From assembly GCA_009773805.1 (NCBI GenBank), contig WTXA01000001.1:248001-312000 (forward strand): a DNA stretch of 64,000 bases. The letters are read 5' to 3'. The notes under the pieces were generated by a model. The model did not search any database. It was not told the origin of the DNA and was given only the letters and a program-made list of their open reading frames with translations. The DNA is from Fusobacteriota bacterium. Lineage in GTDB: Bacteria > Bacillota > TC1. The position numbers were made by a program, and so were the translations under genes. Numbering within the stretch: the stretch's first letter is position 1; the number at the start of each line of letters is the position of its first letter. This document shows positions 1 through 64,000 of this stretch, in pieces.

Positions 1-641
1 AGGGAGGCTTGTTGATGAGGATTTTCCCCATAGCTTAAATCTTTAATATATTCTAAATTAATCGTATTATTAGTTGGATTGAAATAATTTGAAATAGCTT
101 GATCATACCTTGCAATGATATTAAATGCTTTACCTGCTAAATATTTTCTAAAATCGTTAGTAATAGATCCACTCTCTAATTTATCTAGAACTATATTGTA
201 GTCTTCTTTATCGGTTACTATTAGTACATCATTAAAGTTTTTGGCTGCAGCTCTAATCATTGTTGGTCCACCGATATCAATTTCTTCAATTATTAGATCT
301 TCTTCCAAGTTTTTTTTAACAGCATTTTCAAATTGATATAAGTTTACACAAACTAAATCTATAGCAGATATACCCATCTCATCAATTGTTTGTTGATGGT
401 TCATATTATCACGTTTGTATAATATCCCACCATGAATAATAGGATTCAAGGTTTTAACTCTGCCATTCAAGATTTCTTTAGAACCGGTTAAATATTCAAC
501 AGTTAAGACATTAACACCATTCTTAATTAAAATCTTATATGTTCCACCAGTAGAAATAACTTGGTAACCATTTTTTTCAAGACCTTTGGCAAATTCCACA
601 ATTCCAGTTTTATCAGTAACGCTTAACAATGCTAATTTCAT
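1..641 (-). CDS. purH: Bifunctional AICAR transformylase / IMP cyclohydrolase PurH, N-terminal part (runs off window)
   Basis: The reading frame starts at an ATG at 641 and stays open to the window edge, so only about the first 213 residues are visible. It begins MKLALLSVTDKTGIVEFAKG, the MGS-like fold of the IMP cyclohydrolase domain. It continues with the family signatures STGGT, GRVKTLNPIIHGGIL and EEIDIGGPTMIRAAAKN. The enzyme carries out the last two steps of IMP synthesis; the formyltransferase domain lies outside the window. A GAGAGGAAG ribosome binding site precedes the ATG. It follows galU by 63 bases with only an imperfect hairpin between. No other pur gene is visible here. Confidence 0.93.
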   Translation of the reverse strand, partial: MKLALLSVTDKTGIVEFAKGLEKNGYQVISTGGTYKILIKNGVNVLTVEYLTGSKEILNGRVKTLNPIIHGGILYKRDNMNHQQTIDEMGISAIDLVCVNLYQFENAVKKNLEEDLIIEEIDIGGPTMIRAAAKNFNDVLIVTDKEDYNIVLDKLESGSITNDFRKYLAGKAFNIIARYDQAISNYFNPTNNTINLEYIKDLSYGENPHQQAS

Positions 642-659
642 TTTATCTTCCTCTCAAAT

Positions 660-702
660 AAGAAAAGAAGTAATAACACAAGTGCAACTACCTCTTTTAC
701 TT
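660..702 (-). terminator. Imperfect hairpin between galU and purH, possible weak terminator
   Basis: The arms TACCTCTTTTACTT (689-702) and AAGAAAAGAAGTAA (660-673) pair over about 13 bases with one bulge and a G-U pair. On the minus strand this lies directly after the galU stop. The trailing sequence is only ATTTGAG, a poor T-tract. It may be an attenuating or processing hairpin and not a true terminator. No promoter for purH is evident downstream of it. Confidence 0.3.
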
Positions 703-704
703 AT

Positions 705-1568
705 CTATATTTTTTCTTTTAAAAATTCTTTAAAACTTTCGCTTATATCTTCTCTTCTAAGAGCATAATCGACAATAGTCTTCAAATATCCAAGTAAATT
801 CCCAGTATCATATCTTTTGCCATCAAATATGTATCCGTACATACCCTGGAATGCAAGCAATTTATACATGGCATCAGTTAATTGTATTTCCCCACCTTTT
901 CCAGGTTTTGTTTCTTCAATCATTTCAAAGATCTTTGAAGTAAAGACGTATCTTCCAATTACTGCTAGATTCGTAGGTGCTTCCATAGGTGATGGTTTTT
1001 CAATTAAACCTTTCACATTATATAGATTTTCTTCAACCTTATTACCACTAATTATTCCATATTTACTTACATCTGCTAAAGGCACTTGCATTAAGGCAAA
1101 AACACTTTTTTTCTCTCTATCATAAATGTCTATTAATGATTTTAAGCAATTTTGTTCTTCGTGATAAAATAAGTCATCCCCTAGTAAAACTGCAAAGGGC
1201 TCATCTTTTATGAACTCTTTAGCCATACCTACAGCATGTCCAAGTCCATTTGGTGATTGTTGTCTAATAAAATATATTTTTGCCATTTTACTTATAGGTT
1301 TAAGCATTTCCAACATCTCTTGATTATTCTTTTCCTCAAGATGCTTTTCCAATTCGTAAGAAATATCGAAATGATTTTCTATAGCATCCTTACCCCTATT
1401 GGTAATTATTAGTATTTCTTCTATCCCTGCTTCAACAGCTTCTTCAACTATATATTGAATTGCAGGCTTATCTAGTATAGGTAACATTTCTTTTGGAACA
1501 GCTTTTGTTGCTGGTAATAGTCTTGTTCCCAGTCCAGCTGCCGGGATTACTGCTTTTCTTACTTTCAT
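705..1568 (-). CDS. galU: UTP--glucose-1-phosphate uridylyltransferase GalU
   Basis: The enzyme makes UDP-glucose from UTP and glucose 1-phosphate for cell-envelope glycans and glycolipids. From the chosen start the protein is 287 residues, normal for GalU. It carries the nucleotidyltransferase loop GLGTRLLPATKAVPKEML at residues 12-29, then LLGDDLF and the IEKP motif. The frame is open six codons further up to 1586 (MRLRFK), but that overlaps the lysC stop. The ATG at 1568 lies 1 base after the lysC TAA with GAGG just upstream, so I prefer it. It is the fifth gene of the der-gpsA-hom-lysC-galU run. Confidence 0.95.
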   Translation of the reverse strand: MKVRKAVIPAAGLGTRLLPATKAVPKEMLPILDKPAIQYIVEEAVEAGIEEILIITNRGKDAIENHFDISYELEKHLEEKNNQEMLEMLKPISKMAKIYFIRQQSPNGLGHAVGMAKEFIKDEPFAVLLGDDLFYHEEQNCLKSLIDIYDREKKSVFALMQVPLADVSKYGIISGNKVEENLYNVKGLIEKPSPMEAPTNLAVIGRYVFTSKIFEMIEETKPGKGGEIQLTDAMYKLLAFQGMYGYIFDGKRYDTGNLLGYLKTIVDYALRREDISESFKEFLKEKI

Positions 1569-1569
1569 T

Positions 1570-2058
1570 TTAAACCTCAATCTCACTTAATCTAAATTTA
1601 TCATGAATAACTTGAACTGCTTCCTTTGCTCTTTCTAATTCTAATATACATGAAACTTTAATTTCAGAAGTACTGATAAGTTCAATGTTGATTCCTGCTT
1701 TTGCCAAGGCTTCGAACATTGTTGCTGCTACACCTGGATTTGACTGCATACCAGCACCAACTATACTGATTTTCGCAAGTTTTTCACGAACCTTAACACC
1801 TTCAGCACCAATTTCGCTTCTTATTTTTTCAACTATTTCCATAGCTTTATCTTTATCTTCATTATGTACGGTAAATGATATATCGTTAATGATTCCTCTA
1901 GGATTACTTTGAACAATCATATCAACATTAATTGTATTATCAGCTAAAGCTCTAAATATACTACCAGCAACACCTGGAATGTCAGGAACTCCATATATTG
2001 TTATTTTAGCAACATCTAAATCATGAGCAACACCACTAACTAATCTTGTTTTTTCCAT
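1570..2058 (-). CDS. lysC: Predicted separate aspartokinase beta subunit from an internal lysC start
   Basis: Inside lysC an ATG at 2058 (Met246, followed by EKTRLVSG) is preceded by GAGGAGGGG (2065-2073) with a 6-base gap. This is a stronger ribosome site than that of the full gene. Translation from here gives 162 residues, exactly the two ACT domains. In Bacillus subtilis aspartokinase II the same architecture yields an alpha2-beta2 enzyme, the beta chain arising from an in-frame internal start. The sequence shows the site; production of beta here is inferred. Confidence 0.62.
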   Translation of the reverse strand: MEKTRLVSGVAHDLDVAKITIYGVPDIPGVAGSIFRALADNTINVDMIVQSNPRGIINDISFTVHNEDKDKAMEIVEKIRSEIGAEGVKVREKLAKISIVGAGMQSNPGVAATMFEALAKAGINIELISTSEIKVSCILELERAKEAVQVIHDKFRLSEIEV

Positions 2059-2793
2059 TAAAGACCCCTCCTCGACGATTGTACCTTCATTATTATTAAA
2101 ACTTGATCTTACACATACTTTCACATTATGTTGTTTTGCATATTCCACGGCTCTAGTTTGTAGAACTAATGCACCAAGACTTGCAAGTTCCAACATTTCA
2201 TCATAAGAAACAAAAGGAAGCTTTTTAGCATTAGTAACAATCCTAGGATCAGTAGTATATACACCATCAACATCTGTATAAATTTCACAAACATCAGCTT
2301 TTATAGCTGCTGCAACTGCTACTGCAGTGGTATCAGAACCACCTCTTCCTAAAGTAGTTATTTCACCACTTTCAGTTTTGCCCTGAAATCCAGCAACAAT
2401 AACGATTTTTCCTGCATCAATTTCCTTTTTCAATCTTGTATTATCAATTCTAGTAATTTTTGCTTTTTTATGTATATTGTCGGTATAAATACCTGCTTGA
2501 GCACCTGTCAAGGAAACCACTTCATAGCCTTTTTCTTTAATAGCCATAGATAAAAGTGCAATTGAAACTTGCTCACCAGTAGCAAGAAGCATATCCATTT
2601 CTCTATGTGATGGATTTTTTGTGATTGCATTAGCTAAAGCTAATAAATCATCTGTAGAATCACCCATAGCTGATACTACCGTTATTACACTGTTGCCTTG
2701 CTCCTTAGTCGCAATAATCCTGTTGGCTACATTCATTATTCTTTCTGGATTACCTACTGAAGTTCCACCATATTTTTGAACAATTATTCCCAT
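1570..2793 (-). CDS. lysC: Aspartate kinase LysC (alpha subunit)
   Basis: It phosphorylates aspartate, the first step towards lysine, diaminopimelate, threonine and methionine. The 407-residue protein has the kinase signature KYGGTSVG at residues 7-14 and an amino-acid-kinase domain to about residue 240. Two ACT domains (about 265-400) are the usual site of feedback inhibition. Size and layout match Bacillus aspartokinase II. It sits 14 bases after hom, with the ribosome site AAAGGGG upstream of its ATG. The window also holds lysA (12.4-13.8 kb) but in another operon. No lysine riboswitch is seen. An internal start at 2058 is listed separately. Confidence 0.96.
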   Translation of the reverse strand: MGIIVQKYGGTSVGNPERIMNVANRIIATKEQGNSVITVVSAMGDSTDDLLALANAITKNPSHREMDMLLATGEQVSIALLSMAIKEKGYEVVSLTGAQAGIYTDNIHKKAKITRIDNTRLKKEIDAGKIVIVAGFQGKTESGEITTLGRGGSDTTAVAVAAAIKADVCEIYTDVDGVYTTDPRIVTNAKKLPFVSYDEMLELASLGALVLQTRAVEYAKQHNVKVCVRSSFNNNEGTIVEEGSLMEKTRLVSGVAHDLDVAKITIYGVPDIPGVAGSIFRALADNTINVDMIVQSNPRGIINDISFTVHNEDKDKAMEIVEKIRSEIGAEGVKVREKLAKISIVGAGMQSNPGVAATMFEALAKAGINIELISTSEIKVSCILELERAKEAVQVIHDKFRLSEIEV

Positions 2794-2807
2794 TATTGAT
2801 TACCCCT

Positions 2808-4097
2808 TTAATATTCTTTTTCTGAGCGTAGTACAGATTTTATTTCAATTACAACGTCTAGATTTTCAATTTGTTCTCTAGCACTTTGCATGTTCTTATT
2901 TAGTACACGGTCAGTCAATATTACTAATTCAGCTTTTCCATCAGGTAATTTTCTTTGTATCACAGAATCAATACTCACATTATTACTTGCAAAAGCATCA
3001 GCAATTTTGCTTAATACTCTAGTTTTATCAACAACGACCATTCTAAAATAGTAATGACTAATTGTATCTTCAATTTTTTTAATCAACAAGTCTAGGTAAC
3101 ATGAACAGTTTTGAACTTTAAGGATATCTTTATTCATATTTTTTACTATACTTAATAAATCAGAAACTACTGCACTAGCAGTTGGTAATCCACCTGCACC
3201 TTTTCCAATTAGTGTTAAATCACCAAAAGCGTTGCCTTCTAAATATACAGCATTGTATACATCGTCAACTTTTGCCAATGGATGTGAAAGAGGCAATAAA
3301 GTAGGATGAACCCTAACTTCAATAGCATCATCTTTTAATATTGCAATACCTAGTAGTTTTATAGTGCTTTTAAATTGTCTTGCATAGTTCACATCATCCA
3401 CACTAATTTTAGTAATACCTTCAACATAGACATTTTCTAATTTCACTCTTCTACTAAAGGCTATTGAAGCTAAAATTGCAATTTTCCTTGCTGCGTCTAA
3501 GCCTTCAATATCTGAAGTGGGATCAGCCTCAGCATAGCCTAAATCTTTAGCTTCTTGCAAGACATCTTCTAAACTTCTTCTTTCTGCAAACATTTTGGTT
3601 AGGATGAAGTTTGTAGTACCATTAATTATACCCATTACTTTAGTTATCTGGTTGCTTTGCAAATTGTCTTTAATTGTACTAATAATCGGTATAGCACCGG
3701 CTACACTTGCCTCATACTTTACTTCTTTAAAATATTCGTTTCCTAATTCTAAGATTTCTTGCCCTCTTGTAGCCATTAAATCTTTATTTGCAGTTATTAT
3801 ATGTTTTCCATTTCTAATAGCTTCAGTAATGTATTCTTCAGCAATAGATGTTCCACCTATTACTTCAATTACAATATCTATTTCCTTATTAGCGATTATA
3901 TCATGCGGATTTGTAGTCAATAATTCACCAGGAATAGAATCCCTATCCTTTTCTAAATCATTAACTAATATTTTTACTATTTCTAGCTCCACTCCATCTA
4001 ATATTGCTAAATATTTGTTTCTATTTAATTTTAATAATTTATAAACACTTTGCCCTACAGTTCCACAACCTAGTAAACCAATTTTGATCTTCTTCAT
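2808..4097 (-). CDS. hom: Homoserine dehydrogenase
   Basis: It reduces aspartate semialdehyde to homoserine with NAD(P)H, the branch point to threonine and methionine. The 429-residue protein shows the Rossmann motif GLLGCGTVGQ near the N-terminus, the family signature GIINGTTNFIL in the middle, and a C-terminal ACT domain (about 350-425). A TTG at 4100 is in frame, but the ATG at 4097 has GAAAGAGAG at good distance. It begins 4 bases after the gpsA stop. No thrB or thrC is next to it. Confidence 0.95.
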   Translation of the reverse strand: MKKIKIGLLGCGTVGQSVYKLLKLNRNKYLAILDGVELEIVKILVNDLEKDRDSIPGELLTTNPHDIIANKEIDIVIEVIGGTSIAEEYITEAIRNGKHIITANKDLMATRGQEILELGNEYFKEVKYEASVAGAIPIISTIKDNLQSNQITKVMGIINGTTNFILTKMFAERRSLEDVLQEAKDLGYAEADPTSDIEGLDAARKIAILASIAFSRRVKLENVYVEGITKISVDDVNYARQFKSTIKLLGIAILKDDAIEVRVHPTLLPLSHPLAKVDDVYNAVYLEGNAFGDLTLIGKGAGGLPTASAVVSDLLSIVKNMNKDILKVQNCSCYLDLLIKKIEDTISHYYFRMVVVDKTRVLSKIADAFASNNVSIDSVIQRKLPDGKAELVILTDRVLNKNMQSAREQIENLDVVIEIKSVLRSEKEY

Positions 4098-4101
4098 CAA
4101 T

Positions 4102-5091
4102 CTACTCTCTTTCCATTTTCATTTCTCTTGTCATTAAATCTTTAAAACAATCAAGGGGAGCTTTATTTTCATAAATACATTTATATACTTCTTCATTAAT
4201 TGGAAGATCTAAGTTTAGCTTTTTACTTAATAAATAAAACGCCTTAGCTGCATAAACACCTTCGGTTACCATATCACTAGACTTAAGAATATCGGAGCTC
4301 TTAAAACCCTTACCTATCTTTTCACCAAATCCTCTATTACGGCTATGTTTACTCATACAAGTAACCATAAGATCACCAATACCTGTTAATCCATTAAATG
4401 TTTCAGGATTAGCGCCTAATTTTCTACCTAATTGTTTCATTTCGTAAAGGCCTCTAGTTATTAATGATGCCTTAGCATTATCACCAAATTCTAGACCATC
4501 TACTATTCCGCTAGCTATAGCTACAACATTCTTAAAAGAACCACCTAGTTCAACACCAAGAGTATCGTCATTAGTATATACTCTTAATGATTCATTATTA
4601 AATATTTGTTGTACTAGTTCAGCTAATTCTATGTTTTCACTTGCAGCAACTATGGCAGCAGGTAATCCCTTTGCAACTTCTTCTGCATGTGTAGGGCCAG
4701 ATAGTACACAGTATTCATATTCAGATTTTGTTACTTCTGCAACTACTTCTGACATTCTTAGTCCTGTTTCTATTTCTATTCCTTTAGCCACGTTAATAAT
4801 TGTTTTCTTGCCAAAGCCCGCTCTATACATTTTTTTTACAACATCTCTAATATATTGTGATGGTACAGCTAATACCAAATACTCATTGTTACAAGCTTCT
4901 TTTAAATCACCAGTAATCTTCAATTCATCTGGAATTACTATACCAGGTAAAAAAGGATGTACTTTATCATTATTTATCTGTACAATGTTATCTTCAAGCC
5001 TACCGTAGATAGTGACTTGATGACCATTTTTTATTAAGTGTATTGCTAGAGCCGTGCCCCAGCTTCCTATACCAATAATTGAAATTCTCAT
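4102..5091 (-). CDS. gpsA: NAD(P)-dependent glycerol-3-phosphate dehydrogenase GpsA
   Basis: It reduces dihydroxyacetone phosphate to sn-glycerol 3-phosphate, the backbone for phospholipids. The 329-residue protein is normal length. It has the dinucleotide loop GIGSWGTALA at residues 7-16, LSGPTHAEEVAKG near 139, the GGSFKNVVAIASGI segment carrying the catalytic lysine, and NGLTGIGDL. Its ATG follows the der TAA with no gap (TAAATG), and an AAGGAG lies inside the end of der. The der-gpsA pairing is common in Firmicutes. Confidence 0.97.
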   Translation of the reverse strand: MRISIIGIGSWGTALAIHLIKNGHQVTIYGRLEDNIVQINNDKVHPFLPGIVIPDELKITGDLKEACNNEYLVLAVPSQYIRDVVKKMYRAGFGKKTIINVAKGIEIETGLRMSEVVAEVTKSEYEYCVLSGPTHAEEVAKGLPAAIVAASENIELAELVQQIFNNESLRVYTNDDTLGVELGGSFKNVVAIASGIVDGLEFGDNAKASLITRGLYEMKQLGRKLGANPETFNGLTGIGDLMVTCMSKHSRNRGFGEKIGKGFKSSDILKSSDMVTEGVYAAKAFYLLSKKLNLDLPINEEVYKCIYENKAPLDCFKDLMTREMKMERE

Positions 5092-6405
5092 TTACGCATC
5101 TCCTTTTTTATTACGAAGATAAATTCTTATTGGTGTACCTTCAAAATCAAAGGCTTCCCTGAATTTATTTTCAATATGTCTTTTATATGAAAAATGCATC
5201 AGTTTTTCATCATTGATAAATAGAGCAAATGAAGGTGGTGCTACTCTTATTTGTGTTCCATAATATATTTTTAAATTTCTTCCCTTTTCTCTTGAAGGAG
5301 GGTTGTAAGTTACAATCTCTCTTAACAATTGATTAAGTACAGACGTTTCAATTTTTCTTTTACAATTTACATTTATTCTTTTTGCTAATAATAATAAATC
5401 ATAAATTCTTTTACCAGTTAAGGCAGAAATGAAAATAATAGGCGCGTAACTTAAAAATGTCAACTCGTCTCTAATATCTTCTTCATACTTTTTCATTGTT
5501 TTGCCATCTTTTTCAATTAAGTCCCATTTGTTGACGACAATTATAATACCTTTTCCATTTTCAAAAGCATATCCGGCGATTTTTTTATCTTGTTCAGTGA
5601 CTCCATCAACAGCATCTATCATAAGAAAAGTAACATTTGACCTTTCTATTGCCCTTAACGATCTAATTATTGTAAATTTTTCAATAGCTTCACCAATTTT
5701 TGATTTTTTTCTAATACCGGCTGTATCTATTAAAATATATTCTTCATCATCATATATAACTTTTTGGTCAACAGAATCTCTTGTAGTTCCTGCTACAGGA
5801 CTAACTATTACTCTATCAGCATTTGATAATTTATTAACTAGTGATGATTTACCTACATTAGGTCTCCCAATTATTGCAATTTTTAATTTATCATCATCTA
5901 AGCCTTCTTCACCTTCAATAGGAAAATTATTAGCTATTTCATCAAGTAAATCTCCCATATTCCCACCATGAGTAGCGGAAATTGGTATAGGTTCACCAAG
6001 ACCAAGACTATAAAAGTCATAATAATTGCTTTTTTGGAAATTATCAGTCTTGTTAACTGCTAATACTATAGGTTTGTCTGTTTTTTTAAGGATATTGGCA
6101 ATCTTTTGATCATCTAGGGTTATCCCTATCTGACTATCAACTACCATCAGGATAACATCTGCTTCCTCGATGGCTATTTGTGCTTGTTTGGTTATCGACT
6201 TATTAATATCTTCTTTTTCCCATTGTATTCCACCTGTATCAATTATAATAAAGTTATGTTTTTGCCAGTTTGCTTCATCATATAATCTATCTCTTGTTAC
6301 TCCTGGGGAATCATCCACAATGGACTTTCTCTCACCGACTATTCTATTAAATATTGTAGATTTGCCTACATTAGGTCTGCCTACAATTGCTAATATTGGT
6401 TTCAA
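5092..6405 (-). CDS. der: Ribosome biogenesis GTPase Der (EngA)
   Basis: This essential GTPase acts in maturation of the 50S subunit. It has two tandem G domains, each with GRPNVGKS (residues 9-16 and about 180-187), DTGGI/DTAGIRKKS switch motifs and NKTD/NKWDL specificity motifs. A KH-like C-terminal domain follows. At 437 residues it is full length. The start is a TTG at 6405 (caa on the plus strand), preceded by AAAGGGGG with a 7-base gap; no ATG suits. It opens the operon der-gpsA-hom-lysC-galU(-purH). Confidence 0.97.
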   Translation of the reverse strand: MKPILAIVGRPNVGKSTIFNRIVGERKSIVDDSPGVTRDRLYDEANWQKHNFIIIDTGGIQWEKEDINKSITKQAQIAIEEADVILMVVDSQIGITLDDQKIANILKKTDKPIVLAVNKTDNFQKSNYYDFYSLGLGEPIPISATHGGNMGDLLDEIANNFPIEGEEGLDDDKLKIAIIGRPNVGKSSLVNKLSNADRVIVSPVAGTTRDSVDQKVIYDDEEYILIDTAGIRKKSKIGEAIEKFTIIRSLRAIERSNVTFLMIDAVDGVTEQDKKIAGYAFENGKGIIIVVNKWDLIEKDGKTMKKYEEDIRDELTFLSYAPIIFISALTGKRIYDLLLLAKRINVNCKRKIETSVLNQLLREIVTYNPPSREKGRNLKIYYGTQIRVAPPSFALFINDEKLMHFSYKRHIENKFREAFDFEGTPIRIYLRNKKGDA

Positions 6406-6438
6406 ACTACTTCCCCCTTTCTATTTACATACTAAATA

Positions 6439-6470
6439 ATTATATCATATAAACCCTCTATTTCCTAGGT
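6439..6470 (-). promoter_or_regulatory. Probable promoter of the der operon
   Basis: In the 68-base gap between pdp and der the minus strand has a perfect -10 TATAAT (6439-6444). Only a weak -35 (TAGGAA) lies about 17 bases upstream. No terminator is evident for the pdp end, so read-through from the preceding long operon is also possible. Confidence 0.45.
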
Positions 6471-6473
6471 ATA

Positions 6474-7781
6474 TCAACTTATTACGCTGAAAATCATACT
6501 TGTATCTTCTCCTGGATTTTCTTTAAAGGAAAAAGCTGATTTATATTCTCTTACTACTTGCTTGATATCCAAATCAGGCTTGGAATGATAAATTATCCCA
6601 ATAATATCTCCTTTTGAAACTTGATCATTAATTTTCAAAGGAATGTATGTACCTGCTGAATAGTCTATGATATCTTTTTTTGTTATTCTTCCTGCTCCAA
6701 TATTTATAGATAATAGACCGATTTTCTCTGCATTTATAAATGAAATAAATCCTTCAAATTCAGATTTAACTTCAATTTTGTATTTTGACTGTGGTAATTT
6801 ACTATAGTCAGAAAAAAAACTACTGTCTCCACCTTGATGTTCGATTAATTCTTTAAATTTAATCAATGCTTCACCACTATTGATTTTATCTATAACCATT
6901 TTTTTAGCATCAATTATATTATTAGCTTTACCTCCAATTATCAGTAATTGTCCTGATAATTCATATACCAACTCTTCTATATCTTTAGGCAAATTACCTT
7001 TTAAGCACTCAACAACTTCCATAATCTCTAATGAATTCCCAACATAATGACCTAATGGGTTATTCATATTAGATACTACTGCAACACTTTTACCTCCAAA
7101 GTCTTTTACAAGATCAACCAAAGTCCTTGCTAAAGCAATACCACTTTTTATATCCTTCATAAAAGCACCAATGCCAACTTTTACATCGAAAATAATATTT
7201 TTACTCCCAGAGGCAATTTTCTTAGAAACTATTGAAGAAGCAATGAGAGGAATACTTTCAACTGTTGCGGTTACATCTCTTATTCCATAAAGTTGTTTAT
7301 CGCTTTTTGCTATATTATCACTTTGCCCGATTATCCCAAGCCCTATTTCGTCTATTTGCTTAAGAAAATCAGATCTGCTAATATCGACTTTAAAGCCTTT
7401 TATGCTCTCTAGCTTGTCAATGGTCCCTCCTGAAAAGCTAAGGCCTCTACCAGACATTTTTGGTATCTTCAAGCCACATGCTGCAACTATAGGAGCCACA
7501 ACAAGTGTTAGTTTGTCACCAACACCACCAGTACTATGTTTATCTACATAATTAACTAAATTGGCTCCATGATTGATAATATCCCCAGTTTCAATCATTT
7601 GTTTGGTAAACTGATAAAGTTCATCATCATTAAAGCCCATAAAATAAACTGCCATAGCAAATGCCGATACTTGATAATCAGGTATTCCACCATTTGTGAA
7701 GCCTGTTACAAAGTATTGTATTTCCTTGGCAGTTAATATTTCTCCATCTCTTTTTTTTCTTATAATTTCTACAGGATTCAT
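6474..7781 (-). CDS. pdp: Pyrimidine-nucleoside phosphorylase
   Basis: It splits uridine, thymidine and deoxyuridine with phosphate to free base and (deoxy)ribose 1-phosphate. The 435-residue protein matches the family, with the phosphate-binding KHSTGGVGDK at residues 81-90, SGRGL at 110-114 and GGTIDKLE at 118-125. A C-terminal barrel-sandwich domain follows. The ATG overlaps the end of punA, with AAAGGAG upstream. Together with punA, and deoC elsewhere in the window, it forms a nucleoside salvage and catabolism set. Thymidine phosphorylase DeoA is the close alternative; the bacilli-type lysines favour Pdp. Confidence 0.9.
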   Translation of the reverse strand: MNPVEIIRKKRDGEILTAKEIQYFVTGFTNGGIPDYQVSAFAMAVYFMGFNDDELYQFTKQMIETGDIINHGANLVNYVDKHSTGGVGDKLTLVVAPIVAACGLKIPKMSGRGLSFSGGTIDKLESIKGFKVDISRSDFLKQIDEIGLGIIGQSDNIAKSDKQLYGIRDVTATVESIPLIASSIVSKKIASGSKNIIFDVKVGIGAFMKDIKSGIALARTLVDLVKDFGGKSVAVVSNMNNPLGHYVGNSLEIMEVVECLKGNLPKDIEELVYELSGQLLIIGGKANNIIDAKKMVIDKINSGEALIKFKELIEHQGGDSSFFSDYSKLPQSKYKIEVKSEFEGFISFINAEKIGLLSINIGAGRITKKDIIDYSAGTYIPLKINDQVSKGDIIGIIYHSKPDLDIKQVVREYKSAFSFKENPGEDTSMIFSVIS

Positions 7782-8596
7782 TATATCTCCTTTATAATGC
7801 CTTTTAGCAAACTAATAAAGTCATCTGAAACCCTAGAAGTTGTTTCTACAACTTCAGTATGACTTAGAGGTTTATCACCTATACCAGCAGCAAGATTAGT
7901 AATACAAGAAATTCCTAACACTTTCATTTTAGCATGTTTAGCTACTATAGCTTCTGGTACCGTTGACATACCAACTGCATTTACACCAAGTGCTTTTAAT
8001 ACTTTAATATCAAATGGGGTTTCATATGAAGGTCCGGTTAGATAACAATATGTGCCTTTAGTTAATTGAATATCTGCTAATCGCCCTATTTCAATTGCTT
8101 TTTCAATGAATACTCGATTATAGATTTCTGTCATATCAGGAAATCTGTCTCCAAATTCTTCTAAATTTTCACCCATAAGTGGATTAGGACAAAATAAATC
8201 AAGATGATCTTCTATCAACATTAATTGCCCAGCTTTTCCAGTTAATCCACCTGCTGCATTTGTTAGAATTAATTTTTCAATCCCAAGAGAACTTAGCACT
8301 CTTATTGGAAATGTTACTTCTCTCATTGTATTACCTTCATAATAGTGAACTCTACCTTGCATGACAACAATCCTTTTGCCAGCGACCTCACCCATAATCA
8401 TCTTATTATTATGACCTAATACTTTACCCACCTTGAAGTTTGGAATTTCGTCAAAATTTATTTCAACTTTATTTTCAATTAAATCAGCAAATGCACCTAA
8501 ACCTGAACCTAGTACCAATGCCAAATCAATTAGTTCAAAATTATATTTTAATGACAACCAATCTCTTGTTTCTATTATTTTATTGAAATAAGTCAT
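7781..8596 (-). CDS. punA: Purine-nucleoside phosphorylase, trimeric type
   Basis: It phosphorolyses inosine and guanosine nucleosides. The 271-residue protein has LVLGSGLG (28-34) with the family serine, a phosphate-binding His in LGHNNK (about 62), MQGRVHYYEG (about 79-88), the TNAAGGL segment, and GPSYETPFDI and GMSTVPE for base recognition. This is the low-molecular-mass trimeric PNP family (B. subtilis PupG), not DeoD. Spacing to xerD is 8 bases, with AGGAGGT before the ATG. In bacilli this gene also follows xerD, usually with drm between; drm is missing here. Confidence 0.94.
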   Translation of the reverse strand: MTYFNKIIETRDWLSLKYNFELIDLALVLGSGLGAFADLIENKVEINFDEIPNFKVGKVLGHNNKMIMGEVAGKRIVVMQGRVHYYEGNTMREVTFPIRVLSSLGIEKLILTNAAGGLTGKAGQLMLIEDHLDLFCPNPLMGENLEEFGDRFPDMTEIYNRVFIEKAIEIGRLADIQLTKGTYCYLTGPSYETPFDIKVLKALGVNAVGMSTVPEAIVAKHAKMKVLGISCITNLAAGIGDKPLSHTEVVETTSRVSDDFISLLKGIIKEI

Positions 8597-8604
8597 TATA
8601 CCTC

Positions 8605-9513
8605 CTATGCCCTTGGGTGTGTTTTATCGTAAACTTTTTTTATTTGTTTCATACTTAAATGAGTATATATTTCAGTAGTAGAAATATCTGAATGTCCTAA
8701 CATCTCTTGGACGCTTCTTAAATCTGCACCATTTTCTAATAAATGGGTCGCAAATGAATGTCTTAATGTATGAGGTGACAAATGTTTTTTAATTCCTGCT
8801 TTTTTTCCATAATTTAAAAGAATTTTAAAAAAACCTTGTCTAGACATAGATTTTCCTCTTGAGTTTAAGAATAGCTCTTTTGATTTCATATTTTTTTGTA
8901 TCCTTGGACGAATACTATCCAAATACATATTTAAAAAATCTAAGGCGATTTCTCCAACAGGAATAATTCTTTCCTTATTGCCTTTACCATAACACCTGAT
9001 AAAACCTAATTCAAGATTTATATCTTCTGTTTTCAAGTTAAGTAATTCACTCACCCTTAGTCCAGCACCATAGGTTATTTCCAGCATAGTACGATCTCTA
9101 TATCCTAATGTAGTTGTAATATCTACGCTTAGTAGAAGTCTTTCAATTTCAGTTATACTTAAATAATCTGGTAATTTCTTATCCTTCTTAGGTGTATCAA
9201 TAATATCTGTAGGATCCTTTTTAATTACAGCTTCTCTAATTAAAAATCTAAAGTAGCTTTTAAGAGAAGCTATATATCTTGCTTGTGTTCTTTTACTTAG
9301 ACCATAAATATTTATTTGTTTGAAATATTTTAATAAATGCTCCTTAGATATAGCTTCAATATTATTAATATCCATTTTCAAATCATCATTTAAGAACGTA
9401 AATAATCTAGTAATATCTCTAAGGTATGCTTCTATAGAGTTATTAGCTAAGCCTTTTTCTATTGATAAAAAATGAATGTAGTTTTCTGATAAATATATAT
9501 TAATTAGTTTCAT
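8605..9513 (-). CDS. xerD: Site-specific tyrosine recombinase XerD
   Basis: It resolves chromosome dimers at dif, together with FtsK. The 302-residue protein has an N-terminal SAM-like core-binding domain (1-95) and a catalytic domain with the full set R153, K177, H248, R251, H274 and nucleophile Y283. Its ATG overlaps the scpB end by 14 bases. Position after scpAB and upstream of punA is the usual one for chromosomal XerD in Firmicutes, which separates it from mobile integrases. Confidence 0.95.
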   Translation of the reverse strand: MKLINIYLSENYIHFLSIEKGLANNSIEAYLRDITRLFTFLNDDLKMDINNIEAISKEHLLKYFKQINIYGLSKRTQARYIASLKSYFRFLIREAVIKKDPTDIIDTPKKDKKLPDYLSITEIERLLLSVDITTTLGYRDRTMLEITYGAGLRVSELLNLKTEDINLELGFIRCYGKGNKERIIPVGEIALDFLNMYLDSIRPRIQKNMKSKELFLNSRGKSMSRQGFFKILLNYGKKAGIKKHLSPHTLRHSFATHLLENGADLRSVQEMLGHSDISTTEIYTHLSMKQIKKVYDKTHPRA

Positions 9514-10096
9514 CTATGCGCTCAATATCAATTGCCAGACCTTGATTATTAAAGTCTAATTCATCCTGGGTGATTTCATTTACTGGAATATCAGACAGTT
9601 CAGGTAATTCATCAAGGCTATTAAGTCCTAATTGCATTAAGAATCTATCAGTTGTTCCATATAAGTTGGGGTGACCAGGAACATCCTTTCTTCCTACTTC
9701 AACAATTAACTCTTTATCTAATAATTTATATATCATTGAATCAATATTAACACCTCTAATATCTTCAATCTCACTTCTTGTTACAGGTTGCTTATAGGCA
9801 ATAATAGCCAGTGTTTCTAAAGCAGCTCTTGATAATTGACCACCTTGAGGTTTAATAACTTTTTCAACTAATTCGTGAAATGATCCTTTAGTCATTAATT
9901 TATAACCACCTGCCACATTTACTAATTCAACACCTCTTTCAGATAAATTTAAGGAAGCTTGATACTCATTGATAATTTCCTTTAATTCTACACTATCAAT
10001 TCCTAGTACATCTATAAGTTTATCTAAGGATAATGGTTCATGAGATACAAATAATACTGCTTCTAACATTGCTAATATATCTTCTTTAAATAGCAT
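9500..10096 (-). CDS. scpB: Segregation and condensation protein ScpB
   Basis: This is a subunit of the SMC-ScpA-ScpB condensin. The 198-residue protein is two winged-helix domains typified by ALETLAIIAYKQPVTRSEIEDIRGVN and YKLLDKELIVEVGRKDVPGHPNLYGTT-type segments. The C-terminus is acidic. It overlaps scpA by 11 bases, as is normal, and overlaps xerD at the other end, suggesting translational coupling of all three. Confidence 0.95.
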   Translation of the reverse strand: MLFKEDILAMLEAVLFVSHEPLSLDKLIDVLGIDSVELKEIINEYQASLNLSERGVELVNVAGGYKLMTKGSFHELVEKVIKPQGGQLSRAALETLAIIAYKQPVTRSEIEDIRGVNIDSMIYKLLDKELIVEVGRKDVPGHPNLYGTTDRFLMQLGLNSLDELPELSDIPVNEITQDELDFNNQGLAIDIERIDETN

Positions 10097-10820
10097 CGAT
10101 TTTACCTTCTTTGTATGTTATTTTTATTGGTGTAAAACTGTCCATTTGGTTTAATTCCACCTTGTTTTGTTTGTACAAATCTAATATAGCCATAAAACTT
10201 ATTACAACATCACCTGGAGTATTTCTATCAACAATTTTTTCAAAATAGGTTTGTTTTAAATTTTCTAGTTTGATTAACAGTTCAGTAATCTTTTGTGAAA
10301 TGCTGATTTGTTTAGTTTTAACTTCGTAAGGTGGTATTTGTTGTTCTTTTTTTCTTTCAAGTGCAAATTGAATATACTTAGTTAATTCAGAAACCTCTGT
10401 GTTTTCTAATGAACTGGTTTCCTTGGATATTTTGTTGTATAACTTTTCATCTTGTGGTCTATAGTATGATTTTCCTTGATTAGATAAAAGATATAAGAAA
10501 GTCTCTGAGGCTTCCTTATATCTCTCATATTCAAGCAATCTATTAACTAATTCAATTCTAGGGTCGTCTGCTTCAACTTGTTCTTCTACATTATCTTTTG
10601 GTAAAAGCATTTTAACTTTAATAGATACTAAAGTCGAAGCCAAAACTAAAAATTCGCTTGCAATTTCTATATTGTATTCACTCATCTTATTTAGATATTC
10701 TAAATATTGCTTTGTAATAGTAAAAATTGGTATATCATAAATATTTACTTTATGTTCTTTTATAAGATGAAGTAGTAAATCCAGTGGGCCTTCGAAGGAT
10801 TCTAATATTACCTTTTCCAT
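10086..10820 (-). CDS. scpA: Segregation and condensation protein ScpA (kleisin)
   Basis: This kleisin bridges the SMC heads in bacterial condensin. The 244-residue protein starts with the hallmark FEGPLDLLLHLIKEHKVNIYD and has a charged middle and a C-terminal winged helix. The start codon overlaps the trpS stop (TAATG), so the two are translationally coupled. Placement of trpS directly before scpA is common in clostridial genomes. Confidence 0.95.
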   Translation of the reverse strand: MEKVILESFEGPLDLLLHLIKEHKVNIYDIPIFTITKQYLEYLNKMSEYNIEIASEFLVLASTLVSIKVKMLLPKDNVEEQVEADDPRIELVNRLLEYERYKEASETFLYLLSNQGKSYYRPQDEKLYNKISKETSSLENTEVSELTKYIQFALERKKEQQIPPYEVKTKQISISQKITELLIKLENLKQTYFEKIVDRNTPGDVVISFMAILDLYKQNKVELNQMDSFTPIKITYKEGKIDAI

Positions 10821-11809
10821 TAGATTAAATTCATAGCCTCCTTGATCTTTTCTATATTTATTTGAGCTTTAACTTTTGCCTTTTCTCTGCCAAATTCAAT
10901 TACATCATCAATATATTTTTTATTATCTTCAATCGAGTGTCGCTTTTCTCTAATAGGTCCTAATAATCTGTCTAGTGAGCTAATAAGCTTCTTTTTACAA
11001 TCCATACAACCTATAGTACCTGCTTTACATGATTGTTCAATTTCAACAACATCTTCATGATTGTATATTTTTTGATAACTATATACTGTACAAACATCAG
11101 GATTACCTGGATCATCTTTTCTTATTCTTTTAGGGTCAGTGATCATAGATCTAACTTTACTACTAATTTCATCTGTTTCTGACATTATGTTTATATAATT
11201 ATTATAACTTTTAGACATTTTTCTGCCATCAGTTCCTAAAAGCAAAGGAACCTTAGCAAGTAAGCCTTTTGGTTCGGGAAACAAATCAGTTTTATATATA
11301 TGATTGAATCTTCTGGCAACTTCACGAGTTATCTCTAGATGAGGTAACTGGTCTTCACCAACTGGAACAAAATTAGCAAGGTACAGCAATATATCGGCAC
11401 CTTGTAATAATGGATACCCAAGAAAACCATGTGTAGTTATATCCTTGCCTTGTTGTTCTCTGAATTGATCAATTTGTCCTTTGTAGGTAGGACATCTTTC
11501 CAACCAAGATAATGGTGTTATCATGGAAAACAAAAGATATAGTTCAGCATGTTCCTTTATTTGAGACTGTATAAACAAAGTTGATTTTTCCGGGTCTAGT
11601 CCTATTGCTAGCCAGTCAATCATCATATTTCTTATATTCTCTTGTAACATCGAAGTATCGTCAAATTGTGTTGTTAAAGCATGATAGTCAGCTACAAAGA
11701 AATTAGTGTCAAATTCTTCTTGTAGGTTTATCCAATTGTCTATTACACTTAAGTGTCCTATATGCAATTTCCCAGTTGGACGCATACCACTTAATACTAT
11801 TTTTTTCAT
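10820..11809 (-). CDS. trpS: Tryptophanyl-tRNA synthetase
   Basis: This class I synthetase charges tRNA-Trp; its tRNA is at 26.9 kb in this window. The 329-residue protein has PTGKLHIGHL (11-20, the HIGH motif) and KMSKS at 197-201. It is normal length for bacterial TrpRS. AAGGAG precedes the ATG. There is no T-box leader: the gene sits 18 bases after the M50 protease gene within a long operon. Confidence 0.97.
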   Translation of the reverse strand: MKKIVLSGMRPTGKLHIGHLSVIDNWINLQEEFDTNFFVADYHALTTQFDDTSMLQENIRNMMIDWLAIGLDPEKSTLFIQSQIKEHAELYLLFSMITPLSWLERCPTYKGQIDQFREQQGKDITTHGFLGYPLLQGADILLYLANFVPVGEDQLPHLEITREVARRFNHIYKTDLFPEPKGLLAKVPLLLGTDGRKMSKSYNNYINIMSETDEISSKVRSMITDPKRIRKDDPGNPDVCTVYSYQKIYNHEDVVEIEQSCKAGTIGCMDCKKKLISSLDRLLGPIREKRHSIEDNKKYIDDVIEFGREKAKVKAQINIEKIKEAMNLI

Positions 11810-11827
11810 AAAATGCTCCTTAAAAGA

Positions 11828-12448
11828 TTAAAATATAAATAAATTAATAAAATTTAGCAAGAAATTATATACTGGGAACCAAATCGTTCTCAGTATACCA
11901 GATATTAAAAATACCATCAAAATTATGAATCCATATTTTCTTTCGTAATACTCTGCTTGAAAATATAGCTTATTTGATAGAATCCTAGAAAACACTTTAT
12001 AACCATCAAGAGGTGGTATAGGTAAAATATTAAATGATGCTAATATTATATTTATTAATACAAAAACCTGTATAAATTCTAATACTATAAAAGGAAAATT
12101 AAAGTTCAACAATAAGGTTCCAAGTATAGCTTGAATTATATTTGATACTGGACCAGCTAATGCAGTAAAAAATATTCCATCCCTGTAATTTTTAAAATTA
12201 TAAGGATTCATCATAACAGGTTTAGCCCATCCAAAACCTACAATCAATATAGCTAAAAATCCATAAGGATCAATGTGGTTTAATGGGTTTAAGCTTATTC
12301 TTCCATCAATTTTTGCTGTTGAATCGCCAAGTTTATATGATGTGTAGGCATGAGCAAGTTCATGTATAGTTAAACTTATAAGCAAAGATATAATAAAAAA
12401 TACAAAATATATAGGTGTAATTTGTCCATTGAGCAATTGAAATATCAT
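11828..12448 (-). CDS. M50 (site-2 protease) family membrane metalloprotease, YwhC type
   Basis: This is an integral membrane zinc protease of unknown substrate. The 206-residue protein has the zinc motif HELAH at residues 29-33 within the first membrane helices and the second metal site NILPIPPLDGYK near 145. Four to five hydrophobic segments are visible. There is no PDZ domain, so it belongs to the small FpsB/YwhC group and not RseP. It overlaps the lysA stop by one base. The gene order trpS-YwhC-lysA is seen in clostridia. Confidence 0.88.
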   Translation of the reverse strand: MIFQLLNGQITPIYFVFFIISLLISLTIHELAHAYTSYKLGDSTAKIDGRISLNPLNHIDPYGFLAILIVGFGWAKPVMMNPYNFKNYRDGIFFTALAGPVSNIIQAILGTLLLNFNFPFIVLEFIQVFVLINIILASFNILPIPPLDGYKVFSRILSNKLYFQAEYYERKYGFIILMVFLISGILRTIWFPVYNFLLNFINLFIF

Positions 12449-13761
12449 TATTTTAACCTTTCTAACATGATATGACTTGATAATAAATCTTCATAAGATT
12501 GTCTTTTTATAACTAAATCACTATTACCATTTTTAACAAATACAACCGCAGGTTTACCAATCATATTATAGTTACTAGCCATTGAATAACCATAAGCTCC
12601 AGTTGATGTCATAGCTAAAATATCACCGGTGAAAACCTCTCCTAAAACAATATCTCTTGCTAAAATATCGCCTGATTCACATAGTTTTCCAGAAATTGTT
12701 ATTTTTTCACTTTTCTTTGCTTCTGTCATTCTACTAGCAATTCCTACTTCATATTTAGCCCCATATAAAGCAGGTCTGATATTATCAGACATTCCGCCAT
12801 CAACAGCTACATATTTTCTAATTCCTGGAATATCTTTAATAGAACCTACTTTATATAAATTAGTTCCACAAGGTCCGATTATTGATCTGCCTGGTTCTAT
12901 ATAGATCTTCGGCATATTTAATGATAATTCTGAAGTTTTTGCTTTTAATTCACTAAAAATTGCATCGCTATAATTTTCAATTGAAGTAGGATCATCTCCT
13001 TCGGTATAATATATACCTCTACCTCCACCAATATCCAAATCCTCAACTTCTTCGCCGATTGTATCTTTGATATCCTTGATAAAATTCATCATAACATCAA
13101 CAGCATGAGTAAAAGACTCTGTACCAAATATCTGTGAACCGATATGACAATGCAAACCTTTAAAATTCAAATATTCAGAGTCAACTACTTTTTTCACACC
13201 TTCCATTGCATCACCTGTTTGTAATGTAAAGCCGAATTTCGAATCAATATGACCAGTTTTTATAAAATCATGTGTATGTGCATCAATACCTGGAGTTATA
13301 CGTAATAAAACATCAGGTTTGGCATTTAAGTCTTTTGCAATTTTATTAACAAAATCAATTTCATAATGATTATCTAGCACTATTCTTGCTACACCATATT
13401 CAATTGCTTGCATGATTTCTTCAGCAGTCTTATTATTTCCATGGAAAAAAACTTTATCCATTGGAAAACCAGACTTTCTTGCCATATATAATTCTCCACC
13501 TGAAACAGTATCAAGACCCATTCCATTTTTATTGATAATAGCTAGAATACTAGGTGTCAAAAAAGCTTTGCTTGCATATAAAACTAAAGATTTTTCTTTT
13601 GCTGTAAATGCAGTAAAATAATCTTCGCAAATTGAAGTTAAATATCCTTCATCTATAACTACTAAAGGTGTTCCAAACTCTTTAGCTAATGCGACTGTAT
13701 CACAACCGCCTATTTCCAAATGATCTTTATCATTAATTTTCATAGTACCTTGTAATTTCAT
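12448..13761 (-). CDS. lysA: Diaminopimelate decarboxylase LysA
   Basis: This PLP enzyme converts meso-diaminopimelate to lysine. The 437-residue protein has the PLP lysine in YASKAF (K65), the glycine-rich phosphate loop GGGRGIYY, EPGRSI and the catalytic CESGDILA. Start ATG at 13761 with AAGGAG. It is in a run with cell-division genes and apart from lysC/hom. No lysine riboswitch precedes it. Confidence 0.96.
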   Translation of the reverse strand: MKLQGTMKINDKDHLEIGGCDTVALAKEFGTPLVVIDEGYLTSICEDYFTAFTAKEKSLVLYASKAFLTPSILAIINKNGMGLDTVSGGELYMARKSGFPMDKVFFHGNNKTAEEIMQAIEYGVARIVLDNHYEIDFVNKIAKDLNAKPDVLLRITPGIDAHTHDFIKTGHIDSKFGFTLQTGDAMEGVKKVVDSEYLNFKGLHCHIGSQIFGTESFTHAVDVMMNFIKDIKDTIGEEVEDLDIGGGRGIYYTEGDDPTSIENYSDAIFSELKAKTSELSLNMPKIYIEPGRSIIGPCGTNLYKVGSIKDIPGIRKYVAVDGGMSDNIRPALYGAKYEVGIASRMTEAKKSEKITISGKLCESGDILARDIVLGEVFTGDILAMTSTGAYGYSMASNYNMIGKPAVVFVKNGNSDLVIKRQSYEDLLSSHIMLERLK

Positions 13762-13771
13762 TTATCTCTCC

Positions 13772-14395
13772 TTATCTCTTAAAACATAATAATAACCCAT
13801 CACCTAAGCTCAAATAACTTTTTTCAATTCGACTGTCATTTTTCACATAAATATTAAATTCATTCATCATTTCTTTTTGTATGGTTCTTTTTGCTGTTAC
13901 AGAAAATAGTATATCTTCAAAAATCAATAAACCACCAGCTTTTAATTTTTTTAAACTAATTTCATACAATTCTTTATAACTTTTAGTAGCTCCATCAATA
14001 AATATAAAGTCATAATCATCTTTTAATTCTGTTATTATTGATTCACCATTGCCATGATAAAAAGTAACATAATCACTCAAGTTCATTAATTTAATATTAT
14101 TTTCAGCTTCAAAAATAAGGCGTTCTGCTATTTCAATAGTTTCCACGTGTCCATTAGTCTTTTTAGCAGCTAAAGCTAACCAAGCTGTTGAGTAGCCTAT
14201 ACTTGTTCCTACTTCTAATATTTTTTTACTATTTGTTAAAATTGCCAATAAATGAAGAAAACTACCTATTTCCTTACCTATGGAAGGACAGATATCATCT
14301 CTTAAATCTTCAGATTGTTTAATAAAGCTCAGTACATCTATTGGTTCATCTATTATCTTATCTATATAATCTAATTTACGCTTATTGTCTGTCAC
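13772..14395 (-). CDS. trmR: SAM-dependent O-methyltransferase, TrmR type (tRNA 5-hydroxyuridine methyltransferase)
   Basis: This is a class I methyltransferase of the O-methyltransferase family 3. Known members of this type (B. subtilis TrmR/YrrM) make 5-methoxyuridine at the tRNA wobble base. It shows the SAM loop ILEVGTSIGYSTAWLA, FIDGATKSYKELYE and GGLLIFEDILF. I choose the GTG at 14395 (207 residues), preceded by AGGAAGGG at 9 bases. The frame is open with an ATG at 14422, but that lacks a ribosome site and overlaps pgsA by 41 bases. The preferred start still overlaps pgsA by 14 bases. A catechol-type methyltransferase is the alternative. Confidence 0.72.
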   Translation of the reverse strand: MTDNKRKLDYIDKIIDEPIDVLSFIKQSEDLRDDICPSIGKEIGSFLHLLAILTNSKKILEVGTSIGYSTAWLALAAKKTNGHVETIEIAERLIFEAENNIKLMNLSDYVTFYHGNGESIITELKDDYDFIFIDGATKSYKELYEISLKKLKAGGLLIFEDILFSVTAKRTIQKEMMNEFNIYVKNDSRIEKSYLSLGDGLLLCFKR

Positions 14396-14915
14396 TAAAT
14401 AAATCCCTTCCTTGATAAACATATTCTATTCCTGATATCAAAGTGGCAATTACTGCTATCCAATATATAATAAGTCCAATTACTTCAAAAGCATATAATG
14501 CTGGTGCAAACAATAATAAAACCAAACTTATCATCTGAGTCATTGTTTTAATTTTCCCTAAATAACTAGCTGAAATAACAGCGCCTTTTTCTATAGCAAT
14601 CAATCTGAATCCATTTATTAAAGTTTCTCTTCCAATAATTAAAATTACTGACCAACTAGGTATAACCCCTGATTCAGCTAATAATATCAACGCAGAAAAC
14701 ACCAAAACCTTGTCAGCAACTGGATCAAGGAAAGCTCCTAGATTGGTTGTTTCATTTAATTTCCTAGCTAAGTAACCATCAATAAAATCAGTAAATGAAG
14801 CTATAATAAATATAATACCGCTCCAAATATATCCATTTTCACCGATGAAAAATAATGCTACAAATATTGGAATTAAAAATAATCTGAATATTGTTATTTT
14901 ATTTGGTAGGTTCAT
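14382..14915 (-). CDS. pgsA: CDP-diacylglycerol--glycerol-3-phosphate 3-phosphatidyltransferase
   Basis: It makes phosphatidylglycerol phosphate at the membrane. From the ATG at 14915 the protein is 177 residues with several membrane helices. It has the CDP-alcohol phosphotransferase signature DGYLARKLNETTNLGAFLDPVADK (D-G-x2-A-R-x8-G-x3-D-x3-D). The frame is open 11 codons further up, but AAGGAGG lies directly before the 14915 ATG, so that is the start. It follows the RodZ-like gene, as in bacilli (ymfM-pgsA). Confidence 0.95.
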   Translation of the reverse strand: MNLPNKITIFRLFLIPIFVALFFIGENGYIWSGIIFIIASFTDFIDGYLARKLNETTNLGAFLDPVADKVLVFSALILLAESGVIPSWSVILIIGRETLINGFRLIAIEKGAVISASYLGKIKTMTQMISLVLLLFAPALYAFEVIGLIIYWIAVIATLISGIEYVYQGRDLFSDRQ

Positions 14916-14960
14916 TTTTCCTCCTTGTTTAATAAAAAAGGTAATCATAAATTACCTGAT

Positions 14961-15785
14961 TCATCTTGCTATTAAAGCTTGTATGATAATATATAATAAA
15001 ACTAGAATAGCTATACTTAAAAGAATCAATATCATAATACTGGCTCCGCTTCTGGTTTCATGATTCATTCCAAACCCTTTATTCTGGGTAACTCTGTTTT
15101 TAGTTTTATTAATATTTCTTTCTGTTTCTATCTTTCTAAGTTTTTGAGTATTGAATCTTTCTTCTTCTCTTATTAGCTCTTCAAATTCAAGCATGACTTT
15201 TGATGTGGGAAAAGTATTGTTAGAATTATCTTGCACACTCAACCTTTGATTATTCGAGTTTTCAATTTCACTTAATATGGAAAGAGCTTCTAATTCATCT
15301 TTACTAGATTCAATATATTCATCAATCACTGAAATAGACCCATCATATGATTCTTGATCATCTAATGAAAGCTCTTTAATTTTAGAAAAAGTTTCTTCAA
15401 ATGCTCCTGGCTTAATATAAGTGTCATCCTCTTTAAGCAATTTACTCCCTTTTCTTGATGTATCATATTCACCTTGATGACTTTTTTCATAAACTGCCTT
15501 ATTAATACTAGAAAAATCTTTTTTCGTTTTTAGTTTAACACTATTATCTTTTAAACTATCATAGGCAAGTATTAACTCTGCTGATGGTAAATCATATAAA
15601 TCTGCTAGATTATTTATGAAACCAATTGAATACACTCTTGCTGGTAGTTGATCAAAATCTTCTTCTTCTAAAGCTGATAAATAATGTTCCTTGATTTTAG
15701 TTATACTTGATACTTCTTCAATTGTTAAAAACTTTCTGTTTCTAGAAGTTTTTAAAGTCTTACCCAAATCATACAAAGATTTCAC
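14961..15785 (-). CDS. RodZ-like helix-turn-helix membrane protein (YmfM type)
   Basis: This is likely the cell-shape/MreB-linked RodZ protein. The 274-residue protein has an N-terminal HTH_25 domain (about 5-75, with LTIEEVSSITKIKEHYL). A long acidic, low-complexity linker with no clear fold follows, then a single C-terminal hydrophobic helix (about 248-273). The periplasmic DUF4115 domain of proteobacterial RodZ is absent, so almost everything would be cytoplasmic. Context between ftsK/selU and pgsA agrees with the ymfM-pgsA order. Confidence 0.75.
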   Translation of the reverse strand: MKSLYDLGKTLKTSRNRKFLTIEEVSSITKIKEHYLSALEEEDFDQLPARVYSIGFINNLADLYDLPSAELILAYDSLKDNSVKLKTKKDFSSINKAVYEKSHQGEYDTSRKGSKLLKEDDTYIKPGAFEETFSKIKELSLDDQESYDGSISVIDEYIESSKDELEALSILSEIENSNNQRLSVQDNSNNTFPTSKVMLEFEELIREEERFNTQKLRKIETERNINKTKNRVTQNKGFGMNHETRSGASIMILILLSIAILVLLYIIIQALIAR

Positions 15786-15788
15786 CTC

Positions 15789-16826
15789 CTATTTTAAATC
15801 TGTTTCTATTATTTTTGAACATTCAACAACATTGTCTGTATTATAATTAAACATATACTTCTTTTTAGCCTTTCGGTTTTTTTCATATAGAATATCATAA
15901 TAATATATAAGCAAATATTCTACAACCTCATTTAAGTAACCAGAATTAAATTTACCAATAAGTTCACCAATTTTCTCATTGCCTATATGTGCTTTTAAAA
16001 CTTCTATGCTTCTTATAAGTTCGTCTTTATTTTCGGTTAAATATCCACCATATTCGTCAATTATTCGTTTGATTCTAGATTCTAATGAACATTCAATTAA
16101 ATAAGAGTCCCCAAAAGTCATTTTATCATAAAACTGTTCTGGAATATATAACCTGCCAATTTTTTTACTTTCACCTTCAACTATAATGTATTTCTCATCA
16201 ATAATTGATAAAGCATCAAACAACATTGTATCAAATCTCTTCTGACTTGGTTGTTTTCCTAATCCAATATGACCAAAGACAGATCCTCTATTATTAGCTA
16301 AACCTTCCAAATCTATAACTGGTAAATTATTTTTCTTTAATTCTAATAGTAATTCAGTTTTTCCTGTACCAGTCAAACCATAAAAAACTTTTATCTTCTT
16401 ATCGAATATTTTATTGAAATAATTTAATACATAACCTCGGTAAGCTTTATATCCGCCAGTTAATCTAAACACATAAGTATTTTCCATAGCAAGAAATGTT
16501 GCAATTACACCACTTCTATCTCCACCTCTGGCGCAATATATCAAAGGTATTTTTTTACTGCTTTCTATTATACTATAAATTTTATTAAGTTTTACCAGCA
16601 TATTTGGCATTGTTAAATTTCTTGCTAATATTTTTGCTGCTTTAACACCTTTTTCTTTATATACGGTCCCTACAATTATTCTCTCTTCATCATTTAAAAT
16701 TGGTATATTAATAGCACCAAGAATATGATCCTCTTCAAATTCAGATTCACTTCTGACGTCAATAACACAGAAGCTGTCTTTTTTATTAATATATTCATCA
16801 ATATTTAACTCTTTATATAAATACAA
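15789..16826 (-). CDS. selU: tRNA 2-selenouridine synthase SelU (MnmH)
   Basis: It replaces the sulfur of wobble 2-thiouridine with selenium from selenophosphate, through a geranylated intermediate. The 345-residue protein has a rhodanese domain (1-135) with the active cysteine C98 in YCARGGDRSG. A P-loop domain with GLTGTGKT (150-157) and the family stretch GSVFGHIGLGKQPSQKRFD follows. It lies 5 bases after ftsK and 3 bases before the RodZ-like gene. Its presence implies a selenophosphate supply (SelD), which is not in this window. Confidence 0.9.
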   Translation of the reverse strand: MYLYKELNIDEYINKKDSFCVIDVRSESEFEEDHILGAINIPILNDEERIIVGTVYKEKGVKAAKILARNLTMPNMLVKLNKIYSIIESSKKIPLIYCARGGDRSGVIATFLAMENTYVFRLTGGYKAYRGYVLNYFNKIFDKKIKVFYGLTGTGKTELLLELKKNNLPVIDLEGLANNRGSVFGHIGLGKQPSQKRFDTMLFDALSIIDEKYIIVEGESKKIGRLYIPEQFYDKMTFGDSYLIECSLESRIKRIIDEYGGYLTENKDELIRSIEVLKAHIGNEKIGELIGKFNSGYLNEVVEYLLIYYYDILYEKNRKAKKKYMFNYNTDNVVECSKIIETDLK

Positions 16827-16831
16827 TTACT

Positions 16832-19126
16832 TTACTCCCCAAAAAGTCGACCAAAATCTTCCCAATTCCCAACAACTTCTCTGCTTTTTGTACCTTCAAA
16901 TGGTCCAACAAGACCTTTTTCTTCTAACATATCAATTAATCTAGCTGCTCTGCTATAACCAATCCTAAGTTTTCTTTGCAACATAGAAATAGATGCTTGT
17001 CCACTTTCTAAAATTAATCTAGCCGCATCAGACAACAATTCATCTTCACTACTTACTGTATTTTTTTTATCAGAACTTTCTCCGGCATCCTCTTTTTCAA
17101 GTATTTCGACCCCTTGTAAATATTCTGGTTTGCCTTGAGCTTTCAAAAATTTTGTAATTTCTATAATTTCTTCTTCAGAAATATATGCACCTTGAATTCT
17201 TTTAAGTTTACCACCTTTTTCAGTGAATAGCATATCACCCTTACCTAGTAGTTTCTCAGCCCCAACAGAATCAAGAATTGTTCTAGCATCAATCTGTGAG
17301 AAAACTGCAAAGGCAATTCTAGTTGGGATATTTGACTTTATATCTCCAGTTATTACTTGAACTGAAGGTCGTTGTGTTGCAACTATTAAATGTAACCCTG
17401 CAGCTCTTGCTTTTTGCGCAATTCTACATATATAGGTTTCTACCTCAACAGGTGCTGCCATCATTAAATCTGCTAGTTCATCAATAATAATTACAACATA
17501 AGGTAGTTTTTCTTCATTTTTAACAACATTATTATAGGATTTTATATCTTTAACACCAAGATCTGATAGTATTTGATATCTATTTTCCATTTCATTAACC
17601 ATCCATTTTAGAGCCACTGCAGCTTTTTTAGGTTCAGTTACAACTGGAGCGACTAAATGTGGAATATCATTATATAGATTTAGTTCTACTTTCTTAGGAT
17701 CTATCAGGAGAAATTTTAATTCATCCGGAGTATATTTGTATAATAAACTACAGATAATAGTATTTAAACATACGCTCTTACCAGATCCAGTAGAGCCTGC
17801 AATTAATAAGTGAGGCATATCTACTAAACTTGTGGCAACTGTTCTTCCAGTTATATCCTTACCTATACCCATAATCAATGGAGAATTATCATCTTTAAAG
17901 ATACTACTTAAGATAACTTCTTTAAATGTAACTGGTATAACTTTCTTATTTGGTATTTCAAATCCTACTGCTGATTTCCCTGGTATAGGTGCTTCAATCC
18001 TAACACTAGTAGCCGCTAGTGCTAATGCAATATCCTCAGATAATCCATTAATTTTACTCACTTTTGTGCCAGGTTCTAATACAGCCTCATATCTAGTTAT
18101 GGAAGGTCCACAATTTATATCCTTAACTTGGATTTTTATACCAAAGCTTCTAAGTGTATTTTCCAATAATCTAGCAGTATTTTCTAGTTCTATTTTTTTA
18201 CTATAATCTTTATCTTTTTTAATATTTTTCAATAGAGTTGTAGGTGGCAGCTGCCACTTTCCATGAAAATGAGCAGAATTTCTTATTCTTTTATTCATTT
18301 CATTTGATTCATCGTCTTTAATTGTTGTCTGTTTTATTTTTTTAGGATCATTGTGCTCAGGATTAAATACAGGCATTCCATGATCTTTAATATTATAGGT
18401 CCTACCTTGTTCATTGTCAGATTTTATTTCTTCCTCTGTAAAATCATCTCTATTAAGATTTGCACTTGTAAGAATCTGATTTTCATAGTTTTTTCTTTTT
18501 TCTTTTTTCTTTTCTACTTTTTCAATTTGTTTTCTTTTATTAACTAAATCTTTCTTTATTAACATATCTTCTTGTATTTCATTTATTTTTTGTGCTGAAG
18601 CATCTCTTATTTTTTTAAGCATGGCCACATTATTAATTATTAAGGCTATACCAATCAAGAAAAAACTAAACATTACAATCCAAATACCAATATTCCCAAA
18701 TGTATAATTTATAGAATTTGCCACTAAAGCACCAAAAAGACCGCCACCTATTTTACTATCGAATGCTTTTAAAATAGTATCTATTGATAGACTATCAATA
18801 TATTGAATTTGAAAAGCTATAAATAGACCAAACAATGATAGTACTACACCTAGAATCAAAGTTCTCTTAGGTTTATTGCGACTTAATAATCCATACACTC
18901 CAATAAACATAAGAAAAATAGAAACGAAGAACAAAACATCTCCGAATAAGCCTTTAAAAATATCAAACAGCCAGCTACCAATTAACCCTATACTATTGTC
19001 ATAATTTGATGTGAAGTAAGTAGACAGAAAAAAAAGACCTATAAAAAAATAGGCAAAATTGTTGATATTTTCATAGTTAGGACTTTTATTGTTTTTTGGT
19101 TTTCTTGTAGTTTTCTTTACCGCCAT
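16832..19126 (-). CDS. ftsK: DNA translocase FtsK/SpoIIIE
   Basis: This septal ATP-driven DNA pump clears the chromosome from the division site and activates XerD. The 764-residue protein has four N-terminal membrane helices (about 25-180), a charged linker, a Walker A GSTGSGKS near 444, the Walker B-type VIIIDELADLM, and a C-terminal gamma winged helix (about 690-755, with SISMLQRKLRIGYSRAARLID). FtsK and SpoIIIE cannot be told apart by sequence alone. It is the first gene of a 12.6 kb gap-free run that also contains xerD. Confidence 0.95.
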   Translation of the reverse strand: MAVKKTTRKPKNNKSPNYENINNFAYFFIGLFFLSTYFTSNYDNSIGLIGSWLFDIFKGLFGDVLFFVSIFLMFIGVYGLLSRNKPKRTLILGVVLSLFGLFIAFQIQYIDSLSIDTILKAFDSKIGGGLFGALVANSINYTFGNIGIWIVMFSFFLIGIALIINNVAMLKKIRDASAQKINEIQEDMLIKKDLVNKRKQIEKVEKKKEKRKNYENQILTSANLNRDDFTEEEIKSDNEQGRTYNIKDHGMPVFNPEHNDPKKIKQTTIKDDESNEMNKRIRNSAHFHGKWQLPPTTLLKNIKKDKDYSKKIELENTARLLENTLRSFGIKIQVKDINCGPSITRYEAVLEPGTKVSKINGLSEDIALALAATSVRIEAPIPGKSAVGFEIPNKKVIPVTFKEVILSSIFKDDNSPLIMGIGKDITGRTVATSLVDMPHLLIAGSTGSGKSVCLNTIICSLLYKYTPDELKFLLIDPKKVELNLYNDIPHLVAPVVTEPKKAAVALKWMVNEMENRYQILSDLGVKDIKSYNNVVKNEEKLPYVVIIIDELADLMMAAPVEVETYICRIAQKARAAGLHLIVATQRPSVQVITGDIKSNIPTRIAFAVFSQIDARTILDSVGAEKLLGKGDMLFTEKGGKLKRIQGAYISEEEIIEITKFLKAQGKPEYLQGVEILEKEDAGESSDKKNTVSSEDELLSDAARLILESGQASISMLQRKLRIGYSRAARLIDMLEEKGLVGPFEGTKSREVVGNWEDFGRLFGE

Positions 19127-19154
19127 TTTGTTACTCCTATTCTTAACTTATATA

Positions 19155-19163
19155 ATTATAACA
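19155..19163 (-). promoter_or_regulatory. Extended -10 promoter of the ftsK-to-pdp operon
   Basis: The minus strand reads TGTTATAAT here, a full TGnTATAAT extended -10, 29 bases before the ftsK ATG. The -35 (TAGATG near 19178-19183) is weak, which is acceptable for an extended -10. Confidence 0.6.
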
Positions 19164-19211
19164 AACTTTTGAATAATCATCTATATTTAAACACTATAAT
19201 TGCAGATATGT

Positions 19212-19226
19212 CTTAATAATATTAAG
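19212..19226. promoter_or_regulatory. Perfect 15-base dyad overlapping the glutamine synthetase promoter
   Basis: CTTAATAATATTAAG is a perfect palindrome with a central A (7-base arms). It overlaps the likely -35 of the divergent plus-strand promoter: TTAATA 19213-19218, 17-base spacer, TGT+TATTAT -10 at 19236-19241. It does not fit the GlnR/TnrA or ArgR consensus. A repressor site is inferred, not shown. Confidence 0.4.
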
Positions 19227-19273
19227 TTTTTATGTTATTATTTAGGGGTATAAATAAATTTTGGAGGGATAAA

Positions 19274-21199
19274 ATGATTGAAAATCTTGTAAAAAGCTTA
19301 GGTACTGAATTACTATACTATTTTTACAAAAAGGATTATGATGTCCAATCACTAAGACAATTGTTAATTGGTCATCCAGAAATAAAATTCGTTTCACTAG
19401 TGGGAGTGGATTTAGGCGGTAATGATACTGATGAAAAAATCCCAATTTCCCTATTTATCGAAGATACTGAGGCTTTCATTAGAGATGGCATTCAAACTGA
19501 TGGTTCTAGTGTTGTCCTACCTGGAATTGCCTCTCTAAATGATGGCAAAGTAGATATCATTCCTGATGTAGACGTTAAATGGTTTGTAGACTATAACTAT
19601 GACAATATAGACCATAAGACTGGTAAACCAGTTGGAACATTGAGAATACCCTGCTTTTTAAAGCATAATGGCAAATTTATAGATTCACGTTCAATCCTTA
19701 AGCAAGTTATGAATTATCTTAAACAAGAAATAATGACATTACTTGATAATGAAAATATGCTATGTGACTTAAAAATCAAAAAAACCGATGTTGAGGATAT
19801 TATATTAACATCTGCAACAGAACTTGAATTTTGGGTAAGAACTCCTGAAAACAATGATGTGAAAGTAAAGGACTTATCTACATCTCAAGTTATGCAAGAG
19901 CAATATTGGAAAAGAACTAAAGGAACTGTTAGAACAGCTTTAGAAAGATCACTAATCATACTAGATAATTATGGTCTGGATGCTGAAATGGGTCATAAAG
20001 AAGTTGGTGGTGTAAAAGCTAAATTAACAAGTGATGGCACTACTACTAATATAATGGAACAACTAGAAATCGACTGGAAATATGCGGATGCCCTGCAAGC
20101 AGCCGATAATGAACTTTTAGCTAGAACTTTTGTTAAGGAAATATTCCAAGCTCATGGTCTTGATGTTTCTTTTAAAGCAAAACCTATTGAAGGAGTTGCT
20201 GGCAGTGGTGAACATACACATGTTGGTATTTCTCTAAAATTAAAAAATGGTAATTACATTAATCTTTTTACCGCTGGGAATGTAAAAGAAGAATATCTTT
20301 CTATAAGTGGTTGGGGAGCTTTACTTGGCATACTAAAAAATTATGAGATTTTAAACCCTTTTATTAGTGCTACTAATGATTCACTTGATAGATTAAAGCC
20401 TGGTTTTGAAGCACCAGTATCTATAGTTGCTTCAATTGGTAATAATCTAGAGTCGCCATCTAGAAATAGAACAGTATTAGTTGGTTTGATCAGAGACTTG
20501 AACAATCCTCTTGCTACAAGATTTGAAGTAAGATCTCCAAATCCTCATAGTAATACTTACCTTGTAATATCTACCTTATACCAAGTTATGCTTGATGGTA
20601 TGAAATACGCAATTGAATCTGGCCAAGGTCATAAAGACTTAGAAGCAGAATTTAAAAAAGAGTACGGTGTTGAAGCTGAATATCTTGAAAAGGATAGAAT
20701 GTATCATAGCGAACTAGATGTCTTTGAAGAATATTCTGAAGAAGATCGCTCTAAGTTTTTCGGTGTACCACCTACTACTGTTTGGGATAATTTAAAATCA
20801 TTCACTCTGTATCCTGAAAAAATGAATACCTTGTATCAAGGCGATATTTTTAATGAAAAAATTATACATTCATATTACTTAGCTGTATTAAAAAGATGGT
20901 CTACTGAAATTAATAATAGAATATTACCACAATTTGCCAAGCTCTTGAAAAATTTCCAACCCTTACATCTTGGAAATCAATATATGAACTCTATTGATGA
21001 AAAGAAATGGCACGAAATTCTAGAATTAAAGATTGATCTTTTAAAAGACTCAGATATTAGAATATCCTTATTCACTAGATTAAGAAATGCAATTAGAGAA
21101 GAAGATTATGATTTAGCAGCTTCTTTGTTGGTTGAAATCCAAGGAAAAATGAAAATTTTAAAAGGTATGTTTACAGTATACAAACGAAATATAATATAA
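19274..21199 (+). CDS. Long-form glutamine synthetase-family protein
   Basis: It probably makes glutamine from glutamate and ammonia. The start is the ATG at 19274 with GGAGGG five bases upstream, although the frame is open from 19232; the protein is then 641 residues. GS catalytic elements are present in order: TELEFWV, AEMGHKEVGG, KPIEGVAGSGEHTHVG, the loop with LKPGFEAPVSIVAS, and TRFEVRSPNPHSNTYL. Compared with the 440-residue GSI it has extra N-terminal sequence and a helical C-terminal extension of about 190 residues. It does not read like classical GSIII (GlnN). I recall similar-length GS from clostridia but cannot confirm it here. It is one of few plus-strand genes. Confidence 0.85.
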   Translation: MIENLVKSLGTELLYYFYKKDYDVQSLRQLLIGHPEIKFVSLVGVDLGGNDTDEKIPISLFIEDTEAFIRDGIQTDGSSVVLPGIASLNDGKVDIIPDVDVKWFVDYNYDNIDHKTGKPVGTLRIPCFLKHNGKFIDSRSILKQVMNYLKQEIMTLLDNENMLCDLKIKKTDVEDIILTSATELEFWVRTPENNDVKVKDLSTSQVMQEQYWKRTKGTVRTALERSLIILDNYGLDAEMGHKEVGGVKAKLTSDGTTTNIMEQLEIDWKYADALQAADNELLARTFVKEIFQAHGLDVSFKAKPIEGVAGSGEHTHVGISLKLKNGNYINLFTAGNVKEEYLSISGWGALLGILKNYEILNPFISATNDSLDRLKPGFEAPVSIVASIGNNLESPSRNRTVLVGLIRDLNNPLATRFEVRSPNPHSNTYLVISTLYQVMLDGMKYAIESGQGHKDLEAEFKKEYGVEAEYLEKDRMYHSELDVFEEYSEEDRSKFFGVPPTTVWDNLKSFTLYPEKMNTLYQGDIFNEKIIHSYYLAVLKRWSTEINNRILPQFAKLLKNFQPLHLGNQYMNSIDEKKWHEILELKIDLLKDSDIRISLFTRLRNAIREEDYDLAASLLVEIQGKMKILKGMFTVYKRNII

Positions 21200-21208
21200 T
21201 TGTTTTAT

Positions 21209-21229
21209 TTTGTAAACTTTAATTACAAA
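21209..21229. promoter_or_regulatory. GlnR/TnrA-type dyad between glutamine synthetase and ferredoxin
   Basis: TTTGTAA and TTACAAA form perfect 7-base arms separated by seven bases. The core at 21211-21227 fits the GlnR/TnrA consensus TGTNA-N7-TNACA at every fixed position. It lies 9 bases past the glutamine synthetase stop and 58 bases before the ferredoxin ATG. Regulation by GlnR is inferred; no glnR gene is in the window. Confidence 0.4.
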
Positions 21230-21259
21230 TGATTAAAAATAAGGTAAACTATCAAATAG

Positions 21260-21454
<195 letters not shown>

Positions 21455-21465
21455 CAAAAAAATAG

Positions 21466-21496
21466 AAAAGAACTGGTTTTAGAAACCAGTTCTTTT
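21466..21496. terminator. Bidirectional rho-independent terminator (ferredoxin / corA)
   Basis: AAAAGAACTGGTTT and AAACCAGTTCTTTT form a 14-base perfect stem with a 3-base loop. On the plus strand TTTTATTT follows; on the minus strand CTATTTTTTTG follows. It serves both the ferredoxin and the convergent corA. Confidence 0.9.
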
Positions 21497-21517
21497 TATT
21501 TGACTATATTAATATTG

Positions 21518-22453
21518 CTATAACATATTCTTTTTTCTCATCAAGTACCAAACAGATGCTGCTATCATTATACTCATTATAAATATTAATAGAGTCATCA
21601 AAGGATTCGAATCAAAAGGCATTGGTAAATTCATTCCAAAGAAGGAAAACACCATCGTAGGAATAGCTAAGATAATAGTAACTCCTGCTAAAATTTTCAT
21701 AACATTATTCAAATTATTTGAAATAATTGAAGCAAATGCATCCATCAAACCTGTAAGAATATTACTATTTATCTCCGACATTTCAATCGCTTGTCTTGTT
21801 TCAGTTAAAACATCCTCAAGTAAATCTTCATCTTCCTCATACATAGGAAGTACATTTGTTCTAAATATCTTTTTCATAACTATTTCATTAGCTTTCAAAG
21901 AAGTTGTGAAATACAGCAAACTTTTCTCCAAGCCTAGTAGTTTTATAAGTTGTTCGTTTTGCATAGAGCCATGCAAAGATCTTTCAAGTTCTCCTGTCTT
22001 CCTATCAATGAATTTTAGAAATTTCAAATAATAGGTGGCAGTTTTATAAAAGATCTGTAAAGCAAATCTTGTTTTCTTTAAAGTTGAAAGTGTTTTTACA
22101 CTTCTAGTTATAAAATCTTGTAAACAATTGGTCTCTTCAAGACAAACAGTAATGAAATGATCATTTACAATTATAATTCCTAAAGGAATGGTATTATAGA
22201 TTATTAATGACTCGCCTTCCTCTTCTTCTATAGGCACATTAATAATAAATAAAACTTGGTCATCTTCTATATCTATTCTTGGTCTTTCCTCTGAGTCTAG
22301 AGGAGCTTCTAAAAATTCCAATAAGGCTCCAGTTTCTTCACTGATTTTGACTAGCTCTTCCTTACTTGGATTTATGATATTAATCCAATTATGACTATCT
22401 TTATTATCAACAATGTTTAGTTTGTTTTCTATTGTTTTGTAAGCTTTTACCAT
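21518..22453 (-). CDS. corA: CorA family magnesium/divalent-cation transporter
   Basis: This is a pentameric membrane channel for Mg2+ (possibly Co2+ or Ni2+). The 311-residue protein has a long acidic cytoplasmic domain (about 1-245) and two C-terminal membrane helices. The first ends in the diagnostic GMN (FFGMNLPMP, near 272), and the tail is basic. The ATG is preceded by AGGAGG at 5 bases. It is last in the nadK-argR-recN run, but a short leader ORF and a hairpin over its ribosome site lie in between. Confidence 0.93.
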   Translation of the reverse strand: MVKAYKTIENKLNIVDNKDSHNWINIINPSKEELVKISEETGALLEFLEAPLDSEERPRIDIEDDQVLFIINVPIEEEEGESLIIYNTIPLGIIIVNDHFITVCLEETNCLQDFITRSVKTLSTLKKTRFALQIFYKTATYYLKFLKFIDRKTGELERSLHGSMQNEQLIKLLGLEKSLLYFTTSLKANEIVMKKIFRTNVLPMYEEDEDLLEDVLTETRQAIEMSEINSNILTGLMDAFASIISNNLNNVMKILAGVTIILAIPTMVFSFFGMNLPMPFDSNPLMTLLIFIMSIMIAASVWYLMRKKNML

Positions 22454-22454
22454 A

Positions 22455-22478
22455 TAGGCCTCCTGTCCGGATTGCCTA
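22455..22478 (-). promoter_or_regulatory. Hairpin around the corA ribosome binding site
   Basis: On the minus strand TAGGC (22474-22478) can pair with GCCTA (22455-22459), placing AGGAG (22460-22464) in the loop just before the corA ATG. The 5-prime arm begins with the stop codon of the leader ORF. A competing pairing, GGGTTG (22491-22496) with CAATCC (22470-22475), shares its end. This is read by eye; folding energy was not computed. Confidence 0.4.
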
Positions 22479-22541
22479 GATGTTAACAGACAACCCTAAT
22501 ATTTTTTTTAATAATGTTCTCGATGTCCCTGGGTCATCCAT
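22476..22541 (-). CDS. Short leader ORF upstream of corA (21 aa)
   Basis: ATG at 22541 is followed by 20 sense codons and TAG. A near-perfect GGAGGTG (22548-22554) precedes it at 6 bases, so it should be translated efficiently. The peptide begins MDDPGTSRTLLKK: two acidic residues and a proline directly after Met, then a basic, leucine-rich stretch with an A8 run in the codons. It starts 26 bases after the recN stop and ends 22 bases before the corA ATG. The acidic/proline start recalls Salmonella MgtL (MEPDPTP). It might also be a remnant N-terminus of a longer protein. Confidence 0.55.
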   Translation of the reverse strand: MDDPGTSRTLLKKILGLSVNI

Positions 22542-22567
22542 TTAACTCACCTCCACTAAATTTCAGT

Positions 22568-24247
22568 TTACACTTTTTTTTTACTTAATGCAAATAAAAT
22601 CATCTCTTTACTTTGCACCTTACTTGCATTGAAATTATCCTTCCCTCCAAGCATTCTGCTCAATTCTTCAATTTTATCAATTTCACTATCAAGACTTATA
22701 GCTTCAATAAAAGTTCTACTGTCTACCTCTTTCTTTGAAACTGCTATAATTCTATCAGCGAAAGCCCCCATAATTGCTGAATGGCTGACACAAATAACTT
22801 GTCTTTTTCTTCCAATCTTTTCTAATGCTTCTGCTACTTTTAGAAGTGCCTCACCACCAACACCTGAGTCAATTTCATCAAATATTAAACTTGGAATAAT
22901 ATCGTATTCGGCTAAAACTCCTTTTAAGGCTAACATTACTCTAGATATTTCTCCTCCTGAGGCTATTTTCTTCAATGGTTGTATCCCTTCACCAATATTA
23001 GGTGAAAAGTAAAATTCAACTATATCTAGACCATTTTCCCCTGGATCTTCTCTTAAAGCAAAATTTATATCAAAACCATTTTCATATATATTTAGTTCTT
23101 TTAACTTATTCTTAATTCCAGATATTAATTGTAAAGCAGCTTCATTTCTTAATTTAGTAAGAATTCCAGATTTTTCATTGTAGAGAGCCAATTTTTCAGA
23201 TATTTCATTTTCTAAATCAATTTTCAATTGGTTTATATTTGAAAATTTCTTTATTTTATCTTCCATTTCATTTCGTTTTTCAATGATTTCTAAAACTGAC
23301 TTTCCATATTTTCTTTTAAGCTTATTAACTTCAGCAATTCTATTTTCAATACTATTAATTCTATCTTCATCATAATCAAGATTATTATAATAGTTTTTGA
23401 ATTCATTACTTAAGCTATCAATCTCATAATATAAATCACTGAATTTAGCTGTTAACGAATCTAGCGAAGGGTCTAGACTAGAAATTTCTTTTAATGTAAA
23501 AGAAACACTGTTTAATCTATCCACAATACCATTTTCATTTAATTGGCTATAAATAGAACTTGCTTTTTTCATTAGTTTCTCGCCGTTAAGTATTCTAGTT
23601 CTATCTTCTCTTAACTTTAAATCTTCCTCTTCACTTAAATTTGCATCATCAATTTCTTTAATTGCAAATTCATAATAGGAAATCATATCCTCTTTTTCAT
23701 TAAATGCCAGTTCTTTTCTTTTATTTAGTAATGATTTATATTCTAGATAAATAATTTTTACATCTTCTAGTGAATGATTATCTTTTTTTGTGGTCTTTAA
23801 AAATTTGTCGACCAGTTCCAATTGTTTGTCATTAGACATTATGCTTTGTTCTTGATTCTGCCCATGAATATCGAATAGATATGAACCTATTTTTTGATAA
23901 ACATTCAATGGCGCTGTTTTATAATTTATCTTACACTTATTAGCACCTGAGACTGAAATCTCACGTGACATAAAAATTTCGTTCTCTTCAATTTCAATTA
24001 GATCTAAATTATTCAATAATAATCTTAAATCATTTTCTATATTGAAGTACCCCTCTACTGTCGCTCTGTCTTCACCTCTTCTAATAAATTCAGAACTCGC
24101 TCTTTTACCACATAATATCCCTATACTATCAAGAAGAATGGATTTACCAGCACCCGTTTCACCCGTTAGTACATTCAATCCATCTGAGAATTCGATATTC
24201 AATTGTTCAATTAATGCAAAGTTTCTAATTCTTAGTTCCTTTAACAT
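22568..24247 (-). CDS. recN: DNA repair protein RecN
   Basis: This SMC-like ATPase acts early in double-strand break repair. The 559-residue protein has Walker A GETGAGKS (29-36), a central coiled-coil region (about 160-370), the ABC signature SGGEISRV and a Walker B IFDEIDSGVGG. The start overlaps no gene: argR ends one base upstream. It follows argR in the conserved nadK-argR-recN order. In spore formers spoIVB and spo0A follow recN; here a corA leader follows. Confidence 0.96.
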   Translation of the reverse strand: MLKELRIRNFALIEQLNIEFSDGLNVLTGETGAGKSILLDSIGILCGKRASSEFIRRGEDRATVEGYFNIENDLRLLLNNLDLIEIEENEIFMSREISVSGANKCKINYKTAPLNVYQKIGSYLFDIHGQNQEQSIMSNDKQLELVDKFLKTTKKDNHSLEDVKIIYLEYKSLLNKRKELAFNEKEDMISYYEFAIKEIDDANLSEEEDLKLREDRTRILNGEKLMKKASSIYSQLNENGIVDRLNSVSFTLKEISSLDPSLDSLTAKFSDLYYEIDSLSNEFKNYYNNLDYDEDRINSIENRIAEVNKLKRKYGKSVLEIIEKRNEMEDKIKKFSNINQLKIDLENEISEKLALYNEKSGILTKLRNEAALQLISGIKNKLKELNIYENGFDINFALREDPGENGLDIVEFYFSPNIGEGIQPLKKIASGGEISRVMLALKGVLAEYDIIPSLIFDEIDSGVGGEALLKVAEALEKIGRKRQVICVSHSAIMGAFADRIIAVSKKEVDSRTFIEAISLDSEIDKIEELSRMLGGKDNFNASKVQSKEMILFALSKKKV

Positions 24248-24706
24248 TTATATTAACCATTCCCTCCAATTTAATAGTAGTTTATCAGTTGCAGTTTTAC
24301 TATTTGTAATAACTAAAATAGTATCATCGCCGGCAATTGTTCCAATTACACCTTCAATTTTTTCTTGATCAAGGTAGAAAGCTAAATTTGGTGCACCACC
24401 AGGTCTTGTATGTAGAACAAGTAAATATTCTACATTATCTATTTTAACTACAGTGTTAAAAAAAATATCTTTTAATATTTGTTTATTTACAGTGATTTCT
24501 GCATTTATATTATTAGATACTCGATATATTGAACCATTTACACCTACTTCTTTGACCAATTTCAAGTTTTTAATATCTCTTGAGACAGTTGCTTGAGTGG
24601 CTATTAATCCTCTTTTTTCTAACACTTCAACTAATTCACTTTGTGTCTTTATCTCTTGTTCTCTTATTATATTCAAGATTAGTTTTTGTCTTTCCTTCTT
24701 ATTCAT
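24248..24706 (-). CDS. argR: Arginine repressor ArgR
   Basis: This hexameric repressor/activator senses arginine. The 152-residue protein has a winged helix (1-70, with ATQATVSRDIKNLKLVKE) and the C-terminal oligomerisation/arginine-binding domain with GTIAGDDTILVI. It lies between nadK and recN. An ARG box lies upstream of nadK, so the operon may be autoregulated. Confidence 0.95.
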   Translation of the reverse strand: MNKKERQKLILNIIREQEIKTQSELVEVLEKRGLIATQATVSRDIKNLKLVKEVGVNGSIYRVSNNINAEITVNKQILKDIFFNTVVKIDNVEYLLVLHTRPGGAPNLAFYLDQEKIEGVIGTIAGDDTILVITNSKTATDKLLLNWREWLI

Positions 24707-24729
24707 AAAAACTCCTAATTCTTCAATTA

Positions 24730-25536
24730 TTATTTTCTTTTTCCGATTTTATCTCCTAGTACCTTGAAGAACACTCTATCTTTAAATCTAATTGTTTTTG
24801 TTATTATTTTAGATCTATTTATCTTAACTGAACTCTTATTATTCAATTTATAATGTCTTTGTCCATCGACAGTAACAATGCTTTTTCTACCAACACTAGT
24901 TAGGATGGCCTCTATCTCTTCGGAAGCATTGACAACAATTGGACGTGCATACAAAGTATGAGGACAAATTGGTGTTAATAGAATAACATCCATTTCAGGA
25001 GTCAAAATTGGTCCACCAGCCGAAAGTGAATAAGCTGTCGAACCTGTAGGTGTAGAAATAATATAACCATCAGCGAAAAACTCATCTACCTCTACTTCAG
25101 ATACTTTGACTAAGAACCCTAACATCCCTTCTAAGTAGTTTCTGGAAAATACTACATCATTTAGTGCAATATCTTTGTATATGACTTTACCGTCATTTAG
25201 TATTTCTACATCTAACATAATTCTTTCTTCAATTATATAATTGTTTTTATCAAGTGATTTTTCTAAGTATTCATCTATGTTTTGTTTCTCAACAGAAGTT
25301 AAAAAACCTAATCTCCCTAGATTTATTCCTAGTATAGGAATAACTTTTGGTTGAATTAAGCTTGCTGTACTTAATATCGTTCCATCTCCTCCAAGAACTA
25401 CAAGGAACTCACAATCTTCTGTTAATTCTTTTATGTCTGTTACAACTATCTTACCTTTATTTTGATACCACTTTGAAATATAATCAAAAAGTTCGATAGC
25501 ACCTTTTTTTTCTTCATTGAATACTATACCAATCAC
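24730..25536 (-). CDS. nadK: NAD kinase
   Basis: It phosphorylates NAD to NADP. The 268-residue protein has GGDGTIL (49-55), the NAD-binding NDVVFSRN region and PTGSTAYSLSAGGPI. The start is a GTG at 25536 with AAGGAG seven bases upstream. It is the first gene of nadK-argR-recN, preceded by a promoter candidate overlapped by an ARG box. In many clostridia tlyA precedes nadK directly; here tlyA is separated by a ferredoxin, an asparaginase-like gene and tRNA-Trp. Confidence 0.95.
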   Translation of the reverse strand: MIGIVFNEEKKGAIELFDYISKWYQNKGKIVVTDIKELTEDCEFLVVLGGDGTILSTASLIQPKVIPILGINLGRLGFLTSVEKQNIDEYLEKSLDKNNYIIEERIMLDVEILNDGKVIYKDIALNDVVFSRNYLEGMLGFLVKVSEVEVDEFFADGYIISTPTGSTAYSLSAGGPILTPEMDVILLTPICPHTLYARPIVVNASEEIEAILTSVGRKSIVTVDGQRHYKLNNKSSVKINRSKIITKTIRFKDRVFFKVLGDKIGKRK

Positions 25537-25567
25537 TATATATCTCCTTACAAATTACTAATCTAAT

Positions 25568-25594
25568 TTTATAGGTTATTGTATAATTATGCAA
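25568..25594 (-). promoter_or_regulatory. Candidate promoter of nadK-argR-recN
   Basis: On the minus strand TTGCAT (25589-25594) and TATAAA (25568-25573) are separated by 15 bases, slightly short. The -35 lies within the ARG box. No better pair is seen in the gap between the ferredoxin terminator and nadK. Confidence 0.35.
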
Positions 25595-25598
25595 TAAC
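25575..25598. promoter_or_regulatory. ARG box (ArgR operator) upstream of nadK-argR-recN
   Basis: This is a 24-base dyad with GTTATTG/CAATAAC outer arms and an ATAATTAT centre, with one mismatched pair. The core TGTATAATTATGCA (25580-25593) fits the ARG box pattern TGNATWWWWATNCA at every fixed position. It lies 39 bases before the nadK GTG and overlaps the best promoter candidate. The argR gene is second in the same operon. Confidence 0.6.
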
Positions 25599-25604
25599 TC
25601 AATA

Positions 25605-25643
25605 TAAAATAAAAAGGAACTGATTATAATCATCAGCTCCTTT
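25605..25643 (-). terminator. Rho-independent terminator after the 62-aa ferredoxin gene
   Basis: AAAGGAGCTGAT and ATCAGTTCCTTT form a 12-base stem with one mismatch, followed on the minus strand by TTTATTTTATATT. It lies 15 bases past the ferredoxin stop and separates it from nadK. Confidence 0.8.
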
Positions 25644-25658
25644 AATATATCAGTCTTA

Positions 25659-25847
25659 TTAGTTGATTGAAATCGCTTCAACAGGGCAAACATCTTTTGC
25701 AACGTTTGCAGAATCTAGTATGTCTCCAGACAATTCTATGTCTTTAGCTACAGCTAAACCGTCATCTTCCATTTCAAACACTTCAGGACACTCATTCACG
25801 CAGTTTTCACAGCCAATGCATGTATCTTTATCTACTTTTGCTTTCAT
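25659..25847 (-). CDS. Single-cluster [4Fe-4S] ferredoxin, 62 aa
   Basis: This is a small electron carrier. Cluster ligands are C10, C13 and C16 in CIGCENCVNECP and C54 in VCP; C20 is an extra cysteine. The second CxxCxxC motif is replaced by an acidic loop, as in single-cluster ferredoxins of Desulfovibrio and Thermotoga type. The ATG has AAGGAGG upstream and a terminator follows at once, so it is probably monocistronic or the tail of the ansA unit (43-base gap). Confidence 0.93.
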   Translation of the reverse strand: MKAKVDKDTCIGCENCVNECPEVFEMEDDGLAVAKDIELSGDILDSANVAKDVCPVEAISIN

Positions 25848-25890
25848 GATATAACCTCCTTATATATTTTATTTATAAGTTAATTCTACC

Positions 25891-26820
25891 TTAGATAAAC
25901 TCACTTAGCAATATATTACTATTAATTAAATAAGTTAGGAATGCTATTCCTTCTTCTATACAGCTACCACTACAATATAATACTTCATATTTTTCTAAAA
26001 AGCTGCCAGATTGGTATTGTTTGACATTTAAATTATTATTGTTGCATTGTGAAATAACAATAATCGGCTTTTTCTGATCACTATATCTCTTCGCCTTCTC
26101 CTTTAATAGGATATCCTCTTTAAAGGTACCTTGTCCATAAGCTATTATTATAAGCCCAGCTGCAAGACATTTCGTATCACTTATATACACAAAAGGGTTA
26201 ATATAAATGCTTTCTAACTTCAAATCATTAAGAATATTGAATTTTAATTCATCCGAATTATTAATGATTTTTAGTCTTAGTTTTTCTAAATCAGAATTTA
26301 TAATTTCCTGGTAAGGTGATTTTGAGATGCTATTGGTTTTAGTAGTTGGATTTTTCAAAAGTTTATAATTCATTGCAATACCAACTATTCCCTGATTTTT
26401 ATATATTTCCACTTGTTCTATCCCGTAATTTATATTGTTAACCCCTTCTTTTTGATCTTGATCATAAGAATTAATGGCTCCTGTTAAAATAATTGGCTTT
26501 TCAAGGCCAATTATTTGCCATTTAAGAAGACTTTGTAAGTAGGCCATGGTATCGGTGCCACTTATGATAATAAAGCCGCTGTAGTTATCATATTCCATTT
26601 TCAATATAGAACTAATTTCATTGAAAATTTGATAGTCTAACTGGCTGGAATCAATAATACTTCTAATTGCAACTACTTTATCCATATTCTTTAATTTTAC
26701 TTTTTCAAGTATGCTCTCTATTATCTCATCCTTATTAATTAAAGTATCAATATCTCTATCGATTTTAGACATGCCGATAGTTCCGCCTGTATAAATAATT
26801 AATATCCCATTATTATCCAT
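25891..26820 (-). CDS. Asparaginase/glutaminase-family protein, divergent type I
   Basis: It probably hydrolyses L-asparagine in the cytoplasm. The 309-residue protein has no signal peptide. It has the first Thr motif YTGGTIGM (10-17), substrate-binding DSS (57-59) and the second Thr-Asp motif GTDT (88-91), plus TTKTNS near the usual flexible region. The normally invariant His before GTDT is Ser87. The C-terminus is shorter than E. coli AnsA (338 residues). It is divergent from tRNA-Trp. Activity and substrate are uncertain; an archaeal-type GatD subunit is unlikely, since no partner is present. Confidence 0.72.
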   Translation of the reverse strand: MDNNGILIIYTGGTIGMSKIDRDIDTLINKDEIIESILEKVKLKNMDKVVAIRSIIDSSQLDYQIFNEISSILKMEYDNYSGFIIISGTDTMAYLQSLLKWQIIGLEKPIILTGAINSYDQDQKEGVNNINYGIEQVEIYKNQGIVGIAMNYKLLKNPTTKTNSISKSPYQEIINSDLEKLRLKIINNSDELKFNILNDLKLESIYINPFVYISDTKCLAAGLIIIAYGQGTFKEDILLKEKAKRYSDQKKPIIVISQCNNNNLNVKQYQSGSFLEKYEVLYCSGSCIEEGIAFLTYLINSNILLSEFI

Positions 26821-26835
26821 AAATAAAAACTCCTC

Positions 26836-26864
26836 TTGACTAATTTAAGTAAAATAGTTATAAT
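26836..26864 (+). promoter_or_regulatory. Consensus promoter of tRNA-Trp
   Basis: TTGACT (26836-26841), a 17-base spacer and a perfect TATAAT (26859-26864). The tRNA begins 19 bases after the -10. Confidence 0.9.
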
Positions 26865-26882
26865 TTTGCATGTGACATATTT

Positions 26883-26958
26883 AGGGGAGTAGCTCAACTG
26901 GTAGAGTAGTGGTCTCCAAAACCATTGGTTGCGGGTTCGATTCCTGTCTCCCCTGCCA
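26883..26958 (+). tRNA. tRNA-Trp (anticodon CCA)
   Basis: This is a 76-base cloverleaf. The acceptor arms AGGGGAG and CTCCCCT pair, followed by discriminator G and an encoded CCA end. D arm with AGCTCAACTGGTAGAGT, anticodon stem TGGT/ACCA with loop CTCCAAA (anticodon CCA), and T arm GCGGGTTCGATTCCTGT. It has its own consensus promoter and terminator. Confidence 0.97.
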
Positions 26959-26986
26959 AAAAACAGCTGATTACAGCTGTTTTTTT
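26959..26986. terminator. Bidirectional terminator between tRNA-Trp and tlyA
   Basis: AAAACAGCTG and CAGCTGTTTT pair around the loop ATTA. A run of T follows on the plus strand (for the tRNA) and of T on the minus strand (for tlyA, whose stop is at 26985). It begins immediately after the tRNA CCA end. Confidence 0.88.
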
Positions 26987-27788
26987 ATTGCTCTTCTTTA
27001 ATTTTCTCAATTATATATTTATCAGTCAGAACATTGTCTACTGTAGGCTTATCCTCTTTAACCAAAAAAATCAAAAATTCAATATTCCCCTTAGGTCCTT
27101 TAATTGGTGATTTTTCTAATCCTTTTACACTAAAACCTAAATCTAAGGAAAAATCTATAATTTTTTTTATAACTTTTAGATGAGTTGTAGTATTAGTAAC
27201 AACTCCTTTTTTATTCACTTCGCCGTGACCTGCTTCAAATTGAGGTTTAATCAACGCAACCATTTCCCCATTATTCTTTAAACATGAGAAAGCTGCTGGT
27301 AATATTTTCTCGAGAGAAATAAAAGAAACATCAGTAACAATAGTGTCCATCAAATTATCTTCTAAATCTAAGGTTGTCAAATATCTGCCATTGGTCTTTT
27401 CTTTAGAGATAACTCTTTCATCATTCCTTAACTTCCAATCAAGTTGATTATGACCAACATCAATAGCATATACCTTCTTTGCACCCTTTAATAATAGGAT
27501 TTCTGTAAATCCACCTGTTGAAGCTCCTATATCAAGACAAAGATTACTATCAACATTTATATTAAATTGATCAAAAGCTTTCATTAACTTCAAAGCTCCC
27601 CTACTTACATATGGAAAATCTTTTTTTAAGATTGTAATCAAACTTGCAGAATCAACAGTTGTACCTGGTTTACTTATCTTTTGATTATTAACTAAGATAT
27701 TTCCTGCCATTATTTCTGCTTGTGCCTTTTGTCTAGACTCAAAATAGCCATTACTTGTTAACAATACATCTAATCTTTCTTTATTCAC
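26985..27788 (-). CDS. tlyA: TlyA family rRNA 2'-O-methyltransferase (hemolysin-like)
   Basis: It methylates ribose in rRNA (in mycobacteria C1409 of 16S and C1920 of 23S). The 267-residue protein has an N-terminal S4 RNA-binding domain (1-60, beginning KERLDVLLTSNGYF) and a FtsJ-like methyltransferase domain with LDIGASTGGFTEILL and VTDVSFISLEKI. The start is a GTG at 27788 that overlaps the dxs stop by 8 bases, with AAAGGAT upstream. The dxs-tlyA pair is conserved in Firmicutes. Confidence 0.93.
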   Translation of the reverse strand: MNKERLDVLLTSNGYFESRQKAQAEIMAGNILVNNQKISKPGTTVDSASLITILKKDFPYVSRGALKLMKAFDQFNINVDSNLCLDIGASTGGFTEILLLKGAKKVYAIDVGHNQLDWKLRNDERVISKEKTNGRYLTTLDLEDNLMDTIVTDVSFISLEKILPAAFSCLKNNGEMVALIKPQFEAGHGEVNKKGVVTNTTTHLKVIKKIIDFSLDLGFSVKGLEKSPIKGPKGNIEFLIFLVKEDKPTVDNVLTDKYIIEKIKEEQ

Positions 27789-29619
27789 TAATGATCCTTT
27801 CTATTTCTGTAAGAATCTTCTCTTGTGTAAATCCAATTTCTTCTCTTAATTCACTGATAGAACCATGTTCGATAAAACTATTAGGAAGGCCAAAGGAATA
27901 TACTTTTGGATTTAACAATCTACATTTCAATAAACTTCCAAAACCACCTATCACCACATGATTTTCTAGTGTAAATACCTTTTGGTATTTCTCTAGGTCT
28001 ATTAGTGTTTTGTTAGAAATAGGTGATATAAATCTTGGGTTATAAACATCAATGTCATAACCTTTCGTTCTAAGAATATCAGCAATATTAGAAGCAACCG
28101 TATATTCTGATCCCAGTCCAATAATAGCCAACTTGAAATTGGAGTTTTTATTTTGATCTGTATATAGTTCAAAATTTCCTAATTCTTCATAATCTAAAAT
28201 TTCATTATTAGCATCTTCTATAGTTGATGCTTTAGGAAATCTTATCATAGTAGGGCCAATGTAATTTGTAGAAAATTTCATCATCATTTTTAATTCAGTT
28301 CCATCCTTAGGTTCCATATATACCAAATTAGGTATGGAACCAAATAAACTAATATCAAATACTCCATGATGTGTTTCACCATCTTCACCAACTAGACCCG
28401 CTCTATCAAGTATCATAGTTACAGGAAGATTTTGCATACATATATCATGAATAACCTGGTCTACACCTCTTTGCATAAATGTAGAATAAATTGATATAAA
28501 AGGATGATAGCCAGAGATAGCTTGCCCTGCAGCAAATGTCAATCCATGTTGTTCTGCAATACTTACATCAAAAAATCTATCAGTTAACTTTTCTCTAAAA
28601 AGTTCCAAACCTGTACCAGTGCACATAGCAGCTGTTATAGCAGTTATTTTTTTATCAACTTCTGCTAATTCAACCAAGTATTCACCGAATATACTTGTAA
28701 AGCTTTTATATTTTTTATTTCCACTTGGTGAAACTCCATGGTATTTTTCAGGATTATCTTCTGCAAAGTAATTTCCTTTGCCTTTAGTAGTTATAACATG
28801 TACTAAAACAGGTCCTTCAATATTTTTGGCGATTTTAAAACCCTCTTCCAAGCCTATAATATCGTGGCCGTCATATGGTCCAAGATATGTTAGTCCAAAG
28901 CGTTCAAAAAATAAACCTTTAAAAGAAAACATATGTTTAATTATGCCTTTTATTCTACTTAGGAATCTTCTTAAGTATCTTCCCAATGCTGTTACTATTA
29001 ATTTTTGTGTTAATTTATATTTAAGATTTCTATAAGTACTACCTGAGCTTATTTTTGTTAATTGTTTAGCTATCGCTCCTACAGGTTCAGAAATAGACAT
29101 TTCGTTGTCATTTAAGACAATAATTATCTTTTTGTTTGTATGCCCTATATGGTTCAAGGCTTCTAAAGCCATTCCACCGCTTAATGCACCATCACCAATA
29201 TTGGCAATTATATGATAATTTTCTTTATCTAAATCTCTAGCTGTGGCCATACCTAGAGCAGCTGAAATTGAAGTACTGCTATGACCAGTATTAAAGACAT
29301 CATGTGGGCTTTCTAATGATTTCGGAAACCCACTAATACCTTTAAATTTTCTGATTGTTGAAAATGATTCATACCTACCAGTTAATATTTTATGGGTATA
29401 ACTCTGATGACCTACATCAAAGATAATCTTATCCCTAGGTGAGCTGAAAATTCTATGTTGGGCGACAATCAATTCCACAGCTCCAAGATTTGAAGCAAGA
29501 TGTCCACCATTTTTTTCTACAATTGTTTCAATATATGTTCTTATTTCTTGACATAATATTGAAAGATCTTTTTCTTCTATTTTTTTTAAATCTTCAGGAG
29601 ATTTTATTTTTTCAATCAT
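27781..29619 (-). CDS. dxs: 1-deoxy-D-xylulose-5-phosphate synthase
   Basis: This thiamine diphosphate enzyme performs the first step of the MEP isoprenoid pathway. The 612-residue protein has HQSYTHKILTGR (71-82), the ThDP motif from GDGALSGG (142-149) to LNDNEMS, GPYDGHD, the transketolase pyrimidine domain with SIAEQHGLTFAAG, and a C-terminal domain. The usual upstream partners xseA, xseB and ispA are not here; rpmF is next upstream, behind a terminator. Confidence 0.96.
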   Translation of the reverse strand: MIEKIKSPEDLKKIEEKDLSILCQEIRTYIETIVEKNGGHLASNLGAVELIVAQHRIFSSPRDKIIFDVGHQSYTHKILTGRYESFSTIRKFKGISGFPKSLESPHDVFNTGHSSTSISAALGMATARDLDKENYHIIANIGDGALSGGMALEALNHIGHTNKKIIIVLNDNEMSISEPVGAIAKQLTKISSGSTYRNLKYKLTQKLIVTALGRYLRRFLSRIKGIIKHMFSFKGLFFERFGLTYLGPYDGHDIIGLEEGFKIAKNIEGPVLVHVITTKGKGNYFAEDNPEKYHGVSPSGNKKYKSFTSIFGEYLVELAEVDKKITAITAAMCTGTGLELFREKLTDRFFDVSIAEQHGLTFAAGQAISGYHPFISIYSTFMQRGVDQVIHDICMQNLPVTMILDRAGLVGEDGETHHGVFDISLFGSIPNLVYMEPKDGTELKMMMKFSTNYIGPTMIRFPKASTIEDANNEILDYEELGNFELYTDQNKNSNFKLAIIGLGSEYTVASNIADILRTKGYDIDVYNPRFISPISNKTLIDLEKYQKVFTLENHVVIGGFGSLLKCRLLNPKVYSFGLPNSFIEHGSISELREEIGFTQEKILTEIERIISE

Positions 29620-29713
29620 TTTTACCTGCCTAATATTTTATTAATATAAATAACTGCTTTTCTTATAGTTAATATTATACTATTAGCGTCATTAAAACTC
29701 CATATAAAATAAA

Positions 29714-29734
29714 AGAGCTGGTTTAACCAGCTCT
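29714..29734 (-). terminator. Rho-independent terminator after rpmF
   Basis: The palindrome AGAGCTGGTTTAACCAGCTCT is followed on the minus strand by TTTATTTTATATG. It begins 4 bases past the rpmF stop. In the following 90 bases before dxs a TATAAT (near 29680) could serve dxs, with a poor -35. Confidence 0.85.
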
Positions 29735-29737
29735 AAA

Positions 29738-29926
29738 TTATTTATTTTCTTTAATAGCAATTACCGCTTTCCCTTTGTAATAGCCACAAGTTGGACAAGC
29801 TTTATGGGGCTGTTTTAATTCGTGACATTGTGGACATTCTGCTAATGCTGGTGCTTCCATTTTGCTCCAAGCAGATCTTCTCATGTTTGTTCTTGAATTA
29901 CCTTGCCTTCTTTTAGGTACTCCCAT
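29738..29926 (-). CDS. rpmF: 50S ribosomal protein L32, zinc form
   Basis: The 62-residue protein begins MGVPKRRQGNSRTNMRRS, typical of bL32, and carries a zinc ribbon with C31, C34, C44 and C47. GAGGAGG lies before the ATG. In most Firmicutes yceD (DUF177) precedes rpmF; here ackA is directly upstream with a 149-base gap containing a promoter. Confidence 0.98.
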   Translation of the reverse strand: MGVPKRRQGNSRTNMRRSAWSKMEAPALAECPQCHELKQPHKACPTCGYYKGKAVIAIKENK

Positions 29927-30037
29927 CTTCTTTCCTCCTCTCTGACTATTTATCTTCTTTTATATAATTATTCGAAAATAAATTTAATCTGGTTAATTAT
30001 TGATATTCAAGCAGTTAACTCAAATACCCACTATAAT

Positions 30038-30065
30038 ATTATATCTTATTTTAACATTATTTCAA
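30038..30065 (-). promoter_or_regulatory. Promoter of rpmF
   Basis: On the minus strand TTGAAA (30060-30065), 16-base spacer and TATAAT (30038-30043). It lies just after the ackA stop, leaving an untranslated leader of about 105 bases before rpmF. I see no known RNA motif in that leader. Confidence 0.7.
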
Positions 30066-30075
30066 GATATTTTTA

Positions 30076-31269
30076 TTAACTTATTATTCTTTTCACATCT
30101 CTTGCTATCATTAATTCTTCATTAGTAGGAATAACAACAACTTTAACCTTATTATTTAATGGAGAGATTATTCTTTCCTTACCTTTAAAGTCATTTTTTT
30201 CTAAATCTATTACAATTCCTAAATCTTCTAAATTTTTACATATAGCCTGTCTCATCATAGTGGAATTTTCTCCAATTCCACCAGTAAAAATCAGAACATC
30301 AATTCCATTTAAAACTGCATTATATGCTCCAATATAAAATTTTACTCTATATATAAACATTTCTAATGCTAATCTTGCTCTTTCATCACCTTTATTAGCA
30401 GCTTCTTCTAAATCTCTAAAGTCACTAGAAAGACCTGATACCCCTAGAACACCACTTTTCTTATTTAGAATATTAGTTATCTCATCAACATCATAACCTT
30501 CTTTTTTCATGATAAAAGGAACAATTGCTGGGTCTATATCCCCACATCTAGTACCCATAATTAAACCTTGTAAAGGTGTAAAGCCCATTGTTGTATCAAC
30601 AGTTTCGCCATTTTTCACAGCGGCTACACTTGCACCATTTCCAAGATGACAAGTGATGATTTTAAGTTGTTTCCAATCAATATTAAATATTTCACCAACT
30701 CTTCTAGTTACATATTTATAAGATAAGCCATGAAAACCATATTTTCTAATATTGTACTTTTCAAGCCATTCATATGGTAGACCATAAGTAGCTACGTGAT
30801 CTGGTATTCCTTTGTGAAATTCTGTGTCAAAACATACCACGTTTGGTATACCAGGCATTACTTGTTCGATTGCTTGTATACCTTTATATTGTGGTGGATT
30901 GTGTAAAGGAGCTATTTCACACGTCTTTAATATTTTTTCCTTAACATCTTCCGTGACTAAAACAGAATCAGTAAAATATCTAGCACCATGTGCCATTCTG
31001 TGGCCTACACCAGCTATATCCTCAACAGATTTGATTACCCCATTAGCTTTATCCATTAGTATGTCTAAAATCACTTTAATTCCTGTAAGATGATCTTTAA
31101 CTTCTGCCGTATACTTGTTTTTGTAACCTGATTGATTTTCGTAACAAATATTGCTTTGATCGAAACCGATTTTATCAACTATTCCCTTCGCTATACAATT
31201 CTCGTTCTCCATACCTAAAAGTTGATACTTGATAGAAGAACTTCCTGAGTTGAGGACTAATACTTTCAT
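30076..31269 (-). CDS. ackA: Acetate kinase
   Basis: It interconverts acetyl phosphate and acetate, yielding ATP in fermentation. The 397-residue protein has the start VLNSGSSSIKYQL, GHRMAHGARYF, the phosphate loop TCHLGNGASVAAVKNG, TRCGDIDP and TGGIGENS. GAAGGAG lies before the ATG. The phosphotransacylase that would feed it may be PduL at 63.4-63.9 kb; no pta is next to it. Confidence 0.97.
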   Translation of the reverse strand: MKVLVLNSGSSSIKYQLLGMENENCIAKGIVDKIGFDQSNICYENQSGYKNKYTAEVKDHLTGIKVILDILMDKANGVIKSVEDIAGVGHRMAHGARYFTDSVLVTEDVKEKILKTCEIAPLHNPPQYKGIQAIEQVMPGIPNVVCFDTEFHKGIPDHVATYGLPYEWLEKYNIRKYGFHGLSYKYVTRRVGEIFNIDWKQLKIITCHLGNGASVAAVKNGETVDTTMGFTPLQGLIMGTRCGDIDPAIVPFIMKKEGYDVDEITNILNKKSGVLGVSGLSSDFRDLEEAANKGDERARLALEMFIYRVKFYIGAYNAVLNGIDVLIFTGGIGENSTMMRQAICKNLEDLGIVIDLEKNDFKGKERIISPLNNKVKVVVIPTNEELMIARDVKRIIS

Positions 31270-31286
31270 AAAAAACTCCTTCTAAA

Positions 31287-31748
31287 TTATAGATTTTTTT
31301 TAGTTTTAACTGCAGTTAATTGTCTCTTGGCTTCCTTGATATTAACTAGACATTTATTAATATAGTTATCTAATGTGTTAAGTATTTCTTCTGAATAGTT
31401 TTCACTTTGAACTGCAAGCTGCATAGCTTTTCTATGTGCTTCTTCTTCAACTTCAGCTGCTCTTTGATCAGCTTTTCTTTTAACAGCAGTTTCACTAATC
31501 ATATTTTCTATATTTGCTTCAACACCTTTAATAATCATATCAGCTTCTCTTTTAGCACTTTCAATCATTTGTTCTCTTTCTCTAACAATCTGACGTGCCT
31601 TTTTCACTTCTTCTTGAAATGAATCTCTGATTTCATTGATTAGATCCAATAACTCATCACCCTTAACCATTACATTACTAGTTAACGGTACCTTATGAGA
31701 TGATTCTAGCATCTCTTCCAATGCATCAATGAGCTTTAAAGTATTCAT
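31287..31748 (-). CDS. Coiled-coil protein of unknown function
   Basis: The 153-residue soluble protein is almost entirely helical and charged (about residues 35-145), with an N-terminal segment KLIDALEEMLESSHKVPLTSNVMVKG. It resembles the b-subunit/DivIVA-like proteins often found next to ackA or coaD in clostridia and annotated as ATPase without an ATP-binding motif; I see no Walker motif. AGGAGG precedes the ATG. It is co-transcribed with rsmD and ackA. A role is not known to me. Confidence 0.7.
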   Translation of the reverse strand: MNTLKLIDALEEMLESSHKVPLTSNVMVKGDELLDLINEIRDSFQEEVKKARQIVREREQMIESAKREADMIIKGVEANIENMISETAVKRKADQRAAEVEEEAHRKAMQLAVQSENYSEEILNTLDNYINKCLVNIKEAKRQLTAVKTKKNL

Positions 31749-31759
31749 AGTTCATCCTC

Positions 31760-32314
31760 CTAATTTTTATTGTAGAACTTTATTATAGTATTTCCATATA
31801 TCACATTTCTGTAACATTTAAAATCATTTGATTCTGATGGCAGTGTAGTATCTTTTTTTGCTTCTAAAATTATTATACCATTTTCAGCTAGTAAATCATT
31901 TGACCCTATAAAAGATAGAACCTCTTCGTATGCATTTAAATTATAAGGGGGATCTATATATATAATGTCATAAGAATTAGTGATTTTTTTTAAAATATTT
32001 CTGAAATCCCCATTTATAATCTTTGATTTATCAAGATTATTGGTTTTCCCTATATTTTCCTTTAGTATTCTGTAGGCTTCCTTGTCTAATTCGATAAATG
32101 TTGCTTCTGATGCACCTCTTGAAAGAGCCTCTATACCAATGGCACCACTTCCAGCGAATACATCAAGGACTTTAGCGCCAGACACCTTATCTCTTATAAT
32201 ATTAAAGATATTTTCTCTTATTCTGTTTAGAGTTGGCCTAGTGGTAATTCCATCTTTTGTCTTTAGAATATTACCCCTGTTTTTCCCTGCAATTATTTTA
32301 ATTATTATAAACAC
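31760..32314 (-). CDS. rsmD: 16S rRNA (guanine(966)-N2)-methyltransferase RsmD
   Basis: It methylates G966 of 16S rRNA. About 184 residues, with KIIAGKNRGN, RPTLNRIRENIFNII, the SAM loop LDVFAGSGAIGIEALSRGA and the catalytic YIDPPYN. The start is unclear. A GTG at 32314 overlaps the only good ribosome site AGGAG (32313-32317), while the proper distance falls on ATA/ATA/ATT codons (32308-32300) with no ATG, GTG or TTG. The usual N-terminus M-R-I-I-A-G suggests the true protein begins at one of these. It follows the phosphatase gene by 18 bases. Confidence 0.9.
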   Translation of the reverse strand: MFIIIKIIAGKNRGNILKTKDGITTRPTLNRIRENIFNIIRDKVSGAKVLDVFAGSGAIGIEALSRGASEATFIELDKEAYRILKENIGKTNNLDKSKIINGDFRNILKKITNSYDIIYIDPPYNLNAYEEVLSFIGSNDLLAENGIIILEAKKDTTLPSESNDFKCYRNVIYGNTIIKFYNKN

Positions 32315-32332
32315 TCCTATTTTAACATAATA

Positions 32333-32941
32333 TTATTTACTTAACAAGTGAGATGTATCATTTAAAGATTTTAAAAAGAACATTCCATTATGATATTCCA
32401 AGATGTTAATCGACGTATTGCCAAGGACAAATCTCCAATAATATGATAATGGTAAATCAAGTGCTGCTAATAAACTTAGTCTTATAATACCGGCATGGCT
32501 TACTATTGCAGTATTTTGTCCATTACTTTCCTTTGCGATCTTAATCAATCTTTCTTTTAGCCTATTCTTTTCATCCTCAAAAACATCTCCGTTGGGTATT
32601 TGGAAAAGTCCTGTATCATCAAACCATTTATCCATCCATGGATATTTTTCTCTAATTTCTTTTGTGGATAAACCTTCCCAATCTCCAAAACTAATTTCTT
32701 TGAAATCAAGATCTTCTATAACCTCACAGTTAACTTCTGATCCAATAAAATCAGCAGTAATCTTTGCTCTTTTAAGAGGGCTTGAATATATATTTTCGAA
32801 TTTAGTCTTCGAAAGACTTTTTGCTAGTAACTTACCTTGATTTATTCCTACCTCAGTTAATTCAGTATTTGTTGTTCCTTGAAAGCGTTCTTCTAAATTC
32901 CAACTTGTCTGTCCATGTCTAATTAAATAAATATAACTCAT
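32333..32941 (-). CDS. Histidine phosphatase family protein (phosphoglycerate mutase-like)
   Basis: This is a phosphatase of the branch-1 histidine phosphatase superfamily. The 202-residue protein has the catalytic RHG at residues 8-10 in LIRHGQTSWNLEERFQG, the SSPLKRAKITADFI segment, an EISFGDWEG motif and the second histidine in IVSHAGIIRLS. Substrate cannot be read; CobC (alpha-ribazole phosphatase) and GpmB-like broad phosphatases are the options. AGAGGAG precedes the ATG, and a TATAAT (32971-32976) lies upstream without a good -35. Confidence 0.85.
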   Translation of the reverse strand: MSYIYLIRHGQTSWNLEERFQGTTNTELTEVGINQGKLLAKSLSKTKFENIYSSPLKRAKITADFIGSEVNCEVIEDLDFKEISFGDWEGLSTKEIREKYPWMDKWFDDTGLFQIPNGDVFEDEKNRLKERLIKIAKESNGQNTAIVSHAGIIRLSLLAALDLPLSYYWRFVLGNTSINILEYHNGMFFLKSLNDTSHLLSK

Positions 32942-32989
32942 AAGTACTCCTCTATATATATTACCTTAATATTATACAATAAATATTAA

Positions 32990-33019
32990 AATAAAAAAAC
33001 CACCATAAATGGTGGTTTT
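32990..33019 (-). terminator. Rho-independent terminator after ribU
   Basis: AAAACCACCA and TGGTGGTTTT form a 10-base stem with loop TTTA, followed on the minus strand by TTTATTTTA. It begins 10 bases past the ribU stop. Confidence 0.9.
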
Positions 33020-33029
33020 AAATAAAAAA

Positions 33030-33587
33030 CTACTTATTTAAAAACGTTTCGACTCGTTTTTTAAGTAATTCATAAAGAATGACAGAAAAAACACCTGACA
33101 ATATGCCTTTCAATATGTTAAAGGCTGCTAAACCAGTAATCCAAAAAGCATTAGCTTCAATTCCATATAATGGTAAAAATATGAAATAATTGAAAATTAG
33201 CATCAATACTGTAAGAGCTAAGGCTCCAATTATTACCCCGATAAATAGATTGATTCTGGTTTGTTTAATTCTATATAAGATTGTAGCGCCAGCAACTAAT
33301 GACAAACCAGCTGTTAGACTAGCAGCTAAGCCAACCCATCCTGTAGTGTTTTTCCCCGAAAAGAAAAACAATATAGATTTTAAGCCAATAACTATCATTC
33401 CAGCTACAGGACCAAAAATAAAACCAGCCACAATTGCAACTACTTCGCTTAAATCATATTTTAAAAATTCAAAGCCAGGCATACCAACTAATGATAGAAT
33501 TGGAATTTCCATAATATACATTAAAAGAAAGCTAATAACTGACAAGATTGTTAGATATAACATTATTCTTAATTGTTTGTTTTTCAT
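33030..33587 (-). CDS. ribU: Riboflavin ECF transporter S component RibU
   Basis: This membrane protein binds riboflavin and delivers it through the shared ECF module. The 185-residue protein has about six hydrophobic segments, with LKYDLSEVVAIVAGFIFGPVAGMIVIGLKSILFFF typical of the RibU/ECF-S fold. Substrate is supported by the FMN riboswitch directly upstream. AGGAGG precedes the ATG at 33587. It is a single-gene unit with promoter, riboswitch and terminator. EcfA/EcfT are not in the window. Confidence 0.93.
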   Translation of the reverse strand: MKNKQLRIMLYLTILSVISFLLMYIMEIPILSLVGMPGFEFLKYDLSEVVAIVAGFIFGPVAGMIVIGLKSILFFFSGKNTTGWVGLAASLTAGLSLVAGATILYRIKQTRINLFIGVIIGALALTVLMLIFNYFIFLPLYGIEANAFWITGLAAFNILKGILSGVFSVILYELLKKRVETFLNK

Positions 33588-33598
33588 GTTTTCCTCCT

Positions 33599-33630
33599 AA
33601 AAAATACCTCAAGAAAATATTCTTGAGGTA
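33599..33630 (-). terminator. Riboswitch expression-platform terminator
   Basis: On the minus strand TACCTCAAGAA and TTCTTGAGGTA form an 11-base perfect stem with loop TATT, followed by TTTTTT. The ribU ribosome site AGGAGG comes directly after. This points to transcription termination when FMN is bound. Confidence 0.9.
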
Positions 33631-33644
33631 AAAATTGCTTAAAA

Positions 33645-33750
33645 GCATCTTCTTTCATCCAGACTTTACTGTCGGCTCTAGAATTAAACTAGATCAGCTT
33701 GCGCTCGCGGGCTGTACCGCCGGTATGGAATTTCACCGTTCCCCGAAGAA
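33645..33750 (-). promoter_or_regulatory. FMN riboswitch (RFN element)
   Basis: The minus strand carries the conserved RFN elements in order. TCTTCGGGG forms P1 with the 3-prime GAAGA. Then come GGAACGGTGAAATTCC, CCGGCGGT, AGCCCGCGAGCGC, the variable stem around CTAGTTTAATTCTAG, GCCGACAGT, and GTCTGGATGAAAGAAGA at the end. It lies upstream of ribU, the expected target. Confidence 0.96.
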
Positions 33751-33771
33751 ATATTTATAATTTCTTTTTAA

Positions 33772-33800
33772 ATTTTATCATAATAAATAAGTATATGCAA
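33772..33800 (-). promoter_or_regulatory. Promoter of the FMN riboswitch-ribU transcript
   Basis: On the minus strand TTGCAT (33795-33800), 17-base spacer and TGA+TAAAAT (33772-33777), an extended -10. It lies immediately after the rpe stop. Confidence 0.75.
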
Positions 33801-34448
33801 TTACTTAATTTCTAATGATAATTCAATAAAAGCCTTCCTTATATCTTTTTGAGAAAATACTGATGAACCAGCTACTAATATATCTGCTCCAGCATCTTTT
33901 ATCATCTTAGCATTGTCCATCGTTACACCACCATCTACTTCGATTAAAACATCAACATTTTTATTGATTATCATCTTTTTTAATTCCATTACCTTATGTA
34001 CCATTGAATGTATGAATTTTTGTCCTCCAAAACCTGGGTTTACTGACATTATCAGTACAATATTAATCTTATCTAAAATCCACTCTATTGAACTTAAAGG
34101 GGTGCTTGGATTTAGGACTACTCCTGCCATCATGCCTAGTTCTTTTATTTGACTAACAACTCGATCTAAATGAGGACAGGTTTCAACATGTACAGTTATT
34201 AAATCAACTCCAGCATTTTTAAAATCTTCAAGATATAATTCAGGATTTTCTATCATTAAATGACAATCAAAAAATAATTTTGTATGTGGTCTTATTTTAG
34301 AAATTAAAACAGGCCCATATGAAATATTCGGTACAAAATGACCATCCATAATATCAAGGTGTAACCACTTGGCTCCTGCATCTTCTATAATATCTATATC
34401 TCTTTGTAGATTGGAAAAATCTGCAGATAATAGTGATGGAGCAATCAT
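33801..34448 (-). CDS. rpe: Ribulose-phosphate 3-epimerase
   Basis: It interconverts ribulose 5-phosphate and xylulose 5-phosphate. The 215-residue TIM barrel has PSLLSADFSNL, the metal-ligand segments HLDIMDGHFVPNIS and DCHLMIENPE, VNPGFGGQKFI and EVDGGV. It is the last gene of the priA-to-rpe run and shares a base with the rsgA end. In many Firmicutes thiN follows; here an FMN-controlled ribU does. Confidence 0.96.
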   Translation of the reverse strand: MIAPSLLSADFSNLQRDIDIIEDAGAKWLHLDIMDGHFVPNISYGPVLISKIRPHTKLFFDCHLMIENPELYLEDFKNAGVDLITVHVETCPHLDRVVSQIKELGMMAGVVLNPSTPLSSIEWILDKINIVLIMSVNPGFGGQKFIHSMVHKVMELKKMIINKNVDVLIEVDGGVTMDNAKMIKDAGADILVAGSSVFSQKDIRKAFIELSLEIK

Positions 34449-35317
34449 TATTTATACCTTCTTTCTTTATTTTCTTTAATCTCTTCTAACATATATAGGT
34501 ACCTGTCATACCTGCCTTGATCTATCTTCCCATCTGATAGGGCTTTTTTGACACCGCATACCTTCTCCATATGGTGAAGACAACCATTGAAATAGCATTC
34601 TCTTGTATATTCATAGAATTCAGGATAGTACTGAGTTAAATCTTCCATAACCATCTCAATGGGTAAATCGAGGCGACTAAAACCAGGTGTATCAGCTATC
34701 AAGCCACCATCCACTTCATAAAACTGACTAGTTCTTGTTGTGTGGCGTCCTATTTTTAATTTTTCTCCTAAAACTCCGGTTTCTTTAAGTAGTTTACTAT
34801 CTAGAATATTTAACACACTAGATTTGCCAACCCCTGAAGGCCCAGCAAGTACACTTAATTTATCCCTTAAAATATCTTTTAAACTATCAATCCCAAATCC
34901 ACTTACTGCAGAAACTTCAATAACTTTAAAAGGGTATATATTAGAAATCTCTGGTCCTATATTATCTTGGTCTTCATCTTTTTTATTTAATATGATTACT
35001 GGCTTGATATTATGCCACTGAGAGAGCACTAATAATCTATCAAGTACATTATAATCTATTTTAGGGTAAGATAGGCTCATAACAATTAGTAACTGATCAC
35101 TATTTGCAATTGAAGGTCTTGGTAATAGATTTATTCTGTCTTCAATTGACTCTATAGTTCCTTTATAGTTTTCATCAACAACTAAATCTACAATATCACC
35201 TGGATAAGCTTTTTTATGTTTAAGTTTCAGTTTGCCTCTTAATTTACATTCATATAAAGATCCTTCTGAATATACGTAATAGAAGCCACTATCACCTTTA
35301 ATTATTCTACCTTTCAC
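34448..35317 (-). CDS. rsgA: Ribosome small-subunit GTPase RsgA
   Basis: This circularly permuted GTPase checks late 30S assembly. The 289-residue protein has an N-terminal OB fold, the G4 motif NKKDE before the P-loop GPSGVGKSS, a DTPGFSRLD switch and a C-terminal zinc site (C-x4-C-x-H-x5-C within ECYFNGCLHHMEKVC). The start is a GTG at 35317 with GGAG five bases upstream. It directly follows prkC, as usual. Confidence 0.96.
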   Translation of the reverse strand: MKGRIIKGDSGFYYVYSEGSLYECKLRGKLKLKHKKAYPGDIVDLVVDENYKGTIESIEDRINLLPRPSIANSDQLLIVMSLSYPKIDYNVLDRLLVLSQWHNIKPVIILNKKDEDQDNIGPEISNIYPFKVIEVSAVSGFGIDSLKDILRDKLSVLAGPSGVGKSSVLNILDSKLLKETGVLGEKLKIGRHTTRTSQFYEVDGGLIADTPGFSRLDLPIEMVMEDLTQYYPEFYEYTRECYFNGCLHHMEKVCGVKKALSDGKIDQGRYDRYLYMLEEIKENKERRYK

Positions 35318-35319
35318 AA

Positions 35320-37167
35320 TTACTCCAAACCTATTGCATCAACAACATTACCATTTTGATCTTTAATAGTTGCAGTCCCTACGCCAAAATATGTTATGGT
35401 TTTTTGAGTAGTTAAGACTCCACCAGCAAATGAAACAGTTTCAACTCTGCTACCTTTACTATCTGATATTAAAATACTATACGTTGCTGGATTTGCTGAG
35501 TCTGCTCTAGTTATTTCAATTGTTTTTACCTTTGATGTAGGTTCCTTGGCAATAACTACGTCTACAGTGCTTCCTTGTTGAACGTCAATCCCTGGTTTGA
35601 CTGATTGTTTTATTACTTGGCCAGGAAGGTAATCACCACTCTCTTCATTGGTGACAGAACCTAATATTAGTTTAGACGCATTAAGTGACTGCTCAGCTGA
35701 TGTTAGTGTTTTACCAATTAAATTCGGCATTTTAATTTTAACTAATTGTTCACCATCACTGACAATTATAAGTACTTTTTCACCAGGTAATAGTTTCTCT
35801 CCAGCTCCAGGCTCTTGCCTAATAACATCACCAAGTGGAACTTCTTTACTAAATTCTTTAGCGACTTCAACAATAAAACCTTGAGCTTTTAAAACACTTC
35901 TAGCTTCATTTTCACTTGAGCCAACTACATTAGGAACTTCAATTTCATCTTGTCCTTTGCTGACCTTCAATTTTACAACAACAGATACTGGTGATAAGGC
36001 ATTTCCATCTGGGCTTTGTTCTGCCACTTCTCCTTTATCAACATCTTCAGAATATATACCTTCTATGGTATATTGAAATCCACTTTCCTTGAGCTTAGCT
36101 ATTGCATCTTCTTGTGTCATACCAACTACATCAGGTACAATTTTTTTAGCACCACCATTAAATATAGACATTAAGCCTAAGATAATTGCTAGTGATACAA
36201 AAACTGCGCCTGTAATAATTGCTATTTTTTTAAAATCTTGTTTATTATCTTTTTTCTTTACACCTAGATTTTTTTTATCAAAATCAGTATTGACTTCTTC
36301 TAGAGTAATTCTCTTAACTTGATTTATTTTGCCTGCTTCCATTAGAAGTCTAGTTTTTTCAATAAAAATATTCATTTCTAAAGCAGACTTAAATCTTTTT
36401 TTAGGGTCACGCATTGTAGCTTTTAATACAATATTTTCAACCTCTTGAGGAATATCTTCAATCAAATCTTTTGGAGGTACTAACCCACCTTGAATATGAT
36501 TTACTGCAACTGAAACAGGATTTTGACCTTCATAAGGCAATCTACCAGTCAACATCTCATAAAAGACTATACCACTAGAATAAACATCAGAAAGCTCGGT
36601 AATTTCTGCTCCAGATGCTTGTTCAGGAGATAGATAATGTACAGACCCAACTATGTCATTAGTTATAGTCATAGTTGTTCCTTGGTCAGTAATTCTAGCT
36701 ATGCCGAAGTCCATCACTTTTACTTCACCACTTTTATTTATCATAATATTATGTGGTTTTATATCTCTATGAATAACTCCTTTTTTATGAGAGTGTATTA
36801 GAGCTGACAAAACACCTTCCATTACATATATGGAAAAGGTTGCAGACAGTGGAGCTTTTTCTCTAATAATATCTTTTAGAGTCTTACCTTCAACATATTC
36901 CATAACTATATATGGATTACCTTCTGACATGCCAACATCATAAACTTCAACTATATTTGGATGTGAAAGATGTGATATTACTTCTGCTTCGTTCTTGAAA
37001 TATCTAACACTTTCTCTATTATTTATAAGTTCTTTCTTTAATATTTTAATGGCAATCAACTTATTGAGCATAATATCTTCGCCCAAATATACATCAGCCA
37101 TACCACCAGTCCCTAATATTTTAATAAGTTTATATCGATCTGCAAAAATTTTTCCAATCATACTCAT
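35320..37167 (-). CDS. prkC: PASTA-domain serine/threonine kinase PrkC
   Basis: This membrane kinase senses muropeptides and governs cell-wall and growth control. The 615-residue protein has a kinase domain (1-275) with GTGGMADVYLGED, VIHRDIKPHN and MDFGIARI. A membrane helix near 310-335 follows. Then come three extracellular PASTA repeats marked by PDVVGMT, PNVVGSS and PNLIGKT, and a further extracellular domain of about 65 residues. AGGAGG lies seven bases before the first ATG. It pairs with prpC upstream and rsgA downstream. Confidence 0.95.
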   Translation of the reverse strand: MSMIGKIFADRYKLIKILGTGGMADVYLGEDIMLNKLIAIKILKKELINNRESVRYFKNEAEVISHLSHPNIVEVYDVGMSEGNPYIVMEYVEGKTLKDIIREKAPLSATFSIYVMEGVLSALIHSHKKGVIHRDIKPHNIMINKSGEVKVMDFGIARITDQGTTMTITNDIVGSVHYLSPEQASGAEITELSDVYSSGIVFYEMLTGRLPYEGQNPVSVAVNHIQGGLVPPKDLIEDIPQEVENIVLKATMRDPKKRFKSALEMNIFIEKTRLLMEAGKINQVKRITLEEVNTDFDKKNLGVKKKDNKQDFKKIAIITGAVFVSLAIILGLMSIFNGGAKKIVPDVVGMTQEDAIAKLKESGFQYTIEGIYSEDVDKGEVAEQSPDGNALSPVSVVVKLKVSKGQDEIEVPNVVGSSENEARSVLKAQGFIVEVAKEFSKEVPLGDVIRQEPGAGEKLLPGEKVLIIVSDGEQLVKIKMPNLIGKTLTSAEQSLNASKLILGSVTNEESGDYLPGQVIKQSVKPGIDVQQGSTVDVVIAKEPTSKVKTIEITRADSANPATYSILISDSKGSRVETVSFAGGVLTTQKTITYFGVGTATIKDQNGNVVDAIGLE

Positions 37168-37178
37168 ATGTTTTCCTC

Positions 37179-37883
37179 CTAAAACTTATCAATAACTATA
37201 AAGGAATAATTATCATTTGAGCCTCTTGCCTCAATAATATCTGATAATTCTTTTATAAGTTTCTTGCCTGTTTTCTTTAGTAATATATAGATTAACTCCT
37301 CATTTTTAAGATAATAATGAACGCCATCGGTACATAAAAAAATAATATCCCCTGGTTGTATTTGAAATTCTAACACCTGTGGATCAGCAGGTTTATCACT
37401 ACCTAATGCTTTTAACAGAATGTTTTTTTTAGGGTGATTGAGATATTCTTCATAAGTTATAATTCCATCTTGATATAATCTTTCTACATAGGTGTGATCT
37501 TCTGTTAATTTTATAATTTCTTGGTTTCTAATAAGATATATCCTACTATCTCCTATATGACCGATAAATCCCCTGTCTCCAACTATTTTCAATACAGAAA
37601 GTGTAGTACCCATGTTCATTTTCTGATCTTTATAACTACTTTTTTCATAAATCATTTTGTTAGTTGCATTAAAAGCTGATTCTACTGTAGATGCTTCTAT
37701 ATTTTCTAAGTCTTCTAATTCTATTCTGATTTTCTCAATAGCCAAATTACTGGCAATTTCTCCTGCTTCATGCCCACCCATACCATCGGCTACAGCAAAA
37801 AATCCTGAGCCCTCATTAATATAAATAGCATCTTCATTGTTTGATCTAACTTTACCTTGTTCGCTAACAGCTATTGCGCGCAT
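37179..37883 (-). CDS. prpC: PP2C-type protein phosphatase PrpC/Stp
   Basis: It removes phosphate from PrkC and its targets. The 234-residue protein has the PP2C metal motifs RSNNEDA, FAVADGMGGHEAGE (31-42), GHIGDSRIYLI and FLCTDGVHYYL, ending with SNDNYSFIVI. It is followed 11 bases later by prkC, the usual pair. Confidence 0.95.
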   Translation of the reverse strand: MRAIAVSEQGKVRSNNEDAIYINEGSGFFAVADGMGGHEAGEIASNLAIEKIRIELEDLENIEASTVESAFNATNKMIYEKSSYKDQKMNMGTTLSVLKIVGDRGFIGHIGDSRIYLIRNQEIIKLTEDHTYVERLYQDGIITYEEYLNHPKKNILLKALGSDKPADPQVLEFQIQPGDIIFLCTDGVHYYLKNEELIYILLKKTGKKLIKELSDIIEARGSNDNYSFIVIDKF

Positions 37884-37884
37884 A

Positions 37885-38931
37885 TTAATTCCTTTCTTTG
37901 TTCCTCAATTGGCCACAGGCACCATCTATATCAATACCTTTTTCTTCTCTTATGGAAAATGATAAACCATAGTCTTCACATAATTTCTTGAATGTATAAA
38001 TATCTTTCTTTTTTGGCCTTTTAAATTCGCTGTCTTTAATACTATTAACTGGTATACCGTTGATATGGCAATCAATACCTTTTAATAAATTGGCTAAATT
38101 TCTTGCATCATCAGGCCAAATATTCATACTATCAATCATTATATATTCAAAAGTGATTCTTTTTTTTGTTTTAGTTTGATAATATCTACAAGCTTTCATA
38201 AGTTCATTTAGTGGATACTTTTTATTTATAGGAACCAAATAATCTCTAACTCTATCAGTTGGTGCATGTAAAGAAATAGCTAGAACATATTTTAATTCTT
38301 TGTCAGCCAACTCTTTAATACCTTCAATTATTCCACTAGTTGATATGGTTATTTTTCTGCTGCTGATTTCAAAATTCTCTTTTATTAAGGAGGCAGCTAG
38401 TAGAACCTCATCTTTATTATAAAATGGTTCACCCATCCCCATGAATACAACATTGTTTACTTTTGCATCATATTGCTTCAAATATGTATTTGCAATAGAC
38501 ATTTGTTGAACAATTTCTTCTGCTTTAAGATTTCTTACTAATCCAGAAGTTCCTGTAGCACAAAATGGGCATTTAACTTTACAGCCAACTTGGCTTGAAA
38601 GGCATAAGGTGTTTCTATTTTTACTTGCATCCTTATCCTTGTATCTCATAATTACCATTTCTATAGTATTTCTATCACCAAGTAATAATAAAAATTTGAT
38701 TGTTTCTCCCTTATCATCCTCTATTATCTTAATAGTATCAAGAGTTAATAATTTTATATTACTATTCAAATATTCTTTAAATCCTTTATCTAAATTTGAC
38801 ATTGATTCTATCTCAACTATATTCTTGTTGTAAACCCAGTCCAAAAGTTGTTTACCTCTGAATGCTGGAAATCCTGCAGTTACTATTCTTTTAATCACGT
38901 CATCTTTTGATAACTTAAAAAGATTAATCAT
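37885..38931 (-). CDS. rlmN: 23S rRNA/tRNA adenine-C2 methyltransferase RlmN
   Basis: This radical SAM enzyme methylates A2503 of 23S rRNA and A37 of some tRNAs. The 348-residue protein has the cluster motif C-x3-C-x2-C in CKVKCPFCATG, FMGMGEPFYN, and the C-terminal catalytic cysteine in IDGACGQLR. Its ATG overlaps the upstream protease gene by 8 bases. In most Firmicutes rsmB lies just upstream; it is absent here. Confidence 0.96.
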   Translation of the reverse strand: MINLFKLSKDDVIKRIVTAGFPAFRGKQLLDWVYNKNIVEIESMSNLDKGFKEYLNSNIKLLTLDTIKIIEDDKGETIKFLLLLGDRNTIEMVIMRYKDKDASKNRNTLCLSSQVGCKVKCPFCATGTSGLVRNLKAEEIVQQMSIANTYLKQYDAKVNNVVFMGMGEPFYNKDEVLLAASLIKENFEISSRKITISTSGIIEGIKELADKELKYVLAISLHAPTDRVRDYLVPINKKYPLNELMKACRYYQTKTKKRITFEYIMIDSMNIWPDDARNLANLLKGIDCHINGIPVNSIKDSEFKRPKKKDIYTFKKLCEDYGLSFSIREEKGIDIDGACGQLRNKERN

Positions 38932-39625
38932 TTCTTGACCTCAAAAATAATAGTCTTAGTAATGTAGCTAATGAAGATGCTAATGCAGCTATATAAGTTA
39001 GAGCTGCTGCAGTTAGTACAGCTCTTGCGCCTTTTAATTCGCCTTCATTTAAATAATTGCCTTCTTTTAACATAGATAATCCTCTCTTGGATGCGTTTAT
39101 TTCGATAGGTAAAGTAATTATATAAAATAAACTTACCAAAGCGAAAAGTACTATTCCAATATTCATTAAATTGATTGAATTGAAAATCAATCCAAACACA
39201 AATATTGGTATAGCAAAATTCGAAGCAATATTAGTAAATGGAAATATATTGTTCCTTAATTTTAAGAATAACATTTTTTCAGCATCTTGTCTTGCATGAC
39301 CCATTTCATGGGCCACAATAGCAAGTGCAGCTATGGTCCCATTACCAGCAACTTCCTGACTTAAACCTAAGGATTTTTTCTTGGGATTATAGTGATCGCT
39401 AAGATAACCGCCAACACGTTCGATCTCTAAATATGTCATTTGATATTTGTTTTTCAAATCAAAAGCTAATGCTTCTCCAGTCATATTTCTTGTATTTGGA
39501 ATTCTCTTGTAATTGTTAAAAGTACTATTGACTTTAAACTGTGCATAAAATGAAAATACAAGTGTTAATACCATTATTATTGTTATATATACATTTCCGC
39601 CTGAAAATAAATAAAATAGGTCCAT
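38924..39625 (-). CDS. Membrane zinc metallopeptidase, YugP family
   Basis: The 233-residue membrane protein belongs to the DUF2268/Zn_peptidase_2 family (YugP) of unknown substrate. It has an N-terminal helix, the zinc motif HEMGH in IVAHEMGHARQDAE, and further hydrophobic helices (about 110-215). The ATG follows the fmt stop with no gap (TAAATG). Its position between fmt and rlmN is common in clostridia. Confidence 0.88.
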   Translation of the reverse strand: MDLFYLFSGGNVYITIIMVLTLVFSFYAQFKVNSTFNNYKRIPNTRNMTGEALAFDLKNKYQMTYLEIERVGGYLSDHYNPKKKSLGLSQEVAGNGTIAALAIVAHEMGHARQDAEKMLFLKLRNNIFPFTNIASNFAIPIFVFGLIFNSINLMNIGIVLFALVSLFYIITLPIEINASKRGLSMLKEGNYLNEGELKGARAVLTAAALTYIAALASSLATLLRLLFLRSRND

Positions 39626-40588
39626 TTAATTCTCCTCTTTGCTTTTTAATATATTACCTACATGGATTTTTTTGCCATTTAAAAAATCTTTGAAATCCAT
39701 TGTTTTTTTGCCTTCTGGTTTTATTTTTTTTATCCAAATTGCTCCTATGGCACATTTTACTAAAATTCCACTTTTTTTATCAATTTTCAATACTTCTCCA
39801 ATAACTGAATTTTTAAAATCTTCACTAACATTTAAAGAAGCTACTTCAGCTTCTACAATGCCTAAGTATTGATTGTTTAGGACTAATAATGGAGTGATTT
39901 TCGGTGTTAATCCCCTAATCGTATTTATAATATCACTAGCTTCATGACTTAGGTTAAGATACTTCTCCTCATTTTTGATTTTTTTAGCATAAGTTTGCAA
40001 TGTATCATCTTGAGGTACTCTCTTATCAACCCCTGCTTCTATGAGTTTCAATGCTTCTAGTAAGAGTTTTCCACCCTCAATTGATAACTTAGTGCTAAGG
40101 GCTCCGTAATTCCAATAACTATTAATTTCCAATACTCTTTGGCTTATGATATCTCCTGCATCCAGCTTCTCTATCATTTCCATTATTGTAACACCAGTGA
40201 TGTTATCTCCATTCATTAAAGTTCTTTGAATTGGTGCCGCACCTCGATATTTAGGTAACAATGAAGGATGTACATTTATAGGTTTGTATCTACTTATAGA
40301 TAAGACCTCGTTACTTAATAAAGCACCATATGAAACAACAACGAAAATATCAGCTTTCAAACTATTTAAATATTCTAAAGATTGAGCGCTGTTAATATTA
40401 TCTGTTTGATAGATAGTCATGCCAAACTCTAAAGCTTTTTCCTTGATTGGAGTAAAATGCACCTTATGTCCTCTATCTCTTCTAGAATCGGGTTGTGTCA
40501 CTACACAAAGCACTTGATGTTCGCTTTTATATATAGCAATTAGACTTTCTACAGCGAACTCACTTGTTCCAAAAAATACAATAGTCAT
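39626..40588 (-). CDS. fmt: Methionyl-tRNA formyltransferase
   Basis: It formylates initiator Met-tRNA. The 320-residue protein has FFGTSEFAVESL, the catalytic stretch HPSLLPKYRGAAPIQRTLMNGD, GVTIMEMIEKLDAGDI and the C-terminal OB-like domain. It shares one base with def, which removes the same formyl group later. Confidence 0.97.
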   Translation of the reverse strand: MTIVFFGTSEFAVESLIAIYKSEHQVLCVVTQPDSRRDRGHKVHFTPIKEKALEFGMTIYQTDNINSAQSLEYLNSLKADIFVVVSYGALLSNEVLSISRYKPINVHPSLLPKYRGAAPIQRTLMNGDNITGVTIMEMIEKLDAGDIISQRVLEINSYWNYGALSTKLSIEGGKLLLEALKLIEAGVDKRVPQDDTLQTYAKKIKNEEKYLNLSHEASDIINTIRGLTPKITPLLVLNNQYLGIVEAEVASLNVSEDFKNSVIGEVLKIDKKSGILVKCAIGAIWIKKIKPEGKKTMDFKDFLNGKKIHVGNILKSKEEN

Positions 40589-41046
40589 TAAGCATTCTCT
40601 TCCTTTTCTAGTTTATCGATGAATAATATTCCATTTAGATGATCAATTTCATGTTGTATTATTCTAGCAAACATTCCTGAGGCATTAAATTGAATCGGTT
40701 CTCCATCAGCATTTTGACCTCTAACTACTATATCTTTTGATCTATTAACTTTCCCTACTCTACCTGGGACACTAAGACAACCTTCATTATCAATAACCTC
40801 GCCACTAGCACTTATTATCTCAGGGTTAATTAATTCTATGACTTTATCATTTTCTTCATGATAAGCTATAATTACTCTTTTTGAAACTCCAATTTGTGGA
40901 GCGGCTAAGCCAACTCCATCTTCTTTCATTAATGTTTCCATCATATTGTTTAAAAGTTTATATATTCGGTCATCGAATTTAGTAACTTCCTTTGCTTTAT
41001 CTCTTAAAATTTCGTCACCTATAGTAACTACTTGATACACTGCCAT
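40588..41046 (-). CDS. def: Peptide deformylase
   Basis: This metalloenzyme removes N-formyl from new proteins. The 152-residue protein has all three motifs: GVGLAAPQIG, EGCLSVP (metal cysteine) and QHEIDHLNG. AGGAGG precedes the ATG. It lies between priA and fmt in the conserved order. Confidence 0.97.
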   Translation of the reverse strand: MAVYQVVTIGDEILRDKAKEVTKFDDRIYKLLNNMMETLMKEDGVGLAAPQIGVSKRVIIAYHEENDKVIELINPEIISASGEVIDNEGCLSVPGRVGKVNRSKDIVVRGQNADGEPIQFNASGMFARIIQHEIDHLNGILFIDKLEKEENA

Positions 41047-41054
41047 TATTCCTC

Positions 41055-43235
41055 CTAAATGAGTCCATAGGGATTTCTTTCTATATAGACCATTTCTTTT
41101 TTGTTATTATTCATATAATAATTTTCCATAAAATCTTTTAAATGTTTTTCTTTTTCAATCATCAGTGTCTTGTCAAATTTAATAACTATTTGCCATCTGA
41201 AAGTGTTGTTAAATTTCTCAATTCTATTTGGTTTAGGTTGAAAGATATCTCCTTCACTAAATTTGGTTTTTAACGTATTATAGCTATTCCAAACTAATTC
41301 AATTAAGTCATCTCTATTTAAACCTATAAATTGTAGTCTAACAATTTCTCCAAAAGGTGGATATCTATGTTTTTTTCTAAATTTTAATTCTTGAAGATAA
41401 AAATTATGATAATCAAAGTTTTGTATATCCCTATATATTATATCAGAGGGATGATAAGTTTGTAATATTACTTCACCTTTTTTATCTCTCCTACTTGTTC
41501 TTCCTATAACTTGCATTAAAAGTTGGAAGGTCCACTCTCTTGCACGAAAATCCGGAAAATTCAAAGACATATCACCTAAAAGAATTCCAACTAAGCCAAC
41601 ATTTGGAAAATCTATTCCTTTAGCAATAATTTGAGTGCCTACTAAAATTTGTATTTTATTATCTTTAAAATCTTGAAGTATAATTTTTTTTCTGGTATTA
41701 CCACCCTTAACATCACTGTCTAGACGTTCTACTTCTAATTCGGGGTACTTTTTCTTTAAAATTTCAACGGCTTGTTCAGTTCCTAGTCCAATTCCTCTGA
41801 TCCTTTTACTGCCACAAGTTGGGCATTCTTCATATTTATTTACTTTATAATCGCAATAGTGACAAATCAACTTTCTATCTTTTTCATGATAAGCAAGTGG
41901 AATCTCACAATTTTCACATTTTATTACATTGCCACAATCTCTACACATTAAGAAATTATAATAACCTCTCCTATTGATAAAGATTAATATTTGTTCACCT
42001 TTTTTGATTTTTTCTCTAATGCCTTTATCAAGTGCATCGCTAATAATTGTTGAATTACCTTTGTGTAACTCTTCACTCATATTAATTAGCTGAACATTTG
42101 GATTAGTTTGTCCATGATATTTTTCTTCTAGCCTTAATAATTCAAACTTTCCATCATTGACCATTTGCATACTATCTACAGATGGTGTTGCTGATCCTAA
42201 AACAACTACAGCTTTTTCAATGTTGCCTCTCATAATAGCTACGTCCCTACCATTGTAATTAGGATAGTTTTGTTGGTAATAACTTATATCATGTTCCTCA
42301 TCAACTATAATCAATCCAACTTCGGACATCTTAGTGAAAATTGCAGATCTGGGTCCTATGAGAATATTTTTTTCTTTATTAACAAGATCTTCCCAGGCTT
42401 TCTTTTTTTGTTGCAACGTAATTTGACTGTGCCACTTAACTACATTATCAGGAAAAGCTTCTTCAAATCTACTAATCATCTGCTCAGTGAGATTAATTTC
42501 AGGTAAAAGTACTATAACTTGCTTATTCTCTAGTAATGTTTTTTCTATGGCTTTAAAATATATTTCAGTTTTACCACTTCCTGTAGCTCCAAAAAGTAAA
42601 TAAACACTATTTTCATCTCTAATTAATCCTTTTTGTATTTCATGGTAAATGATTTCTTGTTTTGGGCTGAGATTAACTTTATTTGATATTAAATTTTTAT
42701 TTTCAAAACTTAAATCTCCAACTTTAATCAACTCTATAATCACAGTTTTTTTAAAACCACGCTCTATAAGTTCTAAGAATAGAATCTCCCCTTCTTTTTC
42801 AATGAGCTTCAACAATTCTTGTTTCTTGGATTTTCTTGAAGTAGCAATTCTCTCTCTACCAATATCACTAATTAAAATGTTTTTATTATTATAGTTTTCC
42901 TTAACTGTAATATTTTTAATTGTCATTAATTTTAAGATTGATGATAATGGTAGGAAATATTTATCTTTTATCATAACTGCAAGACTTAATAATTTTTTGT
43001 CTAAATCAGTTTTCTTTGAATTCAATTTAATGATTTTTTTCAGTTCCATCTGTGTTATATAATCACTAGGCAAGATTTTAATTATAATTGCTGAGATTTC
43101 CTTATTGCTTTTACCAAAAGGGACTAGTACATTTTGCCCTATAGAAATAACCAGCTCTAACTCTGTAGGCACCTCATAGGTAAACAGTTTATTTAATTTT
43201 CTTGTTTCTAGTGAGGTTGCAACTTCTACGTACAT
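41055..43235 (-). CDS. priA: Primosomal protein N' (replication restart helicase PriA)
   Basis: This 3'-to-5' DNA helicase restarts stalled forks. The 726-residue protein has an N-terminal 3'BD domain, Walker A GATGSGKTEIY (near residue 219), DEEH box, eight zinc-binding cysteines in the CRDCGNVIKCENCEIPLAYHEK and CHYCDYK...CPTCGS segments, and the helicase motif VGTQIIAKGIDFP. The start overlaps the DUF554 stop by one base. Confidence 0.96.
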   Translation of the reverse strand: MYVEVATSLETRKLNKLFTYEVPTELELVISIGQNVLVPFGKSNKEISAIIIKILPSDYITQMELKKIIKLNSKKTDLDKKLLSLAVMIKDKYFLPLSSILKLMTIKNITVKENYNNKNILISDIGRERIATSRKSKKQELLKLIEKEGEILFLELIERGFKKTVIIELIKVGDLSFENKNLISNKVNLSPKQEIIYHEIQKGLIRDENSVYLLFGATGSGKTEIYFKAIEKTLLENKQVIVLLPEINLTEQMISRFEEAFPDNVVKWHSQITLQQKKKAWEDLVNKEKNILIGPRSAIFTKMSEVGLIIVDEEHDISYYQQNYPNYNGRDVAIMRGNIEKAVVVLGSATPSVDSMQMVNDGKFELLRLEEKYHGQTNPNVQLINMSEELHKGNSTIISDALDKGIREKIKKGEQILIFINRRGYYNFLMCRDCGNVIKCENCEIPLAYHEKDRKLICHYCDYKVNKYEECPTCGSKRIRGIGLGTEQAVEILKKKYPELEVERLDSDVKGGNTRKKIILQDFKDNKIQILVGTQIIAKGIDFPNVGLVGILLGDMSLNFPDFRAREWTFQLLMQVIGRTSRRDKKGEVILQTYHPSDIIYRDIQNFDYHNFYLQELKFRKKHRYPPFGEIVRLQFIGLNRDDLIELVWNSYNTLKTKFSEGDIFQPKPNRIEKFNNTFRWQIVIKFDKTLMIEKEKHLKDFMENYYMNNNKKEMVYIERNPYGLI

Positions 43236-43948
43236 TAGATAATATCCTTTATAAACTCAATTAGAAGTTTGATTGGCTCGTATAATATTGGAATAAAAAT
43301 TGCAGGTAAAAGATTTACCACATTAATTTTTTTGGATGAAAGTTTCAACATATTAAAGCCTATTCCGGCAACTAATAGGCTACCCATTACTGAAAAATTA
43401 TTGATAGTTTCAGTTGATAGAAAATCTTTTAATAAAAAGGCTAATAATGATACTAATCCTTGATAAATTAATACACTTACAGCAGAGAATAAAACAGAAA
43501 AACCATAAGCAGAGGCGAAAATAAAAGCCGCGACACCATCAAGGGTGGATTTTATTATTAAAATTTCATAATCTCCCTTTAAAACACCATTCATTGGTCC
43601 GATTATTGCCATAGCTCCTACACAAAACAGGATAGTTGTTGAGATAAAGCCTTCCTTGAAGCCATCATTTTTTTCCTTAACAAATTTCTTTTCTAGATAT
43701 CCTGTAAAATTGTTTAATTTTTTTTCCAGCCTTAATGATTCACCAATCAGAGCACCAAGAATAATAGATACAATGTACAATAAACTATTATTTCCTTCCA
43801 TTGCACCGCTAATACCTATAACAATCACAAAGAGTCCAAAGCCTTCCATGATTCTTTCACCAAGTACTCTAGGACTCTTTTTATGAAATAAAAGACCTAT
43901 AAGGCCTCCTATAAATATACTAATTACATTAATTATCGTCCCTAACAT
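43235..43948 (-). CDS. DUF554 family membrane protein (YdfK type)
   Basis: The 237-residue integral membrane protein has six to seven hydrophobic helices and begins MLGTIINVISIFIGGLIGLLF, the hallmark of DUF554. GNNSLLYIVSIILGALIGE and GPMNGVLKGDYEILIIKSTLDGVAAFIFA are typical. The function is unknown. It is divergent from deoC (57-base gap) and leads into priA. Confidence 0.85.
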   Translation of the reverse strand: MLGTIINVISIFIGGLIGLLFHKKSPRVLGERIMEGFGLFVIVIGISGAMEGNNSLLYIVSIILGALIGESLRLEKKLNNFTGYLEKKFVKEKNDGFKEGFISTTILFCVGAMAIIGPMNGVLKGDYEILIIKSTLDGVAAFIFASAYGFSVLFSAVSVLIYQGLVSLLAFLLKDFLSTETINNFSVMGSLLVAGIGFNMLKLSSKKINVVNLLPAIFIPILYEPIKLLIEFIKDII

Positions 43949-44005
43949 TAAACACCCCTACTCTGTCTCCTGTGTTATAATAATAATAAAAGTCAGGAGA
44001 AACAT

Positions 44006-44659
44006 ATGAATAAAATAGAACTAGCAAAATTCTTTGATCACACCTCTTTAAAGCAAGATATGACAATTAAAGATTTAGAAATTTTGATAAATGATTACCT
44101 GGAATATGGTTTTTCAACAATCTGTATACCACCTATGTATATACTAAAAGCAATGGAAATTAATAAAACAACTAATATCGCAACAGTTATTGACTTTCCT
44201 CTTGGTTATTCTGGCTTGACAAGTAAATTATGTCAAGCAAATATAGCCTTAGAAGAAGGTGCTACTGAAATAGATCTTGTGGCATCAGTACCTCATATTA
44301 AAAATGGTAGCTTACTGCTTTATGCTAATGAAATTTCAGCTATCAAAAGACTAATGCCTAACAATATATTGAAGGTAATTATTGAAACAAGTTTATTAAC
44401 ACCAACCGAAATAATTACTGCTAGTCAAATATGTGAATCCAGTGGTGCTGATTTCGTTAAAACTTCAACTGGTTACGGTGCAAGAGGCGCCTCCATAGAT
44501 GATATCAAATTGATACAACAAGGGGCTCCTAATACCAAAATAAAGGCTTCAGGCGGTATTAAGACATTAAGTCAAGCAGAGGAATTCATAAAATTAGGCG
44601 TAAGTCGTATAGGCTCAAGTAATTCGAAACAAATACTTGATTTATTTATAATTTCCTAG
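44006..44659 (+). CDS. deoC: Deoxyribose-phosphate aldolase
   Basis: It splits 2-deoxyribose 5-phosphate into acetaldehyde and glyceraldehyde 3-phosphate. The 217-residue TIM barrel has the Schiff-base lysine K152 in FVKTSTG, the proton-relay lysine K180 in KASGGI and Asp90 in EID. CAGGAG precedes the ATG, and a TATAAT (43977-43982) lies upstream without a good -35. With punA and pdp it completes deoxynucleoside catabolism, though no drm is seen. Its 3' end overlaps that of the convergent desulfurase by 18 bases. Confidence 0.94.
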   Translation: MNKIELAKFFDHTSLKQDMTIKDLEILINDYLEYGFSTICIPPMYILKAMEINKTTNIATVIDFPLGYSGLTSKLCQANIALEEGATEIDLVASVPHIKNGSLLLYANEISAIKRLMPNNILKVIIETSLLTPTEIITASQICESSGADFVKTSTGYGARGASIDDIKLIQQGAPNTKIKASGGIKTLSQAEEFIKLGVSRIGSSNSKQILDLFIIS

Positions 44660-45790
44660 CTTGTTCAATATATCAACAACGTAATCTATTTCTTCATTAG
44701 TTGAAAAATGACCTATAGATATTCTAATACTTCCATCTAGACTGTTAAAAGTTTCATGTGCTAGTGGGGAACAATGTAGACCACTTCTTGTCATTATTCC
44801 ATATTGATAATCAAGTATGCCTGCTAATTCTCCGCTATCTAAACCTTTAATATTAAAAGATATTACTGGAAGTTTTTCTACTTCCATATCACCATAAAAA
44901 ATAATTCCTGGTATATCTCTTATACCTTCATACAATCTATCATGCATTTCCTTTTCTTTAACATAAATATCATTTATATCTTGGTTCAATAAATAAGTTA
45001 ATGCACCATTTAGCCCTGCTATGCCAATTGTATTGAGTGTACCAGTTTCAAAGCGATCTGGTAAAACTTTAGGCATAGTACTCTCTTCTGAAAAACTACC
45101 TGTACCACCATCAATTAATGTATCTATGTCTTTTGCAATATCATCTTTTACAATAAAACCGCCTATACCTGTAGGTCCCATTAAATATTTATGACCAGTA
45201 AAGCAAAATACATCACAATTTAATTCTTTGAAATCAACAGGTATCGACCCAGCTGTCTGGGCACCATCAATTACAAATTTTATATTGTGTTCTTTGCAAA
45301 TTTTGCCAATTTCACCGACAGGCATAATATGACCTGAAACATTTGAAGCATGATTAATAATACAAAGATTTGTATTCACCTTAAATAATTTATTAAACTC
45401 TTTTATTGGAAAAGTACCATCTTTTCTAACTTTTATTATGTCATAATCAATTATGCCTTGTTCTTTTAGATGTTCCACAACTCTATAAACACTGTTGTGC
45501 TCAATTGAAGAAATCAAAATATGATCACCCTTTTTGACTAGCCCTTTAATGGCAATATTAAGAGATTCAGTTACATTTTTCGTAAATATAATATGATCTT
45601 TTATCCCAACATTAAACAAGGATTTGATTTGGTTCCTGGTATTTAATACCATTTTGCCAGCTTCAATAGCTAGCTTATAGCCGCCTCTGCCAGGATTTGT
45701 ATTATTTGACTTATAGAACTCCTCAATTTTCTTGAAAACCTCATTAGGTTTTTTGAAACTAGTTGCGCTGTAATCTAAATAAACTTTCAT
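44642..45790 (-). CDS. Cysteine desulfurase-like class V aminotransferase (selenium-associated EF2568 type)
   Basis: This PLP enzyme likely mobilises sulfur or selenium from cysteine/selenocysteine. From the ATG at 45790 it has 382 residues. It shows YLDYSATSFKKP, the PLP-lysine motif CFTGHKYLMGPTGIGG, RFETGTLNTIGIAGL and the catalytic cysteine in RSGLHCSPLAH. The last is typical of the am_tr_V family found with DUF3343 in selenium-using anaerobes, not of IscS/SufS. AGGAG lies 9 bases before this ATG; two upstream in-frame ATGs are too close to it. It is divergent from DUF3343. Confidence 0.85.
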   Translation of the reverse strand: MKVYLDYSATSFKKPNEVFKKIEEFYKSNNTNPGRGGYKLAIEAGKMVLNTRNQIKSLFNVGIKDHIIFTKNVTESLNIAIKGLVKKGDHILISSIEHNSVYRVVEHLKEQGIIDYDIIKVRKDGTFPIKEFNKLFKVNTNLCIINHASNVSGHIMPVGEIGKICKEHNIKFVIDGAQTAGSIPVDFKELNCDVFCFTGHKYLMGPTGIGGFIVKDDIAKDIDTLIDGGTGSFSEESTMPKVLPDRFETGTLNTIGIAGLNGALTYLLNQDINDIYVKEKEMHDRLYEGIRDIPGIIFYGDMEVEKLPVISFNIKGLDSGELAGILDYQYGIMTRSGLHCSPLAHETFNSLDGSIRISIGHFSTNEEIDYVVDILNKLGNYK

Positions 45791-45833
45791 TTTCATCATC
45801 TCCTATGTATAATTGAGCTAAGGGGTGTTTAAA

Positions 45834-46055
45834 TTGACTTATATATATGTAACTTTTAAAACTACAAACGACGCATTGAATTTTGAAGATATTTTAAAAA
45901 ATACCTTGCCATTTTGGCTTGTTCCTGTACCTAGAGAACTAACACATAATTGTGGAATTGCAGCTAGATTCAAGGATATAGAAAAATCTGATGTAGAAAA
46001 TCTAATTAATCAATTTGATGTAAATTATGATAAGATTTATAAAATAACCAAATAA
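45834..46055 (+). CDS. DUF3343 putative selenium/sulfur carrier protein
   Basis: This small protein of 73 residues fits the DUF3343 pattern (VTFKTTNDALNFEDILK, then LVPVPRELTHNCGIAARF with the conserved cysteine). DUF3343 proteins co-occur with selenium use and with the EF2568-type desulfurase that here lies divergently next door. I choose the TTG at 45834, eight bases after AAGGGG; a GTG at 45825 is in frame but overlaps that site. Its stop codon abuts the stop of the convergent DUF2207 gene with no gap. Confidence 0.85.
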   Translation: MTYIYVTFKTTNDALNFEDILKNTLPFWLVPVPRELTHNCGIAARFKDIEKSDVENLINQFDVNYDKIYKITK

Positions 46056-47924
46056 TTACCAAGATCCTCCTCCACCGCCACCAAAACCACCACCGGAGAA
46101 GCCTCCGCCGCCTGAGAAGCCACCACCACCACTAAAATTCTTGCTATTTATAGCTTGGGTATAGCTTGCTTGGGCTGTATTATTTATATGGAATAAGTAA
46201 TTATATAGCAACATGTAACTTAATACACTTGTATCACTTTGGTAATATTGTGGGATTGCCATCTTAATATCTGAAAACTTATCAGCAAAAACCTTAGATA
46301 CACCAAGCACATGAGCATAAGGCAATATATCATAAAAATAATACGGATTATCTGCAATGAGCTTTTCAAGCTCATTTTTTCTTGCAATTTCTAAAAATTC
46401 CTTAAAGCCTTTTATTCTGCCTAATAAGCTTATTGCTTCATCATTTCTTCTTTTAATAAACATCGAAACAGTTATACCAACTTGTACTAAGATGAAAATT
46501 AACATAAATGAAGGTAAGTTAGTTAAAGAATATAATATAAAGGATAATAGGAATACACTTATTAACAAGCCAAATATATATACAACTTTGCCTTTTTTTA
46601 TACCTGAGACCGATTTTTCCAAATTATAGGAAAAGAAAATATTTAACACTGATGCTATTAAACCTAATACTATAACTCCAAAAATAATATTAAAACTAAA
46701 GTGATCAAAAAAAGTCACTATAGAAAATATTAAAGGTAATAAAGTTGCACTAATTGCTAAAAATCTAAAGACTAAAGTTTTAGAATCAACTAAATTGTGA
46801 TCCTTGACAGCCAATATAGTTGCACTAGCCACGTTATACAAGTCCTTTTCCAAGTCTTCTTTGGTTACTACATCCTTAGTTAGAAATATCTGATCGAAAA
46901 ATACCTTAATATGGTTTTCTTCATTTTCTAAAGCTTTTCCTGTCTTTTCAAAGCTAAAGTCTTTTTTACCATTAAAATGAATTTTTAAATAGCCCTTATT
47001 AGCTAAATAGTAAAATAATGAAGTGGTTTCCTTTATCTGATTCACATTCACTGATTGAGAATTCTTTTCATTGTAAATTTGTGAAACATCCAGAGGTGTA
47101 AGATTATTTGGGGGATAAAACTCAACTACACCAATAACCTTTTTATCTCTACCGAAACGATACCACAAATAAACTATCAAGGTTAAAACAATTATAGCTA
47201 GAACTATTAACCCGACATATGCTTGTTGATACCATGATTTAAGTATTGGGGCTGCTACAAAATATGAATCATCAACAGGTACATAAAATGTTAAATATTC
47301 ATAATCTCCAATTGGTGAAAGTGTTTTCCCAATTAAATAAATACCTGTTTCATCTTCAACATATTTATAATCAACATTGGCTACAGTATCTGAACCCATT
47401 TCTCCTTGATAGAATCTTATCTTTTCCGAATCCACTTTATAAGGTAATTTAATTTTGAAATTTCCTTCTTTAATTTGAGTTGACATATTTCCCATCAAAT
47501 TAAAACCGATAAATTGTTCTCCACTAAATTTTCCTACCAAATAGTCATATTCAATAACATATTGCTTTTGACCTAATATAGTTCTGTCTGGGTCCCCTAT
47601 CTTAACATTTATAAATCTATAGCCATATTCTTCTGTGAATGATTTTTCAAATTTATCACCTTCCACTACAAGATTATCTATCTTTGAATATAAATCAGTT
47701 CTATTAGGGAATCTATAAGGAATATATCTATATATCCCGTGTGATTCGAATAAAAAATCCACATTAATTTCTTCTTTAACATAGTAATAATTTTCTTCAG
47801 TAACTTTTAGATCAACATTATATTTCTCAATAACAAAATTACTAGCCTTTACTTCATTAGACAAGCCTAGGAAGATTATAGTACTAAAAATTATTGAAAT
47901 AATTATATTGACTTTTTTATTCAT
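46056..47924 (-). CDS. DUF2207 membrane protein with glycine-rich C-terminus
   Basis: The 622-residue protein has an N-terminal signal/anchor (about 7-26, cleavage near VKAS), an extracytoplasmic DUF2207 beta domain (about 30-230), a helix near 233-256, and further helices around 385-490. A cytoplasmic helical domain and a tail of repeated GGGGFSGGG ending in SW follow. Function unknown. It begins at the lemA stop; DUF2207-LemA pairs are frequent in bacteria. Confidence 0.88.
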   Translation of the reverse strand: MNKKVNIIISIIFSTIIFLGLSNEVKASNFVIEKYNVDLKVTEENYYYVKEEINVDFLFESHGIYRYIPYRFPNRTDLYSKIDNLVVEGDKFEKSFTEEYGYRFINVKIGDPDRTILGQKQYVIEYDYLVGKFSGEQFIGFNLMGNMSTQIKEGNFKIKLPYKVDSEKIRFYQGEMGSDTVANVDYKYVEDETGIYLIGKTLSPIGDYEYLTFYVPVDDSYFVAAPILKSWYQQAYVGLIVLAIIVLTLIVYLWYRFGRDKKVIGVVEFYPPNNLTPLDVSQIYNEKNSQSVNVNQIKETTSLFYYLANKGYLKIHFNGKKDFSFEKTGKALENEENHIKVFFDQIFLTKDVVTKEDLEKDLYNVASATILAVKDHNLVDSKTLVFRFLAISATLLPLIFSIVTFFDHFSFNIIFGVIVLGLIASVLNIFFSYNLEKSVSGIKKGKVVYIFGLLISVFLLSFILYSLTNLPSFMLIFILVQVGITVSMFIKRRNDEAISLLGRIKGFKEFLEIARKNELEKLIADNPYYFYDILPYAHVLGVSKVFADKFSDIKMAIPQYYQSDTSVLSYMLLYNYLFHINNTAQASYTQAINSKNFSGGGGFSGGGGFSGGGFGGGGGGSW

Positions 47925-48472
47925 TAAAATTTTACCTCAGGAGCATTTTTACTAATTTCTTCAGTTTCAAAAAATGGCTCTTCTTTAAATCCAGTTAACA
48001 TTGCTACTATATTTGAAGGAACTTGTTGAACCATTGTGTTAAACTCTCTAACAGTTCCATTATAGTATTTGCGACTAAAAGCAATTTCTTCTTCTAGTTT
48101 TGACAAGTTTCCTTGTAAATCTAGAAAGTTCACATTTGCTTTAAGATCTGGATAATTTTCTGCTACTGCAAAAAGATTTAATAGAGATTGTGATAATTGT
48201 TGATTAGCTTCAATCTTACCAGCTGAATCAGTTGCTGCTAAAGCTACATTTCTAGCTTTAGTAACATTTTCAAAAGTTTCTTTTTCATGGCTAGCATAGC
48301 CCTTAACTGTTTCAACTAGATTTGGAATCAAGTCATATCTTTTTTTCAAATATACATCAATTGTAGAAAAAGCTTCTCTAACTCTTACTCTATTTTGTAC
48401 AAGGCTATTGTAAATACCAATACCACCTAAAAATAAAACTATTACGATACCTAAAATAATCCATACCCACAT
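47924..48472 (-). CDS. lemA: LemA family protein
   Basis: From the ATG at 48472 it has 182 residues: a short extracytoplasmic start, one membrane helix (about 2-22) and a helical cytoplasmic domain with NRVREAFSTIDVYLKKRYDLIPNLVETVKGYA, the family signature. AAGGTGG lies 8 bases upstream; the in-frame GTG at 48484 lacks a site. It is co-transcribed with the DUF2207 gene. Role unknown. Confidence 0.92.
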   Translation of the reverse strand: MWVWIILGIVIVLFLGGIGIYNSLVQNRVRVREAFSTIDVYLKKRYDLIPNLVETVKGYASHEKETFENVTKARNVALAATDSAGKIEANQQLSQSLLNLFAVAENYPDLKANVNFLDLQGNLSKLEEEIAFSRKYYNGTVREFNTMVQQVPSNIVAMLTGFKEEPFFETEEISKNAPEVKF

Positions 48473-48505
48473 ATTAATTACCACCTTTCAATTCTGTATA
48501 AATAA

Positions 48506-48514
48506 ATTATATCA
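48506..48514 (-). promoter_or_regulatory. Extended -10 promoter of lemA-DUF2207
   Basis: The minus strand reads TGATATAAT, a full extended -10, right after the rpoD terminator and 34 bases before the lemA ATG. The -35 would fall in the terminator T-run. Confidence 0.65.
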
Positions 48515-48520
48515 CATATT

Positions 48521-48548
48521 AAAAAAAAGAGGACATTCATCCTCTTTT
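48521..48548 (-). terminator. Rho-independent terminator after rpoD
   Basis: AAAAGAGGA and TCCTCTTTT form a 9-base stem with a six-base loop, followed on the minus strand by four more T. It closes the iscR-iscS-iscU-dnaG-rpoD run. Confidence 0.88.
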
Positions 48549-48562
48549 CTATGTAACTTTTT

Positions 48563-49684
48563 TTAATCTAAAAAGTCTTTTAATTTTTTACTTCTACTTG
48601 GATGTTTAAGTTTTCTTAGTGCTTTAGCTTCAATTTGTCTTATTCTTTCACGAGTAACTCCAAATTCCTTGCCAACTTCTTCTAAAGTTCTACTTCTTCC
48701 ATCATCTAAACCAAAACGTAAGGATAAAACTTTTTTCTCTCTTTCAGTCAAGGTGTCCAATACTTCTTCAAGCTGTTTCTTAAGTAGCATAAAAGCTGCA
48801 CTGTCAGGAGGTGAAAGGGCACCCTCATCTTCAACAAAGTCACCTAAATGACTATCTTCTTCTTCACCGATTGGAGTTTCCAAAGAGACTGGATCTAGTG
48901 AAATCTTTTGAATTTCTCTTATTTTCTCCAAAGGTATTCCCATTCTGTCTGCAATTTCTTCTGGTTTTGGATCTCTGCCCAATTCTTGAAGAAGTTGTCT
49001 AGATATTCTTACATATTTATTTATTGTCTCTACCATGTGTACTGGTATTCTAATCGTTCTAGCTTGATCAGCAATAGCCCTTGTTATAGCTTGTCTTATC
49101 CACCAAGTTGCATATGTACTAAATTTAAAACCTTTTTCATAGTCAAATTTATCAATAGCTTTAATAAGACCCAAGTTACCTTCTTGAATCAAGTCAAGAA
49201 ATAACATTCCTCTACCAACATATCTCTTAGCAATACTTACCACAAGTCTTAAATTGGCTTCGGCTAATTTCCTCTTGGCTTCTTCGTCTCCTAAGGCCAT
49301 TCTTTTAGCTAATTCAATTTCTTCACTTGAAGTTAAGAGATTTACTCTGCCAATTTCCTTCAAATACATTCTTACTGGGTCATCAATAGCCACTCCATCA
49401 GCAACAGTCAAGTCCAGTGCTGTGACTAGCTCAACTTCCTCAATTTCCTCATCTAAAAGATCTACACCTTGTTTCTCTAATTCTTCATAGATAAAAGAAA
49501 AATCTTCTAAGGATAAATCCAAATCCTGATATGCATCCTTAATTTCCTCTTTTGTAGTTAGATGGATATCATTATTCCCTCCAACTATATCAGAAACGAT
49601 TCCGTTTAAGGCATCTTTTTTGCTTAATACCGTTTGCTCATCTTCTGCAACTGGTGCAATTATATCTTTTTTCTTCGCCTTCAC
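48563..49684 (-). CDS. rpoD: Primary RNA polymerase sigma factor RpoD (SigA)
   Basis: The 373-residue protein has region 1.2 ([27 protein letters not shown]), the highly conserved region 2 ([22 protein letters not shown] then [17 protein letters not shown]), region 3 and region 4 with [20 protein letters not shown]. The short N-terminus is as in Firmicutes SigA. It follows dnaG by 15 bases, the classical pair, but the operon here starts with the isc genes. Confidence 0.98.
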
Positions 49685-49699
49685 CTGATTTTTCCTCCT

Positions 49700-51487
49700 C
49701 TAGACTTCTTCTAATAGTCTTCTAATTTTATTCCACTCGTTTTGTAATTCTACACTAAGCTCCCGATTTCCTTCTTTTTCAGCAATTTTTATTGAATTTA
49801 TTACTCTATCAATTTCATTCTTATAATAAATTCTCTTCACTTTATTAAGATAACTAACAAAATCAGGATAATCAACTTTTGGAATATCTTCTTTCACAGC
49901 TAAATATACTATTAAATTTTTTGCTTTATTATCCTCTAGTTTATCGATCATGTACTTGATAGTTCTAAACTCAACTGGTATAGAGAGAATTTCCATTAAG
50001 GCCTTTTTTATTAAACTATTACTGAAAAATTCCTCAAAATTCTCCTTTAATAGTTCTTCAGAATATTCGAGTTGATTAATTACTAACTTTAGAACACTTA
50101 ATTGAGCTTTTTCATATGGATCATTAATATTTATTTCTTTTTCCTTAGAATTTATAACTTTAACTTCATCCGTATTGATCTTATCACTACCTTTAAATAT
50201 AATATCTTCAAGATCTTCTTTACTAATATCCAATTCATCACTTAATATTTTAATATATTCATTTCTTAATAAAGGATCTTGCTGTGCCATAATTTCTGGC
50301 AAAACATTTCTAGCACACTTCACCTTATCTTCAGGTTCTCTGTAATTATAAATTTCCTTACTTAAATCTAGTAAATATCTAAAGGAACTCTTAGCTTTTC
50401 TTATTCTTTCAAGAAACGAATTCAAGCCGAATCTATTGATAAATTCATCTGGATCCTTTGCCCCTTGTAGATCTGATATTTTAACGCTTACATTTAATGG
50501 TCTTAAAATACTTACGGCCCTAATGGCTGCATTCTTACCTGCTAAATCATTATCATATACCATAATTATTTCATTGGTATATCTAGTTAGTAGTCTTCCT
50601 TGTTCTTCTGTAAATGAGGTTCCTAAAGAGGCTACAGCATTGAATACTCCTTTTTGCCAAACTGAAACCACATCCATATAACCTTCCATGACTAATACTT
50701 GATTTTTCTTTTTAATCTCGTCTTTAGCGTTATTTAGACCATAAAGGTTGTATTTTTTCTTAAATATAGTAGTTTCTGGACTATTTAAGTATTTAGGCTC
50801 ACTATTGCCTATTACTCTTCCTCCAAAACCTATAATCTTACTCTGAACATTTTCTATTGGAAATATTAATCTATTGAAAAACTTACTGTAAATTTTACCT
50901 TCCATACTTTTTGAAAATATTCCACTATCTAGTAGTTCATCCTGGCTATAACCTAGTTTTGAAAGTTGATCAATTAATTCTTCGCTTTTATATGGAGCGT
51001 ATCCAATTTTGAATTTTTCTAAAGTTTCTTTTGATAATCCTCTATTTTTTGCATAAGCATAAGCCTCTTTACCATATTCATCGTGTAGTTTTTTATAAAA
51101 ATACCTTGCTACAAACTGATGTATAGTAAATTGTCTTTCTTTTTTAATATCTTCTTCAGGATTTTTTTGTCTTCCATGATCATTATAATTATTATCAGCT
51201 AAAGAGATGCCTGCTTTATCAGCAAGATATTTTAAGGCTTCTCCAAAAGAAAGACTTTCATGTTCAATAAGAAAGGTAAATACATTGCCTGATGCATTAC
51301 AACCAAAGCAATGATATATTTGCTTGTCAGGACTAACTGTAAAAGATGGAGTTTTTTCATTATGAAAAGGACAGTTAGTAATAAAGTTTCTACCCCTTTT
51401 TTTAAGGGGTAGAAACTCACCAATAACTGTTACAATATCTGATTTCAACTTTATTTCTTCAATGATATTATCATTGTAAAAGCCCAT
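49700..51487 (-). CDS. dnaG: DNA primase DnaG
   Basis: It makes RNA primers for replication. The 595-residue protein has the N-terminal zinc site C39, H42, C60 and C63, the RNA polymerase domain, a Toprim domain with VMEGYMDVVSV and MVYDNDLAGKNAA, and a C-terminal helicase-binding domain. It begins 4 bases after the iscU stop, so translation is probably coupled to it. Confidence 0.97.
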   Translation of the reverse strand: MGFYNDNIIEEIKLKSDIVTVIGEFLPLKKRGRNFITNCPFHNEKTPSFTVSPDKQIYHCFGCNASGNVFTFLIEHESLSFGEALKYLADKAGISLADNNYNDHGRQKNPEEDIKKERQFTIHQFVARYFYKKLHDEYGKEAYAYAKNRGLSKETLEKFKIGYAPYKSEELIDQLSKLGYSQDELLDSGIFSKSMEGKIYSKFFNRLIFPIENVQSKIIGFGGRVIGNSEPKYLNSPETTIFKKKYNLYGLNNAKDEIKKKNQVLVMEGYMDVVSVWQKGVFNAVASLGTSFTEEQGRLLTRYTNEIIMVYDNDLAGKNAAIRAVSILRPLNVSVKISDLQGAKDPDEFINRFGLNSFLERIRKAKSSFRYLLDLSKEIYNYREPEDKVKCARNVLPEIMAQQDPLLRNEYIKILSDELDISKEDLEDIIFKGSDKINTDEVKVINSKEKEININDPYEKAQLSVLKLVINQLEYSEELLKENFEEFFSNSLIKKALMEILSIPVEFRTIKYMIDKLEDNKAKNLIVYLAVKEDIPKVDYPDFVSYLNKVKRIYYKNEIDRVINSIKIAEKEGNRELSVELQNEWNKIRRLLEEV

Positions 51488-51491
51488 TCTT

Positions 51492-51929
51492 TTATTCCTC
51501 TACTTCTAAATATTCTTCGTGTACATCTTCCTTCGGTTTTTTCAAGCCTTTGATTTTTATATGATTTTTTTCAGCATAATCCCATAGTGCAGCATTAATT
51601 GCTTCCTCAGCTAATAGTGAACAATGTACTTTGTTGGCTGGTAGACCATCTAGGGCTTCTGCGACTTTTTTATTAGTAATAGTAAGTGCTTCTTCTACTG
51701 TTTTACCAATTACTAACTCTGTAGCCATACTACTTGTAGCAATTGCAGCTCCACATCCAAAAGTTTTAAACTTTACATCTTCGATTATACCTTTATCATT
51801 AACTTTTAGATAAATTCTCATTATATCTCCGCATTTCGCGTTACCTACGGTACCGACTCCTGATGCATCTTCAATTTCGCCCATATTTCTTGGATTCATA
51901 AAATAATCCATAACTTTTTTTGAATACAT
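51492..51929 (-). CDS. iscU: Iron-sulfur cluster scaffold protein IscU/NifU-like
   Basis: This scaffold assembles clusters with sulfur from IscS. The 145-residue protein has ligand cysteines C33 (AKCGD), C59 (FGCGAAIA) and C103 (VHCSL), plus Asp35. It ends with an acidic tail. The ATG is one base after the iscS stop. Confidence 0.95.
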   Translation of the reverse strand: MYSKKVMDYFMNPRNMGEIEDASGVGTVGNAKCGDIMRIYLKVNDKGIIEDVKFKTFGCGAAIATSSMATELVIGKTVEEALTITNKKVAEALDGLPANKVHCSLLAEEAINAALWDYAEKNHIKIKGLKKPKEDVHEEYLEVEE

Positions 51930-51930
51930 A

Positions 51931-53121
51931 CTAATACTCTCCTTTTTTATTCAAGAAGTCTTCATACAATGGAGACATCTCTCTTAGTTTCTCAATAATA
52001 TTTGGTAATTTTTCCAATAAGTAATCAGCTTCTTCTTTTGTACTATATTCACTTATTGATATCCTAAGTGAACCGTGTGCTATTTCATGAGGTAATCCAA
52101 TACCTAGTAAAACATGTGATGGATCTAAAGAACCTGAGGTGCAAGCTGAACCACTTGATGCACAAATTCCATACATATCAAGAGCTAATAACATTGATTC
52201 TCCTTCAATAAAACTAAAGCTAAAGTTTGCATTTCCTGGAATACGATTTTGTCTACATCCATTCAATCTAACATAAGGAATTCTTTCTAAGACATTATCT
52301 ATAATATATTCTCTTAATTCGAGTATTTTATCTTCTTTTTCATCAAGGTTTTGTAATGTCTGATCAAGTGCTTTTGCTAAGCCTACAATTCCAGCAACAT
52401 TTTCAGTTCCTGGTCTTTTCTTTTTCTCTTGACCTCCACCAAATATTAAGTTTTCTATTTGAACACCTTTTCTAATATATAAGGCACCAACACCTTTTGG
52501 TCCATGAATCTTATGTCCTGAAAGTGATAACATATCAACTCCCAATTCTTTAATATCAACATGTGCCTTCCCTATGAGTTGCACAGCATCTGTATGTACA
52601 AGAATATTTTTACCTTTTACATACTCTACTATTTCTCGTATTGGTTGTATAGTACCAATTTCATTGTTAACTGCCATTACACTAATTAAAATAGTATCAT
52701 CTCTAACTGCTTTTTTAAATTCTTCAAAATTCAATATCCCATCTGCTCTAACAGGAACATAGGTCACTTCAAATCCTTCTTTTTCTAATTGTTCTGCAGA
52801 ATGTAGTACTGCATGATGTTCAATTGTGGAGGTAATTATATGATTACCTTTATTTTTCAGCTTTCTTGCAGCTCCAAGAACTGCCCAGTTGTCCGCTTCA
52901 GTTGCTCCACTTGTGAAATATATTTCTTTAGGTTCTACACCTAGATTATTTGCTAAACTAATTCTAGCATTTTCTATAATAGATTTTACTCTATTGCCAA
53001 AATCGTAGACACTAGAAGGATTCCCATATTCATTTTTATAAATATCAATCATTTCTTCAATAACTGTATCATGCATTTTAGTTGTAGCTGCATTGTCAAA
53101 ATATATAATTTTTTCTTTCAT
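51931..53121 (-). CDS. iscS: Cysteine desulfurase IscS/NifS
   Basis: This PLP enzyme delivers persulfide sulfur to IscU and to tRNA thiolation. The 396-residue protein has YFDNAATTKMH, SGATEADNWAV, the PLP-lysine motif SLSGHKIHGPKGVGALY and the mobile catalytic cysteine in SSGSACTSGS (about 326). It is 2 bases after iscR. Confidence 0.96.
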   Translation of the reverse strand: MKEKIIYFDNAATTKMHDTVIEEMIDIYKNEYGNPSSVYDFGNRVKSIIENARISLANNLGVEPKEIYFTSGATEADNWAVLGAARKLKNKGNHIITSTIEHHAVLHSAEQLEKEGFEVTYVPVRADGILNFEEFKKAVRDDTILISVMAVNNEIGTIQPIREIVEYVKGKNILVHTDAVQLIGKAHVDIKELGVDMLSLSGHKIHGPKGVGALYIRKGVQIENLIFGGGQEKKKRPGTENVAGIVGLAKALDQTLQNLDEKEDKILELREYIIDNVLERIPYVRLNGCRQNRIPGNANFSFSFIEGESMLLALDMYGICASSGSACTSGSLDPSHVLLGIGLPHEIAHGSLRISISEYSTKEEADYLLEKLPNIIEKLREMSPLYEDFLNKKGEY

Positions 53122-53123
53122 AT

Positions 53124-53564
53124 TTATTGCTCCTTCATTTTATTCAAATATGATTTGAGAACATCTTCTATTGTCATATTTTCTATTACATCTCTAATCT
53201 TGACGTTAATTTCTTCACATACAATTTGAGAGAAGCAATTCTCCTTGACCTTACAAGATTTATCATTAACTTCACTACATCCACCTACATCAAGTTTCCC
53301 TTCAAGTTCATAAAGAACTTCAGAAACTTTAATTTCACTAGGGTGCTTGGCTAAGCTATATCCGCCAAGTGAGCCTCTTTGTGTCCTGACTAAATCAGCC
53401 TTCTTCAGTTTGGCTATGATTCTTTCAAGATAAGCTTCGGAAATATTTCTTTTATTAGCTATGGTTTTCAAAACTAAATATGAATCATTAGGATTATTTA
53501 TATATGCTATTGCTAAGTCTGCCATTGCTATTAAGCCATATTTACCTTTTGTAGAAAGCTTCAT
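53124..53564 (-). CDS. iscR: Rrf2 family regulator, IscR-like
   Basis: This is the probable [2Fe-2S]-sensing repressor of the isc operon. From the ATG at 53564 the protein is 146 residues with the winged helix MKLSTKGKYGLIAMADLA... and RTQRGSLGGYSL. Cysteines C96, C104, C110 and C116 lie in the cluster loop, as in IscR; CymR lacks them. AAAGGAG lies just before this ATG, while the frame is open upstream to 53615 without a site. It heads iscR-iscS-iscU-dnaG-rpoD. Confidence 0.92.
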   Translation of the reverse strand: MKLSTKGKYGLIAMADLAIAYINNPNDSYLVLKTIANKRNISEAYLERIIAKLKKADLVRTQRGSLGGYSLAKHPSEIKVSEVLYELEGKLDVGGCSEVNDKSCKVKENCFSQIVCEEINVKIRDVIENMTIEDVLKSYLNKMKEQ

Positions 53565-53576
53565 GATTTCTCCTTT

Positions 53577-53600
53577 CCAACTAAATAAGTTGGTATTCCA
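53577..53600. promoter_or_regulatory. Operator-like site at the iscR transcription start
   Basis: It contains the dyad CCAACT-AAATA-AGTTGG (53577-53593) followed by TATTCCA. It lies just downstream of the -10 of the iscR promoter. A related 24-base copy lies upstream of the -35. Binding by IscR is inferred. Confidence 0.45.
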
Positions 53601-53605
53601 CAACA

Positions 53606-53634
53606 ATATTATCATCTTGATAATCTAATGTCAA
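53606..53634 (-). promoter_or_regulatory. Consensus promoter of iscR-iscS-iscU-dnaG-rpoD
   Basis: On the minus strand TTGACA (53629-53634, perfect -35), a 17-base spacer and TAATAT (53606-53611). It lies 25 bases after the radical SAM gene stop. Confidence 0.85.
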
Positions 53635-53655
53635 CCAAATTAGTAGGTTATTCCA
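53632..53655. promoter_or_regulatory. Second operator-like site upstream of the iscR -35
   Basis: This 24-base stretch carries AACC-N9-GGTT and ends TTATTCCA. Aligned without gaps it matches the downstream site (53577-53600) at 15 of 24 bases, including TATTCCA. It overlaps the -35. Confidence 0.4.
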
Positions 53656-53659
53656 AAAA

Positions 53660-55234
53660 TTAGGCTTTGTCGATTGAAGGATAATCAAAAATACTCCACA
53701 AATCATCATAATTGAACTTGTAATTAGTTGGTTTCATTTTAATGACAGAAATATCATGTCCTATAAATGATATTTCTATTGGGAGTGTAATAACATTATT
53801 AAGTGATTTTTCAAATCTCAGAAAATACGGCAATCGTTTCATTTTGTTAGTAAGGTACCAATCTAATTGTAACAATGCAAAAACTACAATCCGATCTAAA
53901 TTGGGAATAGAATTAATTAAATAATTGTATAAAAATTCATATTTATCATTTAAGGACATCAAATTTTCCATATTAAAGAGCAATTCACCCATATTACGGA
54001 ATAAACTAAAATGATCATCTACAATGCTCATAAGATAAACGAAGGTTTGTCTGAAATATTTTTTGTTATAGAAGCTATCTACAGCTTCTTCAACATACTT
54101 TATCTCCAACAGATCCTCACTACTTAACCAACTATTTTTTAGAATTTCGTAGGGCGGGTAATTCCTATATTTAATACCATAATTCGCAGCTTCCTTATAC
54201 ATAGTCGTATTGGGGATAACCTTAAGGAATCCAACCTGTAGCATTTGAGCTTTTAACATATATATTTCATTGAAGGACCTTTTAAAGGATTCTAAGTCCT
54301 CATACGGTAGACCAGCAATCAAATCAGTATGTAAATGAAGATTTCCTTTCGATAATAGCAGTTTAATACGCTCTTTAATTTTACTAAAATCATTATTTCT
54401 ATTTATCGCTTTTAAGGTATCAGCATTAGTTGTTTGAATACCAATTTCTAATTGGAATAGTTTGTCTGGGCTTTCATGTAAGATTTGTACTAATGAATCA
54501 TTCATTTTGTCTAAACTTACCTCAAAATGAAAATTGCATTTATATTTTTCTAATAAAAATAGACCTTCGACTATGGCTTTAGACCAGTTGACATTAGCAT
54601 TAAAGGTTCTATCTATAAATTTTACTTGTTTGACCCCATTCTCCACTAATATTTTTATTTCTGTTAATATTTTTTCTGATGACTTTAATCTTAGTGTATT
54701 ATCAGAACCTGATAAACAATAAGTACAATGAAAAGGACAGCCTCTGCTACCTTCATAATAGACAATTTTATTCTCAAGTTGATCTAAGATGTCCTCATAA
54801 ACAAAAGGTTGGTCATTTAGATCAATAAAATCCATCTCTCTCACTAACAATTTTGGCATACTAAATTTATTTTCAAGTAACTTTCTAAATGCTATTTCTC
54901 CTTCACCAATAATTAAATGATCAATAAATGGATATTTCTCATAACTATCACAAATTTCAGGTCCACCAAGTACTATTTTTATATTACTATTGATGGTTTT
55001 AAAATTTTCAGCTAATTTAAGTATTGTTTCCTTGTTCCAGACATATGTTGCAAAACATAAAGCATCATACTTACCCCTATTAATTTTATGGAACACCTTG
55101 TCTATAGACTCATTAATTGAAAATTCTAATAAATCTATATCAATAGCCAAGTCTTTCACATAACTATATAATGCATAAATAGCTAGGTTTTTATGAATAT
55201 ATTTTGAGTTTATACCAATAATTCCTATCTTCAT
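53660..55234 (-). CDS. B12-binding radical SAM protein (DUF4080 family)
   Basis: The 524-residue protein has an N-terminal cobalamin-binding-like domain (1-130, with IVLGGPEICDSYEKYPFIDHLIIGEGE) and a radical SAM domain with the cluster motif C-x3-C-x2-C in SRGCPFHCTYCLSG. IEIGIQTTN and HTDLIAGLPYEDLESF follow, then a C-terminal DUF4080-like region. The substrate is unknown. The start overlaps the dgt stop by 4 bases. Confidence 0.85.
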   Translation of the reverse strand: MKIGIIGINSKYIHKNLAIYALYSYVKDLAIDIDLLEFSINESIDKVFHKINRGKYDALCFATYVWNKETILKLAENFKTINSNIKIVLGGPEICDSYEKYPFIDHLIIGEGEIAFRKLLENKFSMPKLLVREMDFIDLNDQPFVYEDILDQLENKIVYYEGSRGCPFHCTYCLSGSDNTLRLKSSEKILTEIKILVENGVKQVKFIDRTFNANVNWSKAIVEGLFLLEKYKCNFHFEVSLDKMNDSLVQILHESPDKLFQLEIGIQTTNADTLKAINRNNDFSKIKERIKLLLSKGNLHLHTDLIAGLPYEDLESFKRSFNEIYMLKAQMLQVGFLKVIPNTTMYKEAANYGIKYRNYPPYEILKNSWLSSEDLLEIKYVEEAVDSFYNKKYFRQTFVYLMSIVDDHFSLFRNMGELLFNMENLMSLNDKYEFLYNYLINSIPNLDRIVVFALLQLDWYLTNKMKRLPYFLRFEKSLNNVITLPIEISFIGHDISVIKMKPTNYKFNYDDLWSIFDYPSIDKA

Positions 55235-56244
55235 TCAATTTTTTCCTTATAGCCTTTTGGTAAGAAAAGCTCTTTAAATATCTTAATTGCATAACTATCT
55301 GTCATACCAGATATATAATCTACTACATTAACTATCAATTCATTACCATTTTTATGATATTCTCTAGGCAAAGCATCAACATTTTCAAGATAATAATCAA
55401 ACAATTCTGTTAGTAAACGTTCAACTTTTGCTTCTTCTTCTTTAGCTTTTGAATTTATGTAAACATGATCAAACATATATACCCTTAGTCTATCCATTGC
55501 TGCTTGAATATCCTTATCCATTTTAATAGTATTATAACCCTCACTAGAATATATAATTGATTCAACCAGCTTATTGATACGTGCGCTATTTGTGGTCCCT
55601 AAAATATCTAATTCTTCTTTAGGTAAATCTGCTTCTTTTAAAATACCACCTCTTAAAGCATCATCTATGTCATGATTTAAATAGGCAACTCGGTCACTGA
55701 TTCTTACTATTTGTCCTTCTAAGGTTATTGGCATTTTTGATTTTCCACTATGTCCTAGAATTCCATCTCTAACCTCGAATGTAAGATTCAATCCTTTACC
55801 ATTCTTTTCAAGTACTTCAACAACTCTAAGACTTTGTTCATTATGATAAAAATGTAATCCTTGTTTTTTTAATATTTCATCTATAACCTTTTCACCACTA
55901 TGTCCAAAAGGAGTATGTCCTAAATCATGACCTAGTGCAATTGCTTCTGTTAGATCTTCATTTAATCTCAAGCCTCTGGCTATCGTTCTAGCTATTGCCG
56001 AAACTTCTAAAGTATGGGTTAACCTAGTTCTATAGTGATCACCTGGAGAAATAAAAACTTGAGTTTTATGCATTAACCTACGAAAAGCCTTACTATGTAT
56101 AATTCTGTCACGATCTCGTTGATATTCTGTACGCAAACCACAAGGAACTTCAAAAATTTCCCTGCCTTGACTAGCTTTACTTAATGAGGCATTTTTCGAA
56201 AGATTTTGTTCTTCAAAATCTTCCCATTTATTCCTAATAGTCAT
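55231..56244 (-). CDS. dgt: Deoxyguanosinetriphosphate triphosphohydrolase-like protein (dNTPase)
   Basis: This HD-superfamily enzyme hydrolyses dNTPs to nucleoside and triphosphate. The 337-residue protein has RDRIIHSKAFRRLMHKTQV, RLTHTLEVSAIARTIARGL and the HD motif ALGHDLGHTPFGHSGE. GGAGG lies before the ATG. In Firmicutes dgt usually leads directly into dnaG-rpoD; here the radical SAM and isc genes lie between. Confidence 0.93.
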   Translation of the reverse strand: MTIRNKWEDFEEQNLSKNASLSKASQGREIFEVPCGLRTEYQRDRDRIIHSKAFRRLMHKTQVFISPGDHYRTRLTHTLEVSAIARTIARGLRLNEDLTEAIALGHDLGHTPFGHSGEKVIDEILKKQGLHFYHNEQSLRVVEVLEKNGKGLNLTFEVRDGILGHSGKSKMPITLEGQIVRISDRVAYLNHDIDDALRGGILKEADLPKEELDILGTTNSARINKLVESIIYSSEGYNTIKMDKDIQAAMDRLRVYMFDHVYINSKAKEEEAKVERLLTELFDYYLENVDALPREYHKNGNELIVNVVDYISGMTDSYAIKIFKELFLPKGYKEKIE

Positions 56245-56253
56245 GTTTCCTCC

Positions 56254-58581
56254 TTATTTTAAATAAACAATTGTAGCTCCTATACTACCTTCACTAGCAT
56301 CGCCATAACGAAAACTTTTAATGAAGGAGATACCTTTCAAATATTCCCATATTGCTTTTCTTAATGCACCTGTCCCCATGCCATGTATTATCCTGACATG
56401 TGGGTATTTACTTAATACTGCTTCATCTAGGTATTTTTCAAGTTGATAAATACATTCATCTACAGTTTGGCCACGGACATCGATTTCCATAGGAATATGT
56501 CCTCTATTTACTTCTTTAATTATCCTATATGTTTCTTCTTCTTTGTTTGCATTAGACACTACCAGGTCATTATATGGTAAAGAAATTTTCATTATTCCTA
56601 TTTTAATGAGTGCGATTTTTTTATTATCATCAGTTTCAACAACCTCACCGCTTTTTCCTAATGATATAACCTTTACTTCTTGACCATTATTTAAAGTTTT
56701 AGTTCCGCTTTTGATATTTATAACATTTACTTGATCAAGTGTTTTCTCAAGATCTTTTATTCTATTTCGAGCTTTATTGGCTTGTTCAGGATTATTTAAT
56801 TTCAGTTCCTTTAGTTCTTTTATAATTACTTCACCTTCACGTTTTATATTTGTAAGAATATCACGTGATTTCTCTAAATCTTTATCAATTATTTTCTTGT
56901 TTTTATTTCTTATAGCAGCTTGTTCATTTTCTAGTTCAATTTTAATAAGCTGTATGGTTTTTTTCTCTTCTTCTATATCAACTATTTTTTCATTTAGTAA
57001 GCTTCTTTCTTCTTCAAGGGACTGTATTAATTGACTAGTTTCTAATTCGCTACTATCTATCAATGATTTTGCTTTAACGATTATTTCTTCCTTTAATCCA
57101 CATCTTTTGGCTACTTCAAGTCCTAAACTTGATCCAGGAGTTCCAATTACCAGTTTATAGGTAGGTTCTAAAGTCCTTACATCAAAGGTCATGGAAGCAT
57201 TTGAAAAGCCAGGAGTATTATAGGCAAAAACTTTTAATTCGCCATAATGGGTAGTTGTAATACTATGACTGCCTTTACTATTAATATAGTCTAATATTGA
57301 CATAGCTAAACTACTGCCTTCTTTAGGGTCTGTCCCATTACCTAATTCATCAAAAAGTAATAATGTACTTGAATCAGCCAAATCAAGCATTTCTTTTATG
57401 TTATATAGATGTCCTGAAAATGTAGAAAGAGAATTTTCTATACTTTGTTCATCCCCTATGTCTGCCAAGACTTTTTTAAAATAAGACATTTTCGAACCTT
57501 CACTGGCTGGTATTCCATAACCAAGTGAGATCATCAAAGCAAATAGACCTATCATTTTCAAAAGTACTGTCTTACCTCCAGTATTAGGGCCACTGATAAT
57601 TAAATTATTAAAGCCCTCACCTAAAAATAAATCATTAGCTACAACATTACCAAATAATAATGGATGTCTTGCATCATGAAGTTTAATATAACCATTATCA
57701 TTAATTTCAGGAACAAAACCCTTGAAGCTTTTAGTAAATAGAGCTTTGGCCATATAGAAATTATAGTAACCTAATGTTTCAAAGATAAGTGTCAAACTAT
57801 CTTTTTCAACATGTAAAGTTGCAGATATATTTCTAAGTATCTTATCAATTTCTTCAAGCTCATCTTTTTTTAATATGTTTAATTCGCCTCTGATATTACC
57901 AATTTCTAATGGTTCAATAAACACTGTACTTCCGCTGGCAGAAGTATCTTCAATAACTCCTGGTATTCTGTAAGCATATTCTCTTTTAACACTGAGGCAA
58001 TAACGATCGCCTCTTTTAACCACCACTTTTTCCTGAAGATATGTATCCATCGAAGATCTTTTCAACATATGTTCAAGTTGTTTCTTGACCTCATTATTTT
58101 TGCTTTTAATTTTTTTTCTTATACTATATAATTCTTCAGTAGCATCATCCTTTATCTGAGCATTTTCATCAATAATTGTATTAATCTTTTCTCTTAAATA
58201 CTTAATGTCAGTCAGGTTATTTAGAAGTCTTGAAAAAACAGGATTTTCTATTCCTAACTTAAAATAATTCAAAATATCTCTTGACGCTTTAAGCATTATA
58301 AGAAAATAGAATAAATCTTGTGGATTCAATAGAAAGCCACCTGATAATTTTTCTATGGAATCTTGCATGTCAGGAAGTGCACCATTGGGTGCATCTGGTT
58401 TAGTTCTTAATAAATTTATAGCCGAATTAGTTTCATAAAGACGGTCCTCTGCCACATTATATGAGACTGCAAGTTCCTGCTCCATAACCAACTTTTTACT
58501 TAAAGGGTGATAGGCATATTTTGCACATTTTTCTCTTATTATATCTAATTCTAATTTTACTATAGTTTTTTCCTGAACCAT
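56254..58581 (-). CDS. mutS2: MutS2 (endonuclease/ribosome rescue ATPase)
   Basis: In B. subtilis MutS2 acts on collided ribosomes and suppresses recombination. The 775-residue protein has the core helices, an ATPase domain with Walker A GPNTGGKTVLL and LLFDELGNGTDP, a long coiled coil (about 505-620), a KOW-like segment and a C-terminal Smr domain (DVRGQTVDECIYQLEKYLD..HGMGTGALR). It overlaps the U32 gene by one base. Confidence 0.95.
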   Translation of the reverse strand: MVQEKTIVKLELDIIREKCAKYAYHPLSKKLVMEQELAVSYNVAEDRLYETNSAINLLRTKPDAPNGALPDMQDSIEKLSGGFLLNPQDLFYFLIMLKASRDILNYFKLGIENPVFSRLLNNLTDIKYLREKINTIIDENAQIKDDATEELYSIRKKIKSKNNEVKKQLEHMLKRSSMDTYLQEKVVVKRGDRYCLSVKREYAYRIPGVIEDTSASGSTVFIEPLEIGNIRGELNILKKDELEEIDKILRNISATLHVEKDSLTLIFETLGYYNFYMAKALFTKSFKGFVPEINDNGYIKLHDARHPLLFGNVVANDLFLGEGFNNLIISGPNTGGKTVLLKMIGLFALMISLGYGIPASEGSKMSYFKKVLADIGDEQSIENSLSTFSGHLYNIKEMLDLADSSTLLLFDELGNGTDPKEGSSLAMSILDYINSKGSHSITTTHYGELKVFAYNTPGFSNASMTFDVRTLEPTYKLVIGTPGSSLGLEVAKRCGLKEEIIVKAKSLIDSSELETSQLIQSLEEERSLLNEKIVDIEEEKKTIQLIKIELENEQAAIRNKNKKIIDKDLEKSRDILTNIKREGEVIIKELKELKLNNPEQANKARNRIKDLEKTLDQVNVINIKSGTKTLNNGQEVKVISLGKSGEVVETDDNKKIALIKIGIMKISLPYNDLVVSNANKEEETYRIIKEVNRGHIPMEIDVRGQTVDECIYQLEKYLDEAVLSKYPHVRIIHGMGTGALRKAIWEYLKGISFIKSFRYGDASEGSIGATIVYLK

Positions 58582-61019
58582 TAAATTATACCTCTATTAA
58601 AATGTCCTTTGGTGAAATTTGATACAAGGCTAAATATTTCATCTTTAGCTTTAGAAATATTCTTGTTTTTTCTGAGTACGCTAATATAAATGTCTAAAAT
58701 ATCCATCATTTTTTCATTATCAGTCATAATGAAATTTAACATAAAACTGCTATAACCTATTTCTTTTAAAATAGTTAACTCATCAATAATCATAAGTATT
58801 CTACTATTGATTATATGATTCTTGCCTAATGTATCTACTAATATAGGAAATTCAATATCAATTCTATCTTTCAGAGCATATATTTTTTCTTTACATTTTT
58901 TAGGTCCAATTTCAGAACCAATTAAACAATGCTCTAAAACCATTAACTCTGTTATACCATAAATTGTCAATTGAGCATCTTTATTCAAATCATATAATTG
59001 ACCAATATTAAGTTCTTTAGATAACTCTAATTCTACTAGCTCCATTTTATTCTTGTAGAAGTCATAAGCTACACTATTGACAACATTTAAACCTGAACTG
59101 CCATGTATATACCTCACCCCTAAATCTTTTAACATCTTTATTTGATCAGCAGTATTAGCTCTATAATTACTAATATATGGCTTAATCATATCAATTTGGC
59201 TTAAAACAAAAGGAAGGTCATCCTCTCTAATAAAACGTGGAAGATCAATAACTATCACTTCTTTTTGTTCTACACTTAAAGTTTTAATATAATTAATGAA
59301 ATCAAGTATCATACTACCGATAAATTTGAAATTGATAAGGGGATAATAGATATAATCAACATCTCTAACTAGGAGGTTTTTGATTTTATCAATATTCTCT
59401 ACAACCGCTCCTATTTTAGGTCTATTTTCAATTGATAATCCCCTGCCATTATTATCAAAACTTTTTTCATCTAAAGATATATGAGGAAAATCATACATGT
59501 TTTCTCTTTGTTTTAGTAAATCTTCAATAGCCTCTCTTCGCATATTGTTTAGGACACTTTTAGGGACCATTATATTATCAACATCTATTTCTAATTCATT
59601 TAGATAATATATAGTTTCACCTAAACGCATCTGTGCTCTGAGAGATTCTTCACTTAAGGGATGTTTTAAGGCTTCTTCCAAGATTATCTCAGAAGTCACT
59701 TTACTACTAAATCCATCACCATCAAAAAACTCTATTTTCAGTTCACTTCCAACTTTTCCCAAAACTTTTACATTCAAGGGAATCATTTCATCTTGTTTAA
59801 AAGTATTAATTTGCTCTTCAATAATTTTCTTATTTAATGATGATTCAGTTTTAAAAACTCTATCATCTTGGTTAACTCTTTTAGGTATGTCAAGGATAAC
59901 TAAATCTTTTCCTTCAGCTCTTTCAACAAAGATACCATCTTTTTGAATTCTATCAACACTAATGTTGACTCTTCCTGCTACAGTGGTCCAAAAAGAAACT
60001 TTATCACCTATTTCTAAAGGATTCTTAAGTAAAACTGAAACTTTACCATCTTTGAAATTTTGAACTCTACCGACCAAGACACCCCTATTATTAGGTTTAT
60101 TAACATTCATCATATCTTTTCCACTTTTCCCAAATAAATATGAATCAGTAAAATCTCTACTAAATACTTGTGCAATCTCTTGATTTTCTTCTTGTGATAT
60201 ATAGTATTTTTCTCCTGTCATAGCCTTATCAATTGCATTTCTATAATATTTAACAATTGTAGCAACATATTCTGGAGTCTTCATTCTGCCTTCGATTTTA
60301 AAGGACTTTACACCTGCTTCAATAAGTTTATCAACTGAATTTAATAGCATCATGTCTTTAGGACTTAAGTAGGAAGCATTTTCACAGAGTACTTCTTTAG
60401 TATTATTATCTATTATACTATATTTCAATCTACATGGCTGTGCGCAAGCACCTCGGTTACCACTACGTCCACCTATCATACTACTCATCAAGCATTGACC
60501 CGAAAAACAGATACATATTGCACCATGAACAAAAGCTTCTAATTCAATTCCTGCTTTATTCATCAAGATAATGTCATTTAATGATGACTCTCTTGGTAAA
60601 ACCGCTCTTTTAATACCTAATTCTTTTAGAAATTCCAGTCCATAACTATTTTGAATTGATAGTTGTGTACTGCTATGAATTTCCATTTCAGGAAAATATT
60701 CTCTAACAAGTTTCATCAAACCAATATCTTGAATTATTAATGCATCGATACCAACCTTGTCTAAAAAGGCTATATAATTGATAGCTTCTTCTAGTTCATT
60801 ATTAAAAATCAAGGTATTTATAGCACAATATAGTTTTACCTTGTGCTTTTTTGTCAATCTTCTAGCAATTATTAAGTCATCTTTAGAAAAGTTAGTTGCA
60901 TTAGCTCTAGCTGAGAATTTTTCTCCACCAAAATATATAGCATCTGCTCCATTATAGATAGCTGCTTTTAGTTGTTCCAAACCACCAGCTGGTGCAAGTA
61001 ATTCAACATTTTTGTTCAT
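58581..61019 (-). CDS. U32 family peptidase with DUF3656 domain
   Basis: From the ATG at 61019 it has 812 residues. The N-terminal domain carries the U32 signature EAFVHGAICICFSGQCLMSSMIGGRSGNRGACAQPC-type segment, with several cysteines. A DUF3656-like middle and a C-terminal region follow. GGAGGT lies seven bases before this ATG; an upstream in-frame ATG at 61034 overlaps the ribosome site. U32 relatives RlhA and TrhP act in RNA hydroxylation, so RNA modification is an option besides collagenase-like activity. Confidence 0.9.
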   Translation of the reverse strand: MNKNVELLAPAGGLEQLKAAIYNGADAIYFGGEKFSARANATNFSKDDLIIARRLTKKHKVKLYCAINTLIFNNELEEAINYIAFLDKVGIDALIIQDIGLMKLVREYFPEMEIHSSTQLSIQNSYGLEFLKELGIKRAVLPRESSLNDIILMNKAGIELEAFVHGAICICFSGQCLMSSMIGGRSGNRGACAQPCRLKYSIIDNNTKEVLCENASYLSPKDMMLLNSVDKLIEAGVKSFKIEGRMKTPEYVATIVKYYRNAIDKAMTGEKYYISQEENQEIAQVFSRDFTDSYLFGKSGKDMMNVNKPNNRGVLVGRVQNFKDGKVSVLLKNPLEIGDKVSFWTTVAGRVNISVDRIQKDGIFVERAEGKDLVILDIPKRVNQDDRVFKTESSLNKKIIEEQINTFKQDEMIPLNVKVLGKVGSELKIEFFDGDGFSSKVTSEIILEEALKHPLSEESLRAQMRLGETIYYLNELEIDVDNIMVPKSVLNNMRREAIEDLLKQRENMYDFPHISLDEKSFDNNGRGLSIENRPKIGAVVENIDKIKNLLVRDVDYIYYPLINFKFIGSMILDFINYIKTLSVEQKEVIVIDLPRFIREDDLPFVLSQIDMIKPYISNYRANTADQIKMLKDLGVRYIHGSSGLNVVNSVAYDFYKNKMELVELELSKELNIGQLYDLNKDAQLTIYGITELMVLEHCLIGSEIGPKKCKEKIYALKDRIDIEFPILVDTLGKNHIINSRILMIIDELTILKEIGYSSFMLNFIMTDNEKMMDILDIYISVLRKNKNISKAKDEIFSLVSNFTKGHFNRGII

Positions 61020-61040
61020 AAACTGTACCTCCATACAATA

Positions 61041-61067
61041 AAGCGCTTTTCTAAAAGAAAAGCGCTT
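61041..61067 (-). terminator. Hairpin between hslO and the U32 gene
   Basis: AAGCGCTTTTC and GAAAAGCGCTT form an 11-base perfect stem with a 5-base loop, 4 bases past the hslO stop. On the minus strand TATTGTATGG follows, so the T-tract is weak. It is probably a terminator or attenuator. Confidence 0.6.
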
Positions 61068-61070
61068 ACA

Positions 61071-61937
61071 TTAAATCAATTTTATTAATTCTAGCAGCTC
61101 GTCATTCTTGTAGACATATTTTTCATTACAAAATTGACACACAACTTCTATTTCTTGGTCCTGAGCTAATTTTTCTAATTCATCTCTACCTAAAGTTATT
61201 AAAGCATCTTTGAAATTCTCTCGACTACACTTGCAGTCAAATTTAATACTTTTTTTATCCAATATCTTTTTATCGTCTCCAAAGAAATATTCTAATAAAT
61301 CTTCCGGTTTATTATCCACCAGATAATTACTTAGAGGTGGTAAAGCCTGTACTTTTTCATCAAGTTCTATCCCTATTTCTTCTTCTGCACCAGGCATTAA
61401 CTGAATAATAAATCCTCCGGCTGATTTTACTGTATAATCAATATCAATAAGCACACCTAAACCAACAGCTGATAATGTTTGTTCTGAGCTGTAATAGTAT
61501 TCAGTGATATCTTCCCCTACCTCACCGCTTACAATAGGCACACTGCCCACATACGGCTCTTTTAAACCCATATCTTTTGTTATAAACAGCGTTCCATAAC
61601 CAATACCATTACTTACATCGATTTTACCATTGTCTTTTAAAGGAAGAGCAACCTCAGGGTTATCAACATAGCCCTTAACTTCGCCTTCACTATTGCCTTT
61701 TGCTATAACCTTACCTAATACTCCATCACCCTTAAAAGCAATTGTTAATGTATCATTACCTTTTAGGGTCATTCCCATCATAGCAGTAGCAGTTAGTGTT
61801 CTTCCTAAAGCAGCAGTAGCAAGTGTTGATAAGTTATGCCTATTTCGTGCCTCTTCAACTAAGTCTTTTGAACAAGCGATAAAAAATCTAACTTTTTCAC
61901 TTTTGGCTGTGCCTCTCAAACAGTAATCTGTATTCAT
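61071..61937 (-). CDS. hslO: Hsp33 redox-regulated chaperonin
   Basis: This holdase chaperone is activated by oxidation. The 288-residue protein has the Hsp33 N-terminal fold (RFFIACSKDLVEEARNRH, GNSEGEVKGYV) and the C-terminal zinc switch with CKCSRENF and CQFCNEKY (four cysteines). The start is 2 bases after rluD. In an anaerobe it likely guards against oxygen exposure. Confidence 0.95.
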   Translation of the reverse strand: MNTDYCLRGTAKSEKVRFFIACSKDLVEEARNRHNLSTLATAALGRTLTATAMMGMTLKGNDTLTIAFKGDGVLGKVIAKGNSEGEVKGYVDNPEVALPLKDNGKIDVSNGIGYGTLFITKDMGLKEPYVGSVPIVSGEVGEDITEYYYSSEQTLSAVGLGVLIDIDYTVKSAGGFIIQLMPGAEEEIGIELDEKVQALPPLSNYLVDNKPEDLLEYFFGDDKKILDKKSIKFDCKCSRENFKDALITLGRDELEKLAQDQEIEVVCQFCNEKYVYKNDELLELIKLI

Positions 61938-61939
61938 AT

Positions 61940-62836
61940 TTAACCTCTTAATTTATTGATTGCTTCTTGCAAATATTCAGGCAATTCTGAATGAAATTCC
62001 ATGTATTCACCAGTTGTTGGATGTATAAAACCAAGTACACCTGCGTGTAAATATTGACCAGTTTTAGTAAACATTAAACTATTAGATCCATATAATGGAT
62101 CGCCTACTAAAGGATGCTTAATATATTGCATGTGAACACGAATTTGATGAGTTCTACCAGTTTCTAAACGACATTCCACTAATGTATAACCATCAAAATT
62201 TTCTAATACTCTATAATGTGTTTTGGCATTTTTCCCAGCCTTAACAACAGCCATTTTCGTACGGCTTTTTGGATCTCTAGCAATTGGCAAATCTATTTCA
62301 CCTGTAGTTTCAGAAATATTTCCAACAACAAGTGCAATATATTTTCTAGTAATGGTGTGATCTTTAAATTGACTTGCTAGTGAATTATGGGCTTTGTCAT
62401 TTTTTGCTACAACAATAACTCCTGAAGTATCCTTATCAATCCTATGAACAATACCAGGTCTCATTTCTCCATTAATTGTAGATAGATTTTTATTATAGTA
62501 CATTAAACCATTAACTAGAGTATTATCGTAGTTTCCTGCAGCAGGATGAACTACAAGACCTCTTTGTTTATTAATAACTATAACGTCATCATCTTCATAG
62601 ATTATATCTAGATCTATTTGACTACCTTTAATATCTACTTCCACTGGATAAAAAGCCTCAATAGTTATTTTGTCACCAATATTTAATTTTACATTTTTTT
62701 TGGCAACATTCTTATTGACCATCACTTTTCCATCAGCTAATAATTGTTCAGTAAATGCTCTTGAATAACCAAGAGTATTACTAATATACTTGTCTACTCT
62801 TTCACGAGTATCTGCATGTATTATTTGTTTATTCAT
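61940..62836 (-). CDS. rluD: Pseudouridine synthase RluD type
   Basis: It makes pseudouridine in 23S rRNA. From the ATG at 62836 it has 298 residues: an S4 domain (1-70) and the catalytic domain with GIVHRIDKDTSGVIVVAK (the catalytic Asp follows HRI) and ETGRTHQIRVHM. The frame is open to a GTG at 62857; the ATG overlaps the lspA stop by 8 bases with GAAGAG upstream, so I prefer it. The lspA-rluD pairing is conserved. Confidence 0.93.
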   Translation of the reverse strand: MNKQIIHADTRERVDKYISNTLGYSRAFTEQLLADGKVMVNKNVAKKNVKLNIGDKITIEAFYPVEVDIKGSQIDLDIIYEDDDVIVINKQRGLVVHPAAGNYDNTLVNGLMYYNKNLSTINGEMRPGIVHRIDKDTSGVIVVAKNDKAHNSLASQFKDHTITRKYIALVVGNISETTGEIDLPIARDPKSRTKMAVVKAGKNAKTHYRVLENFDGYTLVECRLETGRTHQIRVHMQYIKHPLVGDPLYGSNSLMFTKTGQYLHAGVLGFIHPTTGEYMEFHSELPEYLQEAINKLRG

Positions 62837-63383
62837 TTTTCTCTTCAATCTTGTCACTTTTTTTATAATAGTAAATATATTTTATAACTAGTAAACCGAT
62901 ACCAATACTTACAAACCAATCTGCAAAATTCATTACCGCAAAAAAAGGTACTTCTAAAAAGTCTCTTACTTTACCTTCTATGAAAATTCTATCAATAAGA
63001 TTTCCAAAAGCTCCACCTATTATAACCAACTCAGGTATAACAGTATGTTTATTCTTGTAATCATGGTAGGCCAGAAAATATAGGAAGATAATCATAAAAC
63101 TTGAAATTATAACTAGAAAAAATGTCATATCTTCAAATATTCCAAGTGCAGCCCCTGTATTTATCACAAAATTAATGTTAAATAGTCCAGGGATTACTCT
63201 GATTTCATCGCCTACAGCCATATAATGGTTAACTATAATTTTAGTAAATTGATCAATTAAAGTTAAAATTAATGGAATTAGTATGAACAGAGAAAAAAAT
63301 TTCACTTTATTCTTATCTAATGGCATATCTAGGATTTCTATAATTTTTTTTTCTTTTTTAATCTTATATTTTATTTTTGGCAT
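62829..63383 (-). CDS. lspA: Lipoprotein signal peptidase LspA
   Basis: This membrane aspartyl protease cleaves prolipoprotein signal peptides. The 184-residue protein has four hydrophobic helices and the catalytic aspartates in GNLIDRIFIEGKVRDF and FNFADWFVSIG. The start at 63383 overlaps pduL by 13 bases. It adds a basic extension of about 28 residues before the first helix, longer than usual; a later Met (MPLDKNK, residue 20) is possible but has no ribosome site. Confidence 0.93.
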   Translation of the reverse strand: MPKIKYKIKKEKKIIEILDMPLDKNKVKFFSLFILIPLILTLIDQFTKIIVNHYMAVGDEIRVIPGLFNINFVINTGAALGIFEDMTFFLVIISSFMIIFLYFLAYHDYKNKHTVIPELVIIGGAFGNLIDRIFIEGKVRDFLEVPFFAVMNFADWFVSIGIGLLVIKYIYYYKKSDKIEEKNE

Positions 63384-63946
63384 TTATATACATCTACCTT
63401 TTGGTTGTTTTTAACAAAGGAAGCATTTGCCTCATCAGTGTCTAAATGTAACTCATCAACAAAAGTTGCATCTACTCTTGCCAATACATTGCCAAAAATC
63501 ACTTCTCTATCACCAGGTATTTTAGCACAAAGAAGCTCACCATTTTTAATATCTTCTTTATCAGCAGTTTCTGTGCTAACATGCATATGTCTCGATGCAA
63601 CCATTACCCCACCAGTTAATTCAATAGATCCTTTTGGCCCAACCAACTTTACTCCTGGTGTATCTATATGATCTCCAGAATCTCTTAGTACTACTGGCAC
63701 ACCAATCTTTATACAATCTGATGCTGATAATTCAACTTGGCTTTTTTTTCTTTCTGGTCCAAGAATCCTAACTGTTTCAAAACTACCCTTAGGTCCAATA
63801 ACTTCCACCTTTTCATTTGCTGCATATTGTCCTAATTGTTTCAAATCCTTAAAAACAGTTAGCTGATATTCCTTACCAAATAATATATCTATATCTCCTC
63901 TTGATAAATGAACATGTCTCGCCGATATACCTAATTCTACAAACAT
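63371..63946 (-). CDS. pduL: Phosphate propanoyltransferase PduL
   Basis: This zinc enzyme transfers acyl groups between CoA and phosphate (acetyl or propionyl). The 191-residue protein has the duplicated PduL fold with metal histidines in ARHVHLS, SRHMHVS and DELHLD. There is no long N-terminal encapsulation peptide, so it is a free, non-microcompartment enzyme. With AckA it could replace Pta in acetate formation. GAGGTG precedes the ATG. It sits between a probable ileS end and lspA. Confidence 0.93.
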   Translation of the reverse strand: MFVELGISARHVHLSRGDIDILFGKEYQLTVFKDLKQLGQYAANEKVEVIGPKGSFETVRILGPERKKSQVELSASDCIKIGVPVVLRDSGDHIDTPGVKLVGPKGSIELTGGVMVASRHMHVSTETADKEDIKNGELLCAKIPGDREVIFGNVLARVDATFVDELHLDTDEANASFVKNNQKVDVYKCQK

Positions 63947-63955
63947 ACTACACCT

Positions 63956-64000
63956 CTATTCCATTTCTTTAATAACACTAGCACATCTAGGACATAAAGT
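63956..64000 (-). CDS. ileS: Probable isoleucyl-tRNA synthetase, last 14 codons
   Basis: An open frame enters from the window edge and ends at TAG (63956-63958) with the residues TLCPRCASVIKEME. The LCPRC pattern matches the end of the C-terminal zinc domain of IleS, and ileS-lspA-rluD is a conserved order in Firmicutes. Only 14 codons are visible, so the call is tentative. Confidence 0.5.
   Translation of the reverse strand, partial: TLCPRCASVIKEME

Follow-up and report, generated by a model that had tools for sequence, protein, structure and literature searches.

A candidate Mg2+-sensing translational leader with an acidic/proline start upstream of corA in Firmicutes

In erm-type translational attenuators, a ribosome held on the leader frees the Shine-Dalgarno (SD) sequence of the downstream gene by a four-arm logic. 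In Salmonella MgtQ, a 1:2/3:4/2:3 arrangement was verified by disrupting and compensatory changes, and Asp2 and Glu5 of the leader peptide are required (PMC8092293). On MgtL of Salmonella and E. coli, ribosomes dissociate at the acidic/proline sequence EPDP when Mg2+ is low, and this raises mgtA (PMC11282234). The enteric CorL is a uORF upstream of corA that is inversely linked to corA expression, via Rho (PMC11552253). At M. tuberculosis pe20, as far as the accessible part of the report goes, uORFs lie downstream of an M-box that controls the uORF as its target; in contrast to the locus described here, no acidic leader that switches the SD of a Mg2+ transporter is described in that part (PMC12810186). 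In B. subtilis, poly-Asp motifs, and Asp-Pro motifs when EF-P is absent, stall ribosomes (PMC11381351).

Our locus lies in the window, that is, the whole stretch of 64,000 nucleotides of DNA that was analysed; the leader, its arms and corA are on the (-) strand. A sequence-only reading of this DNA had noted an ORF with a GGAGGTG SD and a Met-Asp-Asp-Pro (MDDP) start 22 bases ahead of the corA ATG, and we confirmed it: the leader ORF (MDDPGTSRTLLKKILGLSVNI and a stop; 21 codons; 22476 to 22541) is conserved among relatives, begins about 26 nt past the stop of its upstream neighbor, recN (end at 22568), and has its stop exactly 22 nt from the corA ATG (22453); its SD is TGGAGGTGA (22547 to 22555), in which GGAGGTG is kept among the MDDP relatives. 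The same reading had suggested that an A8 run in the leader codons might allow slippage; the run is present but is broken in the congeners L004-L006, so it is not conserved and the suggestion lacks support. The proposed regulated gene, corA (21518 to 22453), encodes a 311-residue CorA-family Mg2+ transporter that matches PF01544 (E = 1.1e-49); against the NCBIfam ‘corA’ equivalog it scores 120 bits, below the cut-off of 200.75 bits, so it does not belong to the best-characterised branch of CorA. A second, distant CorA-family protein (23% identity) is encoded elsewhere in the genome (G000:C1:692267-692821), and the window also contains an FMN riboswitch (33643 to 33754, (-), 105.7 bits).

The 301 bp leader region is present in a single copy in its own genome. 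At the leader, an Rfam search matched no curated RNA family; a covariance-model search for the M-box (RF00380) had no match in the window or in its genome, and a search of that genome for MgtE had none. With neither M-box nor MgtE in its genome, this corA therefore carries the leader alone.

The arrangement resembles that of MgtQ and mgtB, that is, a short ORF with a strong SD in the intergenic region immediately ahead of a gene for a Mg2+ transporter (PMC8092293). The likeness extends to the N-terminus, where MDDP satisfies the criterion of Asp2/Pro4 with a second acidic residue within the first five, and to the RNA, in which predicted 1:2 and 3:4 pairing hides the ribosome-binding site of the transporter gene, 2:3 pairing frees it, and a leader ribosome covers region 1. 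However, the gene in the window is corA after recN (mgtE or mgtA in some relatives), not mgtB in the mgtCB operon; MgtQ is enteric and has 8 codons, whereas the leaders of the Firmicutes relatives have about 20-45 codons and are often in tandem with an M-box; and MgtQ is backed by mutants, whereas the evidence for the Firmicutes leader comes from sequence only. With MgtL the leader shares an acidic/proline N-terminus (MDDP in the window, the literal EPDP or EPEP in the corA leaders of Bacilli), but MgtL controls Rho-dependent transcription termination, whereas the predicted output of the window leader is access to the corA SD, and no sequence relation is apparent beyond the motif. CorL is likewise a uORF upstream of corA, but E. 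coli CorL has a UUG start and few acidic or Pro residues, whereas the window leader has ATG, a strong SD, MDDP and a hairpin predicted to hide the corA SD. The M-box (ykoK, RF00380) provides Mg2+ control of the same genes and precedes the leader in many relatives; however, it is missing here, and its aptamer senses free Mg2+, whereas the leader would sense Mg2+ via the ribosome. The erm-type attenuators differ in their antibiotic-dependent stalling, which does not involve an acidic/Pro start, and in their unrelated genes. Because gene, lineage and sequence differ, we do not class the leader as MgtL, CorL or MgtQ itself; by its inferred function, it belongs with MgtQ and MgtL.

Loss of the ORF from relatives that keep corA would have refuted a functional leader; the opposite was found. 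The MDDP start (22530 to 22541), which is the proposed site of Mg2+-sensitive pausing or abortion, is kept together with its SD in 6/6 of the corA-bearing members of the family of the window that we examined (L002-L007), and the leader also occurs in three genomes of a sister family, f2 (L008-L010), and in further genera. In the corA upstream regions (61 genomes), both families invariably have GGAGGTG-n-ATG-GAY-GAY-CCN; codons 2, 3 and 4 differ only synonymously among 13 MDDP leaders, and the central part of the peptide varies freely. By a loose definition, an acidic/proline leader precedes corA at 82/206 loci, which by their family labels span about 20 GTDB families of Firmicutes; no leader was detected at the other 124 of the 206 corA loci, that is, at more than half. 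The acidic residue and Pro are kept in distant clades: leaders in Clostridia are mostly of the form M/V-D/E-x(1,2)-P (MDDP, MDGDP, VEGDP, MDSGP, MDDHP), and those in Bacilli (Mesobacillus, Peribacillus, Schinkia, Paenibacillus, Anoxybacillus and Scopulibacillus) have EPDP, EPEP or DPEP a few codons further in. Where Pro is absent, the acidic position 2 persists (MDDGG, MESDDD, MDGSKG). Among relatives, the leader stop may lie as close as about 9 nt to the gene or more than 140 nt away from it.

The contig of L039 is filed as Chryseobacterium sp. ISL-80, and its corA and leader are almost identical to those of Mesobacillus (L046); judging from the sequence, the record probably stems from a Bacillus and is mislabelled. 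Two records named Methanosarcina (L055, L095) have corA products that are 47-48% identical to these Firmicutes CorAs, and no leader was detected in them.

Among uORFs whose SD matches over at least 6 nt, the strict motif, that is, a start with M/V-[DE]-x(1,2)-P, is found in 40/67 of those ahead of corA (60%) vs 1/281 of those elsewhere in the same loci (0.4%). Two pattern scans over 398 whole genomes, in neither of which corA was used, returned 14 and 6 matches; 19 of these 20 are directly upstream of corA-family genes (one, L223 in G125, adjoins a distant CorA paralogue), and reversed-pattern controls returned 0 matches. The sole match not upstream of corA (L224, G191:C3:379927) is an 11-codon mini-ORF, MDDPGRNNYHF, with GGAGGTG and with no CorA or M-box nearby; it may be a matter of chance or the remnant of a lost corA leader, and we set it aside.

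The genomic context in relatives connects the leader to Mg2+. Of the corA loci examined, 19/60 of those with a leader have an M-box immediately 5′ of it (11/20, 4/20 and 4/20), vs 0/20 of those without a leader; two loci that were scored as leaderless or loose, L155 and L186, have an M-box together with acidic-start ORFs that the strict rule missed (MDAGPS and MDSDGD, respectively). In a reverse search that started from the M-boxes in 199 genomes, the stretch between M-box and gene was inspected for SD-led ORFs that start with [MV][DE], and representatives of the gene classes behind the M-boxes were checked. Such an ORF is present at 20/25 loci when the gene encodes CorA (a set partly picked for the presence of a leader), at 19/42 when it encodes MgtE, at 4/6 when it encodes a P-type MgtA and at 0/9 when it encodes an ABC permease; overall, 48/96 of the SD-led uORFs in this stretch start with [MV][DE], vs a background of 5.5%. 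We regard the link between leader and Mg2+ as strong because acidic leaders of a similar kind also stand ahead of mgtE and P-type mgtA, again behind an M-box.

Acidic-start leaders between an M-box and mgtE are seen at L232, L236, L238, L240, L245, L246, L257, L258, L262, L264, L271, L273, L276, L284, L295 and L297, and those between an M-box and a P-type mgtA at L233, L237, L294 and L296. At five mgtE loci (L245, L246, L262, L269, L277) the leader ORF and the start of mgtE overlap out of frame for about 58 nt; translation of the leader would thus cross the mgtE start.

The RNA from the leader start to corA is predicted to contain four arms. Arm 1 (AAUGGAUGACCC, 22531 to 22542) would pair with arm 2 (GGGUUGUCUGUU, 22485 to 22496) over 12 bp when the leader start is free of ribosomes; arm 2 would pair either with arm 1 (OFF) or, over 10 bp, with arm 3 (ON); arm 3, the anti-SD arm (UAGGCAAUCC, 22469 to 22478), would pair either with arm 2 or with arm 4 (AGGAGGCCUA, 22455 to 22464), which includes the corA SD and would, in the OFF state, be masked by arm 3. 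The two predicted folds exclude each other: 1:2 with 3:4 masks the corA SD, and 2:3 exposes it.

We calculated what it costs to open the corA SD for each position of a ribosome on the leader, allowing only the RNA ahead of the ribosome to pair. For the window, the predicted cost is 6.7 kcal/mol without a ribosome; with the P-site at codons 4-10 it is 3.4 kcal/mol, at codons 12-16 it is 10-13 kcal/mol, and at the last two codons it is 3.0 kcal/mol. Late positions exceed early ones by 9.7, a difference reached by 0/300 dinucleotide shuffles of the middle (mean 0.8, maximum 6.9). Across 67 corA leaders, the mean opening cost is 5.3 early and 12.8 late, vs 6.6 and 8.2 in shuffles (Wilcoxon p = 7e-13; as with all P-values given here, shared ancestry is not corrected for), and 57/67 are individually at p ≤ 0.04 (25 shuffles each). 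The same behavior is computed for 14/18 further leaders, which are mostly those of mgtE and mgtA and include two of corA, and an independent stem-overlap test gives p ≤ 0.05 for 37/77 leaders. For the sister family f2 (L008-L010) and for L223, the computed switch is not above shuffles; both the MDDP leader and helix 1:2 are retained in f2. The MFE z-score of the window alone is unremarkable (-1.1). The scan by ribosome position supersedes that stem-overlap test of the four arms, which was confined to ungapped stems and missed the genus of the window because its SD hairpin has an internal loop.

In Bacilli the arms differ in sequence: a segment further downstream that resembles UAUCAACUC pairs with the leader SD, and GAGGAAGYC, which directly follows the EPEP codons, pairs with GGCUUCCUC, a segment that also pairs with the SD GAGGAGG. 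Covariation was counted on the Bacilli set only, because a joint MAFFT alignment of f1 and f2 misplaced arm 2 owing to their different leader lengths. In this set, helix P1 and helix 2:3 are 92.8% paired, vs 34-53% when slid, and four pairs are changed on both sides; the SD hairpin 3:4 has no covariation in the Bacilli set because the SD is fixed. Between the leader and corA in the window, no terminator was found: the SD hairpin lacks a following U-run, so translational control is preferred over transcription termination, and the hairpin, as modeled, fits translational control.

We consider it likely that the leader is a cis-acting, Mg2+-sensing translational attenuator of corA; translation of the leader, Mg2+-dependent stopping at MDDP and the sign of the response are inferred. 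Ribosomes would load efficiently on the leader. With ample Mg2+ they would pass arm 2 (beyond about codon 11), 3:4 would pair and corA would be off; with no ribosome on the leader, 1:2 plus 3:4 would also keep corA off. At low Mg2+, ribosomes with the Met-Asp-Asp-Pro nascent chain may pause or drop off near the start, and incoming ribosomes would keep arm 1 covered and arm 2 bare, so that 2:3 could form, the corA SD would be free and the importer would be made. The early-open/late-closed sign suits an importer, because an importer is needed at low Mg2+. The suggestion of the sequence-only reading, that this is a Gram-positive Mg2+-sensing corA leader, thus gains support from the conservation of the leader, the upstream M-boxes in relatives, the leaders of mgtE and mgtA and the predicted switch, with Mg2+ sensing itself still an inference. 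The ORF, its SD, its conserved start and its association with Mg2+ genes can be read from genomes alone, and the exclusive helices remain predictions. The single Asp-Asp-Pro is weaker than the EPDP of MgtL or the poly-acidic runs tested to date.

The geometry in the window would also allow translational coupling, in which the SD hairpin is opened by a ribosome that reads the leader to its end; corA would then be on after full translation and off after drop-off. In favor of this, the leader stop and corA are a mere 22 nt apart, arm 3 would lie under a ribosome terminating there, and the computed opening cost is down to 3.0 over the last codons. However, that geometry is not conserved, given the range of stop-to-gene distances in relatives, whereas the early-open/late-closed pattern is, and coupling would turn the importer on at high Mg2+; we think it improbable.

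We give equally little weight to a signal other than Mg2+, that is, stalling at Asp-Pro that EF-P or ABC-F factors relieve, or the supply of proline or aspartate, with corA as a downstream response. Asp-Pro stalls B. subtilis ribosomes that lack EF-P, and EF-P or YfmR relieves this (PMC11381351); in Salmonella, mgtA reportedly responds to EF-P (PMC6460261), and mgtP responds to charged tRNA-Pro (PMC8092293). But the leader tracks Mg2+ genes (corA, mgtE, mgtA) and M-boxes, the acidic position 2 stays in the leaders from which Pro is gone, and EF-P, ABC-F or proline inputs could feed the same switch without displacing Mg2+.

In the family of the window the bases of arm 1 are those of the MDDP codons, so the RNA structure alone might be conserved, with MDDP kept for these bases and the ORF incidental. 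This is very unlikely: every change seen in codons 2-4 is synonymous, the Met-acidic-x-(x)-Pro start persists in other clades whose bases and pairing differ, with GTG starts (VEGDP, VDGDP) and the EPEP of Bacilli among them, and a correctly spaced SD is kept throughout. A functionless chance ORF, for which it can be said that short ORFs are common and that the 11-codon L224 matches the pattern away from corA, is rejected with next to no doubt, since specificity, conservation and the switch statistics contradict it and the comparative data refute it as far as sequence can.

With somewhat less confidence than for corA in the window, we favor the broader reading that acidic/proline leaders, with the ribosome as the Mg2+ sensor, form a class found throughout the phylum Firmicutes that controls CorA, MgtE and P-type MgtA; often behind an M-box, they would make a two-tier transcriptional and translational switch, and in lineages without an M-box, e.g., the genus of the window, the leader would be the only recognised control. 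A literature search found no Gram-positive corA or mgtE leader of this kind; most subscription journals and all preprints were outside its coverage. As far as searched, what appears to be new is the phylum (Firmicutes), corA as the target in this lineage, the coverage of three transporter families and the arrangement in tandem with the M-box. Ribosome-destabilising Mg2+ leader peptides are known from a few enteric genes; the same logic across Firmicutes, if true, would make ribosome stability a general bacterial gauge of Mg2+, explain the regulation of corA in species without an M-box and offer a genetic system in Bacillus in which the idea can be tested directly. The anatomy of numerous M-box leaders would also need revision, in that they contain an element that is unannotated and probably translated.

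The ABC-type permeases with an M-box directly ahead and no acidic leader are those at L231, L241, L256 (BPD_transp_1), L259, L260, L266, L267, L268 and L275; these are possibly Mg2+-linked ABC transporters.
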